Shown here: positions 1 through 64,000 of the stretch, piece after piece
Position numbering within the stretch: position 1 is the stretch's first letter
How the letters are laid out: each line of letters opens with the position of its first letter
Source: Verrucomicrobiota bacterium
GTDB taxonomy: Bacteria; Verrucomicrobiota; Verrucomicrobiia; Methylacidiphilales; UBA1321
Assembly: GCA_013286145.1 (NCBI GenBank)
Contig: JABDGH010000001.1
Coordinates: 1-64,000 of the forward strand
Reading direction: 5' to 3'
Length of the DNA: 64,000 bases
Program-made: the position numbers and the translations under genes
Notes under the pieces: generated by a model
Told to the model about the DNA's origin: nothing
The model's database searches: none
Seen by the model: the letters and a program-made list of their open reading frames with translations, nothing else

Positions 1-1
1 A

Positions 2-178
2 ATAATCACCGTGCGCCGGCATCGTGAACAGTCAGGTCAACGCCTGGCTATTGCCGGCCTGCTCCTTTCCTGCCTGGCTCTGCTCATCTCGTTGATTTAC
101 CTGCTGGTCTGGGCCATCCCCATCATCAAGGCACATGCACAAACCGTGACCGAGCAAACCTCCAACAGCTCGGAATGA
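2..178 (+). CDS. C-terminal fragment of a small membrane protein (DUF4190-like tail)
   Basis: The window opens inside an open frame of 58 codons that ends with TGA at 176-178. The visible part is a short basic stretch followed by one long hydrophobic helix and a hydrophilic Gln/Thr/Ser tail. The pattern of basic residues, a Gly-Leu-Leu-Ser-Cys-Leu-Ala run and a membrane helix is like the C-terminal half of DUF4190 proteins, which often precede DUF2752 genes. The gene 10 bp downstream is DUF2752, which supports this. The start lies outside the window, so the assignment is an inference from a fragment. Confidence 0.55.
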   Translation: MITVRRHREQSGQRLAIAGLLLSCLALLISLIYLLVWAIPIIKAHAQTVTEQTSNSSE

Positions 179-187
179 AAGTTTAAC

Positions 188-685
188 GTGACCAAGTCGC
201 CAACCTGTCGTCTTGTCACCGACCCCGCGCTTGCGTCTCCCGGCACATGGCTCTCCACTCGCGCGCAAATCGCCTTGACCGCTTGTGCCTGTGCAAGCGC
301 CACGGCATTCCTTTATGCGGTCGATCCGAATCAACATTCGCTTTATCCGCAGTGCCTCCTTTACAAGGCAACGGGCTATTACTGTGCGGGCTGCGGTGCC
401 ACGCGGGCTCTCTATGCGCTGCTGCATGGGCGCATCTTTGAAGCGCTGCACGACAACGCGCTTTTTATCGCAGCGTTACCCGTTTGCCTCTGGCTGGCCA
501 TTCCTTATCTGGTGCGAACCTGGCAGGCCAACGTGTGGCCTCAAACTCATGTCGAAGGCAAGAGTCTGCTACGAATTGGAATTGCAGTATTTGGCCTGAT
601 GCTCGCTTTTATGGCGCTCCGCAATCTACCCGGCTGGCCTTTCGACCTGTTAAAACCGCTCGCGCCTTGGCAGCAACCGGTTTAA
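188..685 (+). CDS. DUF2752 domain-containing membrane protein
   Basis: The 165-residue product carries the DUF2752 signature: a Cys-x-x-Cys-Gly motif (CAGCGATRA, about residues 61-69) followed by a conserved ALLHG segment, with two to three membrane helices (about 30-48, 91-110 and 128-145). The family is uncharacterised; the Cys pair suggests metal or redox binding but that is inference. The start is GTG at 188, with only a weak GAAAG upstream; it lies 9 bp after the preceding membrane-protein gene, so the two are probably cotranscribed. Its TAA stop (683-685) overlaps the stop of the convergent DUF4159 gene. Confidence 0.85.
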   Translation: MTKSPTCRLVTDPALASPGTWLSTRAQIALTACACASATAFLYAVDPNQHSLYPQCLLYKATGYYCAGCGATRALYALLHGRIFEALHDNALFIAALPVCLWLAIPYLVRTWQANVWPQTHVEGKSLLRIGIAVFGLMLAFMALRNLPGWPFDLLKPLAPWQQPV

Positions 686-1425
686 ACCGATTGCGTCATC
701 GCATAGAGATAGATATTGGTTCCCATCTGCGTGGCAGCCTTGGTCTTTCCCTCACCAAACCAGTAATCTCCATTTGTCCAGCCACAGTGGAGATCGGAAG
801 GACTCAGCAAAGCCACCACCCTTCCATTATAAGTAAGCCCATGCAGTCCATGTGGAATACCCTGCATGTGAGGCATCTTATCGAAATGATAAAAGCAGTG
901 AAAAACCGGATGATCACTCGGAAGTCTCTCGATTTTTGAACCGGGAAGAATGGCTGGCAATTCATCCATCATCGACAGAAAAAAGAAATCGTTATCGTGG
1001 CTTCCGTGATGGCCGTAACCATGCACGCAATCTTCCGCAAAGAGAAATCCTCCTCGCAGGAGATATTCGCGCAGGTTCTTTCGGGCGGCATCATCCAGGG
1101 CAGGCGCAAGCTCGGCATGCATGAAGAGGAAAGGATATTGCGTCATGGAAGCCAGATCAGCCACATCGGCCACTTTCCATTTCTTTTCGATATTCACCGA
1201 GGTTTCATCCCGGATGGTATCGATCAAATTGAGATCGCCCTGGGGATGAACATGCCAGTCATCCAGATCTCCATTCTCAGCGACAAACTTGAGTCGCCCC
1301 CAAGGCATCAATGGCCCTTTGTGCAAGATATCCGGCGCTGCGGTAACCGGGGGATTCAGACCGAGAAAAGAAGCTCCCCCGGCTGCAAGCAGCTTGAGAA
1401 ATTGTTCCCGGGTAAGCTGAGACAT
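682..1425 (-). CDS. DUF4159 domain-containing protein
   Basis: The 247-residue protein has an N-terminal hydrophobic leader (about 9-30) ahead of a DUF4159 domain, recognisable by the YPFLFMHAEL strand, the glycine turn and FAED motif (about 128-133), and a C-terminal segment ending in an N-x-Y-x-Y-A-M-T run. DUF4159 has a flavodoxin/GATase-like fold of unknown activity and usually closes Bat-type operons. It is the last gene of the minus-strand operon, 53 bp after the VWA gene. The leader lacks a twin-arginine pair although the region after it resembles Tat-type leaders, so the export route is unclear. Confidence 0.85.
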   Translation of the reverse strand: MSQLTREQFLKLLAAGGASFLGLNPPVTAAPDILHKGPLMPWGRLKFVAENGDLDDWHVHPQGDLNLIDTIRDETSVNIEKKWKVADVADLASMTQYPFLFMHAELAPALDDAARKNLREYLLRGGFLFAEDCVHGYGHHGSHDNDFFFLSMMDELPAILPGSKIERLPSDHPVFHCFYHFDKMPHMQGIPHGLHGLTYNGRVVALLSPSDLHCGWTNGDYWFGEGKTKAATQMGTNIYLYAMTQSV

Positions 1426-1478
1426 AACCTAAAGGTACTCAAATATCCGCTCAGTGCCAAGTGCAGCATTCAAACAGC

Positions 1479-3812
1479 TCATAGTAACTTGGCGCGACGG
1501 CGCCAAACCAGTTCAGTGGTATAAAAACCGAGACCGATCAAGAGAATGGCCCAGTTATTCCAAAGAGGTTCGGAATGTTTACTCACCAGCGCGGTTATAT
1601 TCGAAGATTTGGAAATGGACCAATTGTCCGGTGTGCCATCATTCAACAAACTGCCCCCGGTCGATTCAGCCAATTTGCGCAAACCATCCGTATCCGGCGG
1701 CAATCCGGAAAGTTCAGCAGCATGATCCACATTAAAGACGCGGAGCAGCGTTTCCATTTGACTGCCTCGGCCATCTTCAGCCTGGATATGCCATTTGCCC
1801 GGCTCGGTAGGAGTAAACTTGAACGAGTATGAACCGGCCTGGGTATCCGACTGGGCAACCAGGACTTGTGATTGACCCTTGGGCGAAACCGCAGTGATTA
1901 CAGGAGCGGTCGACCCAACGGCTCCATCCAAACGAAACAGGGAAACTTGCCCGAGGGACGCAAAGAAAGGCTGAACGCCGAAGCGCAGGCTTCCCGTCCC
2001 CGATTCCTGACGTGAGAGCAGGCGAAAAAGTTGCTGCCAGAAAACTTCCGGGTCGTGAACCGTGCTGGGCAACGAGAGTCGCCAGCGCCAGAGAGCGTCG
2101 GTCAGAAGCACCGTGACCTCTCCCTTGCCAAAACGCTGACTCACCAGCAGGGCGCGCGACTTGTTATCATCCGTTTTGTCTCCCGGATGAATGGCCAGGA
2201 CTTCACCTCCACTCTTAACTCCATGAACCTTGGCGTACATCGCAAATTTGGGAATGCTCTGCGGGGCACCTCCGGCTGCGCCAAAAAGATCGGCAACTTT
2301 CGAATGTTGGAGTTTTGGCGGAAAAGCAAAATTTTTCAGGGGTTCCTGGCCTGTTTGACCCGGGTTATCTCCAATGAACGCACCTTCCTGGGTCCGCCCG
2401 GTTCCTGAACCACCAACATCGTGCATCATCTCCTGGAACTGCGTAAGCTTGTCATCCGGATTTTCCGGTTGTGGTGGAGCTTCAAAAACAACGGGCAACA
2501 TGCTTTCGAGGGGCGTACCGGAAAAGCTTCGGGCCATATCTGTATCCGATACGATAAAAAGCAAGCCACCGCCGCCTTGAACGTATGCAACCAGAGCCGC
2601 TTGCTGATCGGCCGATAACTGGTCGGCAAAAGCATTGGCAAGAACGACGATTTGGAATGGCTTGAATCCGTCAACCTTGTCAGGCATTTCGGTCAGGGCG
2701 GTCTCCTTGGAGGATGTGACCAGTTGCGTCAAACTCAGGTTCGGGTTGTAGAGACTGGTCAGGTCGAAACTCGGATCGCTACGCAAAGCCACGTTGATAA
2801 ATCGAAAACCCCAATCGAGGGTGCCCTGATAAAATAAGACATGCGCCTGATTTTGCGCCACCACTCGAACCGCCGTGGAGGTCGATTCCTGTTCCGCCCC
2901 GTCCCCGAGCCGACAGGCGAGATGGAGCAAACCTGGTTCCTCGGAGTTGACTGGCACCTGCCACGGAATGAGGTTGGCCCCGGCATGGAGATGAAGATTG
3001 GCTTGCGCAACCGAGTGATCCTCCATCCAGAGTGATATGGGAACATCACGCTCATGAATGGTGTGAGCCTCGACCACAACCGTCGCGGTAAATTGGGATT
3101 TGCGAAGAACCTGACCGGGAACGCCCATCTCGCGCACCAGGAGCGTTTCACGGGGAGCCTGCTGATTTTGACCCACAACAAAATAGAGCGGGCGGTGATT
3201 TTGCAGGGCAAGGGCACCGAGATTTTCCGGTGTGGTGTTCGTGGTATCGAGACCATCCGTCAAACAAACGATTCCCCCGTAGCCGCCGGGAGGAGCATCC
3301 TTCACGACCTGCTCCAGGGAGTCGTATAGATGCGTTTCGGCCCCTGAATCCGCGTGATTTACCGCGCTTTCCAGATCGGCAACCGGAGCAAGGGACGAAC
3401 TGAAAGTAAAATAGCGAAGGCTCGGGAAGGAATGAATCGCGTCCGCTTCCACTTTTTTCCACGCATGCACCGCAGACGAAAGACGGCTTGTCCCGCGCTG
3501 ATCTGGAACCGTCATGCTTTGCGAATGATCCACCACGATGACCAGCGGCTTTGCATTCGGATCGGCATCATAGGTTCGCTCCACTCGCGACGGGCCGGCC
3601 AGACAAAGAAAAAGCAGGAGGAAAAAACCGCTGCGCAAAGCCACGAAAATCATGCGCTGTCGCCAGGTTACGGCGCTCAAGGTGTGACGATAGAAATAAG
3701 CTGTCAAGACGATGACGGCAATGGCACCCAGGAGCAGGAGAGACCAGCACAGCCACGGCGATAAGCCCGGCCCTCCTCCAAATTGCCACTCAACAATACG
3801 CTCGGAATTCAC
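1479..3812 (-). CDS. Large VWA-domain membrane protein with GATase-like domain
   Basis: The 777-residue protein begins with two membrane helices (about 18-40 and 53-70), then a von Willebrand factor A domain (about 88-230) with an intact MIDAS motif DHSQS and a LTDGLDT strand. An Ig-like middle is followed by a domain with the GGGGLLFIVSD pattern of the class I glutamine amidotransferase-like fold (about 395-450 and 520-600), and a last membrane helix near 755-772. This architecture is typical of the large VWA proteins of Bat-like operons and should place the VWA domain in the periplasm. Its ATG overlaps the stop of the upstream coiled-coil gene by 4 bp, indicating translational coupling. Confidence 0.85.
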   Translation of the reverse strand: MNSERIVEWQFGGGPGLSPWLCWSLLLLGAIAVIVLTAYFYRHTLSAVTWRQRMIFVALRSGFFLLLFLCLAGPSRVERTYDADPNAKPLVIVVDHSQSMTVPDQRGTSRLSSAVHAWKKVEADAIHSFPSLRYFTFSSSLAPVADLESAVNHADSGAETHLYDSLEQVVKDAPPGGYGGIVCLTDGLDTTNTTPENLGALALQNHRPLYFVVGQNQQAPRETLLVREMGVPGQVLRKSQFTATVVVEAHTIHERDVPISLWMEDHSVAQANLHLHAGANLIPWQVPVNSEEPGLLHLACRLGDGAEQESTSTAVRVVAQNQAHVLFYQGTLDWGFRFINVALRSDPSFDLTSLYNPNLSLTQLVTSSKETALTEMPDKVDGFKPFQIVVLANAFADQLSADQQAALVAYVQGGGGLLFIVSDTDMARSFSGTPLESMLPVVFEAPPQPENPDDKLTQFQEMMHDVGGSGTGRTQEGAFIGDNPGQTGQEPLKNFAFPPKLQHSKVADLFGAAGGAPQSIPKFAMYAKVHGVKSGGEVLAIHPGDKTDDNKSRALLVSQRFGKGEVTVLLTDALWRWRLSLPSTVHDPEVFWQQLFRLLSRQESGTGSLRFGVQPFFASLGQVSLFRLDGAVGSTAPVITAVSPKGQSQVLVAQSDTQAGSYSFKFTPTEPGKWHIQAEDGRGSQMETLLRVFNVDHAAELSGLPPDTDGLRKLAESTGGSLLNDGTPDNWSISKSSNITALVSKHSEPLWNNWAILLIGLGFYTTELVWRRRAKLL

Positions 3813-6800
3813 GGATTCTTGGTATCTGAGGCGTTGCCTGCCGGCTGATAATCTCGCGACATCGTTTCAAAATAATCCGAAACAGCAGGCCGGTATGAAG
3901 GCGGAGCTTCATCCAAATCGGGTTGTTTAACGAGATCGTCCCTCTGGGCTTGACCTTCGATTTTCTTTAATTCCGCAATGAGTTTGTCGAGGGGCGGTGA
4001 GATCGCCTGATACGCTCCCGCCACATCGATCATCCGTGATTTCTGATAGCCGTTATTTGCATCGAGCTTGTTCAGTTTATCCGTGAGATCTCCCGTGTTC
4101 ACCTTCGGAGCCATCACCGTAACTCTCTGCGCCTCATCTTTAAGATCAGCGAGCGTTTCGCGGTACGCTTTCCCCGCAGCGCCACCGTCAGCCATTTTGT
4201 CAGGCGAAGTGTTTTCCATTTGGTTGGGAGCATTTGGAGGGGGCTGTTTGCTCTGCGGGTCATTTTGCCCGCCACTCCCCGAACCATTTTCGCCTTGGCC
4301 TTGGCCTTGTCCTTGACCTCCCTGACCTTGTGCTTGTCCTTGGCCTTGTTCCTGACCTGGTTGTTGTCCCTGTCCCTGTCCTTGGCCTTGACCTGATTGC
4401 TGTCCCTGTCCCTGTCCCTGTCCTTGGCCTTGGCCTTGGCCTTGTTCCTGACCTGGTTGTTGCCCCTGACCCTGCCCCTGACCCTGCCCCTGTCCCTGAC
4501 CTTGTCCCTGACCATGCTCCTGCCCCTGACCGGGTTGTTGACCCTGAGCCTGTTCCTGGCCTTGTCCTGGTTGTTGTCCCTGCCCCTGGCCTGGTTTTTG
4601 CCCAGCTTCCTGGGGGTTTTGAGCTGCAGGATCGGTTCCGGCGGCTTTGTCCGCCAATCGAGCGAGATTCGCACGGCTCTTTTCCAGAGAATCAATTACT
4701 TGCGCGATGTCCTTTGCCGAAGGCGGTCCTCCAGCCAAGCCTTGCGCTGCCTGACCGGCCAGAGCTTCCAACTTTTGGGCATCCGCCAAAGTCTTGTTTG
4801 CGTCGAGCCCCTTGCTGGCCATCTCCTTAAGATCATTCCCAACCTTTTGATCGGCGATTCCCTTGGCCAGATGTTGCAAATGTTGGGCACCGGAAGCCGA
4901 GCCTGTTTCCTGTTGTTGATTCGCAGCATCCTGAAGTTGCTGTTGAATGTTGTTCAATTTCGCAGCCGCGTCCGCAAGCTGCTGCTGCTGCGCATCGGGG
5001 GTTCCAGTTCCATTCTTGGCGAGACTTTGTAATTGCTGGGCGAGATCGTTCAACTGTTGTTGGGCTTCTCCCATGGCCGCTTTCGTCTGCGCGTCACCCG
5101 CCTTGTGCATCTCCGCAACAGCACGCTGAAGATCCTGGGCAGCCGAGGCCGCTGGTTCCCTGGCTCCTGCCCTATCTCCCTGATCGAGTTGGTGAATCGA
5201 TTGAGTGGCATCTTTCTGGGCATCCTGCAACGCCTGCTGCACGGGCTCTGCCAGCACATTATTCGTATTAAGCAGGGTCTCGATTCCTTGCAGAACCCGA
5301 GCCTGGCGTTCGGCAAGAGTACCTTTATCGGCATCCGGCCCGAATGGATCGACGGATTGAGCAGGTTGTTGGCCTGCGGGTGCTCCACTTTGGGCCGGGG
5401 CTGGCGCTCCCGGTTGCCCATTTTGACCATTGGGCGGACTGGCTCCCGTGGCGGGATTTCCGGCTGGGCCGGGGTTATTCGACGGAGATGGGCTTCCGGG
5501 ATTCGGTGATGAATCTTTGCCGTTAATATCTTTCGCCAGCTTGTCCTGATTTTTCGTCAATAGTTCCAATTGTCCGGCAGTTGTCGCCGAGCGTTGTTTT
5601 AACTCATGCTGCTGCTTGTCCTTGAAAGGATCCGGAGGCTTGGGAGGTTCTACCCCCGGCGTCGAGTGCTCTGCCATGACCTTGTGGAAAAATTTCTCAA
5701 CCTGGATGATCAAACTCAACGCCTTTTCCTGCGATGGAAGCGCCTCGCTATTTTGCGTTGCGAGAATTTTTTTGGAAGCATCGTCCATTGGCGCTTCGGC
5801 CTGGCGCAGGAGATCGACTATTTCAGCCTCAAACCCAGCCTGGATAAAAGCCTGCACGACCTCCTCGGTCTTGGCGGAGAGTTCGCCCTGATTTTTGCCG
5901 ACTCGATTATTTTCCTGTACGCGCACCGGATTGGTTGGCGGAAGATCAGTGTGGGCGAGAATAAAATTTTCCTTCACTGAGCGCAATTCGGCCAGTTTCA
6001 GCAACGCCAGGAGAGCCGCTTCCTTATGCTCGTGCGGCTTACCTTCCGGCTCTTTTCCCACGTCGTCGCGAAAAGGCCGTATTTGGATGAACTGGATGGC
6101 CGATGTTGTCTCCGGAATTTTTTGGTCAGTGACCCGCATGCCACGGATGAAATAGGAAATCACATCGAAGGGTTGAGCCTCCAGTTCGTCCATGTAGAGC
6201 GAAACCTTGATGGTATTTTTTCCAGCCTGATCGTAAGGCTTGACGGGCAAAGGTACTGATTTTTTCGGAACGCCGTTCAAGCTGATCTCCAGGCTGAGAT
6301 TCTTGAGGCCTGTCGTTGACTGTGCGATGGAAACCGTTGGCACCTCCTCAATGGGGTTGGCTTTGCTTTCCGCTTCGGGCGACTTCCAGATAATGGAGGC
6401 TTGCGGCATTGCTTTCGGAGGTGGCGGAGGTTTGGCCGCTGCAGGATGAAACAGCACTGGAATCACCCATACCGATAAGGTCAACAAATGGGCAGCAGCC
6501 ACGGCAATCACGCCACCTATGAGCCATGGCAATATCCGAACTGGCCGGACATGAGGCGCGCCTTTTGAGAGATAGGCCGCGGTCTCCTCGCGTTGGGCCT
6601 GGGCCAGCAACGAGTTGGAACCATGCAACGCGGCAGCCGCCTCGAATCGATTCTTGGACGCGAGATTTCGATCCATTCCCTCCGCCGTGTCCGACAACGA
6701 CTCGGGGGCAAACCACCACGAAATAGCCGCCACAAGACCTGTGAGGAGAAGTCCTCCCACCCAGACCAGGGCGAGAATCTTTCCATTCGCGGGTGTTCGC

Positions 6801-6964
6801 CAGGAAGGGTGAAGCACCCAGAGCGCAATGATGGTTGCGGTGAGGCCGACAAGGACGGTCAAGAGGATGCCACGCCACCGTTCCCAGTGATGACGCGCAT
6901 GAAGGATCCGCGTGGGTAAAGCTGCCTGAGGAGCTTTCGTGGGGTTTTCGAGGAGGGTTGGCAT
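3809..6964 (-). CDS. DUF4175-like membrane protein with coiled coil and Gly-Gln tract
   Basis: The 1051-residue protein has three N-terminal membrane helices (about 33-51, 63-85 and 146-172), a Pro-rich linker, a beta-rich domain (about 190-300), long Ala/Gln/Glu helices of coiled-coil type (about 570-760), and a low-complexity tract of repeated Gly-Gln dipeptides (about 785-905) before an acidic/charged tail. The layout resembles the DUF4175 proteins found beside MoxR and BatA genes. The tract is encoded by period-6 repeats on the opposite strand at about 4270-4610. The gene lies 4 bp downstream of the BatA/VWA gene and overlaps the next one by 4 bp. Its function is unknown; a scaffold or envelope-spanning role is a guess. 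Confidence 0.8.
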   Translation of the reverse strand: MPTLLENPTKAPQAALPTRILHARHHWERWRGILLTVLVGLTATIIALWVLHPSWRTPANGKILALVWVGGLLLTGLVAAISWWFAPESLSDTAEGMDRNLASKNRFEAAAALHGSNSLLAQAQREETAAYLSKGAPHVRPVRILPWLIGGVIAVAAAHLLTLSVWVIPVLFHPAAAKPPPPPKAMPQASIIWKSPEAESKANPIEEVPTVSIAQSTTGLKNLSLEISLNGVPKKSVPLPVKPYDQAGKNTIKVSLYMDELEAQPFDVISYFIRGMRVTDQKIPETTSAIQFIQIRPFRDDVGKEPEGKPHEHKEAALLALLKLAELRSVKENFILAHTDLPPTNPVRVQENNRVGKNQGELSAKTEEVVQAFIQAGFEAEIVDLLRQAEAPMDDASKKILATQNSEALPSQEKALSLIIQVEKFFHKVMAEHSTPGVEPPKPPDPFKDKQQHELKQRSATTAGQLELLTKNQDKLAKDINGKDSSPNPGSPSPSNNPGPAGNPATGASPPNGQNGQPGAPAPAQSGAPAGQQPAQSVDPFGPDADKGTLAERQARVLQGIETLLNTNNVLAEPVQQALQDAQKDATQSIHQLDQGDRAGAREPAASAAQDLQRAVAEMHKAGDAQTKAAMGEAQQQLNDLAQQLQSLAKNGTGTPDAQQQQLADAAAKLNNIQQQLQDAANQQQETGSASGAQHLQHLAKGIADQKVGNDLKEMASKGLDANKTLADAQKLEALAGQAAQGLAGGPPSAKDIAQVIDSLEKSRANLARLADKAAGTDPAAQNPQEAGQKPGQGQGQQPGQGQEQAQGQQPGQGQEHGQGQGQGQGQGQGQGQGQQPGQEQGQGQGQGQGQGQGQQSGQGQGQGQGQQPGQEQGQGQAQGQGGQGQGQGQGENGSGSGGQNDPQSKQPPPNAPNQMENTSPDKMADGGAAGKAYRETLADLKDEAQRVTVMAPKVNTGDLTDKLNKLDANNGYQKSRMIDVAGAYQAISPPLDKLIAELKKIEGQAQRDDLVKQPDLDEAPPSYRPAVSDYFETMSRDYQPAGNASDTKNP
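4275..4615 (-). repeat. Period-6 low-complexity tract encoding Gly-Gln repeats
   Basis: The plus strand shows roughly 340 bp of imperfect hexamer repeats of the types CCTTGG, CCTTGT, CCTGAC and CCCTGT. On the coding (minus) strand they give Gly-Gln dipeptides interrupted by occasional Pro, Glu, His and Ala. The length is likely to vary between strains by slippage in multiples of six, which keeps the frame. The long proteins readable in the other frames here are products of this repetition and are not genes. Confidence 0.9.
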
Positions 6965-6968
6965 AGGG

Positions 6969-8936
6969 TTAGATGGAGGTTCGGTTTGCTAATCGAAGTT
7001 CGACAAGGATAAAAATCACTGCCAACGCCAGCATCCACCACCAGACCCGCTGCTGGTTCTCGGCATCTTCGCGTGAAAGGTTCACGGCTGCAACCTGAAC
7101 TTGCGCCTCATGAGAAGCATGGGAAGCGAGCGTATTGAAGTCATCCGTCGTGTCCCAAGGCGTCAGGTCAGACTCTTCCGATTTCAAATTCACCGCATAG
7201 AGGCGAGTCTGCGTGTCGTCGTGATAACGATAGACACCGGGTGTTTCCGGTCGGACTTCCCCATCGACTTTCGCTTCAGGTTGGGGATGGGACGTTTCCA
7301 CAGCCTCCCACGTTCCTTTTCCCACCAGGGGAATGGTTTCACCGACACGCCAATCGGCTTTAACCGGCTGCTGTTGCGAAAGCCAGAGCGCTGCCGAATG
7401 GACAAACGGAACAAAGGAGGCCTGCACGGGCCAGTTGGTCGTTTCGCGATTAAAATCAAATCCGCTCACAAGAAAATGCTGACCGTCCCTGCTCACTTCA
7501 ACCAGCCCGGGACTGCCATTCTCCCAGGTTGCCAGGGGTGTGGCGTCTATGCCAGTAATTGAAAATCCCTGATAAAATTCAACGCCCAGCAAAACCATGA
7601 GGCTGTTTTCGGCCATCGGCGCCAAAAGCGGATGATCCGCGTCCCAGTTCCTTAAATGGAGGGGGGCATCCTCCGATTCCAGCGCCACCGGACTCACCGT
7701 GAGATGATGCTCCTTCATCCATGCTTCCTGCGCAGGATCTCCGTTCAAGAGAATCCAGGCGACACCTCCTTCTTTCAGAAAATGATTCAGTCGATCAACC
7801 ATCGGCGGCTCAAACGGCTTGCTCCCGCGTACCATGACCACGTCATGCACAGGCCATTCCGCATCCGGCACGTCTTCCGCCTTGAGTGGAGCCGTGACCA
7901 CCTGCTTGGTGGAATTGATGGCGTGGCGCAGAAAATCAAAGGCATCAGGAGCATTGGCCAGTGGTGTCAGGAGAACATGCGTTCCCATCTCGGCATCATG
8001 AACGAAGTAGAAAATATCATCAACGGGAAGATCATCCGCATCGAGCGCCACTTTGAAATTCTGCAACTGGTCCATCTTGATTCCAGGCAAAGGCACCGAG
8101 ACGCTATTCTCCTTGCCTGTATCGATGGTCACACTCTGTTGGGCCACGACTTTTCCTCCCGTACTTACAGTCAGGACACGCGTATCATAATCGGGAAGAT
8201 ATTGGGAAATTTCAATCTGAAGTGCCACTGACGCTCCGGTATTATCCCAGTGAACTTTGGTAATAGCCGCCTGACGCTTCGGAAGCTTGGCCACAGGCGG
8301 AAGCATCAACTCCACTCCGTCCGGCAAAGGCTGTTTGAGATCGACTCCCTGCCAACCGAGCCGTTGTTCGTCGCCCATCCAGACGAGAGACATTTTTCGC
8401 GTCCCGGAATGAGCCAGCGTATCACCCGCGAGCCGCAGTGCCGCATCGTAGCGCGTCGTTTCATAGCCGGGCGGCAGATTGGCGAGTGTGTCCCGGGCCT
8501 GGTCGATATTTTCCGTCAGCGGAACCAACCATCGTGGAGTGGGATTCATCAACAATATCCCCGCCCGATCCCCTGCCCCGAGATCACTCAGGTTACCGAG
8601 AGCCCAAGTCCGCAAGGCTTCCCATCTTCCAGTTGTCTGCATACTAAAAGAGTTATCGACGGCAATAACCACCGCGTGTCCCTGTCCGAGGCGGGTGGAA
8701 GCCCAGAACGGACGCGAAAATGCCGCGCAAATCAGCAGAATAATGAGGCAGCGCAGGAGCAGGGTCAGCCAGCGCCGGAGACGGTGCATCCGCGTCTCGC
8801 GCACGGCGGTCGGTCCCAGAAACCGGAGAGTGGGAAAGGTCACGATGACCTGCGGCTTGCTCCGCAGCAGATGAAGCAGGATCGGAACACCGATCAAAGC
8901 GCCCGCAGCGAGGAAGAAAGGAATAAGCAGGCTCAT
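6969..8936 (-). CDS. BatA-type VWA domain membrane protein
   Basis: The 655-residue product starts with the BatA N-terminal module (residues 1-78): a helix, the LLHLLRSKP turn, an arginine-rich stretch and a second helix. A VWA domain follows (about 88-220) with MIDAS motif DNSFS. The middle contains a GATase-like region (about 330-450) and a further beta domain, and the protein ends with a membrane helix (about 630-650) just before the basic C-terminus. It should be anchored in the inner membrane with the VWA domain outside. It is preceded by DUF58 (24 bp gap) and followed by the coiled-coil gene (4 bp gap). BatA family proteins are linked to aerotolerance and envelope stress, but the ligand here is not evident. 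Confidence 0.88.
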
Positions 8937-8960
8937 GGCAGGTTTGAATCAGGTGCCATT

Positions 8961-9959
8961 TCAATAAAGTCGTTCACGCCGGGCCAGGTAATTTCCAAGC
9001 GCAGACATTGGACTTGCATCGGTGCGCAGGATCGAATAATCGCCCGCCTGGTCAAGGAAGGAAGCCTGGGTCTGCTCCAAAAAAGCCTGGAACTGTTTCA
9101 GGTAACCAGCGCGTACTGGAACAGCATCAAGTATTAATTTCTGGCCAGTTTCAGAATCAATAAAGGTTCCGTTCCAATCCTCGTTCAATTCAATTTCGAC
9201 AGGATCGAGAACGTGGAGCGCGAGAATCTCCTGGCGATCAAAACGAAGTCGTCGCAACGCGGCATTAAGAGCCGTCTCATTTTCATAAAAATCACTCGCG
9301 ATGACCACAAGCGAACGTTTCGGTATGATTTCCGCCAGTGTCGTCAACCCTTGGGCAAGCCCGGTCGGCCCTCCCGATTTAATGGCGTCCATGTGGCCGA
9401 GCGCCGTTCGCCAATGGGCCTGCGAAGCCTTGGGTTTAAGAAACTCGTCGAGATCTGCGCCGATCATGGCCAAACCAAAGGCATCTCCCTGACGCATGGC
9501 GAGCAGACCGAGCGCGGCGAGTACCGTCCGCGCAAAATCGATTTTCCGCAACCTGGACTCAGGCCTGCTGCTGTAAGCCATCGAAGCGCTTGTATCGAGT
9601 ACCAGAAAGACACGCAACTGCGTCTCGTGCTCGAATTGTTTTACGTGGAGCCTGTCGGTGCGTCCATAAAGCCGCCAATCGACCCGGCGCAAATCATCCC
9701 CCAATTGATAAGCCCGGTATTCGGCAAATTCGACGCTGAAGCCTTTTTGCGGACTCCGGTGCAATCCCGTTAGAAATCCATTCATCATGTAACGGGCACG
9801 CAATTCCAGGCTGGGCAAATCGTGCAGCAGCCCGAGATCAACGGGCGGCACAAGCATTTTTTGCGCAGGGTGTGATGAAGTCTGACCCACCGACCTCAAT
9901 ACCGTGGTCACACGCTGGGGAGGAATCGCGGGTGCAAGCATGGAACTCGCGGATTTCAT
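8961..9959 (-). CDS. DUF58 domain-containing protein
   Basis: This 332-residue protein has the DUF58 hallmark at about residues 58-110: the ELRARYMMNGFLTGLHRSP segment, the R-x-Y-x-x-G-D-D-L-R-R-V-D-W-R motif, then a VWA-like fold with DTSASM (about 126-131). The protein lacks membrane helices. DUF58 proteins are paired with MoxR ATPases, which are thought to act on VWA proteins as chaperones. The gene lies 12 bp after moxR and 24 bp before the BatA/VWA gene in the same operon. The start could also be the second Met, seven codons in. Confidence 0.9.
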   Translation of the reverse strand: MKSASSMLAPAIPPQRVTTVLRSVGQTSSHPAQKMLVPPVDLGLLHDLPSLELRARYMMNGFLTGLHRSPQKGFSVEFAEYRAYQLGDDLRRVDWRLYGRTDRLHVKQFEHETQLRVFLVLDTSASMAYSSRPESRLRKIDFARTVLAALGLLAMRQGDAFGLAMIGADLDEFLKPKASQAHWRTALGHMDAIKSGGPTGLAQGLTTLAEIIPKRSLVVIASDFYENETALNAALRRLRFDRQEILALHVLDPVEIELNEDWNGTFIDSETGQKLILDAVPVRAGYLKQFQAFLEQTQASFLDQAGDYSILRTDASPMSALGNYLARRERLY

Positions 9960-9971
9960 TCGTAAAGGGTC

Positions 9972-10973
9972 TTATTTGGCGGCGGCGACCAATTTGTCGA
10001 TCAACCCGTCGACTGTGATTTGATCGGCCTCTGCGCGATAATTGGTGATCAATCGATGACGCAGAACGAGCTTGGCACTGGCTATAATATCTTCCTTCGC
10101 GACATTGAAGCGACCATCCATCACGGCGAGCGCCTTGCCCGCAAGGGCTAGGTACTGGGAAGCGCGGGGACCGGCGCCCCATTGGACATATTTCTGGATG
10201 AAATCGGGAGCCGAGCCTGAATTGGGGCGGGTCGATTGCACCAAATCAACGGCATATTCCGCGACCGAGGCCGGGATCGGGATTTGTCGCACACAGTGTT
10301 GAAGGGCCAGGAGATTCTCCCCGGTCAAAACTTTGTTCACCGGTTTAACCTCGTCACGCGTGGTCTCCTGTAAAATCTGGATTTCATCGGCCCGATTGGG
10401 GTAATCGACACGAAGATTGAACATAAATCGATCCATCTGCGCCTCGGGCAACGGATAAGTTCCTTCCTGCTCAATCGGATTTTGCGTGGCCAGAACGAAA
10501 AAGGGCGATGGGAGTTCATAGGTGCTCCCGGCAACGGTGACGCGCCGTTCCTGCATCGCTTCAAGCAATGCGGCCTGAGTCTTCGGCGGCGTACGATTGA
10601 TTTCATCCGCCAAAAGCAGGTTGGCAAAAATCGGGCCGGGCACAAAACGGAATTCCCTCTTGCCGTCACCGCTTTCTTCCAGGATTTCGGTGCCGGTGAT
10701 GTCGCTGGGCATGAGATCGGGCGTGAACTGGACGCGTTGAAAGGTAAGGTCGAGAATCTCCGCCAGGCTCCGAACGATAAGTGTTTTCGCGAGTCCCGGC
10801 ACGCCGATCATGAGCACATGGCCCTGGACGATCAGCGCGACAAAAAGATCCCGGACAACTTCATCCTGGCCGATAATGCGTTGCTTGAGTTCCCGGGCCA
10901 GCGTCGCATAGGTGCTGCTGACTTCGGTGAGAAGTTTAATTTGTTCCGGGGTGAGGTCGGGGTTTGTGCTCAT
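9972..10973 (-). CDS. MoxR family AAA ATPase
   Basis: The 333-residue protein is a full-length MoxR ATPase. Visible motifs are Walker A GVPGLAKT (about 58-65), the FTPDLMPSDITG segment typical of MoxR, Walker B LLLADEINR (about 119-127), sensor 1 in ATQNPIEQEGTYPLPEAQ, and a C-terminal helical lid. MoxR proteins act with VWA proteins as chaperones for maturation of envelope enzymes or complexes. Here it sits between the DUF3857/transglutaminase gene (40 bp upstream) and DUF58 (12 bp downstream). No Shine-Dalgarno sequence is visible before its ATG. Confidence 0.95.
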   Translation of the reverse strand: MSTNPDLTPEQIKLLTEVSSTYATLARELKQRIIGQDEVVRDLFVALIVQGHVLMIGVPGLAKTLIVRSLAEILDLTFQRVQFTPDLMPSDITGTEILEESGDGKREFRFVPGPIFANLLLADEINRTPPKTQAALLEAMQERRVTVAGSTYELPSPFFVLATQNPIEQEGTYPLPEAQMDRFMFNLRVDYPNRADEIQILQETTRDEVKPVNKVLTGENLLALQHCVRQIPIPASVAEYAVDLVQSTRPNSGSAPDFIQKYVQWGAGPRASQYLALAGKALAVMDGRFNVAKEDIIASAKLVLRHRLITNYRAEADQITVDGLIDKLVAAAK

Positions 10974-11013
10974 AGATTGATTCGACAGTTGAAGTGGATC
11001 GGTGATGGGGTTG

Positions 11014-13641
11014 CTAATGGGTCAAGTGATCCGTCCAGGCCCGTAGCATTCGATGCACGGAGGCGTAATCCGCCGAGGCAATCAAAGGATCGTTAACTTC
11101 GAGTTCAGCCGTCCTGCGCCAGGTATGGCCTTCGACATGTTCCCATGTCGCCTTGGCGCGAAGGCCTGCCGCTTCGCCCTGAAAAGGCACGGGGGCTTGG
11201 ACAGGTTCTCCCTGCTGGTAAATCAATTCAACCGTTTGGGTCAGGTGCAGCTTTTGTCCGTTGTTAAGGAGAAGGGGACGATTCCGTGCGGGTGGCGCAA
11301 AATAGGCTCCCTCATCAAAACCAGTACGCGGAAGCGGCACGGATGAAGTGGTCACTTGCGCGTCCATACGCAGAGGGATGGAAAGATCATCTGTCGGGGT
11401 AAGATTTAAGTGGGTAAAATCGGCGTTGTCCAACTGTCTTATTAATATCGTCTGCAAAGTAAAGTCGCGCTGACGCGGGGAAAGTCCCCGAACTGCACTT
11501 CGCACTCCATACTCGGCCAGGCCGGACCATGTGTCCTGCAACGTACCGTTCCAAGTGCCATCCGCCTGTTCCTGAAGACGCCAATGCTCCTCGATCTGGG
11601 TGATCCCCTTCCCTGCCACCGCTACTGGGAGGAACTGAGCCGAGGTGGGACTGAAAACGAGAGCCTGCCGACCAATATCGCCAGGGGAAAGCGTCGGAAA
11701 TGGCGCCGTCGAGTCGGTCGTATCGAGCCACAGATCATCCGGCTGTCCCGCCTGCGGCGCTTTGGGCACATAGGCAATCGCGTGATTGAATTGCCAGCTT
11801 GGAAAATCGACATCGGTTGTGGAACCACGATTGAGCACGCTGAAGCGTCCTTCAATCCCCATGTCGGCCAGAAGAGCGATGAGGAGATTCGCCTTGTCTT
11901 TGCAATCGCCATAGCGGTTCTGAAGAACAAGTGTCGGTGTGCGCGGACGAATACCGTTAATCCCAAATTCAATCGCCACGTAACGAAGCGCTGAGACAAA
12001 TTCGTAGGCCTTGCGAATCTTGTCGAGACGGCTGGTCGCTCCCGCCGCAAGCTCATCCGCCTTTGCCTTGACGGTTGCATCCTGAACATCCGAACCGCGG
12101 GAGAGTCGCCGATACCATGCCGCGAACGCATCCCACGAATCGAGCGAACTGATGTCGAGCGCCACCATGAAATCCCGTGCAGGCGGGTCGAAAGGCAATG
12201 GTTCGAAAGCAGGCATATCCTTTAAATTCCATGAGAGGGTTTGCACACCGTTCGCGAGATTTTCCACTGGCTTCTGGTCGCTATTGCGAAGTTTATAATG
12301 AACATGGTTATTGGCCGGAACCCGAAGCTGCAATTGGGTCAGAAGCACCGGGATATCCTGCTGCACGGGCAACTCCTCCGAGAAAGCAGGCAGGGTGGCA
12401 TCGAGAAGATGGCGGACGTGGTAGGCGATTTCGATCAGGCACCCGGCATGAGTATCGGGCATGAAAACCATGGTCAGCGCATTATCCATCCCGCTGGAAG
12501 GATCCGTGGCGACGGGCATTTTGGCCGGATTGAAAACCGTTGAAGATCCATCGGGTTGAATGATGCGGGCGGCTTCCAACTTGGTCATCACCGCTGGTGG
12601 ATCCTGCGGAAGCATGAAATTAGCCCACCGCGCGACTCCATCTTCCCTGGTAATATAAATCCGCTGCATGACAAAGTCCTCCGCCGAGCGATCTTCACCA
12701 ACGCTGTAGCCGAGGCGCTGCTCAAGAATGATGGAACTGAAGCCATCCGGATTGGGTGTGGCGCGAGCCGCTTCGATGAGTTTTTTTGTTTCAGGCGTCG
12801 CGGCTTGTTTCTCCCATTCGTCATTCGGCTTGTGGATTTTCACCTTGATATCAGAAGCGTTGATCAAGGGCATTAATTCACCGGATTGTGGTTTGTCCGC
12901 CGCCTGGGCCACGTGATCGACACCAAAGGGAGCTTCCAACATCTTGCCGGTTTCCGAATCACCGAGCCGCGCATGTTCTCCCACCGCGAGATTACTCTTC
13001 GCATAGCTTTGGTCGGTCAATTCTGCGGCGCGCGCGGCAATCTCCTTCCAGCCAGCCTGCGGTTTCTCCATCAAAGCCGCAGCCCATCCTTCAGGAAAAC
13101 GAGGAAGATCAATCTCTCCCTGCTCCCTGGTCGCAGCCAGGACATCGCGGTTCGATTTTAATAAAATCGGAATGAAGCCACCCGAATCACTCGTTCCCAC
13201 AAACACATATTGTCGGGCCGGAATGGAATCGAGAGCCGACTTAAGATCGGTTGCCGCCAATCGCGGCCCCGTCACTTGAAACGTTGGGACGCCTTCTGAA
13301 CTGCGCCCTGAAAATCCAAGCAGGATCAGCCAAAATTCATCCGTGGCGGCAAGGGTCTGCCGCCCTTTCAGGCTTTGCTGGATACGTTCAGCGGTAACTT
13401 TTTCGGTCGAGGATGGCGGCCCCAGAACTTCTATGCTCTCCGAGGCAAATCCCCGTTGCGTAAGTCCACTTCGGATATTTTGCGCTTCTTCGACTAATTC
13501 AGTGGCAACGGTAGAGCTTCCGGTCGTTCCAATAACAATGAGGGCATTTTGCGAGGCCAAAATGCTTGAGGCGAGAAAACACCAACAGCTTCCTGCAATA
13601 AGCACGACACGGTGGAAGCTATGCATACGTTTATACTTCAT
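11014..13641 (-). CDS. DUF3857/transglutaminase-like protein with degenerate caspase-like N-domain
   Basis: I place the start at ATG 13641 because the protein then begins with a signal peptide (about 1-29); the longer frame to 13758 overlaps the neighbouring gene. The 875-residue product has an N-terminal caspase-hemoglobinase-like fold (about 30-165), a DUF3857 domain (about 275-460), and a transglutaminase-like domain with Cys580 (GDCKDK), His620 (FNHAIAYV) and Asp640 (WLDTTD) in the expected order. The caspase-like domain looks inactive: where active members have GHG it has GFSGR (109-113), and where they have a Cys before Ser-Gly it has GTSDSGG (149-155). The gene heads the MoxR operon with a 40-bp gap. 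The protein is probably periplasmic. Confidence 0.85.
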   Translation of the reverse strand: MKYKRMHSFHRVVLIAGSCWCFLASSILASQNALIVIGTTGSSTVATELVEEAQNIRSGLTQRGFASESIEVLGPPSSTEKVTAERIQQSLKGRQTLAATDEFWLILLGFSGRSSEGVPTFQVTGPRLAATDLKSALDSIPARQYVFVGTSDSGGFIPILLKSNRDVLAATREQGEIDLPRFPEGWAAALMEKPQAGWKEIAARAAELTDQSYAKSNLAVGEHARLGDSETGKMLEAPFGVDHVAQAADKPQSGELMPLINASDIKVKIHKPNDEWEKQAATPETKKLIEAARATPNPDGFSSIILEQRLGYSVGEDRSAEDFVMQRIYITREDGVARWANFMLPQDPPAVMTKLEAARIIQPDGSSTVFNPAKMPVATDPSSGMDNALTMVFMPDTHAGCLIEIAYHVRHLLDATLPAFSEELPVQQDIPVLLTQLQLRVPANNHVHYKLRNSDQKPVENLANGVQTLSWNLKDMPAFEPLPFDPPARDFMVALDISSLDSWDAFAAWYRRLSRGSDVQDATVKAKADELAAGATSRLDKIRKAYEFVSALRYVAIEFGINGIRPRTPTLVLQNRYGDCKDKANLLIALLADMGIEGRFSVLNRGSTTDVDFPSWQFNHAIAYVPKAPQAGQPDDLWLDTTDSTAPFPTLSPGDIGRQALVFSPTSAQFLPVAVAGKGITQIEEHWRLQEQADGTWNGTLQDTWSGLAEYGVRSAVRGLSPRQRDFTLQTILIRQLDNADFTHLNLTPTDDLSIPLRMDAQVTTSSVPLPRTGFDEGAYFAPPARNRPLLLNNGQKLHLTQTVELIYQQGEPVQAPVPFQGEAAGLRAKATWEHVEGHTWRRTAELEVNDPLIASADYASVHRMLRAWTDHLTH

Positions 13642-13696
13642 TGGAAGAGTTGCCCAATGAACTTCGGAAGAAAAGCCTTTAAGCTCTTCTTCGGAA

Positions 13697-14368
13697 TTAC
13701 GATTCGATTCTGGCGAGCCGGCGACGCAGCACCATGATAACCAACAGGAATAGGCCACCGACCCATATCAGTCCAGATGGTTCTGGAACCGTCGTTGTTA
13801 CCGTCACCAAGATCGATGCTTGTCCATTAAAATCACTCGAAGCGAAAGTGGGCTGGGGACCTGACCAACCATTCCCTGGTATATTATAGCTAGTAAGCGC
13901 ATACGTACCCGGAGCCGCCGCACCGCTGACTGCAAAAGTGTAATTCGCCACAAACCAAGTCCCTGTGCTAGTCGGAGAATTAAAATCGGCAACCCCCGCT
14001 CCAAGATCGAGATTATTTCGCACCACTCCGCTCCGAAGGATGAGAGAATTGCCGGGACTCGCTGTAACCGAACTATCCGAAGCTGTCATGGAGCTAAATG
14101 GGCTGCTTGTTTCCGTGCGATTGGTGATGCTGAAATCCCCGGCGGCACCCGCAACCGTTGACCAATAGTAACTGATTCCCGTCACCTGTTCGCTGCCTGT
14201 AACATTCAAATTCAAGGTCAACGTGAATGTTCCACCTGGGTTTACCGACACCGCTGAGGTTGGCGAGGTGAGAAGCACCGCCGCGTGGCTGGTTATCGGA
14301 CACAAAAATACCAAAGCAAAAATAGCCAGTATCTTCATAAGCGAAGAGGTCTTAAAAGTATCATTCAT
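13697..14368 (-). CDS. PEP-CTERM sorting domain-containing exoprotein
   Basis: The chosen ATG at 14368 is preceded by AAGAGA at a plausible distance; two further Met codons (including MKILAIF, nine codons in) are possible. The protein has a signal peptide, a cohesin-like beta-sandwich body rich in Ser, Thr and Gly, and a C-terminal tripartite signal: VPEPSG, a membrane helix, and RRRLARIES. That signal directs exosortase-dependent sorting and release at the cell surface. The body (about 30-190) resembles the cohesin-type beta domains common in such proteins. No exosortase gene is in the window. Its 3' end is 55 bp before the start of the DUF3857 gene, but it is probably a separate transcript. 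Confidence 0.88.
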   Translation of the reverse strand: MNDTFKTSSLMKILAIFALVFLCPITSHAAVLLTSPTSAVSVNPGGTFTLTLNLNVTGSEQVTGISYYWSTVAGAAGDFSITNRTETSSPFSSMTASDSSVTASPGNSLILRSGVVRNNLDLGAGVADFNSPTSTGTWFVANYTFAVSGAAAPGTYALTSYNIPGNGWSGPQPTFASSDFNGQASILVTVTTTVPEPSGLIWVGGLFLLVIMVLRRRLARIES

Positions 14369-14657
14369 TTTCTTAATCTCTTGGCATAATCTGACACCCA
14401 CATTTACATGTCAAAATAGCACTATCAAAATACCTAGTATTGAAAAGAATTGCAATCTCGCTCTCATTTTTTATGAAAAAGCGCATTACATCCTCATCAT
14501 CAATACGTTAAAACTCCATTTAAAATCGAATAAAACAGAGTTTTTTTAGGAAGCGAAGCAGCTACACATAATGCTGATCCCTCCTGTAAAAAAATTTAAG
14601 AACCTGGGAGAACCTTCAATCCAGAAGATTAGGACTCCCACTAATTAGGTTGGCGTC

Positions 14658-15095
14658 CTAATTTACGATACCCTGATCTTGGTGCTGCTGACGTTTTTCC
14701 TTCATCGCCTGGTCGATCTGTTCAAAAACCGGGGCTAGCGAAGGATCCACCTGTAGCATGGCGTTCTGCATTTTCTTTTCGTGAGCAATCGATTTTTGGC
14801 GTAAGGCCTTACGGTCATCCTTGGAAGCATTTGTACCTTGACCCTTGAGAGCCTGGCGTTGTTTGACCAAGTCTTCCTGCTCGGCTTTAAGATCGGGATT
14901 ATTGGCCAGTACCTGTTTCCGCGCTTTCAATAATTTTATTTTGTCCTGCTGGCTGAGAGAGGAGAGCAATCGGTGTTGCTGTCCATTTCCCTGTTGATTA
15001 TCACCCGGTTGCTCTTGAGCGACGGCAATTCCAGTTTGAACGAGTCCAAGAAAAAGAGCTCCAATGACCGCACGAAATTTGAAATGAGTTTTCAT
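14658..15095 (-). CDS. Small secreted Gln-rich helical protein
   Basis: The 145-residue product has a clear signal peptide (hydrophobic core about 8-24, likely cleavage after AVA) followed by a Gln/Asn-rich stretch and then amphipathic helices with many Lys, Glu and Gln. The size and the helix-rich mature region with an MQNAMLQVDPSLAP segment recall Spy/CpxP-type periplasmic proteins, but I cannot see their LTxxQ motifs convincingly. The gene lies downstream of the S53 peptidase gene, 64 bp after its stop, and may be cotranscribed with it. Function unknown. Confidence 0.7.
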   Translation of the reverse strand: MKTHFKFRAVIGALFLGLVQTGIAVAQEQPGDNQQGNGQQHRLLSSLSQQDKIKLLKARKQVLANNPDLKAEQEDLVKQRQALKGQGTNASKDDRKALRQKSIAHEKKMQNAMLQVDPSLAPVFEQIDQAMKEKRQQHQDQGIVN

Positions 15096-15159
15096 AGCTT
15101 TGAGATTCCAGACGTACTTTTTGAAAATAGGTTACAGCTTAGCCGATATTTTGAACGTC

Positions 15160-18100
15160 CTAATTTTCACTCGCCTGCATACGGATGAATCGCCTGGAAG
15201 CCTGCGAAACGGGAGTATTGTCCCTTACGGTCATTTGGGTTGTGTTTCCGTTGACTTGTTGCGAGACCACCGTCGTGTAGGTGGGGCCTGAATTCCATTG
15301 ATCGGTTTGCAACGTCACGTCGCTGGTGACTTGCACCGTGCAAGTCAGGCTCGGATCGTTGTTGATTTGGGTGTAGGTGATGGCCAGGTATTCTTTACCG
15401 CCTGGTCCCGGTATAATGGATACCTGGGGTGAAGGGTTGGTACCCGACTGGAGCGGATTCGAGCCGAATGCGTATTCGAGAATGTTCGGCACACCGTTAT
15501 GATTGGGATCGGCCTGATCGCCTCCGATGCCGGAAACATACGCATTGGAACCAAATTCATTCAGTTTCCATGCCTGGTAAGGTGTCGGATTCGTGATGGT
15601 CACAGTCGCCACGTCTGCACCAACGGTATAAGCAGCCGCAGGTGTAAGCGTGAGTTGCACGGTTTCGCTTGCCGTCGATTGGTTATGAAAAAGCGGATTG
15701 ACCGCAACGATTGCGGAGCTTGTTCCGGGCGACAGGGTCAAGGTTCCGGCCAACGCGGTGTAATCGACATTGCTCACTGCTGTGCCCGCAACGGAATAGT
15801 TCACAGTCAAAGTCGTGAATGTGCTGCCTGTGCGCGAGACCGTGAACTGCCCGGGCGTCGGGCCGTAAACCGCCGCATTCGGCTGCGTGGCCGACACCGC
15901 CACGACAGGCAATGCCGTCACCCCCGCGCGGATGGTCTGGTTAAACGTATCCGCCACATAGATCGTGCCCGCGCTGTCAATCGCGACCGCCTGGGGACTG
16001 TAAAATTGCGCCGAGGCACCCGTTCCATTGGCGCTTCCCGTTACCCCGGCTTGTCCGGCCAGGGTGCTTACCACTCCCGCTGGCGAAATCCTCCGTAAAA
16101 GATTATTCGCAGCTGAAGTGGAGGTTGTGACAGGAGGAAGCTGGCTGTCGGCAACATAGATATTATTGGACGCATCCACCGCTACACCAACGGGCGTGTT
16201 AAAGAGCGCCGTGCCATTCGGGCCATCGAGATCGCCCGCAACGCCTCCCTGCCCGGCCAGGGTGGTTACCACGCCTGCTGAAGTGATCTTCCTAACCACG
16301 TCATTATAAAAGTCGGCCACATAGACGTTTCCCGAGCCATCGACTGCCACGGCATCCGGGGCATTAAATTCTGCCGCCGTACCGGTTGCATCGAGATACC
16401 CGGCGATACCCGATCCACCGGGAACCCTTGCCCCAGCGAGTGTGCTCACCGATCCGCCGGGCGTTATTTTCCGAATGACATTATTACCTGTGTCAGCGAC
16501 ATAAACATTTCCCGCACTATCCACAGCGATGCCCTCGGGAGAATTGAACCGCGCCGCTGTCCCGGTTGCATCAACATACCCAACGCCGGAGAACCCCGCT
16601 TTTCCCGCCAGCGTGCTGACGGCTCCCGCAGGCGTTATTTTCCGAATAAGGTCATTCCCCGTATCTGCCACGTAGAGATTGTTCGAGCTATCAGCGGCGA
16701 TCGCATTGGGGTTGTTAAACCGGGCATTATTACCACCGGTGCTGTTCGTGCTGCCGCTTGCTCCTGTCAGGCTCCCATAAGGTGTCGTGACAACCCCATC
16801 GGGCGTTACTTTACGAATCGCATTGTTGCTGTAATCAGCGATATAAAGATTACCTGAGCTATTGATTGCAATCCCGCTGGGATAGGCGAATTGAGCGGTG
16901 GTTCCGGTTGCGTTGACGTTACCGATGGTTCGTACTTTTCCGGCCAGGGTGGTGACAATCAGGGGCGTCTCCACGATCAGAACCGAGGGCGAAATGCTGG
17001 GCACCACGCCCGTTCCGGCATAAGTGACCACGCATTGAAACTGATCCCCGCTCATGGCAATCGTCGCATTCTGCACCGACAGGGAGGCTGTGTCTGAACC
17101 GCCATAGGTGCCATCGTTACTGAGGTTACTCCAAGTCGTACTACCAGTCGGCATCCGTTGCCATTGATAGCTGACCGGATTCCCGCTGGCGCTGACCGTA
17201 ATTGTGGCATTTTGTCCCGGAAGAATGCTCTGGACGGCAGGCTGCATCTGTACACCGACCAGGGTTGAAGATCCCACCAGCGTTTCCGCCAGGGTCTGCA
17301 CCAGTGGCACTCCGATACCCGTGGCCTCGTCGTATCCCGTCGTGGCATTGTAATTCCCACTGCTTCCGCTCGTGGCATTATTCCCGCTGGTGATATCTCG
17401 AAAATTTGTTGTGCCCATCAGGGGATAGATTTGAGGCCCCAGTAATCCGACGGACGAAAGACCGGCATTCGTGCGAGACTGATTGATCAGCGCGCAAAAC
17501 GCGGCGCAGGTCGGGCTGGACCAACTTGTGCCTCCGACCACTTCCGTCGATCCGTTGAGGTAGAGAATCGCCCCTGTGTTCGGGTCTGCCGCGCATGCTA
17601 TATCAGGCACGAGGCGCATCGTCCCACTCGGTACGCCAGTCCCGGTTTGCCAACTGGGACGGCTAAAATAAATGCTGGTGCCGCCGCCGCTACTCCCGGT
17701 GTTATTATTCCAGACGCTCTCGCTGGTTTCATTGTTATTTGAGTCGAGTGTCAGCGAGGTGCCTCCGACGCTCGTCACATTCGGATCGCTTGCCGGAGAT
17801 TCGGCCTGGAGCGGACCGCTCTCATCCGTGGACGTCCCTGCTCCCGGAGTTGAACCGCCATCGCCGGAGGAAGCAAATACCGTCACCCCCGCGCTGGACA
17901 GCTTCACAAAATATTGATCATCCGTCTGCACCTGGCTGCTTGTCGTGTAGGTTTCTCCAAGGCCAAAACTCAGCGACATCTGGTGGATTCCAAGTTCGGG
18001 ATGGGTCGTCGCGTCTGTGTAAATTTGTTGGTACGCCTGATCCAGGTTGGAGAAGTTAAGAGAAGTCGTGGCATAAACCCGCACCTTTGCTCCCGGAGCA

Positions 18101-18990
18101 ATGGAACTGCTCCATTCCACATCGAGCGTTTCCTCTCCGGAAGGTGATGGCAATGATCCCGAGACCACCTGGACGAACTGGATATTATGGATCGACTGGT
18201 TGACTCCGTTATTTTGCCAAAACGTGATCAAATCGTTCGTGGCGGGAAAGGTATCGATGACAATGGCGATCATCTGTCCCGATCCTGTGATATTCGTGGT
18301 GTAGAGTCCGCTGGCATTGTAAGCCTGCGCAATCTGGCTCGGAATATAGGATGTGTTCCCGCTCGATGCATTCGGCTGGGGTTGGGTTTGTTGTTTCAGC
18401 AGATGCTTATGCGCCTTGAGATGTGGTTGCAGTCCGTTAATGCCCACCAACAGCGGAGAGATTGTCCCAGGCACACTTGGCGCCGTTACCGCCGAAGTAT
18501 ATTCCTGGCCTTCCAAGGTCACCCGCGCAAAGTTTACTTGCAGTGCCTGTTGAACCTGACTGACCTTTCCGCTGGCAAAGATCGCCATGTGATGTTCGTC
18601 CGGGTGGGTGATTTTAAATCCCTGGCTCGTCAGCCAGTTGGTGATTGCCTGGTAATCGGCCTCCAGCGGATCGTATTTGGCCGCCATCTCTTGAGAAGAG
18701 ATATGTTCACCCTGGGCTACACGTTGTTGTAACTCGGAAAAATTCCGCATTTTCAAGGCCACTTCAAATTCCATGGTTGCGGCCGCTTCATCCGATTTCA
18801 ACGTATTGCGTGAAATGAACGCCCGGTGCGGATTTGCCGGGCCCACCACAGGCGGTGTCACCACATCCTTGATGCTATTGCGAAGAATACTTCTGGACGC
18901 GCTGGCCGCTTGCGCACCCATGAGCGAGGCGGCCACCAACAAAGCAACCATCCAGGAACAAACTCCTGGAAAGTATTTTTTCCGGAACAT
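15160..18990 (-). CDS. S53 (sedolisin/kumamolisin) family secreted peptidase with NHL repeats
   Basis: The 1276-residue protein has a signal peptide (1-29), a pro-kumamolisin activation domain (about 55-195), an S53 catalytic domain (about 210-575), an Ig-like domain (about 580-675), five to six NHL repeats (about 678-1022), a Calx-beta domain (about 1030-1135) and a C-terminal domain with a DPNHNGVPN motif. The catalytic residues are Glu286 and Asp290 (GEETLD), Asp377 (SSGDGG) and Ser489 (GGTSWS); the calcium-site motif is at FRDIT (about 530-534). These should make it an acid-active endopeptidase that is exported and self-processed. The NHL propeller and Calx-beta parts suggest binding to surface polymers. 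AAGGAA lies about 20 bp before the start, too far to be a normal ribosome site. Confidence 0.92.
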   Translation of the reverse strand: MFRKKYFPGVCSWMVALLVAASLMGAQAASASRSILRNSIKDVVTPPVVGPANPHRAFISRNTLKSDEAAATMEFEVALKMRNFSELQQRVAQGEHISSQEMAAKYDPLEADYQAITNWLTSQGFKITHPDEHHMAIFASGKVSQVQQALQVNFARVTLEGQEYTSAVTAPSVPGTISPLLVGINGLQPHLKAHKHLLKQQTQPQPNASSGNTSYIPSQIAQAYNASGLYTTNITGSGQMIAIVIDTFPATNDLITFWQNNGVNQSIHNIQFVQVVSGSLPSPSGEETLDVEWSSSIAPGAKVRVYATTSLNFSNLDQAYQQIYTDATTHPELGIHQMSLSFGLGETYTTSSQVQTDDQYFVKLSSAGVTVFASSGDGGSTPGAGTSTDESGPLQAESPASDPNVTSVGGTSLTLDSNNNETSESVWNNNTGSSGGGTSIYFSRPSWQTGTGVPSGTMRLVPDIACAADPNTGAILYLNGSTEVVGGTSWSSPTCAAFCALINQSRTNAGLSSVGLLGPQIYPLMGTTNFRDITSGNNATSGSSGNYNATTGYDEATGIGVPLVQTLAETLVGSSTLVGVQMQPAVQSILPGQNATITVSASGNPVSYQWQRMPTGSTTWSNLSNDGTYGGSDTASLSVQNATIAMSGDQFQCVVTYAGTGVVPSISPSVLIVETPLIVTTLAGKVRTIGNVNATGTTAQFAYPSGIAINSSGNLYIADYSNNAIRKVTPDGVVTTPYGSLTGASGSTNSTGGNNARFNNPNAIAADSSNNLYVADTGNDLIRKITPAGAVSTLAGKAGFSGVGYVDATGTAARFNSPEGIAVDSAGNVYVADTGNNVIRKITPGGSVSTLAGARVPGGSGIAGYLDATGTAAEFNAPDAVAVDGSGNVYVADFYNDVVRKITSAGVVTTLAGQGGVAGDLDGPNGTALFNTPVGVAVDASNNIYVADSQLPPVTTSTSAANNLLRRISPAGVVSTLAGQAGVTGSANGTGASAQFYSPQAVAIDSAGTIYVADTFNQTIRAGVTALPVVAVSATQPNAAVYGPTPGQFTVSRTGSTFTTLTVNYSVAGTAVSNVDYTALAGTLTLSPGTSSAIVAVNPLFHNQSTASETVQLTLTPAAAYTVGADVATVTITNPTPYQAWKLNEFGSNAYVSGIGGDQADPNHNGVPNILEYAFGSNPLQSGTNPSPQVSIIPGPGGKEYLAITYTQINNDPSLTCTVQVTSDVTLQTDQWNSGPTYTTVVSQQVNGNTTQMTVRDNTPVSQASRRFIRMQASEN

Positions 18991-19132
18991 TTTGGTTTGC
19001 GTAATGCGTTCCTTTCAAAGGTCCGTAAATTGATTTAGCCGCAATGGTTATTCTGCGTGATACAAGGTAGGATTGCAATTCGTCTTTGCAAATCACCGGC
19101 GACAAATGAGATGCATGCCCTAAGCTTCCATC

Positions 19133-21328
19133 ATGAGTGATGACTCACCAAAAAGTTCATCTTGCTGCCACGATCATGGCGGCCATGGGTCTCCTTACGT
19201 AGCTCCTTCAAAGGCGGCAAGGTATTACTGCCCAATGTGTCCCGAAGTTGAAAGCGACAAGCCGGGAGCATGTCCGAAGTGCGGTATGGCCTTGGAGCCA
19301 AAAAAGACAGGAGAAGGAGGCGAGGAAGAAAACGTCGAGTTGAAGTCGATGACGCGCCGTTTTTGGATTGGGATCGCCTTGACCGTGCCTATTTTGATCT
19401 TTTCCATGGGGGAGTTTGTCCCCGGTCTGAGTGATCTGATCCATTTGTTGGGCCAGACTAACGTCGTGTGGACTGAGTTCATCCTGAGCACGCCCGTCGT
19501 TCTGTGGGCAGGCTTGCCGTTTTTTGAGCGAGGCGGACGTTCCCTCGTCACGCGCCATCTCAACATGTTTACTCTGATCTCCATGGGTACAGGGGCGGCC
19601 TATATCTACAGCGTGGTGGCCACACTCATGCCCTCGCTCTTTCCCGAGTCCTTTCGCATGGGTGGCGCAGTCGCGGTCTATTTTGAAGCGGCAGCGGTCA
19701 TCACGGTTCTGGTTCTCTTAGGACAAGTTCTTGAACTCAAGGCCCGCGCCTCGACAGGAGCGGCGATCAAAGCCTTGCTGGGATTGGCTCCAAAAACAGC
19801 GCGTCTCGTGAAGGAAGACGGAAGTGAAACGGATGTCCCCTTGGAACAAGTCAAAGTCGGAGATCGCCTGCGCGTGCGACCCGGCGAAAAAGTACCCGTG
19901 GACGGGATCGTGCAGGAAGGCCAAAGCGCGGTGGATGAGTCGATGGTGACCGGAGAACCAGTTCCGGTGTTGAAAGAAAAAGACGGTAAAGTCACCGGAG
20001 GCACAGTCAATGGCACCGGCAGCTTTGTCATGAAAGCTGAGAAGGTGGGCAATGACACCCTGCTCGCTCGCATCGTCCAAATGGTGGGAAATGCCCAGCG
20101 CAGTCGCGCCCCAATCCAACGCCTGGCCGATACGGTCTCAGGCTATTTCGTTCCAGTCGTACTGCTCAGCTCCGTCGTGACCTTTATTGTGTGGGCCACA
20201 TTTGGGCCTGAACCTCGTTTCGTCTATGCGTTCGTTAATGCAGTTGCCGTGCTCATCATCGCCTGCCCCTGCGCGCTTGGGCTGGCCACACCCATGTCGA
20301 TCATGGTCGGCGTGGGACGCGGAGCCCAACTGGGTATTCTAATCAAGGACGCGGAAGCCTTGGAAAGACTGGAGAAAGTCAATGTCCTGGCCATCGATAA
20401 AACCGGAACCTTGACCGAGGGAAAGCCGACGCTGACCCAGGTTTTTGTTGCCGCTGGAGTAGATGAGAACAACCTTCTCAAATTGGCGGCCTCAGTTGAA
20501 GCGGCCAGTGAGCATCCCCTTGCTGCCGCCATCGTCAAAGGAACCAAAAAGCGAAACGTGGCGCTGGTTCCAGTTGAGGGGTTTGAATCCGTGACCGGAC
20601 AGGGCGTGCGCGGCAAGGTGGAAGGTCATCAAGTGACCGTAGGACAGGCCGAACTTGTCGGCGCGTCCGTGCCAGAAGCCCTGGCAGTGAAAGCTTCTGA
20701 TTTACGCAAGGAAGGCGAGACCATTTTCTTCGTGGGAATCGATGGGGCAATCGCGGGACTACTCGCCGTCACCGATCCAATCAAGGAGACAACTCCTGCA
20801 GCGGTGAAAGCCTTGCACAAACTTGGCATTAAGCTGGTCATGCTCACGGGAGATCACGCCGAAACAGCCAGGCTTGTTGCCGATAAACTGCATATCGATC
20901 AGGTAGAGGCTCAGGTCACGCCCGATAAAAAACACGATGTTGTGGTCAAGCTGAAGAAGGAAAGCGGACGGGTTGCCATGGCGGGCGATGGCATCAACGA
21001 TGCTCCCGCGCTGGTGGCAGCCGATGTCGGCATTGCCATGGGCACGGGAACTGATGTCGCGATGGAAAGCGCCGGGGTCACCCTTGTGAAGGGGGACTTG
21101 AACGGGCTGGTTCGCGCCATCGAGCTTAGCCACGCGACCATGAACAACATCCGGCTCAACCTGACCTTCGCCTTTGCCTACAATGCACTCGGCATTCCCA
21201 TTGCGGCGGGTGTGCTCTATCCGTTCTTTGGATTGCTTTTGAACCCGATGTTCGCCAGCGCCGCGATGGCGCTCAGCAGCGTATCGGTCATTGCCAATAG
21301 CTTGCGGCTGCGCAACGCGGTTAAGTAG
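19133..21328 (+). CDS. copA: Cu+-translocating P-type ATPase (P1B-1)
   Basis: The 731-residue ATPase exports monovalent copper (possibly silver) from the cytoplasm. It starts with a Cys/His-rich stretch and a heavy-metal-binding domain with YYCPMCP and CPKCGM (about 31-52) in place of HMA domains. It has the TGEP actuator loop (274-277), the CPC ion site (378-380), phosphorylated Asp422 in DKTGT, and GDGINDAP in the hinge. The last helices contain Tyr-Asn in AYNALG and MALSS, the P1B-1 signature for Cu+. The length fits the family. It is monocistronic and divergent from the S53 gene (142-bp gap); no copper-responsive regulator is adjacent. Confidence 0.93.
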
Positions 21329-21330
21329 TC

Positions 21331-22002
21331 CTACCGTTTCCCATCGAGGAGATGGTAGAGACGCTCTGAGGATTTTGGTAACGGAACTTTGCCTTCCAGA
21401 ATATCCCGTACATAAATATTCTCGCCGTAAGCCTGCTGGTTGATCTCGTTCTTCACCTCGATGGTGCTTCCACCAAAGGTGGCACCGCCAAAAATCCCAC
21501 CTGAATCGCGATAGACGATGATGGCCCGTTTCTCAAGATCACGCGTCGATGCACCTTCCACGCCCGTATCGTCGCCTGCTGTTCCAGTGGCGGTGGCATC
21601 CCATTTCAGCTTGCCGGTTCCGACAAATTGCCCGATGGCCGGTTCCGAATTGAGGATAATAATGTAACGGATGGTGGAGAAACCAAGTTGCGCCCCGATG
21701 CTGGCACCGCTGATGTTAAAGGCCGAGGGAGCCCGCCAAGTGAAGGATGATCCACCATTATGACGAACCATAAGAATCCCCTCACCGCCCTGTCCGCCGA
21801 TTCCGATGCCACCCTTGGTGATCGTGCAAATAGCGATACCCTTGGCGTTCGCGAGAATTTCCGGCGGAATGGGATTGGGTGAACCCTGCCTCTTCTCGAT
21901 AATTTGCGTCGCATCCTGAATGCGCTCTCTCATGTTTTCTCCATGACTAAAAACGGTCGAGGCAAGAAGCAGAACCAGCGAAGGCAGAAGGAGGAATTTC
22001 AT
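21331..22002 (-). CDS. SYLF (Ysc84-like) lipid-binding domain protein
   Basis: With the start at ATG 22002 the 223-residue protein begins with a signal peptide and then a SYLF domain: AKGIAICTITKGGIGIGGQGG (strand-turn-strand), ISGASIGAQLGF, and the SSTIEV-like end FGGSTIEVKNEINQQAYG. SYLF domains bind phosphoinositides in eukaryotes; in bacteria such proteins are periplasmic and of unknown function. An upstream Met at 22101 would give a longer N-terminus without a good signal, so I prefer the inner start. The gene converges on copA with only 2 bp between stops. Confidence 0.85.
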   Translation of the reverse strand: MKFLLLPSLVLLLASTVFSHGENMRERIQDATQIIEKRQGSPNPIPPEILANAKGIAICTITKGGIGIGGQGGEGILMVRHNGGSSFTWRAPSAFNISGASIGAQLGFSTIRYIIILNSEPAIGQFVGTGKLKWDATATGTAGDDTGVEGASTRDLEKRAIIVYRDSGGIFGGATFGGSTIEVKNEINQQAYGENIYVRDILEGKVPLPKSSERLYHLLDGKR

Positions 22003-22521
22003 GTTTTGAAATTTAATGAGTCTCGGGAAATGTGCCAGTAAAAAACCGGTAATACCATCCTTTGGAAAAGGAAAGAGAACTTTAAAAAGAACACGATTCA
22101 ACTAATGCCAGGGGAAAAACAGCCGATTACACTACCAGCACCTTGGCGAAAGAAGGAAATGCAAACGGGACGCGAATGCCATAATCCGCTGCCAAGAAAC
22201 ATTCTTTTGTTAATTATCGTGCAAAAAACGATTTCCAGCCCTTGCCGAGAAATTGGAGAAATTAACAAGGTAACTCTTTACTGTTCTAAACAAACTTATA
22301 TTATCAATGAGTACTTGTTTCCTGGAATCTGATGTATGGGTGATTTTACAGTGGGGGGTATTTTGTGAAGACAGTTGCCAAAAATAAAATCGAAAGCGGT
22401 GGTGCAATTATCGCACTTATTGCCGTTAAACATGAATGTTTGCTGGATGACATAACCATCCTGCTTATCAAAATTAAAGACTGGGCTGCGTGTACGCACA
22501 AGACCACTTGAACCCCTCCCC
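22003..22521. other. 519-bp intergenic region between divergent genes
   Basis: This stretch separates the SYLF gene (minus) from the histidine kinase gene (plus), so it must hold both promoters. It is more AT-rich than the flanking genes. The reading frames within it are short and unlike neighbouring genes in composition. A weak inverted pair GTGC/GCAC lies near 22402-22415. I see no convincing promoter boxes, RNA gene or repeat copy. Confidence 0.5.
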
Positions 22522-24663
22522 ATGACCGGACACCCTCTAAGATCCTTGTCCACGATTCTTGTTCCGCTCCTGGCGGGTCTGGCCGTGATCGGCATTTCCC
22601 TTCTTCTCTATCAACAGCAGGCTGATCAAATTGAGAAAAATTTGCGTGATCGCGAGTCCCGGCGAACCGAAATATTGACCAATCTTTTTGAGAAGGATCT
22701 TCAATCGGTCGCCACCGATCTAAAGGTGCTGGCCGACGGCGATGGATTGCATTCTTTTCTTTCTTTGAGACAGCAAGCGGATCTGGATCGCGCCATTCAT
22801 CGAGCGGTATTTATCAGTCATCTGCAACCCGATTATGACCAGATCCGTTATCTTGATGAACACGGGCAGGAAATTCTACGAGTTAACTTGAATGGCGCCG
22901 TTGTTCCCCACGACCAATTGCAAAACAAGTCCGACCGCTCCTATTTCCAAAAAGGAATGACTCTGGCCCCTGGGCAGATTTTCATCTCGGCTTTCGATCT
23001 TAATGTCGAGAATGGCCATATTGAAGAACCCATTAAACCGACGTTGCGTTTTGTTACGCCCGTTTTCGACGCAACCGGCCAGCGGCACGGCGTGTATGTC
23101 GTCAATTACCTCGGCACAAACCTGATTTCACGTCTCGCACAGTTCGTGCCGCAATATCAAAACCGGCTTCGCATTCTCAATGCAAAGGGCTACTGGCTCA
23201 AGGCTGCACAACCGGCGCAGGAATGGGGGTTCATGTTTCCCGATCTTCCCAACCGCGTAGGGATGACCATGGCGCATGCCGACCCTGATTTGTGGGCGCA
23301 AATTGCCCGCGAACCTGTAGGGCAAGTGCCTCACGCTGGCGGTCTCTTTACCTGGTACCGTGTTGTCCCTTCCAAAATCATTTCCAATACTTCGGATACT
23401 GTAGTTGCAGGGGATGACTTTTTAATCATCGCCTCGGAAGTATCCGCAACGGAAAGGGCGGTGCTTTTCACTGGTCTTCAACAAAATTTTATCGGCGTTA
23501 CCCTTGTTCTTTTGTTGCTGGTTCTGGTCAGTTGGTGGTTTTTTCGAGCACGCCTGTTGGCGCAACAGGAGCTGGACCGGTTCTTTATCCTGACGCGCGA
23601 TATGCTGTGCATTGCGGGATTTGACGGTTACTTCAAAAGGATCAATCCAGCTTGGGAAAAAACCCTCGGTTTTACCAAGGAGGAATTGCTCTCCAGACCA
23701 TTCCTCGAATTTATTCACCCTGATGACCGGGAGAAGACCCTGGTGGAATCCGCCAATCTGGCCAAAGGGCAGGAACTCATCAGTTTTGAAAATCGTTACC
23801 GTTGCAAAGATGGTTCGTATCGATGGCTTTTATGGAGCGCAAGATCATTGGTGGGCGAGCAATTGATTTTCGCCTCAGCGCGCGATCTAACCGAGCGCAA
23901 GCATTCCGAGGAACGCGTCCAACAATTAACCGAGGAACTCAAGAATCGCGCCAACCAACTCGAAATTTCCAACAAGGAACTTGAAGCCTTTTCCTATTCC
24001 GTATCGCACGATTTGCGCGCACCCCTGCGGCATGTGGATGGCTTCGTCGAGATGTTGAGCAAACACGCGGCTGAAAAATTGGATGAGAGCGGGAAACGTT
24101 ATTTGAAAATCATCGCCGACTCCGCCCGGCAGATGGGCACCTTGATTGATGATTTGCTGATTTTTTCACGAATGGGCCGGACAGAAATGCAACGTATAAA
24201 AGTGTCCATGGATTTGTTGGTGCATGAAGCGGTGGATGGGATGCAAATGGAAATCAAGGATCGTCGGATCACCTGGAAAATCGAGTCACTGCCCGAAGTC
24301 GAGGCAGACCCCTCCATGTTGCGCCAGGTTTGGGTGAATTTGATCGCCAACGCGGTTAAATACACCCGTCCACGCGACCCGGCGGAAATTGAAATCGGCT
24401 CTACCGCCATGACAAACAACGAATGGGTCTTTTTCGTGCGCGATAACGGGGTTGGCTTTGACATGGAGTATGCAAATAAATTGTTCGGCGTTTTTCAGCG
24501 GCTGCATCGCTCGGACGAATTCGAAGGCACGGGCATCGGCCTGGCCAATGTCCGCCGTATTATTTCCCGCCATGGCGGGCGCACCTGGGCCGAGGGGAAA
24601 ATTAACAGCGGCGCGACCTTTTTCTTTTCATTACCCAAAACCCCAACCCACCCGAAAGGATAG
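22522..24663 (+). CDS. Membrane sensor histidine kinase with extracellular CACHE-like domain and PAS
   Basis: The 713-residue protein has a membrane helix (11-30), a large periplasmic sensor region of double-CACHE/LuxQ type (about 35-320), a second helix (about 322-342), a PAS/PAC domain (about 352-460), a short coiled coil, a HisKA domain with His496 (SVSHDLRAPLRH) and a HATPase domain with DNGVGFD and GTGIGLA. The SYSVSHDLRAPL form is typical of bacteriophytochrome-like kinases that work with small Rcp1-type response regulators, and such a regulator follows directly. Three more signalling genes come after it in the same direction. Confidence 0.93.
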   Translation: MTGHPLRSLSTILVPLLAGLAVIGISLLLYQQQADQIEKNLRDRESRRTEILTNLFEKDLQSVATDLKVLADGDGLHSFLSLRQQADLDRAIHRAVFISHLQPDYDQIRYLDEHGQEILRVNLNGAVVPHDQLQNKSDRSYFQKGMTLAPGQIFISAFDLNVENGHIEEPIKPTLRFVTPVFDATGQRHGVYVVNYLGTNLISRLAQFVPQYQNRLRILNAKGYWLKAAQPAQEWGFMFPDLPNRVGMTMAHADPDLWAQIAREPVGQVPHAGGLFTWYRVVPSKIISNTSDTVVAGDDFLIIASEVSATERAVLFTGLQQNFIGVTLVLLLLVLVSWWFFRARLLAQQELDRFFILTRDMLCIAGFDGYFKRINPAWEKTLGFTKEELLSRPFLEFIHPDDREKTLVESANLAKGQELISFENRYRCKDGSYRWLLWSARSLVGEQLIFASARDLTERKHSEERVQQLTEELKNRANQLEISNKELEAFSYSVSHDLRAPLRHVDGFVEMLSKHAAEKLDESGKRYLKIIADSARQMGTLIDDLLIFSRMGRTEMQRIKVSMDLLVHEAVDGMQMEIKDRRITWKIESLPEVEADPSMLRQVWVNLIANAVKYTRPRDPAEIEIGSTAMTNNEWVFFVRDNGVGFDMEYANKLFGVFQRLHRSDEFEGTGIGLANVRRIISRHGGRTWAEGKINSGATFFFSLPKTPTHPKG

Positions 24664-25122
24664 ATGATGCCTTCCCTAAAAAGGATTCTACTGGCTGAGG
24701 ACAGCGACCGCGACGTGGAACTGACCCTGGCCGCGCTTGAGGAATATAATCTCGCCAACGAAGTGATCGTCGCCCACGACGGGGCTGAGGCATTGGATTA
24801 TCTTTATCAACGTGGCAAATTTGCCGATCACGCCAACGGCTTGCCTGTTGTCGTTATCTTGGACTTGAAAATGCCCAAGGTGGATGGACTGGAGGTTTTG
24901 CGACAGATGAAAGCCGATTCAAAACTCAAGCAAGTGCCCGTCGTGATGCTCACGTCGTCGCGTGAGGAGCAGGATTTGGTTCGCAGTTACCAACTGGGTG
25001 TCAATGCGTACGTCGTCAAGCCGGTCGATTTCCAAAAATTCGTCGCATCCATCAAGCAACTCGGCTTTTTCTGGGCCATCATTAATGAACCGCCTCCCAA
25101 CACAATAAAACGGAACCATTAA
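24664..25122 (+). CDS. Single-domain response regulator (Rcp1-like)
   Basis: The 152-residue protein is a lone receiver domain. The acidic pocket is in AEDSDRD (11-17), the phospho-acceptor is Asp67 (LDLKMP), the switch Thr/Ser is in MLTSS, and the Lys is in VKPVDF. The long loop before the acceptor Asp and the LGVNAYVVKPVDF end are typical of Rcp1 partners of phytochrome-like kinases. It follows the kinase stop codon with no gap, so the pair is almost surely cotranslated. It has no output domain. Confidence 0.93.
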   Translation: MMPSLKRILLAEDSDRDVELTLAALEEYNLANEVIVAHDGAEALDYLYQRGKFADHANGLPVVVILDLKMPKVDGLEVLRQMKADSKLKQVPVVMLTSSREEQDLVRSYQLGVNAYVVKPVDFQKFVASIKQLGFFWAIINEPPPNTIKRNH

Positions 25123-25126
25123 GATT

Positions 25127-27055
25127 ATGCAAACCAGCCCACGTGGACATCGGGTGCGCATCCTCCATTTGGAAGATAACGAGGCTGACCGCCTTCTCGT
25201 TGCTGAAATGCTTGAGGCCGACGGTCTGCCGTGCGAGTTCGTTGTAGCCACCTCGAGAAATGAATTTGCCGATGCCTTGCAACGAGGTGCCTATGATCTC
25301 ATCCTTTCCGATTTTACGCTGCCCTCGTATGACGGCGCGAACGCGCTTCGACTGGCCCATCAATTATGTCCGGGAGTGCCTTTTGTTTTTTTCTCCGGCA
25401 CCATCGGCGAAGAAATCGCGGTCGATAGCCTCAAAAATGGAGCGGTCGATTATGTGCTCAAACAACGCCCACACCGGCTTATTCCCGCCATTCGCCGCGC
25501 CTTGAATAATGCCGAGGAACATGCGCACTTGCGACAAGCCGAGGAAAAGATTCGCGAGCAGGTCGATCTACTCGACAAGGCGCGGGACGCCATCCTCGTT
25601 TGCGACATGGACAGCCGGATCACCTTTTGGAATCAAAGCGCCGAACGAATCTATGAATGGAACTCCACCGAGGCGATGGGCAAGGATGTTCGTCAGCTTT
25701 TCAAGGAATCCATCCCGCAACTCGAAGACGCAGACACCGTCAAAAGCCTGGCTGAACACGGCGAGTGGACTGGGGAAAAGGAGCACCTGACCAAAAGCGG
25801 AAAAATAGTCGTGGTGCAAAGCCGTTGCACCCTCATTCGAGACAAACAGGGGCGGCCCAAGTCCAAGCTCATCCTCAACACCGATATAACTGAACGCAAG
25901 CAACTCGAAGAACAATTCCTTCGCGCCCAGCGTCTCGAAAGCCTTGGCGTCCTGGCCAGCGGCATCGCCCACGATTTGAATAATGCCCTTTCACCCATCG
26001 TCATGGGTATCGGCATCCTCCGGGAGAAGTCCCTGTCAAGGGAACTTGAGAGCATTCTCAACACGATGGAGACCAGCGCCCGACGCGGTGCCGACATGGT
26101 GAAGCAGATACTCGCATTTGCGCGCGGTGGAGGTAAGCAGAAGGTTCTCATACACGTCGATCAACTTGTAAAGGAGATGGGGGAAATCATCAGCGATACT
26201 TTTTCCAGGAACATCAATTGTTGCGTGGATGTGGATAAACAATCCTGGTCTGTTTTCGGGTTGCCAACGCAATTACACCAGGTGTTGATGAATCTTTGTG
26301 TCAATGCCCGCGACGCCATGCCGGATGGCGGCACACTTACCCTTGCCACGAAAAACATCCATCTCGATGCCCTTGAAGCCGCACAGCATCCGGATGCAAA
26401 ACCTGGAAATTATGTTTGCATCAGCGCCACGGATACGGGTACCGGCATTCCCACCGAGCAGATTAAAAAGATTTTCGATCCGTTCTTCACCACCAAGGAG
26501 ATCGGCAAAGGCACCGGCCTGGGATTGTCCACCTCCCTGACCATCATCAAAAATCATGGCGGCTTTATGACCGTTCAAAGTCAGTTGGGCCGGGGCGCGG
26601 AATTCAAATGCTACCTGCCTGCCGTGACTGCCACCTCGTTAACGGAGACTATAACCCCCAAGCCGTTGCTAGCGATCGGTAACGGTGAATGCATCCTTGT
26701 CGTCGATGACGAAGAGGTGATTTTGGCCATTACCCGCACAGCGCTGGAAAACTATGGCTATCGTGTCCTGACGGCATCGAGTGGTCCCGAGGCCGTTGTC
26801 CATCTCGCCGAAAGGGGGAATGACGTGAGCCTGGTCATCACCGACCTGGTCATGCCGTTCATGGATGGTTATGCCACGATTCACGCCTTGCGCAGAATTG
26901 TGCCCGACATCAAGATCATCATCTCCAGCGGCTTGGAACGGGAAAAAACTGACAAAACCGACCACGAAGCAAAAATTGACGCGCGCATTCAAAAGCCTTT
27001 CACGACTGAAAACCTGCTTACAACCGTGCACGAGGTGCTGATGCAAAAAAAGTGA
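25127..27055 (+). CDS. Hybrid histidine kinase: REC-PAS-HisKA-HATPase-REC
   Basis: The 642-residue cytoplasmic protein has an N-terminal receiver (acceptor Asp62 in LSDFTLP; the region resembles phytochrome-type receivers), a PAS domain (about 145-260), a HisKA domain with His282 (GIAHDLNNAL, the NtrB/hybrid type), a HATPase domain (about 370-510, with DTGTGIP and GTGLGLS) and a C-terminal receiver (about 525-642) with Asp in ITDLVMP. It starts 4 bp after the stop of the small response regulator. The two receivers flanking one kinase core allow it both to receive phosphate and to pass it on, consistent with a phosphorelay. Confidence 0.93.
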   Translation: MQTSPRGHRVRILHLEDNEADRLLVAEMLEADGLPCEFVVATSRNEFADALQRGAYDLILSDFTLPSYDGANALRLAHQLCPGVPFVFFSGTIGEEIAVDSLKNGAVDYVLKQRPHRLIPAIRRALNNAEEHAHLRQAEEKIREQVDLLDKARDAILVCDMDSRITFWNQSAERIYEWNSTEAMGKDVRQLFKESIPQLEDADTVKSLAEHGEWTGEKEHLTKSGKIVVVQSRCTLIRDKQGRPKSKLILNTDITERKQLEEQFLRAQRLESLGVLASGIAHDLNNALSPIVMGIGILREKSLSRELESILNTMETSARRGADMVKQILAFARGGGKQKVLIHVDQLVKEMGEIISDTFSRNINCCVDVDKQSWSVFGLPTQLHQVLMNLCVNARDAMPDGGTLTLATKNIHLDALEAAQHPDAKPGNYVCISATDTGTGIPTEQIKKIFDPFFTTKEIGKGTGLGLSTSLTIIKNHGGFMTVQSQLGRGAEFKCYLPAVTATSLTETITPKPLLAIGNGECILVVDDEEVILAITRTALENYGYRVLTASSGPEAVVHLAERGNDVSLVITDLVMPFMDGYATIHALRRIVPDIKIIISSGLEREKTDKTDHEAKIDARIQKPFTTENLLTTVHEVLMQKK

Positions 27056-27152
27056 CTCGTCTTATGCCAAACTCGTCTTATACCAACATGTCAGGTACTT
27101 TCTTAATCGCAAAAGTTGAGTATGCTTTTTGTCGGCGTTTTTCTTTTTCTCG

Positions 27153-28241
27153 ATGAAAACGATTCTGCTTATAGATGATGATGAGGGCATTCGCTCGATC
27201 CTCAGTATAGCCCTCAGGGGCAAGGGTTACCGGGTGATCGAAGCCGTCTCCGGCAGTGAAGGTCTTGATCTGGCCCGTCAACTGGTGCCCGACTTGATCT
27301 TAACCGATATCTCCATGCCGGGCATGGATGGCCATGCCGTACTGAAACAAATCAGGCAAGATCCGGCGCTGGGCAACAAGCAGGTTATCCTTATGACGGG
27401 AGACCCGGACACGGTGACTCCTCGAAAGGGCATGGAATCGGGCGCCGACGATTTTCTCATCAAGCCAGTGAGCCTGGAGGCCTTGTTTGGTTGCGTGGAG
27501 GCCCGGCTTAAACGAGCCCAGACCCATTGGCGCGTGGAAGACCAAATGCTCTCCCAGCTCCGTTCCTCTCTTCATTCCACCCTGCCGCATGAATTTTTCA
27601 CGCCTCTTGCCGGGATTATCGGCCTTTCGGATATTCTTCGTTCCGATCTCACCACGCTTTCCGTTGATGAAATTCAAGGCCTCCACGACGACATCCATAC
27701 CTCCGCGCTTCGTCTCCATCGGACACTGAAAAATTACCTTCTGCTTCTCGACCTTCAAAGTTCCCCGGAGGAAGCCGCGCGTTCACCCGAATTGCTTTCA
27801 CCCAAAATACTGAAGGAAAGCATCCAAACCGGCATTGAAGCATCCGTGCACCGAAATGGGCGGATCAACGATATTACGAATGAAGTGGAAGAATGCCCGA
27901 TTTTTGCCCATCAGAACGATATAAGCCTGATGGTCGAGGAATTGGTCGATAATGCCAGCAACTATTCCCGGCAGGGAACGCCCATCACTGTCCATTTTGA
28001 TTCTCATGGAATACTGACGGTCAGCGATGTCGGACGCGGCATGGCTCCTGAAGAGATCGAACAGATCGGCGCCTTTCAACAATTCGACCGCAAGAAACAG
28101 GAACAACAGGGTCTCGGCCTTGGTCTCGTCTTGATAAAAAAATTGGCCGCCAGGTGCGGAGCCAAGCTTTCGATTGAAAGCCAACCTTCCAAAGGCACCA
28201 AAGTCAAAATCGCCTTTCGAACCGAAGATTCCGTCACCTAG
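27153..28241 (+). CDS. REC-HisKA-HATPase protein (response regulator/kinase fusion)
   Basis: I take ATG 27153 as the start because the receiver begins right there; an upstream TTG at 27129 only adds a Phe-rich stub. The 362-residue product has a receiver with acceptor Asp52 (LTDISMP) and Lys in IKPVSLE, followed by a dimerisation helix with His146 (LPHEFFTPLAGI) and a HATPase domain (about 235-355) with ELVDNASNYS, DVGRGM and GLGLGLVLIK. It is the last of four clustered signalling genes (97-bp gap). It lacks an output domain, so its phosphate must leave through another protein. The gap holds a 15-bp near-repeat of CTCGTCTTATGCCAA. Confidence 0.9.
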   Translation: MKTILLIDDDEGIRSILSIALRGKGYRVIEAVSGSEGLDLARQLVPDLILTDISMPGMDGHAVLKQIRQDPALGNKQVILMTGDPDTVTPRKGMESGADDFLIKPVSLEALFGCVEARLKRAQTHWRVEDQMLSQLRSSLHSTLPHEFFTPLAGIIGLSDILRSDLTTLSVDEIQGLHDDIHTSALRLHRTLKNYLLLLDLQSSPEEAARSPELLSPKILKESIQTGIEASVHRNGRINDITNEVEECPIFAHQNDISLMVEELVDNASNYSRQGTPITVHFDSHGILTVSDVGRGMAPEEIEQIGAFQQFDRKKQEQQGLGLGLVLIKKLAARCGAKLSIESQPSKGTKVKIAFRTEDSVT

Positions 28242-28363
28242 GCGATCTCGCCCCCATTCATTGGGCCGCAACTTCACCGATCTTGGTCAAAGTTAGCCTG
28301 ATCTTAAAGTGAAGCTCACAAAAAAGCGGTCTGCGCTCGCTGCAACCGTCATCCCGCGATAGG

Positions 28364-30052
28364 ATGCCTGTGAAATCTATGTCGAAGTTTTTCCAGCCAA
28401 AATTAATTTCGTCGCTGAAAAACTATTCAAGCGCGGAATTCTTCGCTGACCTGGCGGCAGGAATCACCGTTGGGATTGTGGCGCTTCCACTCGCCATGGC
28501 TTTTGGCATTGCTTCAGGGGCAGGCCCGGCTGCTGGGATTTTCACCGCCATCATCGCCGGTTTTATTATCTCGGGACTGGGAGGATCGCGGGTACAGATC
28601 GGTGGCCCCACTGGCGCTTTTATCGTCATCATCTACGGAATCATCCAGAAGTACGGCCTGGCCAACCTGGCGGTCTGCACCATGATGGCAGGTTTCATCC
28701 TAATTCTCATGGGTGCTTCGCGGATGGGAACGATCATCCGGTATATCCCAAGACCGGTGACCGTCGGGTTCACCAACGGCATCGCCATCCTCATCTTCAC
28801 CACTCAAATCAAAGATTTCTTCGGGCTTAAGCTTGATCCCGTTCCATCAGATTTTGTCGAAAAAATGGGGGCTCTTTACCAGCATGTTTCAAGCTGGAAC
28901 CCAATGGCGTTTGGTCTTTCGGCCTTGTCCATGGCCATCATTCTTCTCTGGCCCAAGCAACTGGCTCGACGCATTCCCGGATCAATTGTCGCCGTCTTTC
29001 TGGCGACAATGGCAACGGTGTATTGGCATTTGCCGGTGGAAACCATTGGTTCGCGATTCGGAGGTATTCCGCAAAGCCTGCCCCCCTTCCACTTTCCAGA
29101 GATTAGCTGGATCCACATCCGTGATCTCATTCCTCCGGCCACGACCATCGCGTTGCTCGCGGCCATCGAATCGCTGCTTTCCGCTGTTGTCGCCGATGGA
29201 ATGATCGATGATCGCCACGATTCCAATCAGGAACTGATGGCACAAGGTTTGGCCAATATCGTGTGCCCGCTCTTCGGTGGTATCCCCGCCACGGGTGCCA
29301 TCGCGCGCACGGCAACCAACATCAAGAATGGCGCCAGGTCTCCGATAGCGGGCATTGTCCATGCGATCACCCTGCTCGTCATTATTCTGGTCGCAGCGCC
29401 ACTGGCTAAATTCATTCCCCTGGCCACTCTTAGCGCCGTATTGATCGTGGTGGCTTTCAACATGGGAGAGTGGCGTGAATTTCTCCTCGTTCGGCGATTG
29501 CCGGCAAGTGATGTCCTCGTCCTGCTAACCACATTTCTACTCACCGTTATTTTTGATCTCACGCTGGCGGTGGAGGTTGGCATGGTGCTGGCCGCCATGC
29601 TCTTCATCCGTCGCGTGGCCGACATGACGCAGGTGACGCTGGTGGATGAGGAGAGCGAGACGGAAGGTGAACACCATTCCGTCAAAGGCAAGGACGTGCC
29701 GCCGGGGGTGTTGATCTTTCGCGTGTTTGGCGTCCTGATGTTCGGGGCGGCGGACAAACTGGAAAATCTGCTATTACATGCAAAGCAGGAACCCGAAGTA
29801 ACCATTCTCAAAATGCAAAAGGTACTGGCGATGGATTCCACCGCGTTGGATGCGTTGGAGCGGCTTCATGAAAAAATCCGGCGACGCGGCAAGCATCTGA
29901 TCCTGAGCGGCCCTCACACCCAGCCGCTATTTCTCATGGAAAAGGCCGGTTTCGTTGATCAAATTGGAGCGGAAAATCTGGTTGGGGATATTGATGACGC
30001 TTTGGTTCGCGCCCGCCAGATTCTCGAATCCCAAAAAACGAATTCCCTCTAA
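28364..30052 (+). CDS. SulP family anion permease with STAS domain
   Basis: The 562-residue membrane protein belongs to SLC26/SulP, which carries sulfate, bicarbonate or organic anions. It has the LAAGITVGIVALPLAMAFGIASG entry helix, the GGPTGAF motif of the anion site, about 10-12 membrane helices, and a C-terminal STAS domain (about 440-555) with MDSTALDALE. The substrate cannot be read from the sequence. A second Met five codons in is an alternative start. The gene is preceded by 122 bp without a recognisable feature. Confidence 0.93.
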   Translation: MPVKSMSKFFQPKLISSLKNYSSAEFFADLAAGITVGIVALPLAMAFGIASGAGPAAGIFTAIIAGFIISGLGGSRVQIGGPTGAFIVIIYGIIQKYGLANLAVCTMMAGFILILMGASRMGTIIRYIPRPVTVGFTNGIAILIFTTQIKDFFGLKLDPVPSDFVEKMGALYQHVSSWNPMAFGLSALSMAIILLWPKQLARRIPGSIVAVFLATMATVYWHLPVETIGSRFGGIPQSLPPFHFPEISWIHIRDLIPPATTIALLAAIESLLSAVVADGMIDDRHDSNQELMAQGLANIVCPLFGGIPATGAIARTATNIKNGARSPIAGIVHAITLLVIILVAAPLAKFIPLATLSAVLIVVAFNMGEWREFLLVRRLPASDVLVLLTTFLLTVIFDLTLAVEVGMVLAAMLFIRRVADMTQVTLVDEESETEGEHHSVKGKDVPPGVLIFRVFGVLMFGAADKLENLLLHAKQEPEVTILKMQKVLAMDSTALDALERLHEKIRRRGKHLILSGPHTQPLFLMEKAGFVDQIGAENLVGDIDDALVRARQILESQKTNSL

Positions 30053-30099
30053 GAGCTTGCTGAAAATAGGGAATGTTCAGCAAACTCCCAACCAATCTC

Positions 30100-31410
30100 A
30101 TGAGTCAACCCCGGCACGATCCCTACGCAGCTTTGCGCTATCCGGGGTACCTCGCCTACATGGTGGGGCGCAGTTTTTTCTTCCTCGCCTCACAAATGCA
30201 GACCGTGGCGGTAACGTGGGAAATTTATCAACGGCTGCGTCCCAATTTAAAAGATGCCGCGATGGCAATGGGCTACATCGGCCTGGTGCAGGTATTGCCC
30301 ATGATTCTCTTTGCCCTCCCTGCGGGGCAATTGGCGGACCGCTTTAATCGCAAGAGCATTGCCATGATAACGCAATGGGTCTTTGCCCTCTGCTCGCTCG
30401 GCTTTTTTGTTCTCTCCAAAATGGATGCGCCGGTTGCCGCTTACTATGTTTTGCTATTTATTACCGCGACGGGGCGCTCCTTCACCACCCCTGCGGTTAG
30501 CGCGCTTTTTACGACACTCATACCTCGCGAAGTTCTGCCCAATGCCAGCACATGGAACAGTTCCATCCTCCAATTATCGGCGATGGTGGGGCCGACCCTG
30601 GGAGGGTTCATCGTGGCGGCACACGGCACCCATGTCGAGGGCCCCCAGACGATTTATCTCGTCAATATCGGGCTGGCCGCCATGGGCTTCCTCATGTTTA
30701 TGATGACAGCTCCGCTGGTAAAAAGTGACCGGAAAGAGCCGGTAACATTGGAATCCGTGCTTACAGGAGTGAAATTCGTTTTTAAAACCCGCTTTCTCCT
30801 CGCAACGATGTCGCTCGATCTTTTTGCCGTTTTGCTTGGGGGAGCGACGGCGCTCCTGCCCATATTCGCTACCGATATTCTTCATGTGGGTGCCTGGGGA
30901 TTTGGTCTTCTGCGTGCCGCTCCTTCGGTCGGGGCGATTATCATGGCGTTATTTATTGCCCACATGAAACCGTGGAACCATCCGGGCCGCGTGATGTTGC
31001 AGGCGGTGGCGGGCTTTGGCGTGGCGACCTTGATCTTCGGTGTATCCCATTGGTTCTGGCTTTCGTTTGCTGCCCTGGTCATGACAGGCGCATGCGACAA
31101 TATCAGCGTCGTGGTTCGCCAGACGCTTAACCAGATGATCACGCCCAATCACATGCGGGGTCGCGTCACCTCAGTAAATTTTATCTTCATCAGTTGCTCG
31201 AATGAGCTCGGTGAATTTGAATCGGGTTTAACGGCTCGTCTATTGGGGCCAATCGGTTCCGTCCTATTGGGCGGCGTCGGAACACTGCTGGTCGTGGCAG
31301 CAGCCATTCTGGTCTTTCCGGAGTTAAAACGTCTCGGGAAACTGCATGAGTTGAAGCCTGTCGATATTGAAAAGGCCACAGATGAGACGCTGCTCGAAAA
31401 AGGGAATTAG
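30100..31410 (+). CDS. MFS transporter (EntS-like, MFS_3)
   Basis: The 436-residue protein (start ATG 30100; a start at 30073 would overlap a small hairpin) has 12 membrane helices and the MFS_3 loop motif GQLADRFNRK between helices 2 and 3. Family members export siderophores or drugs, and the exact substrate is not evident. The 3' half contains the QTLNQMITPNHMRGRVTSVN segment usual in EntS-like proteins. It follows the SulP gene by 47 bp and may share its transcript. Confidence 0.9.
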   Translation: MSQPRHDPYAALRYPGYLAYMVGRSFFFLASQMQTVAVTWEIYQRLRPNLKDAAMAMGYIGLVQVLPMILFALPAGQLADRFNRKSIAMITQWVFALCSLGFFVLSKMDAPVAAYYVLLFITATGRSFTTPAVSALFTTLIPREVLPNASTWNSSILQLSAMVGPTLGGFIVAAHGTHVEGPQTIYLVNIGLAAMGFLMFMMTAPLVKSDRKEPVTLESVLTGVKFVFKTRFLLATMSLDLFAVLLGGATALLPIFATDILHVGAWGFGLLRAAPSVGAIIMALFIAHMKPWNHPGRVMLQAVAGFGVATLIFGVSHWFWLSFAALVMTGACDNISVVVRQTLNQMITPNHMRGRVTSVNFIFISCSNELGEFESGLTARLLGPIGSVLLGGVGTLLVVAAAILVFPELKRLGKLHELKPVDIEKATDETLLEKGN

Positions 31411-31555
31411 GGAATCGTTCCTGATAATCCCTGGAGTCCATAATTTGATTGATGGAAATTCAGGTTGCGGGTCAAATGAGCAAGTTGTTTTTGAAGCAGA
31501 GATTGTTTTTGCGCGGTAATTTTATCTGCAAAATATTTTTCATGAGAAAAAGCAT

Positions 31556-32632
31556 TTGAGTATCACGCCATCACCCCGTTACCGCTTTGCGTCCCTCCGG
31601 ATTTTGCGGTGCCTCTGTCTCGTCATCTTTTCGAGCGCTGCGCTGGCTGGAGACCTTTCACCAGAGGTGGCAAAGCTTGCCGGAGAAGTGCGCGGCAAAG
31701 GCTGGATCGTATTCCCCGCACGTTCGGAAAAGGGCGATTGGGATTTATTTGTCATGCGGCCTGATGGCTCGCAGCGGCGCAATATCACGAATACGCCAGA
31801 CGCGAATGAATCCTATCCGCTTTTCTCCCGCGATGGCTCGCGCCTGCTGTACCGGAGGCTCGCGCGAAATGAGATAATCGACGGTAATCGTTACGGCGAG
31901 CAGGGTGTGCCCGTCGTGGCAAATGCCGACGGAACCGAACCTCGCGTGATAGGAGGCGAAGGAGATTTACCGTGGGCAAGCTGGAGTCCCGACGGCCAGG
32001 CGTTGGCCTGTCTTTCTGTCAAAGAAATCACGTTTGTCGATGCCGCAAGCGGCAAAGTCTTGCGGACGCTTCCACGCCACGGATTCTTTCAACAGATGAC
32101 CTGGTCACCTGACGGCAAGTGGTTGTCTGGCGTGGCCAATTCTTTCGGCACCGCGTGGAGTATCGCCCGGATGAATATCACGACGGGCGAGGCAAATGCC
32201 GTAAGCAATGTGGATTGCTGCACGCCCGATTGGTTTCCCGACGGCACGAAGCTCATTTTCTCCAATCGTCCTCCAGGCCAGAAAACCAATAATGGCCAGG
32301 GCTGGACGCAGTTATGGTCGGCGGATGTGGATGGTCACAATCGACAGCTTATCTACGGCGAAGATGGGCGGCACATTTATGGCGGCCAAGTGTCACCCGA
32401 TGGTCGCTACGTGCTCTTCACTGGCAATCCGCAGGAAGACGGCGACCCGGGAGAGAGCGGTGCGCCGATGGGCTTGATGAGATTGAGCGACGCACCGATC
32501 ATCGGCGGCGAAAGCAAGGAATTGCGCGCGTTGCACCCGGATACAAAGAGCGGCCCGGTACTGACGCTTCCGACGGGCTGGGAACCCTGCTGGACCTTTA
32601 GCGAAAGCCCGGCAAGCCACTCCAAGCCATGA
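31556..32632 (+). CDS. TolB-like beta-propeller protein, exported
   Basis: The 358-residue frame starts at TTG 31556 with a basic, then hydrophobic leader (about 9-30) and a likely signal cleavage after SSAALA. The mature part has PD40-type blades with repeated WSPDG, SPDG and FSRDG motifs (about 50-340), as in TolB and related propellers. It is followed with a 4-bp overlap by a lipoprotein gene, an MBOAT gene and an AlgJ-like gene. A role in envelope glycan handling is inferred only from this context. A short ATG frame at 31542 stops right at the TTG; no better start is visible. Confidence 0.75.
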   Translation: MSITPSPRYRFASLRILRCLCLVIFSSAALAGDLSPEVAKLAGEVRGKGWIVFPARSEKGDWDLFVMRPDGSQRRNITNTPDANESYPLFSRDGSRLLYRRLARNEIIDGNRYGEQGVPVVANADGTEPRVIGGEGDLPWASWSPDGQALACLSVKEITFVDAASGKVLRTLPRHGFFQQMTWSPDGKWLSGVANSFGTAWSIARMNITTGEANAVSNVDCCTPDWFPDGTKLIFSNRPPGQKTNNGQGWTQLWSADVDGHNRQLIYGEDGRHIYGGQVSPDGRYVLFTGNPQEDGDPGESGAPMGLMRLSDAPIIGGESKELRALHPDTKSGPVLTLPTGWEPCWTFSESPASHSKP

Positions 32633-33114
32633 AGTCTGTGGCTGGCATCCATCTCCTCGGTTTTTGCCTTGCGGTATTTGTGCTCTCGTCTTGCAACAAA
32701 CCCTCCTACCGATTCACGAATACGGATAAAGATGCAAAAATCAAAACTCTCGGCACCGTTGAAGTCACCGCGCGGTTGGTGGAGATTCCCGATGGCGCGA
32801 TTTTTCAGCGCGACCTCTATGATTACGCCGCCATTCTCAAATACGAAGTCGTCGCCGTGCATCGCGGGACACTCGAAAAAGGGACGACCATCTACGTCGG
32901 CCACTACGACCCTTGGAAGCCCCGATCCAAGGCTGCGGATCAGCGCGTGAAGCTCATGGGCGGAACATTGCGCGAATTCCGCTCCGGCTCCCTGCACCAC
33001 ATGGCCCTCGAGACATCGATGGACGACCACTATCTTGGCGGAATCGTGGACAAATATTTTGGCAAGCACACCGGCCCAACCTACTGGGCGGTGTGGACTA
33101 ATGCCGCCGATTAG
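32629..33114 (+). CDS. Putative lipoprotein of unknown function
   Basis: The 161-residue protein has a lipobox-type leader: a hydrophobic stretch and L-S-S-C at about residues 19-22, so it is probably lipid-anchored. The mature domain is beta-rich (IKTLGTVEVTARLVEIP; YDYAAILKYEVVAV), followed by a YVGHYDPW segment and a conserved-looking C-terminus. I do not recognise a family with certainty; such proteins often lie beside MBOAT/AlgJ genes. Its ATG overlaps the previous stop by 4 bp and the next gene starts 3 bp after its stop, so it is part of the same cassette. Confidence 0.75.
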   Translation: MKSVAGIHLLGFCLAVFVLSSCNKPSYRFTNTDKDAKIKTLGTVEVTARLVEIPDGAIFQRDLYDYAAILKYEVVAVHRGTLEKGTTIYVGHYDPWKPRSKAADQRVKLMGGTLREFRSGSLHHMALETSMDDHYLGGIVDKYFGKHTGPTYWAVWTNAAD

Positions 33115-33117
33115 TCT

Positions 33118-34524
33118 GTGGTCTTTACTACCTACATTTTCGTTTTTTATTTTCTGCCTCTTGTGCTCGCTGGCTACTACGCGTTACCGCCGAGTACGAC
33201 ATGGCGAAACGCCTGGTTGCTGGTAACGAGCTATATTTTCTACGGCTGGTGGAATCCGTGGTTTATCCTGCTCATGCTTGGCATCACAACCATCAACTAC
33301 CTGTGCAGCCTGCTTATCGCCCGGCCTGATGCCACCGCCCGGCAGCGTCGATGGAGCCTGACGGCGGCAGTGGTACTCAGCCTTGGCACACTCTGTTTTT
33401 TTAAATACTTCGGATTTTTTCAGGTGAACCTGAATCATGTCCTCACTCTTTTCGGAACAAATGACACGCGGATGCTGGATATTGTCCTGCCCATCGGTAT
33501 TTCCTTCTACACTCTGCACGCCCTGAGTTACGTGGTGGATGTCTATCGCGGAACAACTCACGTAGCGCGGTTTACCGATTTTGCATGTTACATCGCGCTG
33601 TTTCCGCAATCGGTGGCAGGTCCCATTATCCGCTACAACACGGTGGCTCATGACCTGCGCACACGGTCACACACCCCATCCCGTTTCGCCTCCGGTGTAA
33701 CGCTGTTCATTCTTGGATTTACAAAAAAAGTACTCCTCGCGAATCCTCTCGGAAGCGTGGCGGATGCCGCGTTCGGCGCACACTCGCCCGATACCGCTGC
33801 GGCATGGTTCGGCGTGCTGGCATATGCACTGCAAATATACTTCGATTTTTGCGGCTACTCCGACATGGCCGTCGGTCTCGGAAGAATGTTCGGATTCGAG
33901 TTCATGAAGAATTTTGACGCACCGTACCAGGCGGAGAGCATCACCGATTTTTGGCACCGCTGGCACATTTCGCTGAGTACCTTTCTCCGCGACTACCTCT
34001 ACATCCCCTTGGGCGGAAACCGATGCACCCCTGCCCGAAATTATGCGAATATCGCCGTCGTGATGTTGCTCGGTGGTCTGTGGCACGGAGCAAACTGGAC
34101 TTTCATTGTGTGGGGCGCGTGGCATGGCGCACTGCTCATCTCTGAGCGCCTTGCAGGCCGGAAACCCTTGTATCAGCGATTGCCGCGTCCCCTGCGCATC
34201 GCCTGCACGTTTATTCTGGTACTCTGTTCGTGGGTTTGGTTCCGAGCCGAATCACTACCCGACGCGCTCTCCTATTTCCATGCCATGTTTGGTTGTGCAG
34301 GAAAATCGGATGCGAACATACTTCTCGCTGCGCAGCTTTACGGGCCAGACAAACTGGCTGTCCTGGCCGTGGCGATGATACTGCTCTTTGTCCGGCGTCA
34401 GGCCCACGAATGGAGTGAAACCCTGACATGGCCCAAGGTGCTCTTGTTGTCGCCCACCTTCGCCTTTGTCCTGCTCGTCATGTTCTCCCAGGCATCAATT
34501 CCTTTCCTCTACTTTCGATTCTGA
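33118..34524 (+). CDS. MBOAT family O-acyltransferase (AlgI-like)
   Basis: The 468-residue polytopic membrane protein moves an acyl group, usually acetyl, across the inner membrane for O-acylation of an exported glycan. It starts with the classic VFTTYIFVFYFLPL segment (GTG start) and has MBOAT marks: FWHRWHISLSTFLRDYLYIPLGG (His280 and His283) and the catalytic His323 in GGLWHGANWTF. The length is typical for AlgI/DltB-like proteins. Its stop overlaps the next ATG by one base (TGATG), so it is coupled to the AlgJ-like gene, its expected periplasmic partner. Confidence 0.94.
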   Translation: MVFTTYIFVFYFLPLVLAGYYALPPSTTWRNAWLLVTSYIFYGWWNPWFILLMLGITTINYLCSLLIARPDATARQRRWSLTAAVVLSLGTLCFFKYFGFFQVNLNHVLTLFGTNDTRMLDIVLPIGISFYTLHALSYVVDVYRGTTHVARFTDFACYIALFPQSVAGPIIRYNTVAHDLRTRSHTPSRFASGVTLFILGFTKKVLLANPLGSVADAAFGAHSPDTAAAWFGVLAYALQIYFDFCGYSDMAVGLGRMFGFEFMKNFDAPYQAESITDFWHRWHISLSTFLRDYLYIPLGGNRCTPARNYANIAVVMLLGGLWHGANWTFIVWGAWHGALLISERLAGRKPLYQRLPRPLRIACTFILVLCSWVWFRAESLPDALSYFHAMFGCAGKSDANILLAAQLYGPDKLAVLAVAMILLFVRRQAHEWSETLTWPKVLLLSPTFAFVLLVMFSQASIPFLYFRF

Positions 34525-35639
34525 TGAAAACACCCTCCCACTTTCTCATCACAATCTTCCTTGCCTTGCTCTTGAGCGTGCCGCTCATACAAACCGCCAC
34601 GGAAGCCAGCCACGGAAAATGGCCCGGAGCGCTTGAGGTATTTCAATATTGGCCCAATCCAGCCAATCTCCACGCTTTCGAGCGCCATTTGCAGGATGAC
34701 AGCCTGACAATCCAAACATTGCGACCATGGATTCAGGCCACACAATACTTTGCCCTCCGCGATGCCGGGCAGCAGGTGCTTATCGGAAAAAATGGATGGC
34801 TTTTCTACCAGCCCGGCATAAGCGCAGCGACCCAGAGACCTCATCGGGGTGAATCAACCACTGCCGATGCGCTGGCCGCAGCGATTCACTTCCGCGATGC
34901 CCTGGCCACCCGCGGCATCCGGCTCATCATCATGCCCGCGCCGAACAAGGAAAGTATCTATCCAGATCAACTTGTTTCCTGCGAACCGCAGCAGCATATC
35001 CTCGATGAACAGATGCGCGCTTTCCTCGACGGTTGCGCCAAGGCCAATCTTGAAACTGTCGATCTCTTCAGCGTCTATCGTGAGGCACGGCGGAATTCGC
35101 CTGATCTGCTCTATTTGAAACAAGACAGCCATTGGTCGCCATTCGGCGTGGAGCTTGCCGCGCAGGCCGTGGCGTTGCGCATCGGGGCAAGCGTTCCGAC
35201 CACGGGACTCTACGGCCACAGGATCGTTTCACTCACACGGCATGGAGACCTCGTGCACATCCTTCGTTCGCCTGTCATTGAAGCCCAACTCGCTCCGGAG
35301 TCCATCACCACCACGCAAATTTATCGTACCGACACGGGTGGTAGTTACACCGATGATACTGGCTCCGATGTCCTTGTCCTGGGCGACAGTTTTCTGCGCA
35401 TTTTCGAGCAGGACGAACCGGGCAGTGCTGGATTTATCGCCCATCTCGCCCAACGCCTAGGACATCCTGTTGCTTCCATTGTTAACGATGGAGGAGCCTC
35501 GACGCTTGTTCGCCAGGAACTCTCCCGGCACCCTCAACTACTCGCAAAGACCAAGGTCGTCGTGTGGGAATTTGTCGAACGCGATCTGCGCCTCGGCACC
35601 GAGGGCTGGCAGATGATACCCCTGCCATCAAGTCACTGA
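34524..35639 (+). CDS. AlgJ/AlgX-like SGNH acetyltransferase (periplasmic)
   Basis: The 371-residue protein (ATG 34524, overlapping the MBOAT stop) has an N-terminal signal anchor (7-24) and an SGNH-hydrolase-like domain of AlgJ/AlgX type. Visible marks are GKNGWLFYQP (about 88-97), MPAPNKESIYPD (about 137-148), the catalytic Asp201 and His203 in DSHWSP, and Ser289 in LGDSF. It would transfer the acetyl group received through the MBOAT protein to a sugar polymer. The polymer is not known; no polymerase gene is adjacent. Confidence 0.92.
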   Translation: MKTPSHFLITIFLALLLSVPLIQTATEASHGKWPGALEVFQYWPNPANLHAFERHLQDDSLTIQTLRPWIQATQYFALRDAGQQVLIGKNGWLFYQPGISAATQRPHRGESTTADALAAAIHFRDALATRGIRLIIMPAPNKESIYPDQLVSCEPQQHILDEQMRAFLDGCAKANLETVDLFSVYREARRNSPDLLYLKQDSHWSPFGVELAAQAVALRIGASVPTTGLYGHRIVSLTRHGDLVHILRSPVIEAQLAPESITTTQIYRTDTGGSYTDDTGSDVLVLGDSFLRIFEQDEPGSAGFIAHLAQRLGHPVASIVNDGGASTLVRQELSRHPQLLAKTKVVVWEFVERDLRLGTEGWQMIPLPSSH

Positions 35640-35658
35640 TTACCTGGGACGATGTCGT

Positions 35659-36474
35659 CTATCTCGATTTTGTCGTCCGGTAGGCTTTCCCCGCGATGGT
35701 CAATCTGCCTGTTTTTGGGTCTGCGAGAGCCACTCGATCCCATGGCTTTTTCTTCCACTTCAGTTCGAACCATGCGTAACGCTCCACAAAAGAGAGTGCT
35801 TCCAACATGGGAATGACTTTTCGGATGAATTCCGCATTTTTCCTGGCCGTTACAGGCGGAGAGTAAAGCTTGAGCCAGTCTCCATTTGATCCTGAAAATT
35901 CAGTGAGCCAGATGGGCTTGCGGTAACGCTCCCAATTTTCCGTGAGAAGATGGTGCAATTCATCAATGGCTTCAGGAGCGGTAATGTCGCCATACCAATG
36001 CAGACAGATAAAATCGACCCGATAATCGCGTGCCTTGGCCTTGCGCATAAATTCGGGCAGCCAGCTATTAGGTGAAGCAGGCGCCGGACTTCCCAGCCGA
36101 AGCCCCGTGCTCATAAGCTTTGGCCAAAGTTCCAAGGCTCGATCAACGGACATATTCGCCTGGTCCTTGCGATCGGGTTCGTTAAACCCAAGGAGTGTTT
36201 TGCTGCTATTTTTTATCACCGTGAGGAAATTTTGATCGGTGCAGTTTTTCGCACCCCAGATCATCGGAACATATTCGGCGGCTACTTTCCGCTCACTCGA
36301 ATCGGGCGATGGCTCCCAATCATAATACCAGGAGCATCCGAGTTGATCGATGACTGGCGACAGCCAGTTAAATCGACCTTCCATGGTTGCAAAACCAACG
36401 CCTTTTTTATGACTGAAGACCCTGTCATCGCCGGGTGATTGTGCGTCTGTATGGATAAGCCCTGCTGTGAACAT
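35659..36474 (-). CDS. GH128-like glycoside hydrolase (Asl1-like domain)
   Basis: The 271-residue protein has the Glyco_hydro_cc (GH128-like) fold: LGCSWYYDWEPSPD near the start, VPMIWG, GFNEPDRKDQANMS with acid/base Glu99, and WLTEFSGSN with nucleophile Glu192. Such enzymes cleave beta-1,3-glucans. It starts at ATG 36474, but the leader is too short to be a proper signal peptide; the frame is open upstream to a stop near 36117-36119 on the coding strand equivalent with no canonical start. Export is therefore uncertain. It converges with the AlgJ-like gene (19-bp gap). Confidence 0.85.
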   Translation of the reverse strand: MFTAGLIHTDAQSPGDDRVFSHKKGVGFATMEGRFNWLSPVIDQLGCSWYYDWEPSPDSSERKVAAEYVPMIWGAKNCTDQNFLTVIKNSSKTLLGFNEPDRKDQANMSVDRALELWPKLMSTGLRLGSPAPASPNSWLPEFMRKAKARDYRVDFICLHWYGDITAPEAIDELHHLLTENWERYRKPIWLTEFSGSNGDWLKLYSPPVTARKNAEFIRKVIPMLEALSFVERYAWFELKWKKKPWDRVALADPKTGRLTIAGKAYRTTKSR

Positions 36475-36570
36475 AAACGTAAAGGATGAGTAAGGTGGCT
36501 CCCCATTTTGTACTTCTTAGAGATACCGGACTGTGCCTACCTTGTCCTTGGTCAAAAATCAATTGAACAT

Positions 36571-37188
36571 ATGTCCGATAAGAAAGCTAATCCCGTTCGC
36601 CTGCGCACCCAGATTAAACTACTCATAAAATCCTTCCTACGCTGTTTGGGATTGGATATTAAGCGTATTCATAAGGACGGCTACAGTCATGCAAGCGAAA
36701 CCTCCAAATGCCGATCCAGATTAGCCGTATATTGCGTTGGAAACGGGTTGGATTTGGGACCCGGCGGAGATCCAATAATCCTCTCGGCAGTCCGCGTGGA
36801 TCTTGCCAGCCCTTATTCTTCTGTTGGAAATTTGCCCGTTCAACTTGCAGGAAGCGCCGCCAACTTGTACTGGTTTGCCGACGAGACTCTCGACTACATA
36901 TTTTCCTCCCATTTACTGGAAGATTTCAAAGATACGAAAACCGTCCTTCGAGAATGGCTCAGGCCCCTGAAGTCGGGAGGGAAACTCGTTATTTTTTGTC
37001 CCGATGAACAAGTCTATCGAGCCCATTGCAAAAAAACCGGGCAACCTTATAACCCGAATCATGTCCATGCTGATTTTTCCCTGGGCAAGGTCAAGGGCAT
37101 CTTAGCCAGCTTGAATCGCACCAAAATTATTTACGAGCAGGACGGAGTCGATATTTACTCCTGGGAGTTGGTTGCCGAAAAACTTTAA
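36571..37188 (+). CDS. Class I SAM-dependent methyltransferase-like protein
   Basis: With start ATG 36571 the product has 205 residues. A Rossmann core is visible: GNGLDLGPGGDPI as motif I (about 54-66), VDLASPY, DYIFSSHLLEDFKDT as a motif IV/post-core region, and LRPLKSGGKLVIFCPDE. The Cys/Ser after motif I and the short C-terminus fit the SAM-methyltransferase family linked to glycan genes. No substrate can be named. It is followed, convergently, by the GT9 gene with a 19-bp gap in which a weak GGCGG/CCGCC hairpin could end both transcripts. Confidence 0.8.
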   Translation: MSDKKANPVRLRTQIKLLIKSFLRCLGLDIKRIHKDGYSHASETSKCRSRLAVYCVGNGLDLGPGGDPIILSAVRVDLASPYSSVGNLPVQLAGSAANLYWFADETLDYIFSSHLLEDFKDTKTVLREWLRPLKSGGKLVIFCPDEQVYRAHCKKTGQPYNPNHVHADFSLGKVKGILASLNRTKIIYEQDGVDIYSWELVAEKL

Positions 37189-37207
37189 GGCGGGGCTGCG
37201 TTAATTA

Positions 37208-38161
37208 TTATAACTCCGCCGTCTCTACTTCGAGCGGTTTTCCTAAACGATTTAAACAGCGTTCGACAGCCTCGAGCACTTCCGGCGGTTGGATCTGATC
37301 CATGCATTCGCGGTCGAATTCGCAGGTGTACCAGCGATAACAAGGTGAGCATACCGGCTGACGGACGACATTCTCGTTGCACGGGTATCCGCATTGAAAA
37401 GGCAAATGTCTTCCTCCAAAGACAATAACTGACCGGCAATCGACGGATCGGGCCAGATGCATGAGGCCACCTTCGAGTCCTAAAAAAAGACGCGATTGGC
37501 GGAAAAGCGCAGCGAGTTGGCGAAGATTGTATTTCCCACGGGCATCGCGCGCTCCCTTGAGATAGGGATCGGTGGGAGCGCCAATCTGGATGACGGTAAA
37601 TTTGGAAACCAGTGAATCGACCACCTGCTGAAAACGCTTTGGGTACCATTCCTTGAGAGGGATGGGTAAATTAGCCGCCATGCCACTGCTCTGGATGCAG
37701 ATCACATCACCTTCACAAGGAACCGCCTTAATCTCTTCATCCTTGAGATAAAGGTACGGGCGCAACTCCGCCGATCCGGTGATGCCCACCTTACGCAGCA
37801 TGATTTTAATAATGTGTTCCTGGGGTGATTCCTGCCGATCCATGGTGATGCGGTTGGCGTAGTAAGGATGGATCGCCGGTTTGCGCAAACGGAGGAGGAT
37901 ACGCAGGGATCGGTGATTGGCGGCTATTTGGTCGAAATCAGGCGAATTTGCAAAAAGTTCCGGACGCCGGGTCAGCATCCAGAGATCCTGTTGTCCCCGT
38001 TTTTTAAGTTCATGCGCCAGGCAGGTGCAAAAGAGTTCATCACCAATGCCCGCATCAAACGCCAGGGCCATGCGAGGCAGGCCATGCTTGAAAAGAAATT
38101 TTGCACTATCGCTCCAGCACTTGAACTCTTCCGACGCTCGCGATCTTAAATGACCTTGCAT
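37208..38161 (-). CDS. Glycosyltransferase family 9 (heptosyltransferase-like)
   Basis: The 317-residue protein resembles GT9 enzymes that add heptose to lipopolysaccharide. Visible elements are the N-terminal DAGIGDELFCTCLAHELKKRG segment (GxGD type), IQIGAPTDP in the middle and the nucleotide-sugar site FLGLEGGLMHLARSVDCRSVIVFGG (about 225-250). A Cys-rich segment (VCSPCYRWYTCEFDRECM) near the C-terminus is common in this subgroup. The gene is preceded by a GT4 gene on the same strand (22-bp gap), so both should act on a surface glycan. Confidence 0.88.
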   Translation of the reverse strand: MQGHLRSRASEEFKCWSDSAKFLFKHGLPRMALAFDAGIGDELFCTCLAHELKKRGQQDLWMLTRRPELFANSPDFDQIAANHRSLRILLRLRKPAIHPYYANRITMDRQESPQEHIIKIMLRKVGITGSAELRPYLYLKDEEIKAVPCEGDVICIQSSGMAANLPIPLKEWYPKRFQQVVDSLVSKFTVIQIGAPTDPYLKGARDARGKYNLRQLAALFRQSRLFLGLEGGLMHLARSVDCRSVIVFGGRHLPFQCGYPCNENVVRQPVCSPCYRWYTCEFDRECMDQIQPPEVLEAVERCLNRLGKPLEVETAEL

Positions 38162-38183
38162 GACAGGAATGCGCCGATCTCAC

Positions 38184-39332
38184 TCATAGCTTTTCAATTA
38201 GAGCGCGAACGCGCTGGCCGTTAACTTTCCAATTGAGGCGAGAGAGATATTCCCGGCGGGTCGATTCGGCAAAGGCGCGGTATTTTTCGAGGCTGGAGAG
38301 CGAATCGATCACATGCTGGGTCAGCCGGGAAGCCAGCGATTCATCAAAAGGTTCGCAAAAGCCATTCAGGCCGTTTCGCACGATGTTGGGAATGCCGCCA
38401 ACGTCCGTGGTCAGGATGGGAACGCCGAAGGCGTTGGCTTCACAAACGACAATGGGTGAACAGTCGGCGCGGGAAGGCAGCAGCATGAAGTGCGACTCGG
38501 CAATCATCTTTTGGATTATTTTTCCGCCTTCCGGATTCCGCTTATCAATAAAGCCCAGGATTTTCACGTTGGGCGGAAGAACCGTACCTGGGGGAGGCTG
38601 GCAACCCACGATACTCAACTCACAAGCCACTCCTTGTTGCGTAAGCATTTGTGCAACTTTAATAGCCACGTCAGCGCCTTTACGCATCCAATCGACACTC
38701 AGCAACAACAGCCGACACGGTTTCAATGGCCGCGACTGGATCAAGGCGGCCACCTCCTCGTCTGAAGGCTCGTTCTGGATATTGGCGCCAAACGGTACCA
38801 CCTGGATACGTTGAGGATCACCTTGATATTCACTTATCGCGCTTTCCGCGCCCCACTCGGATGAGTAAATGCCCATGGCCGCATTGTGAATCGCGGCCCG
38901 TTCAGTTTCGTGACCGCTTCGCAGGGTCTCCGGCGTCAGATTATCCGGGGAGAAATAATAATCGACCAGATTGGCAAAGGTGGCATCGGTCCAAAAAACA
39001 ATGGGACGGGAAGATTTCAGATAGGCCATTTGCAGGGTACCCGAACTAAAAATGACGTCGGCCTTGACCTTGGAAAGCTTTTGAGCCATCTGACGCGCAT
39101 AATCTTGAACAACCCGTTTATCGTACAACCAAAGATGTCGGCGCCTTAAACCCGTCTTATAGGCCAAATGCGTAAGAAAACGTTGAGGCAAGAGCCGCAT
39201 TGGAACGCGCAGCGTGTGTAAAATTTCCACTTCCAATCCCGCACTGATCAGGCTTTGCGCCATGTAATGCGAAAGCCCGGACCAGGCACGCTGGTCACCC
39301 AATTTCGCCGGAGTCAGGTAGGCAATTTTCAT
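38184..39332 (-). CDS. Glycosyltransferase family 4
   Basis: The 382-residue protein is GT-B type. The N-terminal domain starts MKIAYLTPAKLGDQRAWSG, and the GT4 marks are VLLSVDW-type strand with RKGADVA, PPNVKILGFID, and the E-x7-E motif region in SRADCSPIVVCEANAFGVPILTTDVGGIPNIV (about 300-330). It probably builds a capsule or lipopolysaccharide side chain. It is transcribed first, followed by GT9. The 198-bp gap to mutY contains a CCCCTAAGGGG palindrome near 39386 and no gene. Confidence 0.9.
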   Translation of the reverse strand: MKIAYLTPAKLGDQRAWSGLSHYMAQSLISAGLEVEILHTLRVPMRLLPQRFLTHLAYKTGLRRRHLWLYDKRVVQDYARQMAQKLSKVKADVIFSSGTLQMAYLKSSRPIVFWTDATFANLVDYYFSPDNLTPETLRSGHETERAAIHNAAMGIYSSEWGAESAISEYQGDPQRIQVVPFGANIQNEPSDEEVAALIQSRPLKPCRLLLLSVDWMRKGADVAIKVAQMLTQQGVACELSIVGCQPPPGTVLPPNVKILGFIDKRNPEGGKIIQKMIAESHFMLLPSRADCSPIVVCEANAFGVPILTTDVGGIPNIVRNGLNGFCEPFDESLASRLTQHVIDSLSSLEKYRAFAESTRREYLSRLNWKVNGQRVRALIEKL

Positions 39333-39530
39333 GGCCTGTAATCTCCATCATGGGTCAACAAGCAGCTTTGGAACACATACGCCCCTAAGGGGAAAACCTT
39401 ACCGCAAATAGTATAAGGGGGGCGGGCGCACACTGCACTCAAACAGTACCAAAAAAAAAATGAAATCAAACAGATTTCGTGCAGGTGCCCTAATAATTGC
39501 GCTTGCGCCTGAATGAGCTGGGAGAAGACA

Positions 39531-40586
39531 TCAGGGTAAGTTTCCCAATAAATTGATCAGCTTCCGATGGGGTGCAGCAAAAGCAAGCGCAGCCATTTCT
39601 CCAGCGGTTAGATAGCATCCCGTTTGACATGCGCGTAATTTCCATCGTGCCGAAACCGTCTTCATGGTGACCGAATACTTGGTGATTCCGTATCTAATCT
39701 GCGTGATGATTTGATCTTCCTCCATTCGGGTTGAATCAAAATCGGGAAAGCGCCAAAGCCCGTGCCACGGTTTTCCTGCCGGAACCTGTTCGCAGTAAAA
39801 ACGCTTCCCTCGTCGCAGAATCGCAACGGTCTCCACACGTTTTACGATCCCTGTGCGCGTCTTTACCGGAAACTCCTCCGCTTGATCACGACCCATGCAG
39901 TCCTTTTTCATCGGACAAATCAGGCACCTCGGTTTGCGCGGCAGACAGACAGTGGCGCCAAGTTCCATGATCGCCTGATTATGTGTGGAAGGATCAGCCC
40001 GACTCAAAAATTGATCTGCAATCGCCTGTAATTTTATGCGCGTTTGCGGTCGCGCAATATCCTCCCTCAAGGCCAGGAGGCGGGTCAGCACTCTCATTAC
40101 ATTTCCATCGAGCACCGCGAGCGGAAGCCCAAAGGCGATACTTCCCACGGCGGCAGCGGTGTAGGGACCGATTCCAGGCAACTCACGCAACCTCTCCTCG
40201 CTGCGGGGCATCGCGCCCCCGTCCTCCACGATAACCTTCGCCAGTGCTTGCAGATTGCGTGCTCGACGATAATAACCAAGCCCTTCCCACGCTTTCATCA
40301 CGGTTTTTTCTTCAGCCTTGGCCAGTACGTGCCAGGTCGGGAACACCCTCAACCACCGTTCGTAATAAGGAATGACCGTCACGACCTGCGTCTGCTGAAG
40401 CATCAACTCGGAAACAGTAATGGCGTAGGGATCAGTCGTGTGACGCCAGGGCAAATCACGTTTCGTGATCTTGTACCAGCCCGCCAATGCCGTCCGCAAA
40501 CTCCGCAATTTCTTTTCATTCCACGGAGATGAAGCGATTCTTTCGGATCGGGATTGCAAGGATTTCATTTTCATAATGCCCGACAT
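39531..40586 (-). CDS. mutY: A/G-specific adenine DNA glycosylase
   Basis: The 351-residue enzyme removes adenine opposite 8-oxoguanine. It has the catalytic Glu in SELMLQQTQV, a helix-hairpin-helix LPGIGPYTAAAVGSIAFG (about 132-150), the catalytic Asp in VLDGNVMRVLTRL, and the [4Fe-4S] loop with Cys-x6-Cys-x2-Cys-x5-Cys (VCLPRKPRCLICPMKKDC, about 213-230). A C-terminal Nudix-like domain (about 240-345) is present. It is divergent from rnhC with a 43-bp gap that contains a family A repeat. Alternative start Met codons lie at 40574 and 40568. Confidence 0.95.
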   Translation of the reverse strand: MSGIMKMKSLQSRSERIASSPWNEKKLRSLRTALAGWYKITKRDLPWRHTTDPYAITVSELMLQQTQVVTVIPYYERWLRVFPTWHVLAKAEEKTVMKAWEGLGYYRRARNLQALAKVIVEDGGAMPRSEERLRELPGIGPYTAAAVGSIAFGLPLAVLDGNVMRVLTRLLALREDIARPQTRIKLQAIADQFLSRADPSTHNQAIMELGATVCLPRKPRCLICPMKKDCMGRDQAEEFPVKTRTGIVKRVETVAILRRGKRFYCEQVPAGKPWHGLWRFPDFDSTRMEEDQIITQIRYGITKYSVTMKTVSARWKLRACQTGCYLTAGEMAALAFAAPHRKLINLLGNLP

Positions 40587-40600
40587 CCTCTAAAAAAATC

Positions 40601-40629
40601 TGTCATTCCGAGCTTGTCGAGGATGACGG
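40601..40629. repeat. Family A palindromic repeat, compact copy
   Basis: This copy is a single short hairpin of the form GTCATTCCGAGCTTGTCGA with the reverse arm GAGGATGAC. The core TCCGAGCTTGTCGA matches other family A copies at 43161, 44737, 49491 and elsewhere. It lies exactly between the divergent mutY and rnhC genes. Confidence 0.8.
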
Positions 40630-41580
40630 TTGTCAGAAAATTCAAAAAATACCGTGCCTGAATCCAACAGCTTCACCTTTAAAATCAGTCCCGCGCAAGC
40701 GGAGAAGCTGCGCGCCATTCTCGAGGAAAAAGGATTCACGTTTCGCGAGGTACCTTACACGCTCTACGGCGCACAGAAACAAAAACTCACCGTAAACGCC
40801 TACACCTCCGGCAAACTGCTTGTGCAGGGGCGCGGCGCAAAGGAATTCATCGAGTTCACCATCGAACCGGAAATCATCGGCGAAGCCCGGCTCGGCTACG
40901 ACGAGGTGCATAACCCCGAAATGTTCCAGCCCCACCTCGGCATCGACGAAAGCGGCAAGGGCGATTTTTTTGGCCCCCTGGTCATCGCGGGTGTTTTTGT
41001 CGATGGCGATTTGCCGCATCAGCTTCTTGAACTTGGCGTCAAGGACAGCAAGAAAATCTCCAGCGACAAAAAGGCGCTCGACCTCGCCGAGGAGATCAAG
41101 GACCTCATCGGCCCGCGTTGGAATATCGTTACCATCCTGCCCGAACGCTACAACGAGCTTTACATCAAATTTCGCAACCTGAACCGCCTCCTCGCCTGGG
41201 GTCATGCAAAGGTAATCGAAAACCTCCTGATCCGCTGGCCCAACTGCCCCCGCGCGCTTTCCGACAAATTCGCCAACGAAAGCCTGATTCAGCGGGCGCT
41301 TCAGGAACAGGGTAAAAAAATCATCCTCCAGCAACGAACGAAGGCCGAAAGCGACATTGCCGTGGCCGCCGCCTCGATCCTGGCCCGAGCTACCTTTCTG
41401 GATCGCCTCAAGTTCCTCGGCGAAAAAGTAGGAACCACCCTGCCCAAGGGCGCATCGGCACAGGTGAAAGCCGCCGCCAAGGAGATCGTCAAAAAATCGG
41501 GGCCGGACGCCTTGAAGTCGGTCTGCAAATTCCACTTTAAAACCTACAATGAGGTCATTGATGGCGATTTGCTTGGTTAA
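40630..41580 (+). CDS. rnhC: Ribonuclease HIII
   Basis: The 316-residue enzyme cuts RNA in RNA-DNA hybrids. It has the N-terminal TBP-like domain of RNase HIII (about 15-95) and the type 2 RNase H core with LGIDESGKGDFFGPLVIAG (about 104-122, the DESGKGD motif), GVKDSKKIS and a C-terminal helix. RNase HIII is found in Firmicutes and in the PVC and Aquificae lineages, in keeping with the proposed host. The start could be TTG 40630, which has GAGGA 8-12 bp upstream, or GTG 40654; the GAGGA is supplied by the family A repeat that ends at 40629. Confidence 0.9.
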   Translation: MSENSKNTVPESNSFTFKISPAQAEKLRAILEEKGFTFREVPYTLYGAQKQKLTVNAYTSGKLLVQGRGAKEFIEFTIEPEIIGEARLGYDEVHNPEMFQPHLGIDESGKGDFFGPLVIAGVFVDGDLPHQLLELGVKDSKKISSDKKALDLAEEIKDLIGPRWNIVTILPERYNELYIKFRNLNRLLAWGHAKVIENLLIRWPNCPRALSDKFANESLIQRALQEQGKKIILQQRTKAESDIAVAAASILARATFLDRLKFLGEKVGTTLPKGASAQVKAAAKEIVKKSGPDALKSVCKFHFKTYNEVIDGDLLG

Positions 41581-41586
41581 GAAATC

Positions 41587-41690
41587 CGTCATCCCGAGCC
41601 TTTCTCGGCGGCGAAGCCGCTGCTGGCAAAACGTCATTCTGAGCGAGCGAAGCGAAGTCGAAGAATTGTCGAGGGATCAGACACGCTTCC
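41587..41690. repeat. Family A repeat, composite copy
   Basis: A run from TCATCCCGAGCCTTTCTCGG to GTCGAGGGATCAGACACGC includes a second, related motif TCATTCTGAGCGAGCGAAGC. The copy is less symmetric than the others. It occupies nearly all of the 226 bp between rnhC and carA. Confidence 0.7.
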
Positions 41691-41806
41691 ATTTCTCAAC
41701 AAGTTGAGCGCACACGAAAAGTCATCCATTTCGTAATTCCGTTAATTCCGTCAAAAAATTCTTCACAATTTCTTGAGCTTCACGCCCAAGTCGCAATGAT
41801 GGTGCC

Positions 41807-42985
41807 ATGAGTTCAGCCCTTCTCGCCCTTGAAGACGGCAGCATCTGGCGCGGCCAGTCGTTCGGCGCACCCCTTACCACAAACGGTGAAGTCTGTTTCA
41901 ACACCTCGATGACCGGTTATCAGGAAATCCTGACCGACCCGTCCTATCGCGGACAGATCGTCACGATGACCTACCCGCTGATCGGCAACACGGGAATCAA
42001 CTCCCTCGATGTCGAATCGCATCAGCCCCATGTCTCCGGACTGATCGTGCGCGAGCTTTCCCCCGTGGTCAGCAGTTGGCGCAGCGAAGAGACACTCGAT
42101 TCGTACCTCAAGCGTTACAATATTCCGGGACTGACCAGCATCGACACGCGCTCACTCACGCTTCGCCTGCGTACCCAGGGTTCCCTGCGCGGCGTGCTGA
42201 CCTCGGAAAAGATTTCCGATGCCGCTGCGGTCGATCTCGCCAAAAAATGGTTCTACCTGGAACATGATTTCGTCAAGGAAGTCACTTGTCCGAAACCGTA
42301 CGATTGGGATCCCGAGGACAAGCTCAGCCGCAAGTGGACTCTCATCCAGGGCAAACGTCCGGTGGGCGCGCCTCCCCTCACCGGCGAAGATTATTTTGCG
42401 CCCCTGCCTCCGGTGAAGTATCGCATCGCCGCTTTCGATTTCGGATTGAAGACCAATATCCTGCGTCGTTTGCGCCAGCATGGTTTTCAGGTGCGCGTTT
42501 TGCCTGCCACCGCAACGGCGGACGAAGCGCTCTCCACCAACCCGGACGGCATCTTCCTCTCCAACGGCCCCGGCGATCCCGCCGTCATCAAGTACGCGCA
42601 CAAAACGGTGCAAGCCCTCATTGGCAAAAAACCGATCTTTGGCATCTGCCTCGGCCACCAAATCCTCGGCTACGCGCTCGGGGGAAAAACCTTCAAGCTC
42701 AAGTTCGGCCATCGCGGCGGAAATCAACCAGTCAAAGACCTCATCACGGGCCGAATCAGCATCACCTCACAAAATCATGGGTTCGCGGTCGATCCCAAGT
42801 CATTGCCCGCGGCAGAAGTCGAAACGACCCAGATCAACCTCAACGACCAGACCAGCGAAGGCCTGCGCCACCGTTCCGAGCCTCTTTTCTCCGTGCAATA
42901 TCACCCCGAAGCCTCACCTGGCCCCCACGACGCCGATTACTTTTTCCGGGAATTCGGAACTCTCATCGAAAAGAGCCGGGGATAA
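41807..42985 (+). CDS. carA: Carbamoyl-phosphate synthase small (glutaminase) subunit
   Basis: The 392-residue protein supplies ammonia from glutamine for carbamoyl phosphate in arginine and pyrimidine synthesis. The N-terminal CPSase domain (about 1-150) begins SALLALEDGSIWRGQSFG. The C-terminal class I glutamine amidotransferase domain has the nucleophile Cys in IFGICLGHQILG, and His-Glu in VQYHPEASPGPHD (about 362-374). The length is normal. The large subunit carB is not in the window, so the two subunits are unlinked here. Confidence 0.96.
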   Translation: MSSALLALEDGSIWRGQSFGAPLTTNGEVCFNTSMTGYQEILTDPSYRGQIVTMTYPLIGNTGINSLDVESHQPHVSGLIVRELSPVVSSWRSEETLDSYLKRYNIPGLTSIDTRSLTLRLRTQGSLRGVLTSEKISDAAAVDLAKKWFYLEHDFVKEVTCPKPYDWDPEDKLSRKWTLIQGKRPVGAPPLTGEDYFAPLPPVKYRIAAFDFGLKTNILRRLRQHGFQVRVLPATATADEALSTNPDGIFLSNGPGDPAVIKYAHKTVQALIGKKPIFGICLGHQILGYALGGKTFKLKFGHRGGNQPVKDLITGRISITSQNHGFAVDPKSLPAAEVETTQINLNDQTSEGLRHRSEPLFSVQYHPEASPGPHDADYFFREFGTLIEKSRG

Positions 42986-42990
42986 AGTAT

Positions 42991-43140
42991 CCCCCTCGTT
43001 CCCAAGTTGCACTTGGGAACGTTTCTTGTTCTCGCGAAATTCCATTTCGCGACGATACAAACTGGCATGATGACATTGATTCCCGTAATGAAATTATCTC
43101 GGCATCTGCGTTCCCAAGTACAACTGGGGAACGAGGGGGA
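42991..43140. repeat. Family D palindromic repeat pair
   Basis: The left unit at 42995-43022 has TCGTTCCCAAGT and ACTTGGGAACG as its arms. The right unit at 43109-43140 has arms GTTCCCAAGT and ACTGGGGAACGAGG. The outer arms CCCCCTCGTTCCC and GGGAACGAGGGGG are inverted copies, so the 150 bp form one large palindrome. A small hairpin with arms TCGCGAAAT and ATTTCGCGA lies between them (about 43032-43052). Confidence 0.8.
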
Positions 43141-43160
43141 AATTTGGTACAAACAATCGG

Positions 43161-43260
43161 TCATCCTGAGCTTGTCGAAGGATCAGCTTCCGTTACGTTT
43201 TCACAACTTCTCTTTGAAGTTTATTTTCCGGGAGCTGATCCTTCGACAAGCTCAGGATGA
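43161..43260. repeat. Family A inverted repeat
   Basis: Two arms of 28 bp, perfectly inverted, bracket about 44 bp. The core is TCATCCTGAGCTTGTCGAAG. The A3 arm differs from the other copies at a few bases (CTGAG for CCGAG, GAAGG for GAGGG). Confidence 0.9.
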
Positions 43261-43343
43261 CGGATTGCCTGGAGACCGGGTTTCGCGGAGGTCTCAGTAA
43301 AATGATTGATAAAGCCTCTTAAAATTCGTAGCGTTTACAACCT

Positions 43344-43862
43344 ATGCCCCGCTTAGTTGCACAGTCTCCCGAATTTTCCGGAAAAATCTTTGATCTCACC
43401 GGCCCCGAAGTCACCGTGGGACGCCTGCCCGATAACCAGATTCAAATCGAGCACGCGAGCGTTTCGGGGCACCACGCCGCGTTTAAACTCAACGATCTTG
43501 ATTACTCTCTCAAGGACTTGGAATCGACCAACGGCACACGGGTCAATGGCGAAAAAATAACGCTGCAAGATTTGCGACGCAACGACATCGTCCGCTTCGG
43601 CAACATCGAATTGCTTTACGATTCCGAACACGCCTCGTCAGGGCAACCGATGCCCATGCCATCGCAGCGGGTGAATCTTCTCGAATGTGCCACGCACGGG
43701 CGTCCGGCGAATTTCACCAACAGCTCCCCTCTCGTCAAAAAAGTCCGGGGCGCACAAGGCCGCGCCTGGACAATAACCTTGTCCCTTTTAGCCCTTCTGG
43801 CGGTGGTAGCCATCGGGTACCTGATCTGGACGATTTTCGGGGCGACTCCCGTCGTTTCCTGA
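43344..43862 (+). CDS. FHA domain membrane protein
   Basis: The 172-residue protein has an N-terminal forkhead-associated domain (about 15-95): GRLPDNQIQIEHASVSGHHA and LESTNGTRVNGEKI include the Gly-Arg, Ser-x-x-His and Asn-Gly residues that bind phosphothreonine. After a linker, a single membrane helix (about 145-165) anchors the C-terminus, so the FHA domain faces the cytoplasm. The partner kinase is not in the window. The gene converges on prmA with a 15-bp gap. Confidence 0.9.
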   Translation: MPRLVAQSPEFSGKIFDLTGPEVTVGRLPDNQIQIEHASVSGHHAAFKLNDLDYSLKDLESTNGTRVNGEKITLQDLRRNDIVRFGNIELLYDSEHASSGQPMPMPSQRVNLLECATHGRPANFTNSSPLVKKVRGAQGRAWTITLSLLALLAVVAIGYLIWTIFGATPVVS

Positions 43863-43877
43863 GAAGCCCGCAGTTTC

Positions 43878-44705
43878 TTATTTTTTAGCCAACTGGATCA
43901 TCATCCATTTGCCCCGGCTGACGACCCGGACAAGTTTCATCTTCTGTCGGCGATAAGCGACGACAACCTCCGCCTGTTGCGAACGTAAAACGCCGCTGAG
44001 CCAAAGCTGGCCGCCCCGAGACACGCAACCCGCAATGGAAGACGCCGCGTCGCATAAAATTCCGCTGAATAAATTTGCCACGACGAGATCATATTGACGG
44101 CTGGTTGCCCGGAGCTTTTTCACATCGGAGCATCTCCAGCCAATCAGCGGCCCGGGAAAATTAAGCGCCTCATTTTGCCGGGCGGTTCTCACCGCCTCGG
44201 GATCGATATCCGTCGCTACAATCCTCCGCGCCCCGAACAATCGCGCTGTTAACGCGAGAATACCGCTGCCAGTTCCGAGATCCAATACCGTCGTTTCTCT
44301 CCAAGCCTCGTGACGGGTCAAGGCCCGGAGCAGCATTAGGGTCGTGGCATGTTCGCCGCTGCCAAAGGCCACTCCATGCGGGATATGAAGTTGCGGCAAA
44401 GCGGGATCATGTTTTCCCGGCGCTGTCTCGTGGACGATTCGCAACCGTCGCCCCATCACGATTGGTTTCGCGTTATTCGGCTTGAGCCATTCGTTTAACT
44501 TAACGAGCCTCACCTGTCCGCCATATTTTTTGGCCAGGGAAACCGCGACTGAGCGCGTTTTGGGATAAACCGCAAGCGCTGCACGGGATCGGTCAGGCCT
44601 TTCCGTTAAAACCCATGATGCGCGATCCAACCCTCCACCTTGCAATCGCTCAATCCAAAGGTCTTGTTGAGTGGAAACAATCAAGCGACGCCAGCACCAT
44701 GTCAT
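43878..44705 (-). CDS. prmA: Ribosomal protein L11 methyltransferase
   Basis: The 275-residue SAM-dependent enzyme trimethylates L11. PrmA marks are the HIPHGVAFGSGEHATT segment (about 123-138), motif I LDLGTGSGILALTA, and VVANLFSGILCDAA (N-x-x-x-x-x-L type active site). It is slightly shorter than usual PrmA, and the N-terminal substrate-recognition domain is divergent. Its start lies 178 bp from the end of the large Pro-rich gene upstream; a family A repeat fills the gap. Confidence 0.88.
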   Translation of the reverse strand: MTWCWRRLIVSTQQDLWIERLQGGGLDRASWVLTERPDRSRAALAVYPKTRSVAVSLAKKYGGQVRLVKLNEWLKPNNAKPIVMGRRLRIVHETAPGKHDPALPQLHIPHGVAFGSGEHATTLMLLRALTRHEAWRETTVLDLGTGSGILALTARLFGARRIVATDIDPEAVRTARQNEALNFPGPLIGWRCSDVKKLRATSRQYDLVVANLFSGILCDAASSIAGCVSRGGQLWLSGVLRSQQAEVVVAYRRQKMKLVRVVSRGKWMMIQLAKK

Positions 44706-44735
44706 ATCAAACTCAAGGTGATTAATAAGCGCATT

Positions 44736-44877
44736 GCCATCCCGAACTTGTCGAGGGATCAGACACGCCTTGATTATGAGTGAGTAGAAGAATCACGGAA
44801 AAGTAAATCGATCCAAAATTATTCAGCTTATCGATGAATCGGATATGTGTCTGATCCCTCGACAAGCTCGGGATGAC
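44736..44877. repeat. Family A inverted repeat
   Basis: Two nearly perfect 31-bp arms (one G/A difference in the left arm) bracket about 80 bp. The core is CATCCCGAACTTGTCGAGGG on the left and CTCGACAAGCTCGGGATG on the right. It lies between the large Pro-rich gene and prmA. Confidence 0.9.
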
Positions 44878-44883
44878 AGATAC

Positions 44884-47676
44884 CTATTGCTGCTGTTCAT
44901 CCGGCGATAAATCGGGACGTAGGATCGCCTTGGTCGAAATAAAACTGGTCGGCTCGACAATCATCTCAAGGGTGGCATTTTTCCTGATATCGAAATGATG
45001 GAGGGCCCAGTACTGGCGACCATCGGGACGGGCGGCCCGGGAAAAAATCCAGTAATGATGCGTCTGTTCACCCTCGGCAAAAGGAAAGTCCTTTTCCATG
45101 TGACGCCAGCTAAAACGGCCATTGGCGACAAGAGGCAGTCGTCGAATAATATTCGGCTCAGGCAGTGAATAAAGCTGCTTATAGCGCACATCATCGAGAC
45201 CGGCTTCCGTGGTTTGAGCCTTGGCCAGATCGGCCTGCGCCTGCTGCAACTCAATCTTAAGAGGGTCTTCCTCCGCCTGTGTGCTATCTACCCGGTGCTG
45301 CAACTCTTCAATTTGCGTATTCAGTTCGCTCACCTTCGGCGTGGGTGAAAGTTGAATCTGCGCGGCCTGTTCGCGCAATTGCTTCTGACGTTCATCAACC
45401 GACTGGGTAAAATCACGCCATTGCTTCACCTGATCTTCCAGCCATTGATGCTCCTTGGTGCTATCGACACCGCTCCCAACCCCGTAGAGAGCAAGTCGGT
45501 AGGCATTAGCCCAGACTTCCGGGGAATGATACGTGTCGTCAGGTTCGTATTTAAGCTTGAGAGACTTCGCCCGGTCAGCGATCACCTTCTGAAATTGATC
45601 CAGACGCGATTGATATTCATCCTCGAGTTGTTTTCCCGGGCCGTCCCAGATTTGCTGGGCGGCATCACGCGACTGTTTAATGGTCGAAGTAACCTCATCC
45701 TTCGCGGCCTGAATTTGCTCTTTGAGAAGCCTTATGCGCTCTTCGCGCGTGGCGACATCAGCCTGGGCCCGCTGAACATGAACCTGGGTCTCCTGAATAT
45801 CCCGCAGGGCAGGCGTGCGATCTGATGCCAGGTCATCCGCGACACCAGCAGCCAATCCACGGAAATCGAGCACGATCCAAGCCTCGTTGCCAAGGGTCAT
45901 GCCTGGAGGCGGAATCACTTGGCCTTCGAGCCGTGTCTCGCGGCTAAAATAGAGTCCTCCAAAATAAAGCGAAATGATGGCGACCACAAAAATCGCATAA
46001 AACGTAATGGCCTCCATCCTGCGTTTTTTCCTCGCCCGCGTGGCACGCGTCTCAGTGGCTGTCGCGGGAGCAGGAGCAGCCTGAAAGGTTTTTTCCAGTT
46101 TCTTGGGAGCCAAAAGCGGTGCCGAAGTCGGGGCATCCGCCTTGGCCGCAGTGCTTGCTCCCGATGATTTGGTCGGCATTCCCGGAATGGGCGGTTTGTC
46201 GGAAGAAGCCTTTTCTAAAACCGGTGCAGAAGCCGTGACTGCGGGAACTTTTGCGGCAGGACTTGATGCAGGCGATGGCGTCAAGATATTCGGCGGAATT
46301 GTTTTAGCGGAAGAACCCGTGTCCGGGGTGGAGGGTAACGCAGGCGTCGCTGGCTTGGCGGTGGAACTTGCTACCGGGGGCGGTACAGCGGGGAAACTCG
46401 TTGCGGAAGATTTTGCGGATTCGCTTACGACTAGCGGCTTGGCAGGCGCTCCCGGAATCTGGGTCGGAGGAATTGGAGTTTTTGGCGCTGGCTCAGTTTT
46501 CTCAACTTTAATGGTCGATCCAGAAGGGCCGACCGCCGTGGAGGCAGGCGAAGCGGGCACCGAGGGCGGCGACTTCGATTTTGATGAGAGAAAGGAAAAG
46601 AGCGAAGCCTTTTCACTCTTCGCAACGAGTTTGGGTTCACTTTTCTTGGAAACCAGGGGTGGCGGATTTACAGGAGCCTTTGTCGGCTCTTTTACAGGAG
46701 ACGATTCCTTGGCGATCGGAGGTGGCGCCTTGGTTACCTTGACCGGAGCGCCGGGAATCGGAGGAGCTTCCTTTTTTTGAGCTTCAACCGGAACCGCCGG
46801 AACCTGCGGTTTCTCCTTTAACGGAACCTGTGGTTTTTCAATCAAGAGCGAAGTGCGCTTCTCCGAAGGCGGCACCGATTTTTCAGCGGGCTTGCCAAGT
46901 GGAAGCGGAGGCGGACGCACCGATTCCCTGGCGGTCTTCGCCGGAATAGCCGGGGCTGACTTTGCATCCTCCGAGGCACGTTGCTGAGGAGGTTGCGCTT
47001 TCCCCTCCTCTGGCGATTTCTTATTTTCGGAGGGCTTTTCAATGAGAGCGCTGGCCTTACCGCTTGAAGGAAAAATCGAATCCTCGGAAGCAGTCGGGTT
47101 AAGCGGAGGCGTCGCGATCTTGATGAGGTTCGATTTCGCCTCGGTTTTGCCCGGCTCACTTTTCGCAGGTTCAGGAAGTTTGACAGGTAAAGGAGGCGGT
47201 GTGGCTTTGCTTACGGGAGCCGGGGTTACTCCGGTGGGGATCGTGCTGATTGGTGGCGCGTCTTTTTTAGGCACCGCTGGCATCGTAATCGGCGTAATGG
47301 GATGCAGCGACCGCGCCATCGGCCCCGTATTCATGGCTATCTTCGCATTTGTTTTAACCGTTACCTCAGGCAAAATTCCGCCCGTGGAATGAGGTGCGAT
47401 GGGCGCAAGATTGATGATGCGCGGCTTTTCCGGCGTTGCCAACTTGGGAGGAAGCGCTGGCGGGCGCGCCTGTTGGAGAACCAGGGGCGGGGGCTGCTTG
47501 AGCGCCAGCGGCGGCGGCGAAGCAGGGCTTGAATCCTTCGGATCGCCGGTCGGAGGTGGCTTGGCCACGGACGAAAGCTTCACCAGAAGTTTTCCACTTA
47601 GAACTATTTTGTCCTGTGTATCAGGCGAAGGTGATGGTTTAGGAGCCCCTTCCGGCACCGGAGCATTATCCGCCAT
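44884..47676 (-). CDS. Pro-rich, single-pass coiled-coil membrane protein
   Basis: With start ATG 47676 (GAGGA 3-7 bp upstream) the protein has 930 residues. The first about 550 are low-complexity, Pro/Ala/Ser/Lys-rich, cytoplasmic in orientation, with repeated APPPIP, KPPPL and EKP motifs. A basic stretch precedes one membrane helix (about 563-585). The C-terminal half has a beta segment (LEGQVIPPPGMTLGNEAW), two coiled-coil regions (about 620-700 and 745-820) and a final beta domain (about 840-930) ending QQ. I do not recognise a family. It overlaps the end of the chorismate mutase gene by 11 bp, so expression is linked. Low-complexity composition makes database hits hard to trust. Confidence 0.75.
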   Translation of the reverse strand: MADNAPVPEGAPKPSPSPDTQDKIVLSGKLLVKLSSVAKPPPTGDPKDSSPASPPPLALKQPPPLVLQQARPPALPPKLATPEKPRIINLAPIAPHSTGGILPEVTVKTNAKIAMNTGPMARSLHPITPITMPAVPKKDAPPISTIPTGVTPAPVSKATPPPLPVKLPEPAKSEPGKTEAKSNLIKIATPPLNPTASEDSIFPSSGKASALIEKPSENKKSPEEGKAQPPQQRASEDAKSAPAIPAKTARESVRPPPLPLGKPAEKSVPPSEKRTSLLIEKPQVPLKEKPQVPAVPVEAQKKEAPPIPGAPVKVTKAPPPIAKESSPVKEPTKAPVNPPPLVSKKSEPKLVAKSEKASLFSFLSSKSKSPPSVPASPASTAVGPSGSTIKVEKTEPAPKTPIPPTQIPGAPAKPLVVSESAKSSATSFPAVPPPVASSTAKPATPALPSTPDTGSSAKTIPPNILTPSPASSPAAKVPAVTASAPVLEKASSDKPPIPGMPTKSSGASTAAKADAPTSAPLLAPKKLEKTFQAAPAPATATETRATRARKKRRMEAITFYAIFVVAIISLYFGGLYFSRETRLEGQVIPPPGMTLGNEAWIVLDFRGLAAGVADDLASDRTPALRDIQETQVHVQRAQADVATREERIRLLKEQIQAAKDEVTSTIKQSRDAAQQIWDGPGKQLEDEYQSRLDQFQKVIADRAKSLKLKYEPDDTYHSPEVWANAYRLALYGVGSGVDSTKEHQWLEDQVKQWRDFTQSVDERQKQLREQAAQIQLSPTPKVSELNTQIEELQHRVDSTQAEEDPLKIELQQAQADLAKAQTTEAGLDDVRYKQLYSLPEPNIIRRLPLVANGRFSWRHMEKDFPFAEGEQTHHYWIFSRAARPDGRQYWALHHFDIRKNATLEMIVEPTSFISTKAILRPDLSPDEQQQ

Positions 47677-48553
47677 AATCCTCAAAGCTTGGGTAAACAC
47701 CTAAAATCGACACGGCCAAACCGGCCGATTGCCGTGCTGCCAGTAATTGACTCGTCGCGCGAATTCCATCCATGGAGTTAGCCGTGGACAAGTAAACGAG
47801 TCCCAAAACTGCCCCATTTCGAGCCGATTTGGCGCGCAAGGTAAGCTGTTCGGCACGAATGAAGCAATCTGGCATAGAGTTAAGTAACCTTTTTACCGCA
47901 TTTTCCGTGGATTTGCACTCGATTAAAATCAAGAGCCGATTCGCCTCCATGGCGGCCCCTTTACCGCGAAGCATCACGATAAAAATACGACGAGCCAGCG
48001 GAGCTTTTGCACCGAGGGTGGAGGGGAAATCTCCCACGACGGTAAATCGCTCGAAAAATTGCCTGCGCGTCCTCGGTGCCTGAAGAACCCGGGTGAGATC
48101 CTCACCCATCAGCAAAGCCAGGGCCATGACGCCCTTTTCGAGACCGCTGGCCACCGCGCTCCACGTTTTTTTGGGGAGAAAATTGTCGCACGCGCCGAAG
48201 CACCATCGACCCGGCAAAAGAATCGCATCCTCACTCGCCTCTAAAAATCCAATCGATCCCTGCCCTTGCGCGGCACGTGAACCGGATAGAATCTCGCGGT
48301 AAATGGCGGTGACCGCCCTCGCAGGCAACTTCCCCGCGCTGAGACGCTTCATGCGCGCACGAAGTTCCGACTCCCGCTCCGGCACGTAAATGTCGGCTCC
48401 GTGACGGCGCTTGGTCTTGCCGATCTGCGCGGAAAGCTTAGTCCGTTGCTGGAGAAGCTGGAGAATCTTCAGGTCGATCCGATCCACCTGCTGGCGCAGA
48501 TGGCTCATCTCCCGAAATAAGTCCGACTTCGAGTTGTTGTTGTTGAGGGGCAT
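47666..48553 (-). CDS. Chorismate mutase with divergent prephenate-dehydratase-like C-terminal region
   Basis: Residues about 15-95 form an AroQ-type chorismate mutase domain (RQQVDRIDLKILQLLQQRTKL, IGKTKRR, PERESELRARM, IYREILSGSRAAQ). The rest (about 100-295) is where a P-protein would carry prephenate dehydratase and ACT domains; blocks such as FFERFTVVGDFPS and RLLILIECKSTENAVKRLL are only faintly like them, and the dehydratase Thr-Arg-Asp motif is not seen. Starts are possible at 48595, 48553 and 48508; all overlap the 3' end of scpB (by 71-158 bp). The gene is followed by the Pro-rich protein gene with an 11-bp overlap. Confidence 0.75.
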   Translation of the reverse strand: MPLNNNNSKSDLFREMSHLRQQVDRIDLKILQLLQQRTKLSAQIGKTKRRHGADIYVPERESELRARMKRLSAGKLPARAVTAIYREILSGSRAAQGQGSIGFLEASEDAILLPGRWCFGACDNFLPKKTWSAVASGLEKGVMALALLMGEDLTRVLQAPRTRRQFFERFTVVGDFPSTLGAKAPLARRIFIVMLRGKGAAMEANRLLILIECKSTENAVKRLLNSMPDCFIRAEQLTLRAKSARNGAVLGLVYLSTANSMDGIRATSQLLAARQSAGLAVSILGVYPSFEDYGG

Positions 48554-49130
48554 GAGGGGGTTCCGGGGGCTGTAACCGGCGTAATTCATCGGCATTGGGA
48601 AGCTCTTCGAGATTTTTCAACCCGAAAAGCTCCAGGAAAATCGGGGTCGATTCGTAAAGGAGAGGCCGTCCCGGTTGCTCGGAGCGACCCGCAACGCGAA
48701 TGACCTTGCGTTCCAACAGCGTCGCGAGCACGCCATCGACCGCCACGCCGCGCACCGACTCGATCTCCGCGCGCCCGATGGGTTGGCGATAAGCGATCAC
48801 GGCCAGCGTCTCCAGCGCGGGCTGGCTGAGCCGTGGCGCACGGGGTTGATCGAAAAGTTTGTTCGTCCACACGGCATACTCGGGCCGTGTCTTCAATTGG
48901 TAGCCGCCCGAGATGCCCTGCACCATGAGGCTCGATCCATCCGCTTCCAATTGAACGCGCAATTGCTCGATGGCCGTCTCAACCTCGCCGATGGTTATCT
49001 TTTCGTAAGTGGCGGTTTCAGGCGACGGAGAAAACTTCACGGCTTCATGCAGGGCATGGGCAATCGCTTTGGGAGTCAGGGGCCGATCCGTGGCAAAGAG
49101 CAACGATTCGACGATACGGGTCAAGTCCAT
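48438..49130 (-). CDS. scpB: Segregation and condensation protein B
   Basis: The 230-residue protein has the two winged-helix domains of ScpB: ESLLFATDRPLTPKAIA near the start, and LSQPALETLAVIAYRQPIGRAEIESVRGVAVDGVLATLLERKVI (about 99-145), then GRSEQPGRPLLYEST and FLELFGLKNLEELPN. ScpB works with ScpA and Smc in chromosome condensation; no scpA is seen here. The last about 50 residues are a Pro/Gln/Ser-rich tail that overlaps the chorismate mutase gene. Confidence 0.95.
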   Translation of the reverse strand: MDLTRIVESLLFATDRPLTPKAIAHALHEAVKFSPSPETATYEKITIGEVETAIEQLRVQLEADGSSLMVQGISGGYQLKTRPEYAVWTNKLFDQPRAPRLSQPALETLAVIAYRQPIGRAEIESVRGVAVDGVLATLLERKVIRVAGRSEQPGRPLLYESTPIFLELFGLKNLEELPNADELRRLQPPEPPHAPQQQQLEVGLISGDEPSAPAGGSDRPEDSPASPATD

Positions 49131-49202
49131 CCCACCATCTTCAAAAAACCACGGCCAAAAGGCAAGAGCCTATCCACTTTTGATTAAAGAACCTCACCGC
49201 AA

Positions 49203-49437
49203 GTAGCCGCCGATGTCCCTATCGGCGGGACCTCCCTCCGTAGTAGCCCTCATACCTTCAGATGTAGCGGCGGTCTATGACCGTCGATCCCAAGGTAGCC
49301 GTTGACCGCCGGGCGACGGTGCAGAAAATTCCCGCGCTCGGCGATCACGGGCTACCCATAAGCCGAAGCAAGCTGCGGGGGGGGGGGTATCCAAGGTAGC
49401 CGCCGCTGGCCCAGCGGCGGTCAGGTGCAGAGAAAAA
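49203..49437. repeat. Family C repeat cluster
   Basis: Several units share a GTAGCCGCC or GTAGCGGCGG start followed by a palindromic core: 49203-49231, 49264-49293, 49294-49328, 49333-49357 and 49396-49437. Two end in GGTGCAGA. A related unit lies inverted at 63400-63430. Each unit can fold as a short GC-rich hairpin. Confidence 0.7.
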
Positions 49438-49704
49438 GAGGCAGGCACGGAAACATGATTGCAGACCCCAGGAACTTGCTGAAAAGGGCCCGTCATCCCG
49501 AGCTTGTCGAGGGATCAGACACATTTTCATTTCCCGAAAAGTTTAACGATCACGGAAAGACCCTGAACTCCAACGATCCAACCTGTTGATTATTCCTAAC
49601 GCGTCTGATCCCTCGACAAGCTCGGGATGACGGATTTTTTAAAAAGCCTTTTTCTGCAAGCGCCTAGACGAGATTCAAGGCGGCTGCGTGCCTGTTCTCT
49701 TTTC
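49433..49704. repeat. Family B element split by a family A element
   Basis: The left half of family B (GGCAGGCACGGAAACATG on, 49433-49472) and the right half (CGCCTAGACGAGATTCAAGG on, 49661-49704) match the intact copy at 50811-50889. Between them lies a family A palindrome with perfect 30-bp arms (49491-49520 and 49603-49632) and outer arms CTTGCTGAAAA and CTTTTTCTGCAAG. The pentamer CCCAG/CCTAG occurs at both junctions but once in the intact copy. Confidence 0.8.
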
Positions 49705-49802
49705 TACTTTTTTTGCTATTTCAAAAGCTTAGGGAATTATCTCCTAGGCATACGGTGCATTGGGCGTGACGAGGGAGGGTTAGACGGGCAGACTTCCAAA
49801 TC

Positions 49803-50759
49803 ATGCATTCGTTGGGGGCCGTGCTTCTCATTTTCCTTGTGGGCATTGTCGGGCCTATCCTCTTGGAGAGACGCTTGAAAAAGGTTCCAGAGTTAGTCTG
49901 GAAAATGATCGAGTTAGCCACGATCTTTGGCATTCTTCTGATCGTGGCATTTTATGATCCTGTTTATGATAGGCTTTGGGGCAAAAAAATTTCACCCTTC
50001 TGGTCAACCGCGTTTGTTTCCGCGAGTACCGCTACCCTGGCTGGATTTGCTTGGTGGCTTTTTGTTGTATCCGGTGTGAAGGCAGTTTCTTCATCAGTGT
50101 CGTCGCCTAAATCGCCGCCCCTGCCAACTGCGCCACAAATTGCGCCCCAGGAGATGATTGTGCCGCCTACTGCAAAAACTGCGCTGGAGCCACAGCCAAC
50201 TTCTCCTTCATTAGCGGATACAAATACTGCGCCGATTGATTGGCCTTCTGCCGTGCCGATTGTTCGTGATACACAATTGCAAATTAAAGCCAAAGCTGAA
50301 CTAGAAAAACAACAACGTGAAGAAGCGCAAAAAGCGGCCACACTCGTCTGTTCGTCGGCCTTTGATTATGCCATCACAACCTTAAGAGATAAGCTTAAGT
50401 CTATGGCAATGGAGCATGGTGATGATTTCTCATCAGATTATTCGGGCATGCCCGTGGTTATTTCGGAAACTGAAACACTTATAAAAATGAGAGGTAATGT
50501 AAACTGGAATTTTAATATTTCCCTTGCTGGGGGTGGAAATATTTCAATGACTATTTCGTATGTAGGGAATGATGAATATCAGCGGCTAGCCTTTTTAGTT
50601 TTTACCCCCGATACTCATACTATTTTTTGTATAGTAAATGACTACGAAGGGGGAACTATTTTTAACAAAACATCTTTGATTCAGAATTGTAGGCCGACAA
50701 TCAACGAGATGTTACGACAATTATATGCAGTACAGATTCTTCACATAAAGAAAGGTTGA
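49803..50759 (+). CDS. Orphan two-helix membrane protein
   Basis: The 318-residue protein starts with two to three membrane helices (about 5-25, 37-52 and 70-92), continues with a Pro/Thr/Ser-rich linker (about 95-150), a short charged helix, and a C-terminal domain of alternating strands (about 190-318). I recognise no family. The 3' half of the gene is clearly more AT-rich than its neighbours, which suggests later acquisition. Repeat clusters flank it on both sides. No clear ribosome site precedes the ATG. Confidence 0.6.
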   Translation: MHSLGAVLLIFLVGIVGPILLERRLKKVPELVWKMIELATIFGILLIVAFYDPVYDRLWGKKISPFWSTAFVSASTATLAGFAWWLFVVSGVKAVSSSVSSPKSPPLPTAPQIAPQEMIVPPTAKTALEPQPTSPSLADTNTAPIDWPSAVPIVRDTQLQIKAKAELEKQQREEAQKAATLVCSSAFDYAITTLRDKLKSMAMEHGDDFSSDYSGMPVVISETETLIKMRGNVNWNFNISLAGGGNISMTISYVGNDEYQRLAFLVFTPDTHTIFCIVNDYEGGTIFNKTSLIQNCRPTINEMLRQLYAVQILHIKKG

Positions 50760-50810
50760 GTATGAATCTCAAAGAAGCTCAAAAAAAGAATAAGCTCTCT
50801 CATTTTGTGG

Positions 50811-50889
50811 AAAAAAGGGACAGGCAGGCACCGAGACAGAATCGCAGGCCCTAGGCGAAATTCAAGACTGCTGGGTGCCTGTCCCTTTT
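50811..50889. repeat. Family B palindromic repeat, intact copy
   Basis: The element runs from AAAAAAGGGACAGGCAGGCA to TGCCTGTCCCTTTT, with an inner pair GCAGGCCCTAGGC and a tail AAATTCAAGACTGCTGGG. It has inverted ends of about 14 bp. It follows the orphan membrane-protein gene by about 50 bp and could serve as its terminator, which is inference. Confidence 0.8.
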
Positions 50890-51041
50890 GCCATGGTAGG
50901 GACGGCGATTCCTGCGCGTAAGCGCAAAAGCTATTCGGGACATCCGATTTGAAAAGACCGAAGAAAAGGGAACAGGCATATTTACGGCGGACATTTTGAA
51001 TCCTTAGTCAGGGCGATCCGCTTTTCTCGTTCTATTTCTTA

Positions 51042-51263
51042 TTATTCAGCAACAGAACCTTGTTTTCCAACTTTGCAGTTTGAGGTTGATGCCTGTAACC
51101 GTTTGGCAAAATCAATGGTTTCCTCGAGCCAGATTAGTTTTTCACGAAAAGGGCGGCTGGCTCCTCGCCGAAGCTGGGCTAATCGGTGGCTCTCCCAATC
51201 GCAGGGCCACTGTTCAGAATCGGAAATCATATATTTATCATGAATAGCTTGGAGAAACTTCAC
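51042..51263 (-). CDS. Small partner protein of nucleotidyltransferase
   Basis: The 73-residue product (GTG 51263; alternatively ATG 51230) is Arg/Glu-rich and helical: WESHRLAQLRRGASRPFREKLIWLEETIDFAKRLQ. Small proteins with an H-R-x-A-Q-L-R / F-R-E-K-L-x-W-L-E-E pattern are often found downstream of AbiEii-like nucleotidyltransferases. It overlaps the nucleotidyltransferase gene by 26 bp (or follows it by 7 bp with the ATG start), so the pair is one operon. A toxin/antitoxin or modulator role is an inference from arrangement. Confidence 0.65.
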   Translation of the reverse strand: MKFLQAIHDKYMISDSEQWPCDWESHRLAQLRRGASRPFREKLIWLEETIDFAKRLQASTSNCKVGKQGSVAE

Positions 51264-51741
51264 GTAGTCGATTCATATCGATTTGGTCTTGATCGCGCCC
51301 TGCTTCGGCTTTCATGGCGATCAAGGTGGAAAGCGCTACGATGGGAATTTGTATCTCACTTGAGACATTGTACCATTTTGCCCGGGCATACTCCATGTCA
51401 AAGCTAAAGGGTTCTGATGCAAAAAGGTCAATGGGGACATCCGGATATTGATCGCTGATAAGCTGAAACACTTTCATGTTCTTTTCAACTTGCCATTGGT
51501 GCCGGGATTCGGGTTTTGCAAAATCCTGAAGTTTGACCGGAACCAGGGGGCGATAGCCGAGTGATTCCAAGGCGCTCAGGGTGCGTGAAACGCATTCAGG
51601 CGAAAGATCCAGCACGAGATCCAAATCCTGCGTCAATCGGGTATAACCATGCGCGATAACAGCTATGCCTCCCACGACGAGATAACGCGCCTCCGCTTTT
51701 TTCAGCGCAGTAAATATGGCTTCGAGACTGGCTACTTTCAT
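51238..51741 (-). CDS. Nucleotidyltransferase (AbiEii/DUF6036-like)
   Basis: The 167-residue protein has a nucleotidyltransferase core: ARYLVVGGIAVIAHGYTR (about 18-35) with the Gly-Gly helix start and LTQDLDLVLDLS with the Asp-x-Asp metal site, then VPIDLFASE as the third acidic strand. This arrangement occurs in AbiEii-type toxins and in small housekeeping nucleotidyltransferases. No DNA-binding antitoxin is upstream; the partner is downstream. Upstream (51742-51833) lies a half copy of repeat family B. Confidence 0.8.
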   Translation of the reverse strand: MKVASLEAIFTALKKAEARYLVVGGIAVIAHGYTRLTQDLDLVLDLSPECVSRTLSALESLGYRPLVPVKLQDFAKPESRHQWQVEKNMKVFQLISDQYPDVPIDLFASEPFSFDMEYARAKWYNVSSEIQIPIVALSTLIAMKAEAGRDQDQIDMNRLREVSPSYS

Positions 51742-51790
51742 CGGAAGAACGATGCTCTTTTACGCAAGGATTTGGCAAGCATTCTAAAGA

Positions 51791-51833
51791 TAAAAGGGGG
51801 CAGGCATGGAGCCAAAATCGCAGGCTATTGGCG
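51791..51833. repeat. Family B half element
   Basis: A copy of the left half only, from AAAAGGGGGCAGGCATGGAG to CGCAGGCTATTGGCG. It abuts the stop codon (TAG, 51834-51836 complement) of the following conserved gene, and its right half is missing. Confidence 0.75.
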
Positions 51834-53249
51834 CTACGCCTTATACCCGAAAAAGAAATTGTCCTTGATGCAGGCGGCCACCTCGGGAGGGACCATCTGT
51901 TCCCAAGTGTGATCGCGATCACGAATCTTGGCCAAAATGGCCCGCGAAAAGATGCCGAGATATTCCTTGTGGAAATTTTCAATCGATTCGATGTAACCGT
52001 TTTCCGTCAAATGCTTGAACAAATGGATGAGGTGTTCCGGCAATTCGACATCGTGGATCGTCGTCAATCTGTCCAATGAGGCGTCAAGGAACGGATAGAC
52101 ATAGAGCTTGAGATCGTTCTTAAAGAGCCGCCCGAACGATTCGAGAATGCCCCCCTCGAGCATGTCGTAATACTTCACATCAAAGAGTTCCTTGAGATTT
52201 GGAATGCCCAGGACAATTCCGATCCGGCTCTTGGTGTAACGCTGGAGATACGCGGCCAGCTTGTAATATTCCGCATAATTGGAGATCAACACCATCTTGC
52301 CCACGGCGGTGATCGTGTCGGCGCGGGCGAGAAAATCGCGGTGATCGATGGAACCAGTCGTGAGCAGGTTGCGCATCGTGATCTCCATCAGCTCGACGAT
52401 TTCCTCCTGCTTCACTTCGGCATCGCGCAGGAACTGCTGGCGCGCGCCGTCGAGCATGTCGAGATTGACGTTGGTGACGGGACGAAAACTTCCGCGCTCA
52501 ACCAGGATCGGCTTTTTATGAAAGACCTCCGACGGCTGGAGCACATCGCCGTTCGCGCCGATGAGCGTCGCATTGGAAAGCCCCTTTTCGACGAGTTGCA
52601 GGCTCATCAGCCGGTTATCGACGTTGTTGAAGTAGGGCCCGATGAACTTGATCATGTCCACCTCGATGCGCGCAGTGGAGAGGCCGTCGAGCAGCGAAGC
52701 GATCAACTTTTGTGGTTCGGCGTGAAGATAAAATGCGCCGTACGTGAGGTTCACCCCGATAATCCCAAGCGCTTCCTGCTGCTGGAGGTTCTCCTTATCG
52801 ATCATGTTGACGTGAATGATGATCTCGCTCGAATGAGCCTGCGGTTGCAGTTGGAATTTGATGCCCAGCCAGCCGTGACATTCGTTCGTCCCGAGGTAAT
52901 TGCGGGCGGAGACGGTATCGGCAAACACGAAAAAAGAAGTGGAGGGACCCCGCTTGGCATTGAGCCGCTCGATCAGCAACGCAAATTCGTAATCGAGCAT
53001 GTTCTGCAACCGCGTCTGGCTGACGTAACGTTCACCCTTGCCGTAGATGGCATCGGAGAACGCCATGTCGTAAGCCGAAATCGTCTTGGCCAATGTGCCG
53101 GAAGCTCCGCCCACGACAAAGAACCAGCGCGCCACCTCCTGCCCCGCGCCGATCTCGGCAAAGGTGCCATAAAAGCGTTTATCCAGGTTGATCTGCGAGG
53201 CCTTCTCGTGCGTGGTGATCGTGGAGGTATTGAGATTTTCTAATTCCAT
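51834..53249 (-). CDS. Conserved protein of uncharacterised family
   Basis: The 471-residue protein lacks a signal peptide or membrane helix. It is recognisable as a widespread conserved family by blocks such as FAEIGAGQEVARWFF, AKTISAYDMAFSDAIYG, YVSQTRLQNMLDYEFALL, ECHGWLGIKFQ, EALGIIGVNLTYGAFYLH, VDNRLMSLQLVEKGLSNA, VERGSFRPVTNVNLDML and YYDMLEGGILESFGRLFKNDLKLYVYP. Public annotations of related proteins are inconsistent, calling them TonB-dependent receptors or nicotinate-nucleotide adenylyltransferases; I see neither family's signature. It is divergent from the FkbM gene with 165 bp between. Confidence 0.8.
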   Translation of the reverse strand: MELENLNTSTITTHEKASQINLDKRFYGTFAEIGAGQEVARWFFVVGGASGTLAKTISAYDMAFSDAIYGKGERYVSQTRLQNMLDYEFALLIERLNAKRGPSTSFFVFADTVSARNYLGTNECHGWLGIKFQLQPQAHSSEIIIHVNMIDKENLQQQEALGIIGVNLTYGAFYLHAEPQKLIASLLDGLSTARIEVDMIKFIGPYFNNVDNRLMSLQLVEKGLSNATLIGANGDVLQPSEVFHKKPILVERGSFRPVTNVNLDMLDGARQQFLRDAEVKQEEIVELMEITMRNLLTTGSIDHRDFLARADTITAVGKMVLISNYAEYYKLAAYLQRYTKSRIGIVLGIPNLKELFDVKYYDMLEGGILESFGRLFKNDLKLYVYPFLDASLDRLTTIHDVELPEHLIHLFKHLTENGYIESIENFHKEYLGIFSRAILAKIRDRDHTWEQMVPPEVAACIKDNFFFGYKA

Positions 53250-53414
53250 AAGTATCGTTTACCCGATGGTCAGGCTCCCCGGCAGATAGTCAAGAGTGCC
53301 AAAGAATCAGTCCCGGAAGCCAGCCTGAACACGTTAGAACCTATCTCATCCGTAGAAAACTGCTTTTACAATGTTTGTTAGTCCGCATGATACACCTATT
53401 CCGGCACTCCCACC

Positions 53415-54236
53415 ATGAGCGACCACCAAATCTCACGAATGGATATTCTCCGGAATATGCCCCTGTACCGATGGGTGCGGAAAAAGACGTGGGCCCAGGA
53501 ACTGAGAGATGCCTGGCGACTCGCCCAAATGTTTGGCCCGTGGAAAGCCCTGAAACTTTCCCGCGAGCTTTGGCATAATCCGGGCCATTTTGTCGAGGTC
53601 AGGCTGCCACATCTTGATCATCCGATTATTCTGCGAACCTGCAGCAGCGATTCGCGGGTATTCTATGAGATATTTGGAGAAAAGGTTTACGATTTTGCTC
53701 TGCCGGAAAAAGCATCCTTTATCATCGATGCTGGCGCCAACATAGGCTTGGCCAGCGTCTTTTTTGCCCATCAGTATCCAAACGCAAAAATCATCGCGGT
53801 CGAACCCTCGGACAAAAATCTCTCGGTGCTTCGACAAAACATCGCCCATTACCCGCATGTCAGCTCCATCGAAGCCGGGCTTTGGCATCGGAAGGAACCT
53901 CTCCGCTTTTTGCATCCCAATGCCGATTTCTGGGGATTGCGCGTCGAAGTATGTCAGCCGGAAGAAGCCAATTTTCCCTCGGTCACCCTCCCGGAACTTC
54001 TGGAAAGATCGGGACAAACCCGCATCGACATTCTCAAAATGGACATTGAAGGCTCGGAGCAACAACTACTTTTCGAGGGTGATGCTTCATGGCTGGAACA
54101 GGTCGATCTGCTGATCATCGAACTTCATGGAGACCTGGCCAAGTGGCGTTTTGACGAAGTAAAAAAACTCCTCGCCCAACACGGCCTTCGCCTGATTCAC
54201 GGGAGAGAAAACTGCTTTTTCCGCCGGGAAAAATAA
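53415..54236 (+). CDS. FkbM family methyltransferase
   Basis: The 273-residue protein has an N-terminal helical region (about 1-60) and an FkbM-type SAM methyltransferase fold: FIIDAGANIGLASVFFA (motif I, about 97-113), IIAVEPSDKNL, and the FkbM signature ILKMDIEGSEQQLL (about 211-224), followed by LLIIELHG. Such enzymes O-methylate sugars or other hydroxyl groups. Glycosyltransferases are elsewhere in the window, but this gene is not clustered with them. Confidence 0.92.
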   Translation: MSDHQISRMDILRNMPLYRWVRKKTWAQELRDAWRLAQMFGPWKALKLSRELWHNPGHFVEVRLPHLDHPIILRTCSSDSRVFYEIFGEKVYDFALPEKASFIIDAGANIGLASVFFAHQYPNAKIIAVEPSDKNLSVLRQNIAHYPHVSSIEAGLWHRKEPLRFLHPNADFWGLRVEVCQPEEANFPSVTLPELLERSGQTRIDILKMDIEGSEQQLLFEGDASWLEQVDLLIIELHGDLAKWRFDEVKKLLAQHGLRLIHGRENCFFRREK

Positions 54237-54259
54237 TCCGTTTCGATCCCAACCATTCC

Positions 54260-54811
54260 CTACTGAATAACCAGATCGACCATGCGGGGCGTGGCCCCGT
54301 GCATGTAGGTACGGCAGAAATAAATAATGTCGTCGCTGATTCGCACGCAGGTTTGCCGCCAGCGCCCAGCGGCATCGAGAATCTTGGTGCAATCGCGCAA
54401 ACCTTCGAGCCTGACTCCGGCCACCTGCACCTCCAACGCATCGCCCAATCGCTGCTTGAGCAACGGATAAAACTCAATCTCGTATGGCGCGCGCGCAGCC
54501 AGTTCAATGAGCGAAATGGAAACACGCGGTGGAACGATCATGCTTTTCCTGGCGATGTCCCGGTAACCGATGCCTTCCAGCGAGCACCGCACCATCTCCT
54601 GAAGATGATCGAGAGAAAGCGCCGGGGCGATCCAGTCATTCTCGAGATAAACGACAATGGCCCGCGCCACTTCCGGCGCCAAGTGCCAGTGGAGAAGCCC
54701 CGCCGCTGCCGCCGATTGCTCAATCGACTCGGCCAGCCAGCCTTCGGAAAGAGGTACCAGCCGGTCATTCTTCCAGATCACATGAGGGAGGCGTTGAGGC
54801 AGGGCAATCAT
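54260..54811 (-). CDS. Putative divergent ATP-cone protein coupled to nrdR
   Basis: The N-terminal 95 residues have the ATP-cone pattern: a strand (PHVIWKNDRLVPLSEGWLAESIEQSAAAAG), helices and the LSLDHLQEMVRCSLEGIGYRDIARK end (about 66-91), comparable with the ATP-cones of NrdR and class I ribonucleotide reductases. The C-terminal half (about 95-183) is unlike known domains to my eye: SLIELAARAPYEIEFYPLLKQRL and an IIYFCRTYMHG segment. Its ATG overlaps the nrdR stop by one base (TAATG), so translation is coupled. I infer a dNTP-sensing accessory role to NrdR; nothing in the sequence proves it. Confidence 0.65.
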   Translation of the reverse strand: MIALPQRLPHVIWKNDRLVPLSEGWLAESIEQSAAAAGLLHWHLAPEVARAIVVYLENDWIAPALSLDHLQEMVRCSLEGIGYRDIARKSMIVPPRVSISLIELAARAPYEIEFYPLLKQRLGDALEVQVAGVRLEGLRDCTKILDAAGRWRQTCVRISDDIIYFCRTYMHGATPRMVDLVIQ

Positions 54812-55266
54812 TATGACTCCAGGGTTAAGCTTTGGACTTCATTCACGAATTCCTTGATGTCGCGGAATTTCCGATAGACCGAGGCAAAGCGCACATAGGC
54901 CACTTCATCAAGTCGCCGCAAATGCTGCATGATTTTATCGCCAATCGCCTTGGTTGGAATTTCATCGCCATGCGCCTTGACCAGTTCATCAATCATTTCA
55001 TTAACCGTCCGCTCAATGGCCTCACGGCTGACCGGACGCTTTTCACACGCTTTATCGATACCGGCTACTAATTTGCGGCGGTCAAAAGCTTCGTAGCGTC
55101 CGTCCCGCTTCAGCACACGGAGATCATCTCGTTCAATTTCCTCGTAAGTCGTGAATCGATGCTCGCAGGCGAGGCACTCCCGTCGGCGCCGGATCACGGT
55201 CTCATCTTTAATGGCGCGTGAATCAATCACCTTATCATCACGAGCCTGACATTTTGGGCAACGCAT
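54811..55266 (-). CDS. nrdR: Transcriptional repressor NrdR
   Basis: The 151-residue protein represses ribonucleotide reductase genes according to dATP/ATP load. It has the zinc ribbon with Cys3, Cys6, Cys31 and Cys34 and the ATP-cone (about 48-135) beginning RVLKRDGRYEAFDRRKLVAGI and containing AYVRFASVYRKFRDIKEF. The length is normal. It is followed by a small ATP-cone-like gene with a one-base overlap. No ribonucleotide reductase gene and no NrdR-box pair are visible in the window. Confidence 0.97.
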   Translation of the reverse strand: MRCPKCQARDDKVIDSRAIKDETVIRRRRECLACEHRFTTYEEIERDDLRVLKRDGRYEAFDRRKLVAGIDKACEKRPVSREAIERTVNEMIDELVKAHGDEIPTKAIGDKIMQHLRRLDEVAYVRFASVYRKFRDIKEFVNEVQSLTLES

Positions 55267-55347
55267 CTACCTATTGTGGTGTATCCCGTATGAATATCAC
55301 AACCGCTGGGGGCGTCAAGCTTATGCGAGCGACTTAAAACTAAACTT

Positions 55348-56508
55348 TCATCTACCCGCCACCCCCAGAATCTTCTGCGCCTCGGCGTCGATTTCCCAAG
55401 CCTGTTCCAGCGTTGGACTCAGAACGCAATAATGCCCCATCTTGCGACCGGGCCGCGCTTCGCTTTTGCCATAAAGGTGTAACCGCAATCCCGGCAAGGC
55501 GAGAAGCCGGGGCCAGTCGGGGGTGCCATTGGCCCAGACATCGCCGAGCAAGTTGCGCATCAGCACTGGTGAAAGAAGTCGCGGATCTCCCAGGGGCAGA
55601 CCACAAACGGCACGCAGTTGCTGCTCGAACTGGCTCGTGACACAAGCGTCAAAGCTGTAGTGCCCCGAGTTGTGAGGACGCGGGGCCAGTTCGTTCACCA
55701 ACAAGTCCCCTGTCCGCGTCAGAAAAAATTCGACCGCGAGCAATCCGATAACATCCAATCGTGCGGCGATTTCCGACGCGATGGATTGCGCCCGTGCCGC
55801 GATACTTGCCGCCAAGGGAGCCGGGGCAACCGACGTGGCAAGAATGTGATTTTCATGCTCGTTGACCGTGGGCGGGAATGCCTGCACCTGATATTCCCCA
55901 GCCCCGGCATGTCCCCGCGCCACCACCACGGAAAGTTCCGCCGCAAAAGTGATCCAACTTTCCACCACGCCGATTCTATCGCCATGACGTTGCCAGACGG
56001 CAGCAAGGTCGGCATCGACAAGAATCTTTTGCTGGCCCTTGCCGTCGTAACCAAAATCGGCTGTTTTCAGGACACAGGGAACGCCGAGCGCCGCCACCGC
56101 TCCACGCAATTCCTCCTCATTCCGAATGACAAGGAAAGGTGCGACGGGAAAACTGTTACGCTGGAGAAATTCCTTTTCGCGTTGCCGATTCTGCGTGATG
56201 TAGAGAACGTCCCGCCCCGGCCTTAAAATAACTTTCGACGCAAGCGCATCGAGAGCCGTCACCGGGATGTTTTCAAATTCGTAGGTCACGACATCCACGC
56301 CGGCGGCGAATTCGAGCAGGGTCGGAATATTGTCGAAGGAACTGTTGTACTCGCGATCTGAAATTTGCCCCGTGGGACTGTCGCGGGTCGGATCGACCGT
56401 GTGCACTCGATATCCCATCTTCCGAGCCGCAAGCGCGAACATGCGCCCAAGCTGGCCGCCGCCGAGGCAACCAATGGTCGAGCCGGGAAGAATCGGATCG
56501 GTATTCAT
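55348..56508 (-). CDS. purK: N5-carboxyaminoimidazole ribonucleotide synthetase
   Basis: The ATG at 56508 overlaps the purE stop by 4 bp (ATGA) and begins with [33 protein letters not shown], a standard PurK N-terminus; the longer frame to 56604 would sit inside purE. The 386-residue ATP-grasp enzyme carries [14 protein letters not shown] (about 147-160), [10 protein letters not shown] (as [11 protein letters not shown]), and [15 protein letters not shown] near residues 272-286. It converts aminoimidazole ribotide to N5-CAIR, the substrate of PurE. Confidence 0.96.
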
Positions 56509-57047
56509 TTTTTCCTGGGTAGCCGTCGTGCGCCGCGTGAGGGAACATTCCCCAACTTTTGCGCCAGCACCTTGCGCGTTTGTTCCGCCCGGTACCCTTC
56601 CCAAGCTTTCCGCAATTTTTCATCCTGCAAGGCGAGAATCGAGATCGCGAGAAGCGCGGCGTTCTTCGCGCCCGGCTCCCCGATGGCCAAAGTCCCCACC
56701 GGCACACCGGCGGGCATCTGCGCGATGGAGAGAAGTGAGTCGAGTCCCTGAAGTGCGCGACTCTCCACCGGCACACCTAGTACTGGCAATGTCGTCAACG
56801 CCGCAACCATTCCCGGTAAATGGGCTGCCCCACCCGCGCCCGCAATGATGACCTGCAATCCGCGAACCTTGGCGCTTTCGGCGTAGTCAACCAGGCGAAG
56901 CGGAGTCCGATGCGCTGAAACAATGTACTTCTCATAAGCCACGTCGAACTCCTCCAGAATGGCTGCCGTTGCGGAGAGTGTTTTCCAATCCAAGGCGCTG
57001 CCCATGATGATTCCAACCTGTGGTCCGAATTTTGCCGTGGCTTTCAT
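56505..57047 (-). CDS. purE: N5-CAIR mutase (class I PurE)
   Basis: The 180-residue enzyme rearranges N5-CAIR to CAIR. Class I PurE features are [11 protein letters not shown] (about 11-21), VSAHRTP (about 43-49), [28 protein letters not shown], and [23 protein letters not shown]. In most PurE proteins the N-terminal loop reads GSxSDW; here the second Ser is Leu. The C-terminus adds a basic tail. It is followed by purK with a 4-bp overlap; the 653 bp upstream are repeats. Confidence 0.95.
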
Positions 57048-57700
57048 CCCCGTATCTCAAAACGACTCTGTTCCGTTGGCGAGACCTTTTACAGGAAAAA
57101 ATCGCCATCTCGAGCAACCTCCAAGGCAACAAGCCCGTCATCTCGAGCGGAGGCGAACTAAATTGCACATCTAACCGCAAGACTCACCCGAGCCGCAGTC
57201 GAGAGATATGGCCCGCCTGCGGAACCGATGATAAATCCAACCATTCCGGGTTGCCCTCGCGAATCAGTGCCACCTTCTTCGCCCGGAAAGATGCCTCGTC
57301 ATCTCGATCTACATCCAAAGCAACAAGCCCGTCATCTCGAGCGAAGGCGAACCAAATCGCATATCTAACCGCAAGATTCACCCGAGCCGCAGTCGAGAGA
57401 TATGACCCGCCTGCGGAACCGATGATAAATCCAACCATTCCGGGTTGCCCTCGCGAATCAGTGCCACCTTCTTCGCCCGAGACCAATTTCACACCGAGCC
57501 ATGATGACGGCTATATCTCTCGACTGCGGTTCGGGCAAGCCTTGGGGTAAAACCTGCTTGCTGACTCACCTCCGCTCGAGATGACATATCTTTATTTTTT
57601 TCAAAAAATATTTCCTTCCACCACAACACCTTAAGAAAATGCAGGTCGAATAGGCTTTCTAGAGCTAACGGTCTTTCCTCATTTCATGCAAATTACGTAA
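57048..57700. other. 653-bp intergenic region with tandem repeat array
   Basis: No gene is supported between purE and the permease. The region is filled by two tandem copies of a 180-bp unit (57105-57479) and an inverted end part (57510-57591). About 100 bp of AT-rich sequence then precede the permease gene and probably carry its promoter. Confidence 0.75.
57105..57591. repeat. Tandem duplication of a family A-related palindromic unit
   Basis: Copies at 57105-57285 and 57299-57479 repeat with a period of 194 bp and few differences, spaced by 13 bp. Each copy carries CCGTCATCTCGAGCG, CCGAGCCGCAGTCGAGAGAT and CTTCTTCGCCCG. The end, 57512-57536 (ATATCTCTCGACTGCGGTTC), and CTCCGCTCGAGATGAC (57572-57587) are inverted copies of the first two motifs. 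The unit thus belongs to a larger palindromic element. Confidence 0.85.
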
Positions 57701-60250
57701 ATGCTTCGCCTGTTCTTTACCCACAGCCTGCGCTATTTCGCACGACACCCCGCGCTCACCGCGCTGAATGTCATCGGCATTGCGCTGGGGGTAACCGTCT
57801 TCCTCAGCATCCAGATCGTCAATCATAGCGCGCTCGAATCGTTCCGCGCATCGGTCGATATCGTCGCAGGCAAAGCCGACCTCGAAGTGATCGGCGACGG
57901 CCTTCGCTTCGATGAAGAGGCTTACCCCATCGTAGCCGATCATCCTGACATTGCCGCCGCCACGCCGACCGTCGAGGAGGTCGCCAGCCTCACCGACCAT
58001 CCCGGTGAATATCTCCAGATTCTCGGCGTCGATATTTTTTCCAACCAGCCGCTCCGCACCTTCGAGCTTCACGACGCGCAAAATCAAAAACCGGATGTCC
58101 TCGCATTCCTGCGCGATCCGAAGGTCATCGCCCTCACCCGCAAACTAAGCCAGCGTCTCAACCTCAAGATTGGCGATCCGCTCCGCGTCGAAACCCAAAC
58201 CGGCACCGAGACGTTCCATGTTGGATTCATCATCGATTTTGGCGAAGACGCGCCCGGAGCCGATGAGCATCTCTCGGTCATGGACATCGCCAATGTGCAG
58301 GAAAATTTCCGTCACGTCGGCAAGCTGAGCCGCATCTCGGCGTTGCTGCGACCGGGCGCTGACTTCAACGCAGTCTGCTCCGACCTGCGCGCGAAGCTAC
58401 CTGCGAGCGTGATCGTCCAGGCGCCTGACCGGCGCAATCGCCAGATCGAACGAATGATCGGCGCGTTTCAACTCAACCTGACCGCGCTTTCGCTTATCTC
58501 CCTGCTGGTTGGAATGTTTCTCATCTATAATACCGTGGCCACCGCCGTCGTGCGCCGCCGCCACGAAATCGGCGTTCTTCGCGCGCTTGGACTGAGTGGC
58601 CTTCAGATCCAGTTACTTTTCATGGCCGAGGCGCTGGTGCTGGGCGTGGCGGGTTCCCTGCTCGGCCTCGTTCTCGGTGTGATCCTGGCGGGACAACTCG
58701 TCGGCGCGGTTTCGCAAACCATCACTTCGCTCTATATTCTCGCCAGCATCCAGAGCCTTTTCATATCGCCGTGGGAGATGCTCATCGCCATGGCTCTTTG
58801 TCTCGGCGCAGTTCTTATCGCGGCCTGGTTCCCTGCTCGCGAAGCAGCCCTCATTTCGCCCATCGAGGCGCTCAGTGTTGGACATATCGAGGAAAAAAGC
58901 GCACGAAGCACGGGACGCTGGCTGGCCATCGGCATCGGGATGTTGATCGTCTCCGCGTTGCTGGCGCACGTAAGCCTGAACTGGGGGCCAGCATGGCTCA
59001 GTTTTGGATCGGCCTTGTTTGCGCTGCTCGGTTTCGCCTTTTTTGTACCGACGGTCAGCCGTCTTTTTTCAAGCTGCGTGAAACCGCGATCCATCATGGC
59101 GCGACTGGCATTCGGTCATTTCGCCCAATCGCTTCATCGCAACACAATAGCGATTGCCTCGCTTGTCGTCGCGCTGGCCATGGTGGTCGGCATCTCGACC
59201 ATGATCTTCAGTTTCCGCACGACGGTAGAAGCGTGGCTAAACCGATCTGTCCAATCCGATCTCGTGGTGGCCCCTGCGGCGAATCTACTGATCGGCAATC
59301 GCGAATTAATCCGGCCCGAAGTCGAACAAATCGTGGCTCATTTGCCTCATACGACCTATGACTCGTTTCGCGAATTGCGCGTCCAATGCCAGGGCGAATC
59401 GGTCAAGCTCGCCACCGTGCGACTGGCTGTGACTCGCGACATCGAACGCCTCGACTTCGAGCAGGGCGATTCCCGGCAAGCCTTCGACCAAGCCATCGAT
59501 CACGGGGCCGTTCTGGTTAGCCAACCTTTTTACCGGCGATTTCACCTGGGACTGGGCAATACGATCAATCTCGCCACACCGACGGGACGCCATGATTTCA
59601 AAATCGCGGGCGTTTACATCGATTACACGACCGAAGGCGGCGTTATTCTTGTTGACTGGCAGACCTATCGAAAATTCTGGCAGGACGACGGGATCAACGG
59701 AATCGGCATCTACATTGATAAGAACTCGGGTTTAACTGCCACGCAAGTGCAGGCGACATTGCGCCCTCAATTAGCGCCTTACGGCGATTATCTGGTCAAA
59801 TCGAACCAGGAATTGCGCGACCAGATTTTCCGCATCTTCGACCAGACCTTTTCCGTGACCTACATCCTGCAAACCATCGGCATCATCGTCTCGGCGCTCG
59901 GGATTTTTCTCAGCCTGACCATTTTGGTCACGGAACGGCGGCGCGAAATCAGCATCCTGCGGGCGGTGGGTGCTTCGCGGCAGCAGATCAAATTACTCGT
60001 ACTCTGGGAGGCTGGAATCATAGGGCTGCTCGGCTCCTTTCTCGGAATCGCCGCCGGGTTGGTGCTGGCCTATATCCTGAGCTTTGTGATCAACGTCTCC
60101 TTCTTCGGCTGGACCATATCCTGGGCGACACCGTGGAGTTTTCTACTCGGTTTGCCAGTTGCAGTCATTATCGCCGCACTGGTGGCCGGTTATTGGCCCG
60201 CGCGACAAGCCGCACACCTCGATATCGCCGACGGCGTAAAGATGGAATGA
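57701..60250 (+). CDS. FtsX-like ABC transporter permease (MacB/LolE type)
   Basis: The 849-residue protein has a MacB-type N-terminal helix (HPALTALNVIGIALGVTVFLS), a periplasmic domain (about 45-240), a first FtsX core (about 262-390: IYNTVATAVVRRRHEIGVLRALG), a second N-terminal helix set with another periplasmic domain (about 470-700), and a second FtsX core (about 715-849: LTILVTERRREISILRAVGASRQQIKLL). The duplication is typical of single-chain permeases. No ATPase gene lies beside it, so the partner must be elsewhere. Substrate unknown; lipoprotein or lipid transport is usual in the family. Confidence 0.9.
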   Translation: MLRLFFTHSLRYFARHPALTALNVIGIALGVTVFLSIQIVNHSALESFRASVDIVAGKADLEVIGDGLRFDEEAYPIVADHPDIAAATPTVEEVASLTDHPGEYLQILGVDIFSNQPLRTFELHDAQNQKPDVLAFLRDPKVIALTRKLSQRLNLKIGDPLRVETQTGTETFHVGFIIDFGEDAPGADEHLSVMDIANVQENFRHVGKLSRISALLRPGADFNAVCSDLRAKLPASVIVQAPDRRNRQIERMIGAFQLNLTALSLISLLVGMFLIYNTVATAVVRRRHEIGVLRALGLSGLQIQLLFMAEALVLGVAGSLLGLVLGVILAGQLVGAVSQTITSLYILASIQSLFISPWEMLIAMALCLGAVLIAAWFPAREAALISPIEALSVGHIEEKSARSTGRWLAIGIGMLIVSALLAHVSLNWGPAWLSFGSALFALLGFAFFVPTVSRLFSSCVKPRSIMARLAFGHFAQSLHRNTIAIASLVVALAMVVGISTMIFSFRTTVEAWLNRSVQSDLVVAPAANLLIGNRELIRPEVEQIVAHLPHTTYDSFRELRVQCQGESVKLATVRLAVTRDIERLDFEQGDSRQAFDQAIDHGAVLVSQPFYRRFHLGLGNTINLATPTGRHDFKIAGVYIDYTTEGGVILVDWQTYRKFWQDDGINGIGIYIDKNSGLTATQVQATLRPQLAPYGDYLVKSNQELRDQIFRIFDQTFSVTYILQTIGIIVSALGIFLSLTILVTERRREISILRAVGASRQQIKLLVLWEAGIIGLLGSFLGIAAGLVLAYILSFVINVSFFGWTISWATPWSFLLGLPVAVIIAALVAGYWPARQAAHLDIADGVKME

Positions 60251-60283
60251 TTTTAAACGCAGAACCGTCGCGGCTGGGACTAC

Positions 60284-61045
60284 CTAGGACTTACTCTGAG
60301 GGGCTGTCTCGGGTGTCGAATCAGAATCCGCCGGAAGAATTTTCTGAAGAACGGGTTCCATCTGTTCAGCCCACATCTCATATCCCTCGGCGGTGAAGTG
60401 AAGATGATCAGGTTTAAGCCCTTTCCAGTTATCCCCTTGTTGCGGCATTTGAGAATAGAGATCGATATAAAAGATGGTTTTATCATCGGCATAGCCCTTT
60501 AAAATTTTGTTGGCTTTCAACACCGTCTGGGTTGCCCGCAGGCTGGGCGTGATACTCACGATCAAAAATTTGATGCCGGGGAAAACGGAATTGGTTTTCT
60601 TCATCACCGCCTTCACTCCCGCAGCAATATCCCGGGGAGTATCGCTAAAATTATTGAGCCCGATAAAAAGCACCGCCGCTTTCGGGGCTATCGACTTCAG
60701 ATTCGAGTGCTCCAGCCGCCATAAAACATCCTCTGTCTTATCGCCCGCGACACCAAAATTGAACGCATTGCGGGGCGCATAATATTTATCCCAAACTGCG
60801 TGGCCTTCCTTGGCCCAAAAAGCAACATTGGATGCGCCAATAAAAATCAAATCGCAAGGTTGGCCTTTTTTTTCGGCGAGACGAACCAGTACCTCTCCAT
60901 TTCCGGAAGGATTATTGAGGAAATTTGCATCGCTGGGGCGCACCGTGGCAGGATGCAGCCATTGCAATTCAACGACTACCACATCAAGCATCAAGGTACC
61001 CATGAGCAAGGTGCAGCCCAAAATGCGAATCCGTTTACTTACCAT
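60284..61045 (-). CDS. SGNH/GDSL-type esterase, exported
   Basis: The 253-residue protein has an N-terminal signal anchor (about 5-28) and an SGNH hydrolase domain: block I FIGASNVAFW (about 71-80), block II NFGVAGDKTEDVLWRL, block III IGLNNF and block V DHLHFTAEGYEMW (about 214-226). These resemble platelet-activating-factor acetylhydrolase-like SGNH proteins. Block I has Gly-Ala-Ser instead of Gly-Asp-Ser; the catalytic Ser, Asp and His are all present. A Pro/Ser-rich tail ends the protein. It converges with the permease gene with a 33-bp gap. Confidence 0.88.
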   Translation of the reverse strand: MVSKRIRILGCTLLMGTLMLDVVVVELQWLHPATVRPSDANFLNNPSGNGEVLVRLAEKKGQPCDLIFIGASNVAFWAKEGHAVWDKYYAPRNAFNFGVAGDKTEDVLWRLEHSNLKSIAPKAAVLFIGLNNFSDTPRDIAAGVKAVMKKTNSVFPGIKFLIVSITPSLRATQTVLKANKILKGYADDKTIFYIDLYSQMPQQGDNWKGLKPDHLHFTAEGYEMWAEQMEPVLQKILPADSDSTPETAPQSKS

Positions 61046-61260
61046 ATTAGAGAACTTTTAAGATGCCCGTTTTCCATCCACCCCAACGAGGATGTTATTC
61101 AGTCCGTCAAATATATTTGACCTTCAAAATATCATTCCCTCGATCAAACGTGTCAATACCTTTCATCCAACAGTATTGCGCTGCAACATCCTCGACTAAC
61201 TGACATGATCGCGGTCATTGCCCTGCCAGATAAAAACCGCCTAACTTAAGAACACCTCAA
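61046..61260. promoter_or_regulatory. Divergent promoter region
   Basis: This 215-bp region separates the SGNH gene and the TPR gene and must contain both promoters. An inverted repeat CGAGGATGTT (61087-61096) / AACATCCTCG (61185-61194) is present, but the spacing of about 88 bp makes an operator uncertain. The surrounding sequence is AT-rich (about 61107-61135). I see no clear -35/-10 boxes. Confidence 0.4.
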
Positions 61261-63348
61261 ATGGCCAAGGTTTCCTTTTCCAAAGACTTGAAATGGCCCT
61301 GGCTTCAAGCCGCATCGATTATTGCACTGGGCTTATGGGTATTTTCTCCAGCCTTTCACGGTGGCTGGCTTTGGGATGATGATCTCGCCATCACGGAAAA
61401 TCTCTCGATTCATAGTCCGTCAGGCCTGTGGATCATCTGGTTCCACTCGACGAATCTCGATTATTTTCCACTTAAAGACACCGTCGAATGGTTCCAGTGG
61501 CGCTGGTGGGGGATGGATACGCTTGGCTACCACCTGACCAATGTTGGCCTTCATCTTCTAAGCGCATTTCTCATCTGGCGTCTTCTGGCCCGACTCGGAA
61601 TTCGTCTGGCCTGGCTCGGCGGTCTTCTCTTTACGATACACCCCCTCGTCGTCGATTCGGTGGCCTGGATCAGCGAATTAAAAAACACCCTTTCGTTGCC
61701 ACTGCTGTTATTGGCCATGAACGCTTATATCGATTATGAAAGGGGGAAAAAGAGAGATCACTATCTCCTGTCCCTCTTTTTTTTCACCTGCGCGATACTG
61801 GCCAAGGCCTCAGTCGTCATGTTTCCCGTGGTTATTTTGCTCTATGCCTGGTGGCGACATGGACGGATTCGCGGCGAGGACTTGAAGGCAAGTCTCCCCT
61901 TTTTTTGCATCTCCTTTTTTCTCGGAGTTGTGACCATCTGGTTTCAACATACGCGCACGATGGATGCTCACTTCGTCGCAGGAGAAGCCTTTTTCTCGCG
62001 ATTGGCCTGCTCCGGGCTGATCATCGCCTTTTATCTTTTCAAGGCTGTCTTTCCAATTGGGCTTGATCCGATTTACCCGCGATGGGAAATCAGGCCGCTC
62101 ATGCCGTTGGGCTTCTTTTTTCTGCTCCTGTTCTGCCTTCTCATTTATTGGCTGATGACAAAACGTCAAAGCTGGGGACGTCATGCGTTGCTGGGATTCG
62201 GTTTTTTCCTCATCAATCTTTTTCCGGTGCTGGGCTTTATCTCCATGACATGGATGCATCTGGCGTGGGTCTCGGATCACCTGGTTTATCTACCGTTCAT
62301 TGGTTTGATCGGACTTGTGACCGCAGCCGTCAGTAGGATTTATGACCGATCCGCGTCCATGAGACCCTATATCGGAGGAGTTTTTTCGCTGCTCATCATA
62401 TTTCTGGCCTGTGAAAGCCACAGCTATGCGAAAATTTTCAGGGATAGCCAATCCTACTGGACGTACGTCACCGAGCATAATCCACAACCGTGGCAGGCCT
62501 ACAATAACCTGGGCATCACACTCATGCAAAAGGGCCAATCATCGGAAGCAATCCAGCAGTTTGAGAATATTTTAAAAATTGATCCGCATAATGTACGAGC
62601 TCATCTTAATTGGGGGAATACGCTGGATCAAATGGGGCGCCCCAGCGAAGCGATCCAGCAATTTCAGGAAGCGTTGCAAATCGATCCCAAAAATGAGAAG
62701 GCCCATAATGGTTGGGGGGATGCCTTAGCTCACGCTGGCCAGTATGAGCAGGCCATCGAACATTATCGGCTGGCTTTGCAGATCAAACCCGATTACGCGG
62801 AAGGTCACAGCAACCTGGGCGTCGCGCTGGCCCAAACCAATCACCTTTCGGAAGCAATAAAACAATACCTCGAAGCTCTCTCCATCGATCCCGATTATGC
62901 CGAGGCCCATCACAATCTGGGAAGAGCCTGGGGACTGGCCGGGCGTATGCCCGAAGCAATTGTTCAATTTCATCAAACCCTGCGACTCAATCCCGATAAT
63001 GCGGAAGCTCATAACGATTTGGGCGTCGCTCTTGTGCTAACCGACCATTTGTCCGAAGGGATCAGCCAGTACAAAGAGGCTCTTCGGATTAATCCCGATT
63101 ATGCCAAAGCCCATTATAATCTTGGAGCTGCCTTGGGCCAAAGCGGACACGCCCAGGAAGCGATGGAACAATTCCAGGAGGCCTTGCGAATTACTCCCAA
63201 CGATCCACAGACTCATTATAACCTGGCCGTGGTACTGGCTCAGACCGGGCATACCGAACAAGCGATAGCGCAGTTGGAAGAAGCCGTGCGGCTCAATCCC
63301 GAATACACCGCCGCAAAAGACAACCTGGCCAAGTTAAGGACGAAATAA
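61261..63348 (+). CDS. TMTC-like polytopic membrane protein with eight TPRs
   Basis: The 695-residue protein has about ten membrane helices in the first 400 residues. The luminal/periplasmic loop after helix 1 contains the acidic WDDDLAITENLSIHSP and the NLDYFPLKDTVEW segment typical of TMTC-like or PMT-like glycosyltransferases (GT-C fold). The FTIHPLVVDSVAWISELKNTLSLP segment is the family's best mark. Eight TPRs follow (about 405-690), each with the A-x-x-x-L-G / A-I-x-x-x-x-x-A-L-x-I-x-P pattern. An O-mannosylation-like role is inferred from the family only. It is preceded by the divergent promoter region and followed by repeat DNA. Confidence 0.88.
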   Translation: MAKVSFSKDLKWPWLQAASIIALGLWVFSPAFHGGWLWDDDLAITENLSIHSPSGLWIIWFHSTNLDYFPLKDTVEWFQWRWWGMDTLGYHLTNVGLHLLSAFLIWRLLARLGIRLAWLGGLLFTIHPLVVDSVAWISELKNTLSLPLLLLAMNAYIDYERGKKRDHYLLSLFFFTCAILAKASVVMFPVVILLYAWWRHGRIRGEDLKASLPFFCISFFLGVVTIWFQHTRTMDAHFVAGEAFFSRLACSGLIIAFYLFKAVFPIGLDPIYPRWEIRPLMPLGFFFLLLFCLLIYWLMTKRQSWGRHALLGFGFFLINLFPVLGFISMTWMHLAWVSDHLVYLPFIGLIGLVTAAVSRIYDRSASMRPYIGGVFSLLIIFLACESHSYAKIFRDSQSYWTYVTEHNPQPWQAYNNLGITLMQKGQSSEAIQQFENILKIDPHNVRAHLNWGNTLDQMGRPSEAIQQFQEALQIDPKNEKAHNGWGDALAHAGQYEQAIEHYRLALQIKPDYAEGHSNLGVALAQTNHLSEAIKQYLEALSIDPDYAEAHHNLGRAWGLAGRMPEAIVQFHQTLRLNPDNAEAHNDLGVALVLTDHLSEGISQYKEALRINPDYAKAHYNLGAALGQSGHAQEAMEQFQEALRITPNDPQTHYNLAVVLAQTGHTEQAIAQLEEAVRLNPEYTAAKDNLAKLRTK

Positions 63349-63367
63349 AATGTCATGCACAGCCACC

Positions 63368-63430
63368 CTCGTTCCCAAGTTGAACTTGGGAACGAGAAAA
63401 TCTGCGACGGTCATAGACCACCGCTACATT
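63368..63430. repeat. Family D unit next to an inverted family C unit
   Basis: The family D palindrome CTCGTTCCCAAGTTGAACTT with arm TTGGGAACGAG lies at 63368-63396. It is directly followed by CTGCGACGGTCATAGACC (to 63430), the inverse of the family C unit at 49264-49293. Both lie between the converging TPR and isomerase genes and may end their transcripts, which is inference. Confidence 0.75.
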
Positions 63431-63435
63431 TGATC

Positions 63436-64000
63436 TTACTTCCGATCAAACGCCGCGTCGAATGCCACTTTGCTCGGGGAAAAATCGAGCTTTCGCACAA
63501 AAGCCGCGGCCTCGGTTGCTCCATGCTCACGATCCATTCCGATATCCTCCCACTCCACGGAAAGCGGCCCGGCATATTGAATATCGTTCAAGGCGCGAAT
63601 GATTTCCTCGAAGTTGACGCTTCCACGCCCGAGTGAACGAAATTCCCAGAAACGGCGGGAGTCGCCAAACTTGGTGTGCCCGCCAAAAACACCCGCCTCG
63701 GTAAGTTGCGAAGACCAATGAACATCCTTCATGTGCACATGATAAATGCGATCGGCAAACTTCCGAATGAAGCGGACGTAATCGACACCCTGATAACCGA
63801 GGTGGGAGGGGTCGTAGTTGAAGCCAAACTCGGGCCGGTTCTTCAACGCTTTCAGAGCCCGCTCGGCACTGACGATATCGAAGGCGATTTCCGTGGGATG
63901 CACCTCGAGGGCAAAGCGAACGCCAGCTTTCTTAAACTCATCGAGAATTGGATTCCAGCGTTTGGCAAAATCGGCAAAGCCATCTTCAATCTGTGCGTCA
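63436..64000 (-). CDS. Sugar phosphate isomerase/epimerase, truncated by the window
   Basis: The frame is open from the stop at 63436 to the right edge of the window (first complete codon at 63999), so the true start lies beyond it. The 187 residues visible form the C-terminal half of a xylose-isomerase-like TIM barrel: [10 protein letters not shown] (metal-ligand Glu), [28 protein letters not shown] (metal ligand His and Asp) and [13 protein letters not shown]. The family isomerises or epimerises sugars or myo-inositol derivatives. The substrate cannot be read. Confidence 0.9.

Follow-up and report, generated by a model that had tools for sequence, protein, structure and literature searches.

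CGTC-tagged REP dimers have no dedicated transposase: none was found adjacent to them, and their mode of movement was left open (Di Nocera et al. 2013, PMC3733652). They were recorded in five phyla, Verrucomicrobiota not among these, and some of them sit within palindromes, which was noted without explanation; in H. neapolitanus, all CGTC-1 dimers lie within a 41-bp palindrome, GGGaaGCTT-GAAAaACC (PMC3733652). QMITE2 of Coxiella burnetii, an element of 150-190 bp whose shorter copies resemble plain REPs, is itself the target of another element (PMC5896051). These palindromes and QMITE2 are related cases, already on record, of the arrangement described here, in which a family B repeat is split by an element, D[A], that encloses a family A palindrome within outer arms D. 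The window (the whole stretch of 64,000 nucleotides that we analysed) is the start of a contig of a Verrucomicrobiota bacterium.

Family A shares with the CGTC REPs a CGTC/NGTC tag, an AT-initial hairpin, head-to-head dimers with spacers and the lack of a dedicated transposase; unlike them, it has a tandem G.A mismatch in the hairpin and a CAG, not CCA, tail (PMC3733652). The D palindrome resembles by eye the 41-bp palindrome of H. neapolitanus and goes beyond that case in two ways: it carries target duplications, and an orthologous site lacks the whole unit. Like QMITE2, D[A] is a REP-containing MITE with terminal inverted repeats and direct repeats; unlike D[A], QMITE2 has a GTAG-type REP and direct repeats of 7-11 nt, and there is no sequence relation between the two (PMC5896051). 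A likeness to TIRYT/RAYT-linked inverted repeats (PMC3733652) concerns the target B, whose ends flank a Y1 transposase in a relative (G006), and not the insert.

We favour nested transposition as the origin of the locus, with a probability of roughly 0.78. The target would have been a family B repeat, an inverted-repeat element of 79 bp whose ends match the Y1-flanking ends in the relative, and D would be a miniature inverted-repeat element with CGTC-like REP hairpins (A), paired head to head as a dimer, at its centre. A DDE transposase acting in trans, most likely of the IS1182 family (YTAR target, GAGCYTGYYGR-type ends), would have moved D[A] into B at CTAG, where a 4-bp stagger led to the duplication of CTAG; one copy would later have become CCAG, and A would have travelled as a passenger. 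We infer the order of events as B first, then D[A], and a nest of this kind gives the relative ages of repeat families at a single place.

The split family B repeat and its insert

Direct reading of the sequence places a split family B repeat at 49431-49704, cut precisely at its central CTAG, with 192 bp parting the two halves (Table 1). The cut falls at the conserved B centre, GCAGACC-CTAG-RCGARATTC. When the halves are joined with one CTAG kept, the uninterrupted centre of the other B copies is regained, and alignment with 17 B copies of the same genome is gap-free at and around the junction; family B has 28 matches in this genome, 17 of them at E<=1e-8. The nearby intact copy carries its CCCTAGG at the position matching the junction. 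The original prediction of a B repeat interrupted by an A-containing insert is thereby confirmed, and the empty family B sites that it sought exist in paralogous form, as 17 uninterrupted copies in the genome.

Table 1. Positions, in the window, of the split family B repeat, its insert and related repeats
Feature	Position	Strand	Basis
Left half of interrupted family B repeat, ending in the duplication copy CCAG	49431..49471	+	Gap-free junction against 17 B copies
Left 4-bp target duplication, CCAG (CTAG with one transition)	49468..49471		Sequence; family statistics
D[A] mini-element, MITE-like, without transposase ORF	49472..49663		Terminal inverted repeats and target duplication; other copies in the same genome (L003, L005) and in relatives
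D terminal inverted repeat, left (short arm), GAACTTGCTGAAAAGGGC	49472..49489	+	Pattern search
Family A REP unit, left: CGTC tag, ATCCC..GGGAT hairpin, CAG tail	49491..49519	+	Sequence; arm survey; folding
A-dimer spacer (138-bp core of class AGACAC)	49520..49603		Core classification
Family A REP unit, right, inverted	49604..49632	-	Sequence; arm survey
D terminal inverted repeat, right (long arm), GCGCTTGCAGAAAAAGGC on the minus strand	49646..49663	-	Pattern search
Right 4-bp target duplication, CTAG	49664..49667		Sequence; family statistics
Right half of interrupted family B repeat	49664..49704	+	Alignment of joined halves
Intact family B repeat, same orientation as the split copy, uninterrupted CCCTAGG	50811..50889	+	Sequence; B search; alignment
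35-bp D-like palindrome without A, flanks CTAA/CCAA	30053..30087 (30049-30091 with flanks)		

The repeat at the two junctions is 4 bp long and has one mismatch, a transition. A small target duplication with one mismatch had been proposed, and this part stands; 4 bp (CCAG/CTAG), however, describes it better than the pentamer CCCAG/CCTAG, the extra C at the right junction being the final base of the insert. About one third of D duplications differ by such a T-to-C or A-to-G change (CTAG to CCAG or CTGG). The change from CTAGG to CCAGG at D duplications, as at 49468-49471, may be the one expected from very-short-patch repair.

The inserted unit consists of outer inverted repeats GARCTTGCTGAAAAAGGC ("D") around the A palindrome, with the 4-bp duplication outside them. 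It starts with GAACTTGCTGAAAAGGGC and finishes with GCCTTTTTCTGCAAGCGC, and the family D consensus is GAGCTTGCTGAAAAAGGC. Outer arms and an A palindrome with perfect arms of about 30 bp had been predicted; both are present, and the perfect arms measure 31 bp (49490-49520 / 49603-49633), extending to 36 nt at 94% identity. The insert folds at -92 kcal/mol (z -12.3), far past chance. A fold of this stability could suggest a structure retained for transcription termination or as an RNA hairpin, with the split of B as a side effect; we regard this as highly improbable, given that the insert lies between divergently oriented genes (scpB on the minus strand, a 318-aa ORF on the plus strand), that a simple terminator scan gave no site on it, and that the target duplication would be left unexplained.

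The two B copies, in direct orientation, surround the 318-aa ORF, which has no Pfam match. Both belong to a segment of about 2.7 kb (49173-51834) that contains several repeats, the split B, the 318-aa ORF, the intact B and a 167-aa ORF; the relatives G003 and G006 have no counterpart of it in the interval from scpB to the following gene. Because the segment is missing there, the split copy has no orthologous B for comparison.

Copies of D[A] and their target sites

The D arms, which were searched independently of A, enclose A palindromes elsewhere in the same genome (L057 and L059; remnants at L056, L062, L095 and L107) and in three other species of the genus, and a scan of named genomes matched the outer-arm pattern to Candidatus Methylacidiphilales MAGs. 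Nearly all complete D copies hold A. A search for A-free D palindromes in 12 genomes (exact 8+8-bp arms, loop <=30) returned one convincing copy, that at 30053-30087 in the window, and one probable chance match in G007. The D frame is steady, with arms of about 20 and 36 nt; in 26 of 27 cases with both ends (G000, G003, G005 and G006) they fall within 19-23 and 30-38 nt. The core varies between 81 and 138 bp, and that of the copy in the split B is 138 bp, of class AGACAC. D[A] has several features of a MITE: it is short (typically 135-192 bp), has terminal inverted repeats GAGCTTGCTGAAAAAGGC and a 4-bp YTAR target duplication with an empty site, and lacks a transposase ORF.

The analysis of the duplications used 30 D[A] elements with both ends present, drawn from four species of a single Methylacidiphilales genus; the 4-mers flanking these elements are YTAR-like. 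Since a target preference shared by both sides would alone give similarity, left and right 4-mers were re-paired randomly 20,000 times. The two sides agreed at a mean of 3.03 of 4 positions, as compared with 2.55 after shuffling (p 0.0001), and 11 pairs were identical, as compared with 5.0 (p 0.002). Seven of the 30 loci came from a pattern that demanded YTAR on one side, which cannot produce agreement between sides. The YTAR flanks of D[A] are therefore a duplication, beyond a mere preference. At L112 the G003 element is absent from the matching place in G004, where the flanks are continuous without the 154 bp; a second G003 element (L226) is absent in G005 too, with flanks that align less well. 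The comparison of filled and empty sites in relatives, proposed originally, thus succeeded for a sister D[A] but not for the split B itself.

These observations bear on the reading in which the D arms form a palindrome that A prefers to land in, with the YTAR flanks belonging to this palindrome and the arms not being transposon ends. Such a reading would account for the variation of A types between genomes inside a fixed frame and for the near absence of D without A, as reported for H. neapolitanus (PMC3733652); palindromes that act as targets are described for other CGTC dimers. It is nonetheless improbable, because left and right 4-mers co-vary, the entire D[A] is missing at an orthologous site, and B is interrupted by D[A]. 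Because the REP-enclosing palindrome has transposon-type duplications and an empty orthologous site, nested transposition would mean that at least some REP dimers travel as cargo of DDE mini-transposons.

Several D insertions (L039, L111, L113 and L119) lie at TAG/TAA resembling gene stop codons, where a YTAR duplication would restore the stop. A small palindrome, GCACACACGTGTGGC, within the A arm at L111 (1560-1590) and L112 (6440-6460) in G003 forms an extra nesting level.

Family A within the D frame

Family A is abundant: with up to 3 mismatches allowed, the genome has 125 arm sites in forward and 117 in reverse orientation, and the reversed control gave 0. Among 193 arms the tag is CGTC in 80, TGTC in 44, AGTC in 38 and GGTC in 30, which corresponds to the tag of CGTC REPs (CGTC, or TGTC, CCTC) with the first letter relaxed. 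The tail is CAG in 170 of the 193, as opposed to the three nucleotides, mostly CCA, of CGTC REPs, and therefore we call A CGTC-like. CGTC REP stems have 8-9 bp, starting A-T, T-A, and a loop of 4-5; the A stem, ATCCYGAG-CTTGT-CGARGGAT, has eight positions, two of them G.A mismatches, and minimum-energy folds show only part of it. The fifth pair (Y-R) of the hairpin co-varies (103 T-A, 89 C-G, 1 mixed), a pattern that two subfamilies could also yield. The units are arranged as head-to-head dimers with spacers of several classes.

Stand-alone A copies showed no target duplication at any offset tried, and A was rejected on this ground as a transposon with duplications of its own. They are plentiful in G002, which has one D-like site only. 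From these two results together it follows that A has spread independently of D. The cores held by D are of class AGACAC or AGCYYC in the genome of the window, AGKTC or AGCYYC in G003, and TCTAA in G005 and G006. Since at least three A core types occur within one and the same D frame, A is a passenger of D, probably acquired more than once; the constancy of the frame suggests repeated acquisition, or repeated replacement via recombination between A arms. In a tree of 39 A cores, in which most forks are unresolved, D-borne copies did not cluster (8 changes, as compared with 8.3 after shuffling). The same internal position of the same frame holds at least three dimer cores, in different genomes or even in the same one, and for this reason we tentatively entertain, at rather less than even odds, that CGTC-like REP dimers have spread in part within a DDE mini-transposon frame that has an exchangeable central REP cassette, swapped or inserted repeatedly and dispersed with YTAR duplications. 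The split B locus illustrates how one class of bacterial hairpin repeats, although no mover is known for it, can be carried as a passenger.

The original prediction had family A itself as the moving unit, inserted into B perhaps by a REP-associated tyrosine transposase, which would make the outer arms part of the target. A is indeed abundant and REP-like, and the search for a Y1/RAYT gene that had been suggested found one RAYT-like gene in the genome; this gene, however, is flanked by unrelated repeats. Intact B copies lack the outer arms, which in four species accompany A at sites that are unrelated, and the target duplications lie outside the D arms. Bracketing of the transposase by A arms, the arrangement of a RAYT-mobilised REPIN, was seen at none of 30 Y1 loci from 11 genomes. 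Movement of A by such an enzyme is accordingly very improbable, the 4-bp YTAR duplication being of DDE type and IS1182 elements sharing the target and having similar ends; as the moving unit, A is replaced by D[A], whose ends are the outer arms.

Within the A arm (for example at 49500-49510) lies GAGCYTGTCGR, which is close to the IS1182 end GAGCCTGTCGG of G008, maybe by chance or through common origin.

Candidate transposases for D[A] and for family B

Duplications of four bases at YTAR are indicative of a DDE transposase. In a genome of the same order (G038), six IS1182-family copies (NF033551 339 bits, curated cut-off 270; DUF772 and DDE_Tnp_1) have ends CAGCCTGTCGG and duplications CTAG/CTAG (five) or CTAA/CTAA (one). 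An IS1182 element in a genome of the same taxonomic family (G008) reads CTAG-GAGCCTGTCGGGTTTAA ... CTAG and is bounded by CTAGGAGCCTGTCGGG, and in G012 a truncated IS1182-like gene starts beside GAGGCTGTTGAAAAAGG. D[A] thus has the same target duplication as the IS1182 elements of its clade (six G038 copies; CTAG in G008). Agreement between D ends and IS1182 ends is confined to about GAGCYTGYYGR, and GAGCTTGCTGA matches the IS1182 end GAGCCTGTCGG only if transitions are allowed. If the insertion is accepted, target and ends make an IS1182-family transposase the quite probable mover of D[A].

YTAR targets are known for other DDE families too. The same nested insertion could be the work of one of these (for example, IS5- or IS701-like), since the family is undecidable from the target sequence alone and no autonomous element with D's own exact ends, IS1182 copies included, was found in the genus. 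Given the IS1182 elements in the same taxonomic family and order that combine this target with similar ends, we consider such a mover rather unlikely and retain the IS1182 family. PF05598 is absent from G000, G001, G003, G004 and G005; NF033551 gave only sub-cut-off matches, none with D-like ends, in the genome of the window (a 2.33-Mb assembly of 103 contigs, estimated 66% complete) and in G002, G004, G006 and G007. The Y1_Tnp and IS1182 models had no match within the window, and no autonomous D copy was found within 2.5 kb in any locus of the set. Two candidates for such a copy were rejected: L108 (Deltaproteobacteria), with its left end inside an acyl-CoA dehydrogenase-like gene and just a short GCTGAAAAA-type palindrome after it, and a 1.4-kb element at L111, which is two separate adjacent repeats.

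Tyrosine transposition may explain the target family B, not the D[A] insert. In G006, a Y1 transposase is enclosed by perfect inverted repeats of 20 bp that repeat the B ends, AAAAGGGGACAGGCA, and this one locus (L163) gives B, through its AAAAGGGGACAGGCATCTTT inverted repeats, the TIRYT-linked arrangement. The only RAYT-like gene of the genome of the window (L037, G000:C2, 540-1250) is flanked by inverted repeats GGGTGGCCCGGACAACTTGTTGTCCGGG, a further repeat family. The sequence TGTAGCGGCGGTCTATGACCGTCG, present beside the split B (49263-49286) and at 63405-63428, is an inverted repeat that flanks Y1 transposases in relatives (L159, L166, L170 and L177). Three B copies on different contigs (L020, L021 and L024) have about 60 bp of right flank in common (CTCGCGCTTTCCCGGCTGAATTCC...), and B may belong to a longer repeat at these places.

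Follow-up and report, generated by a model that had tools for sequence, protein, structure and literature searches.

The window (the whole 64,000-nucleotide stretch of DNA that was analysed) carries nrdR at positions 54811..55266 of the minus strand, followed directly by a gene that we call X (54260..54811, minus strand). The 151-residue product of nrdR comprises a zinc ribbon and an intact ATP-cone and is canonical, matching TIGR00244 with an E-value of 1.4e-54 and containing both the zinc-ribbon and the ATP-cone Pfam domain. X encodes 183 amino acids, a degenerate ATP-cone followed by an α/β fragment resembling part of the class III ribonucleotide reductase NrdD, and is translationally coupled to nrdR: its ATG shares one base with the nrdR stop codon TAA (TAATG), and a GGAG within the end of nrdR (54817..54820, minus strand), 5 nt before the ATG, can be read as its likely ribosome-binding site. 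The one-base overlap given in a preliminary description of this DNA is thus confirmed. Upstream of nrdR the window contains purK and purE, and a 471-aa open reading frame at 51834-53249 (minus strand) has no Pfam match (best E 0.18).

In most bacteria the genes for ribonucleotide reductase are under the control of NrdR. To our knowledge, work on NrdR has so far treated it as a single protein, with ATP and dATP determining how it assembles. Our literature search, with most subscription papers outside its scope, yielded no description of gene X, and no NCBIfam model matched it.

The ATP-cone of X

The AlphaFold2 model of X has a pLDDT of 89.8, and its residues 5-91 (54539..54799, minus strand) match solved ATP-cones. 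Comparison with the cones of NrdB (PDB 5olk), NrdA (5im3) and NrdR (9a6n, 7p37 and 9gex) gave Z-scores of about 10 and rmsd values of 2.2-2.8 over 82-85 residues, the top structural matches lying at Z 9-10.4 with rmsd 1.9-3.0. The best or tied-best fold match, covering X residues 7-91, is the ATP-cone of Leeuwenhoekiella blandensis NrdB (5olk), an example of the mobility of cones among proteins of the reductase system; this cone, however, binds dATP and is fused to the radical-generating subunit. The Pfam ATP-cone model PF03477 scored X at 13.6 bits (E 0.1), under its cut-off of 25.8, which a diverged relative of the L type described below exceeds with 27.3 bits. In profile-profile comparisons the X cone was nearest to the cones of NrdD (E 7.4e-8), and the match to NrdR was not significant on the profile alone (E 0.033 versus 0.0066 for the best shuffle). 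A zinc ribbon is absent from X, with only about 10 residues preceding the cone. Hence the proposal that X is an ATP-cone protein lacking a zinc ribbon agrees with the predicted structure, in which the cone fold is present.

The nucleotide contacts of NrdR are made by K53, E59 and K65 (numbering of the E. coli protein; PMC12176259). K53 and K65 are conserved in all 146 neighbouring NrdRs and E59 in 136 of them, whereas the aligned residues of X are W13, V19 and W25. Trp occupies position 25 in 36 of 37 X representatives, and W, V, I or L predominate at position 13; shifting the alignment by one residue in the window protein still gives no nucleotide-binding residues, and the β hairpin of the cone is apparently lost in several X branches. 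As far as sequence can tell, this family-wide loss of the K53/E59/K65 equivalents, mostly in favour of hydrophobic residues, makes canonical nucleotide binding or sensing by the X cone unlikely and speaks against the earlier idea that X provides a second nucleotide-sensing ATP-cone. Compared with NrdR, X thus shares the ATP-cone fold but lacks both the ribbon and the nucleotide-binding residues and has an additional C-terminal domain. Pseudomonas aeruginosa NrdA likewise retains a second ATP-cone that binds no nucleotide, but that cone belongs to a working reductase, whereas X is a protein of its own, coupled to nrdR.

The C-terminal domain and its resemblance to NrdD

Residues 94-183 of X (54263..54532, minus strand), which the preliminary description could not place, form a β-α-α-β-α-α-β domain in the AlphaFold2 model. 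The best PDB match of this domain is to residues 436-578 of NrdD (8p23_B; Z 9.1, rmsd 2.9 over 88 residues), with unrelated entries near Z 6, in a VIA comparison, which realigns only chains preselected by Foldseek, a set into which the cone draws reductases. Among the matches at Z ~6 were AAA ATPases, which we took to share a common arrangement of elements. The model of a 324-aa relative (pLDDT 84.3) ends with the same order of elements as the X domain, and its last 140-150 residues match the cores of NrdD and NrdJ (4coi_B, Z 10.4, rmsd 3.1 over 137 residues), the T. maritima and T4 chains aligning to it over the C-terminal part alone.

We compared the domain with a cleaned alignment of 30 NrdD sequences from the phylum in a profile-profile approach. 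It matched NrdD columns 528-650, a segment that starts at the TINLPR motif and reaches beyond the GLIGM motif, with an E-value of 1e-5 over 79 columns, as compared to 0.0057 for the best of 120 column shuffles and 0.62 for the reversed alignment; a second, separate pair of alignments gave 1.7e-5. The C-terminal domain of a diverged form of X, the K type, matched this NrdD region too (E 1.1e-3, as compared to 0.25 for its best shuffle). No sequence match was obtained between the X domain and class I/II reductases (E 0.44) or between the C-terminal domain of the 324-aa type and NrdD (E 0.64), the latter despite the fold match. The Pfam NRDD model (PF13597) matched none of the X members scanned, and a profile search of PDB sequences with X found neither reductases nor NrdR; its matches to ribonuclease E and designed repeat proteins were judged to be chance. 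Altogether, the Pfam, NCBIfam, phmmer and PDB-sequence profile searches gave at most a weak cone match for X.

These data leave some room for a reading in which the ATP-cone of X is real but its C-terminal domain is an unrelated α/β domain with a coincidental likeness to NrdD, since the β-α-β order is generic, the sequence match appears only profile to profile and a Z-score of about 9 lies close to the noise level when a model has no relatives. We regard such a coincidence as unlikely, because fold match and sequence match fall in the same NrdD segment, all controls, whether shuffles, the reversed alignment or class I/II reductases, gave weaker matches, and the K-type domain leads to that segment as well.

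X and NrdD both begin with an ATP-cone, and the C-terminal domain of X aligns with the TINLPR-to-GLIGM barrel segment of NrdD, in the same order, but NrdD has 630-900 amino acids as compared to 183 in X. About 320 NrdD residues between the cone and the matched segment are absent from X, including the invariant CR motif (C411-R412), which we take to hold the catalytic cysteine. Also missing are the other parts of the barrel and everything that follows the segment, including the zinc cysteines C688 and C691 and the R-x-x-G-Y glycyl-radical motif (R700-G703-Y704; numbering of NrdD L231). Lacking the catalytic-cysteine stretch, the zinc cysteines and the glycyl-radical motif, X cannot, on its residue content, be a working reductase. 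X thus looks like a cut-down, catalytically dead NrdD, and its probable descent from NrdD is well supported, if not proven, by profile-level sequence comparison and structural models.

Distribution, divergence and maintenance of X

X is carried by 44 of 60 related genomes, and in all 30 loci that were fetched nrdR lies immediately upstream, the two genes mostly overlapping by 1, 4 or 11 bases or lying less than 30 bases apart. A profile search matched 64 of 387 genomes of the phylum, the last ~15 matches being weak (E >1e-6) and several of them falling on the cones of long frames of reductase size. All 28 further X loci that we inspected also adjoin nrdR, X lying directly behind it, so that 58 of 58 loci, from the same class as the window, show this arrangement. 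Among these 28 loci a large genus with genomes of 2.2-3.5 Mb is represented, which is probably Akkermansia. As X follows nrdR directly in 30/30 and 28/28 loci, the pairing is not due to chance, and it extends far beyond the source genome. The genome searches were centred on Verrucomicrobiota; a scan of named genome contigs gave six close relatives only.

The search for diverged forms started from nrdR, reading the next gene in other classes. This gene often overlaps nrdR by 4 bases and occurs in four forms besides that of the window (V): K (about 205-230 aa), L (315-340 aa), O (158-172 aa) and P (about 200 aa). Profile-profile comparison connected V with K over both domains (E 1.3e-11), V with L over the cone (E 3e-11), K with P (E 9e-8) and V with O (E 5e-4); none of the 60 column shuffles made for each pair gave a value better than 0.0042. 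With profiles of these forms, diverged relatives were found behind nrdR in 84 of 128 neighbourhoods and in 37 of 46 families from other classes, in a non-random sample that includes 20 loci picked for lack of X in the first search, omits the Akkermansia-like genus and overlaps in part with the loci on which the profiles were trained. Some 20 loci outside the training set were still recovered at E ~1e-7 or better. The same profiles detected no X behind nrdR in families f9, f15, f34 and f36, the first of which belongs to the window's own order, and X is therefore dispensable there. In one further locus (L077) the gene after nrdR, which overlaps it by 8 bases and encodes 250 aa, is matched by no profile; its start reads like cone helices, and it is possibly another, very diverged X-like gene.

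X is kept by purifying selection and is not decaying, as its dN/dS within the genus is about 0.09 (median 0.094 over 28 pairs, as compared to 0.029 for nrdR; both values are rough, with dS near 1.3-1.5).

Reductase context and possible role of X

In the window genome, which is 66% complete, a coneless, B12-dependent NrdJ of class II was the only reductase found, and no NrdD was found. In relatives, X occurs together with class I or class II reductases, cone-bearing or coneless, and with or without NrdD. We reject a role as substitute for a missing reductase cone in view of genomes in which X accompanies cone-bearing reductases, and a role as NrdD accessory in view of genomes with X in which no NrdD was detected, including close relatives that are >90% complete. 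NrdD was present in 24 of 57 genomes with X behind nrdR and in 29 of 35 genomes without X (33 with X only, 24 with both, 6 with neither, 29 with NrdD only; one-sided Fisher test, 1e-4, uncorrected for ancestry), genomes not listed as positive among the 92 being counted as negative. This tendency towards mutual exclusion of X and NrdD is only a lead. A scan for NrdR boxes gave a single weak site (12/16), which lies upstream of the reductase, and no site in the vicinity of nrdR.

Two loci of the phylum encode NrdD proteins of ~900 aa with apparently two tandem ATP-cones (L251, 942-3665, and L252, 1019-3712, both minus strand), the first with a VVGYF glycyl-radical motif. They score ~400 bits to PF13597, as compared to >500 for ordinary NrdD, and similar matches occur in many families of the phylum. 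A reductase fragment with five stops (G024:C1:1257671-1258351) lies ~2.4 kb from an intact reductase match and is probably a decayed tandem copy.

According to the literature NrdR assembles via pairs of cones, and contacts between cones also hold reductase assemblies together and regulate their activity by way of oligomers (PMC5794259). A conserved, coupled protein whose cone has no nucleotide residues would fit best as a partner of the NrdR cones. The reading that we favour, with about even confidence, is that X is a dead, shrunken derivative of NrdD that most likely works together with NrdR. A physical X:NrdR complex is our guess, and we likewise infer the direction of its effect: the X cone would pack against NrdR cones, and this packing might shift NrdR between DNA-binding and non-binding assemblies or tie NrdR to the reductase enzyme. 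As its cone lacks the residues that hold nucleotides, X would be a fixed subunit rather than a second sensor. Somewhat more tentatively, we propose that early Verrucomicrobiota may have cut NrdD down to a dead cone-plus-barrel fragment that was recruited as regulatory partner of NrdR, so that DNA-precursor synthesis in much of the phylum would be governed by a two-protein NrdR system with one subunit unable to sense nucleotides.

The distribution of this nrdR-adjacent relic across much of Verrucomicrobiota suggests that it is an unrecognised partner of a near-universal regulator. If so, a coupled partner made of reductase parts would be an extra component of the NrdR circuit in much of the phylum, probably including Akkermansia, and X would exemplify an enzyme that has come to regulate the control of its own genes.

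X might instead act on the reductase and not on NrdR, as a dead partial subunit that enters reductase oligomers, damps or stabilises them and is co-produced with NrdR so that gene control and enzyme control move together. Both X domains resemble reductase, the contacts cited above could serve this purpose, and with a coneless NrdJ as the only reductase found in the window genome a cone acting in trans is conceivable. We nevertheless give this possibility a small, if appreciable, probability, as X lies behind nrdR in every inspected locus and never beside a reductase gene, no single reductase type tracks X, and its cone has no nucleotide residues for a regulatory switch. Lower still is the probability that X does something unconnected with ribonucleotide reduction and is only carried along on the transcript of nrdR: the window has purK and purE upstream of nrdR and the function of X is a prediction, but both domains are reductase-like and many families retain the association with nrdR. 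That X is a working second sensor, binding ATP/dATP through its cone and relaying the signal to NrdR or another enzyme, is very improbable, since the fold and the coupling to nrdR that favour it are offset by the loss of both lysines that NrdR keeps throughout, by an alignment shift that restores nothing and by branches apparently devoid of the β hairpin.

As to partnership of NrdR in general, the title of PDB entry 9a6n, for which our literature search found no paper, describes an integrative crosslinking model of NrdR with Soj, and going by this title NrdR may have other protein partners.
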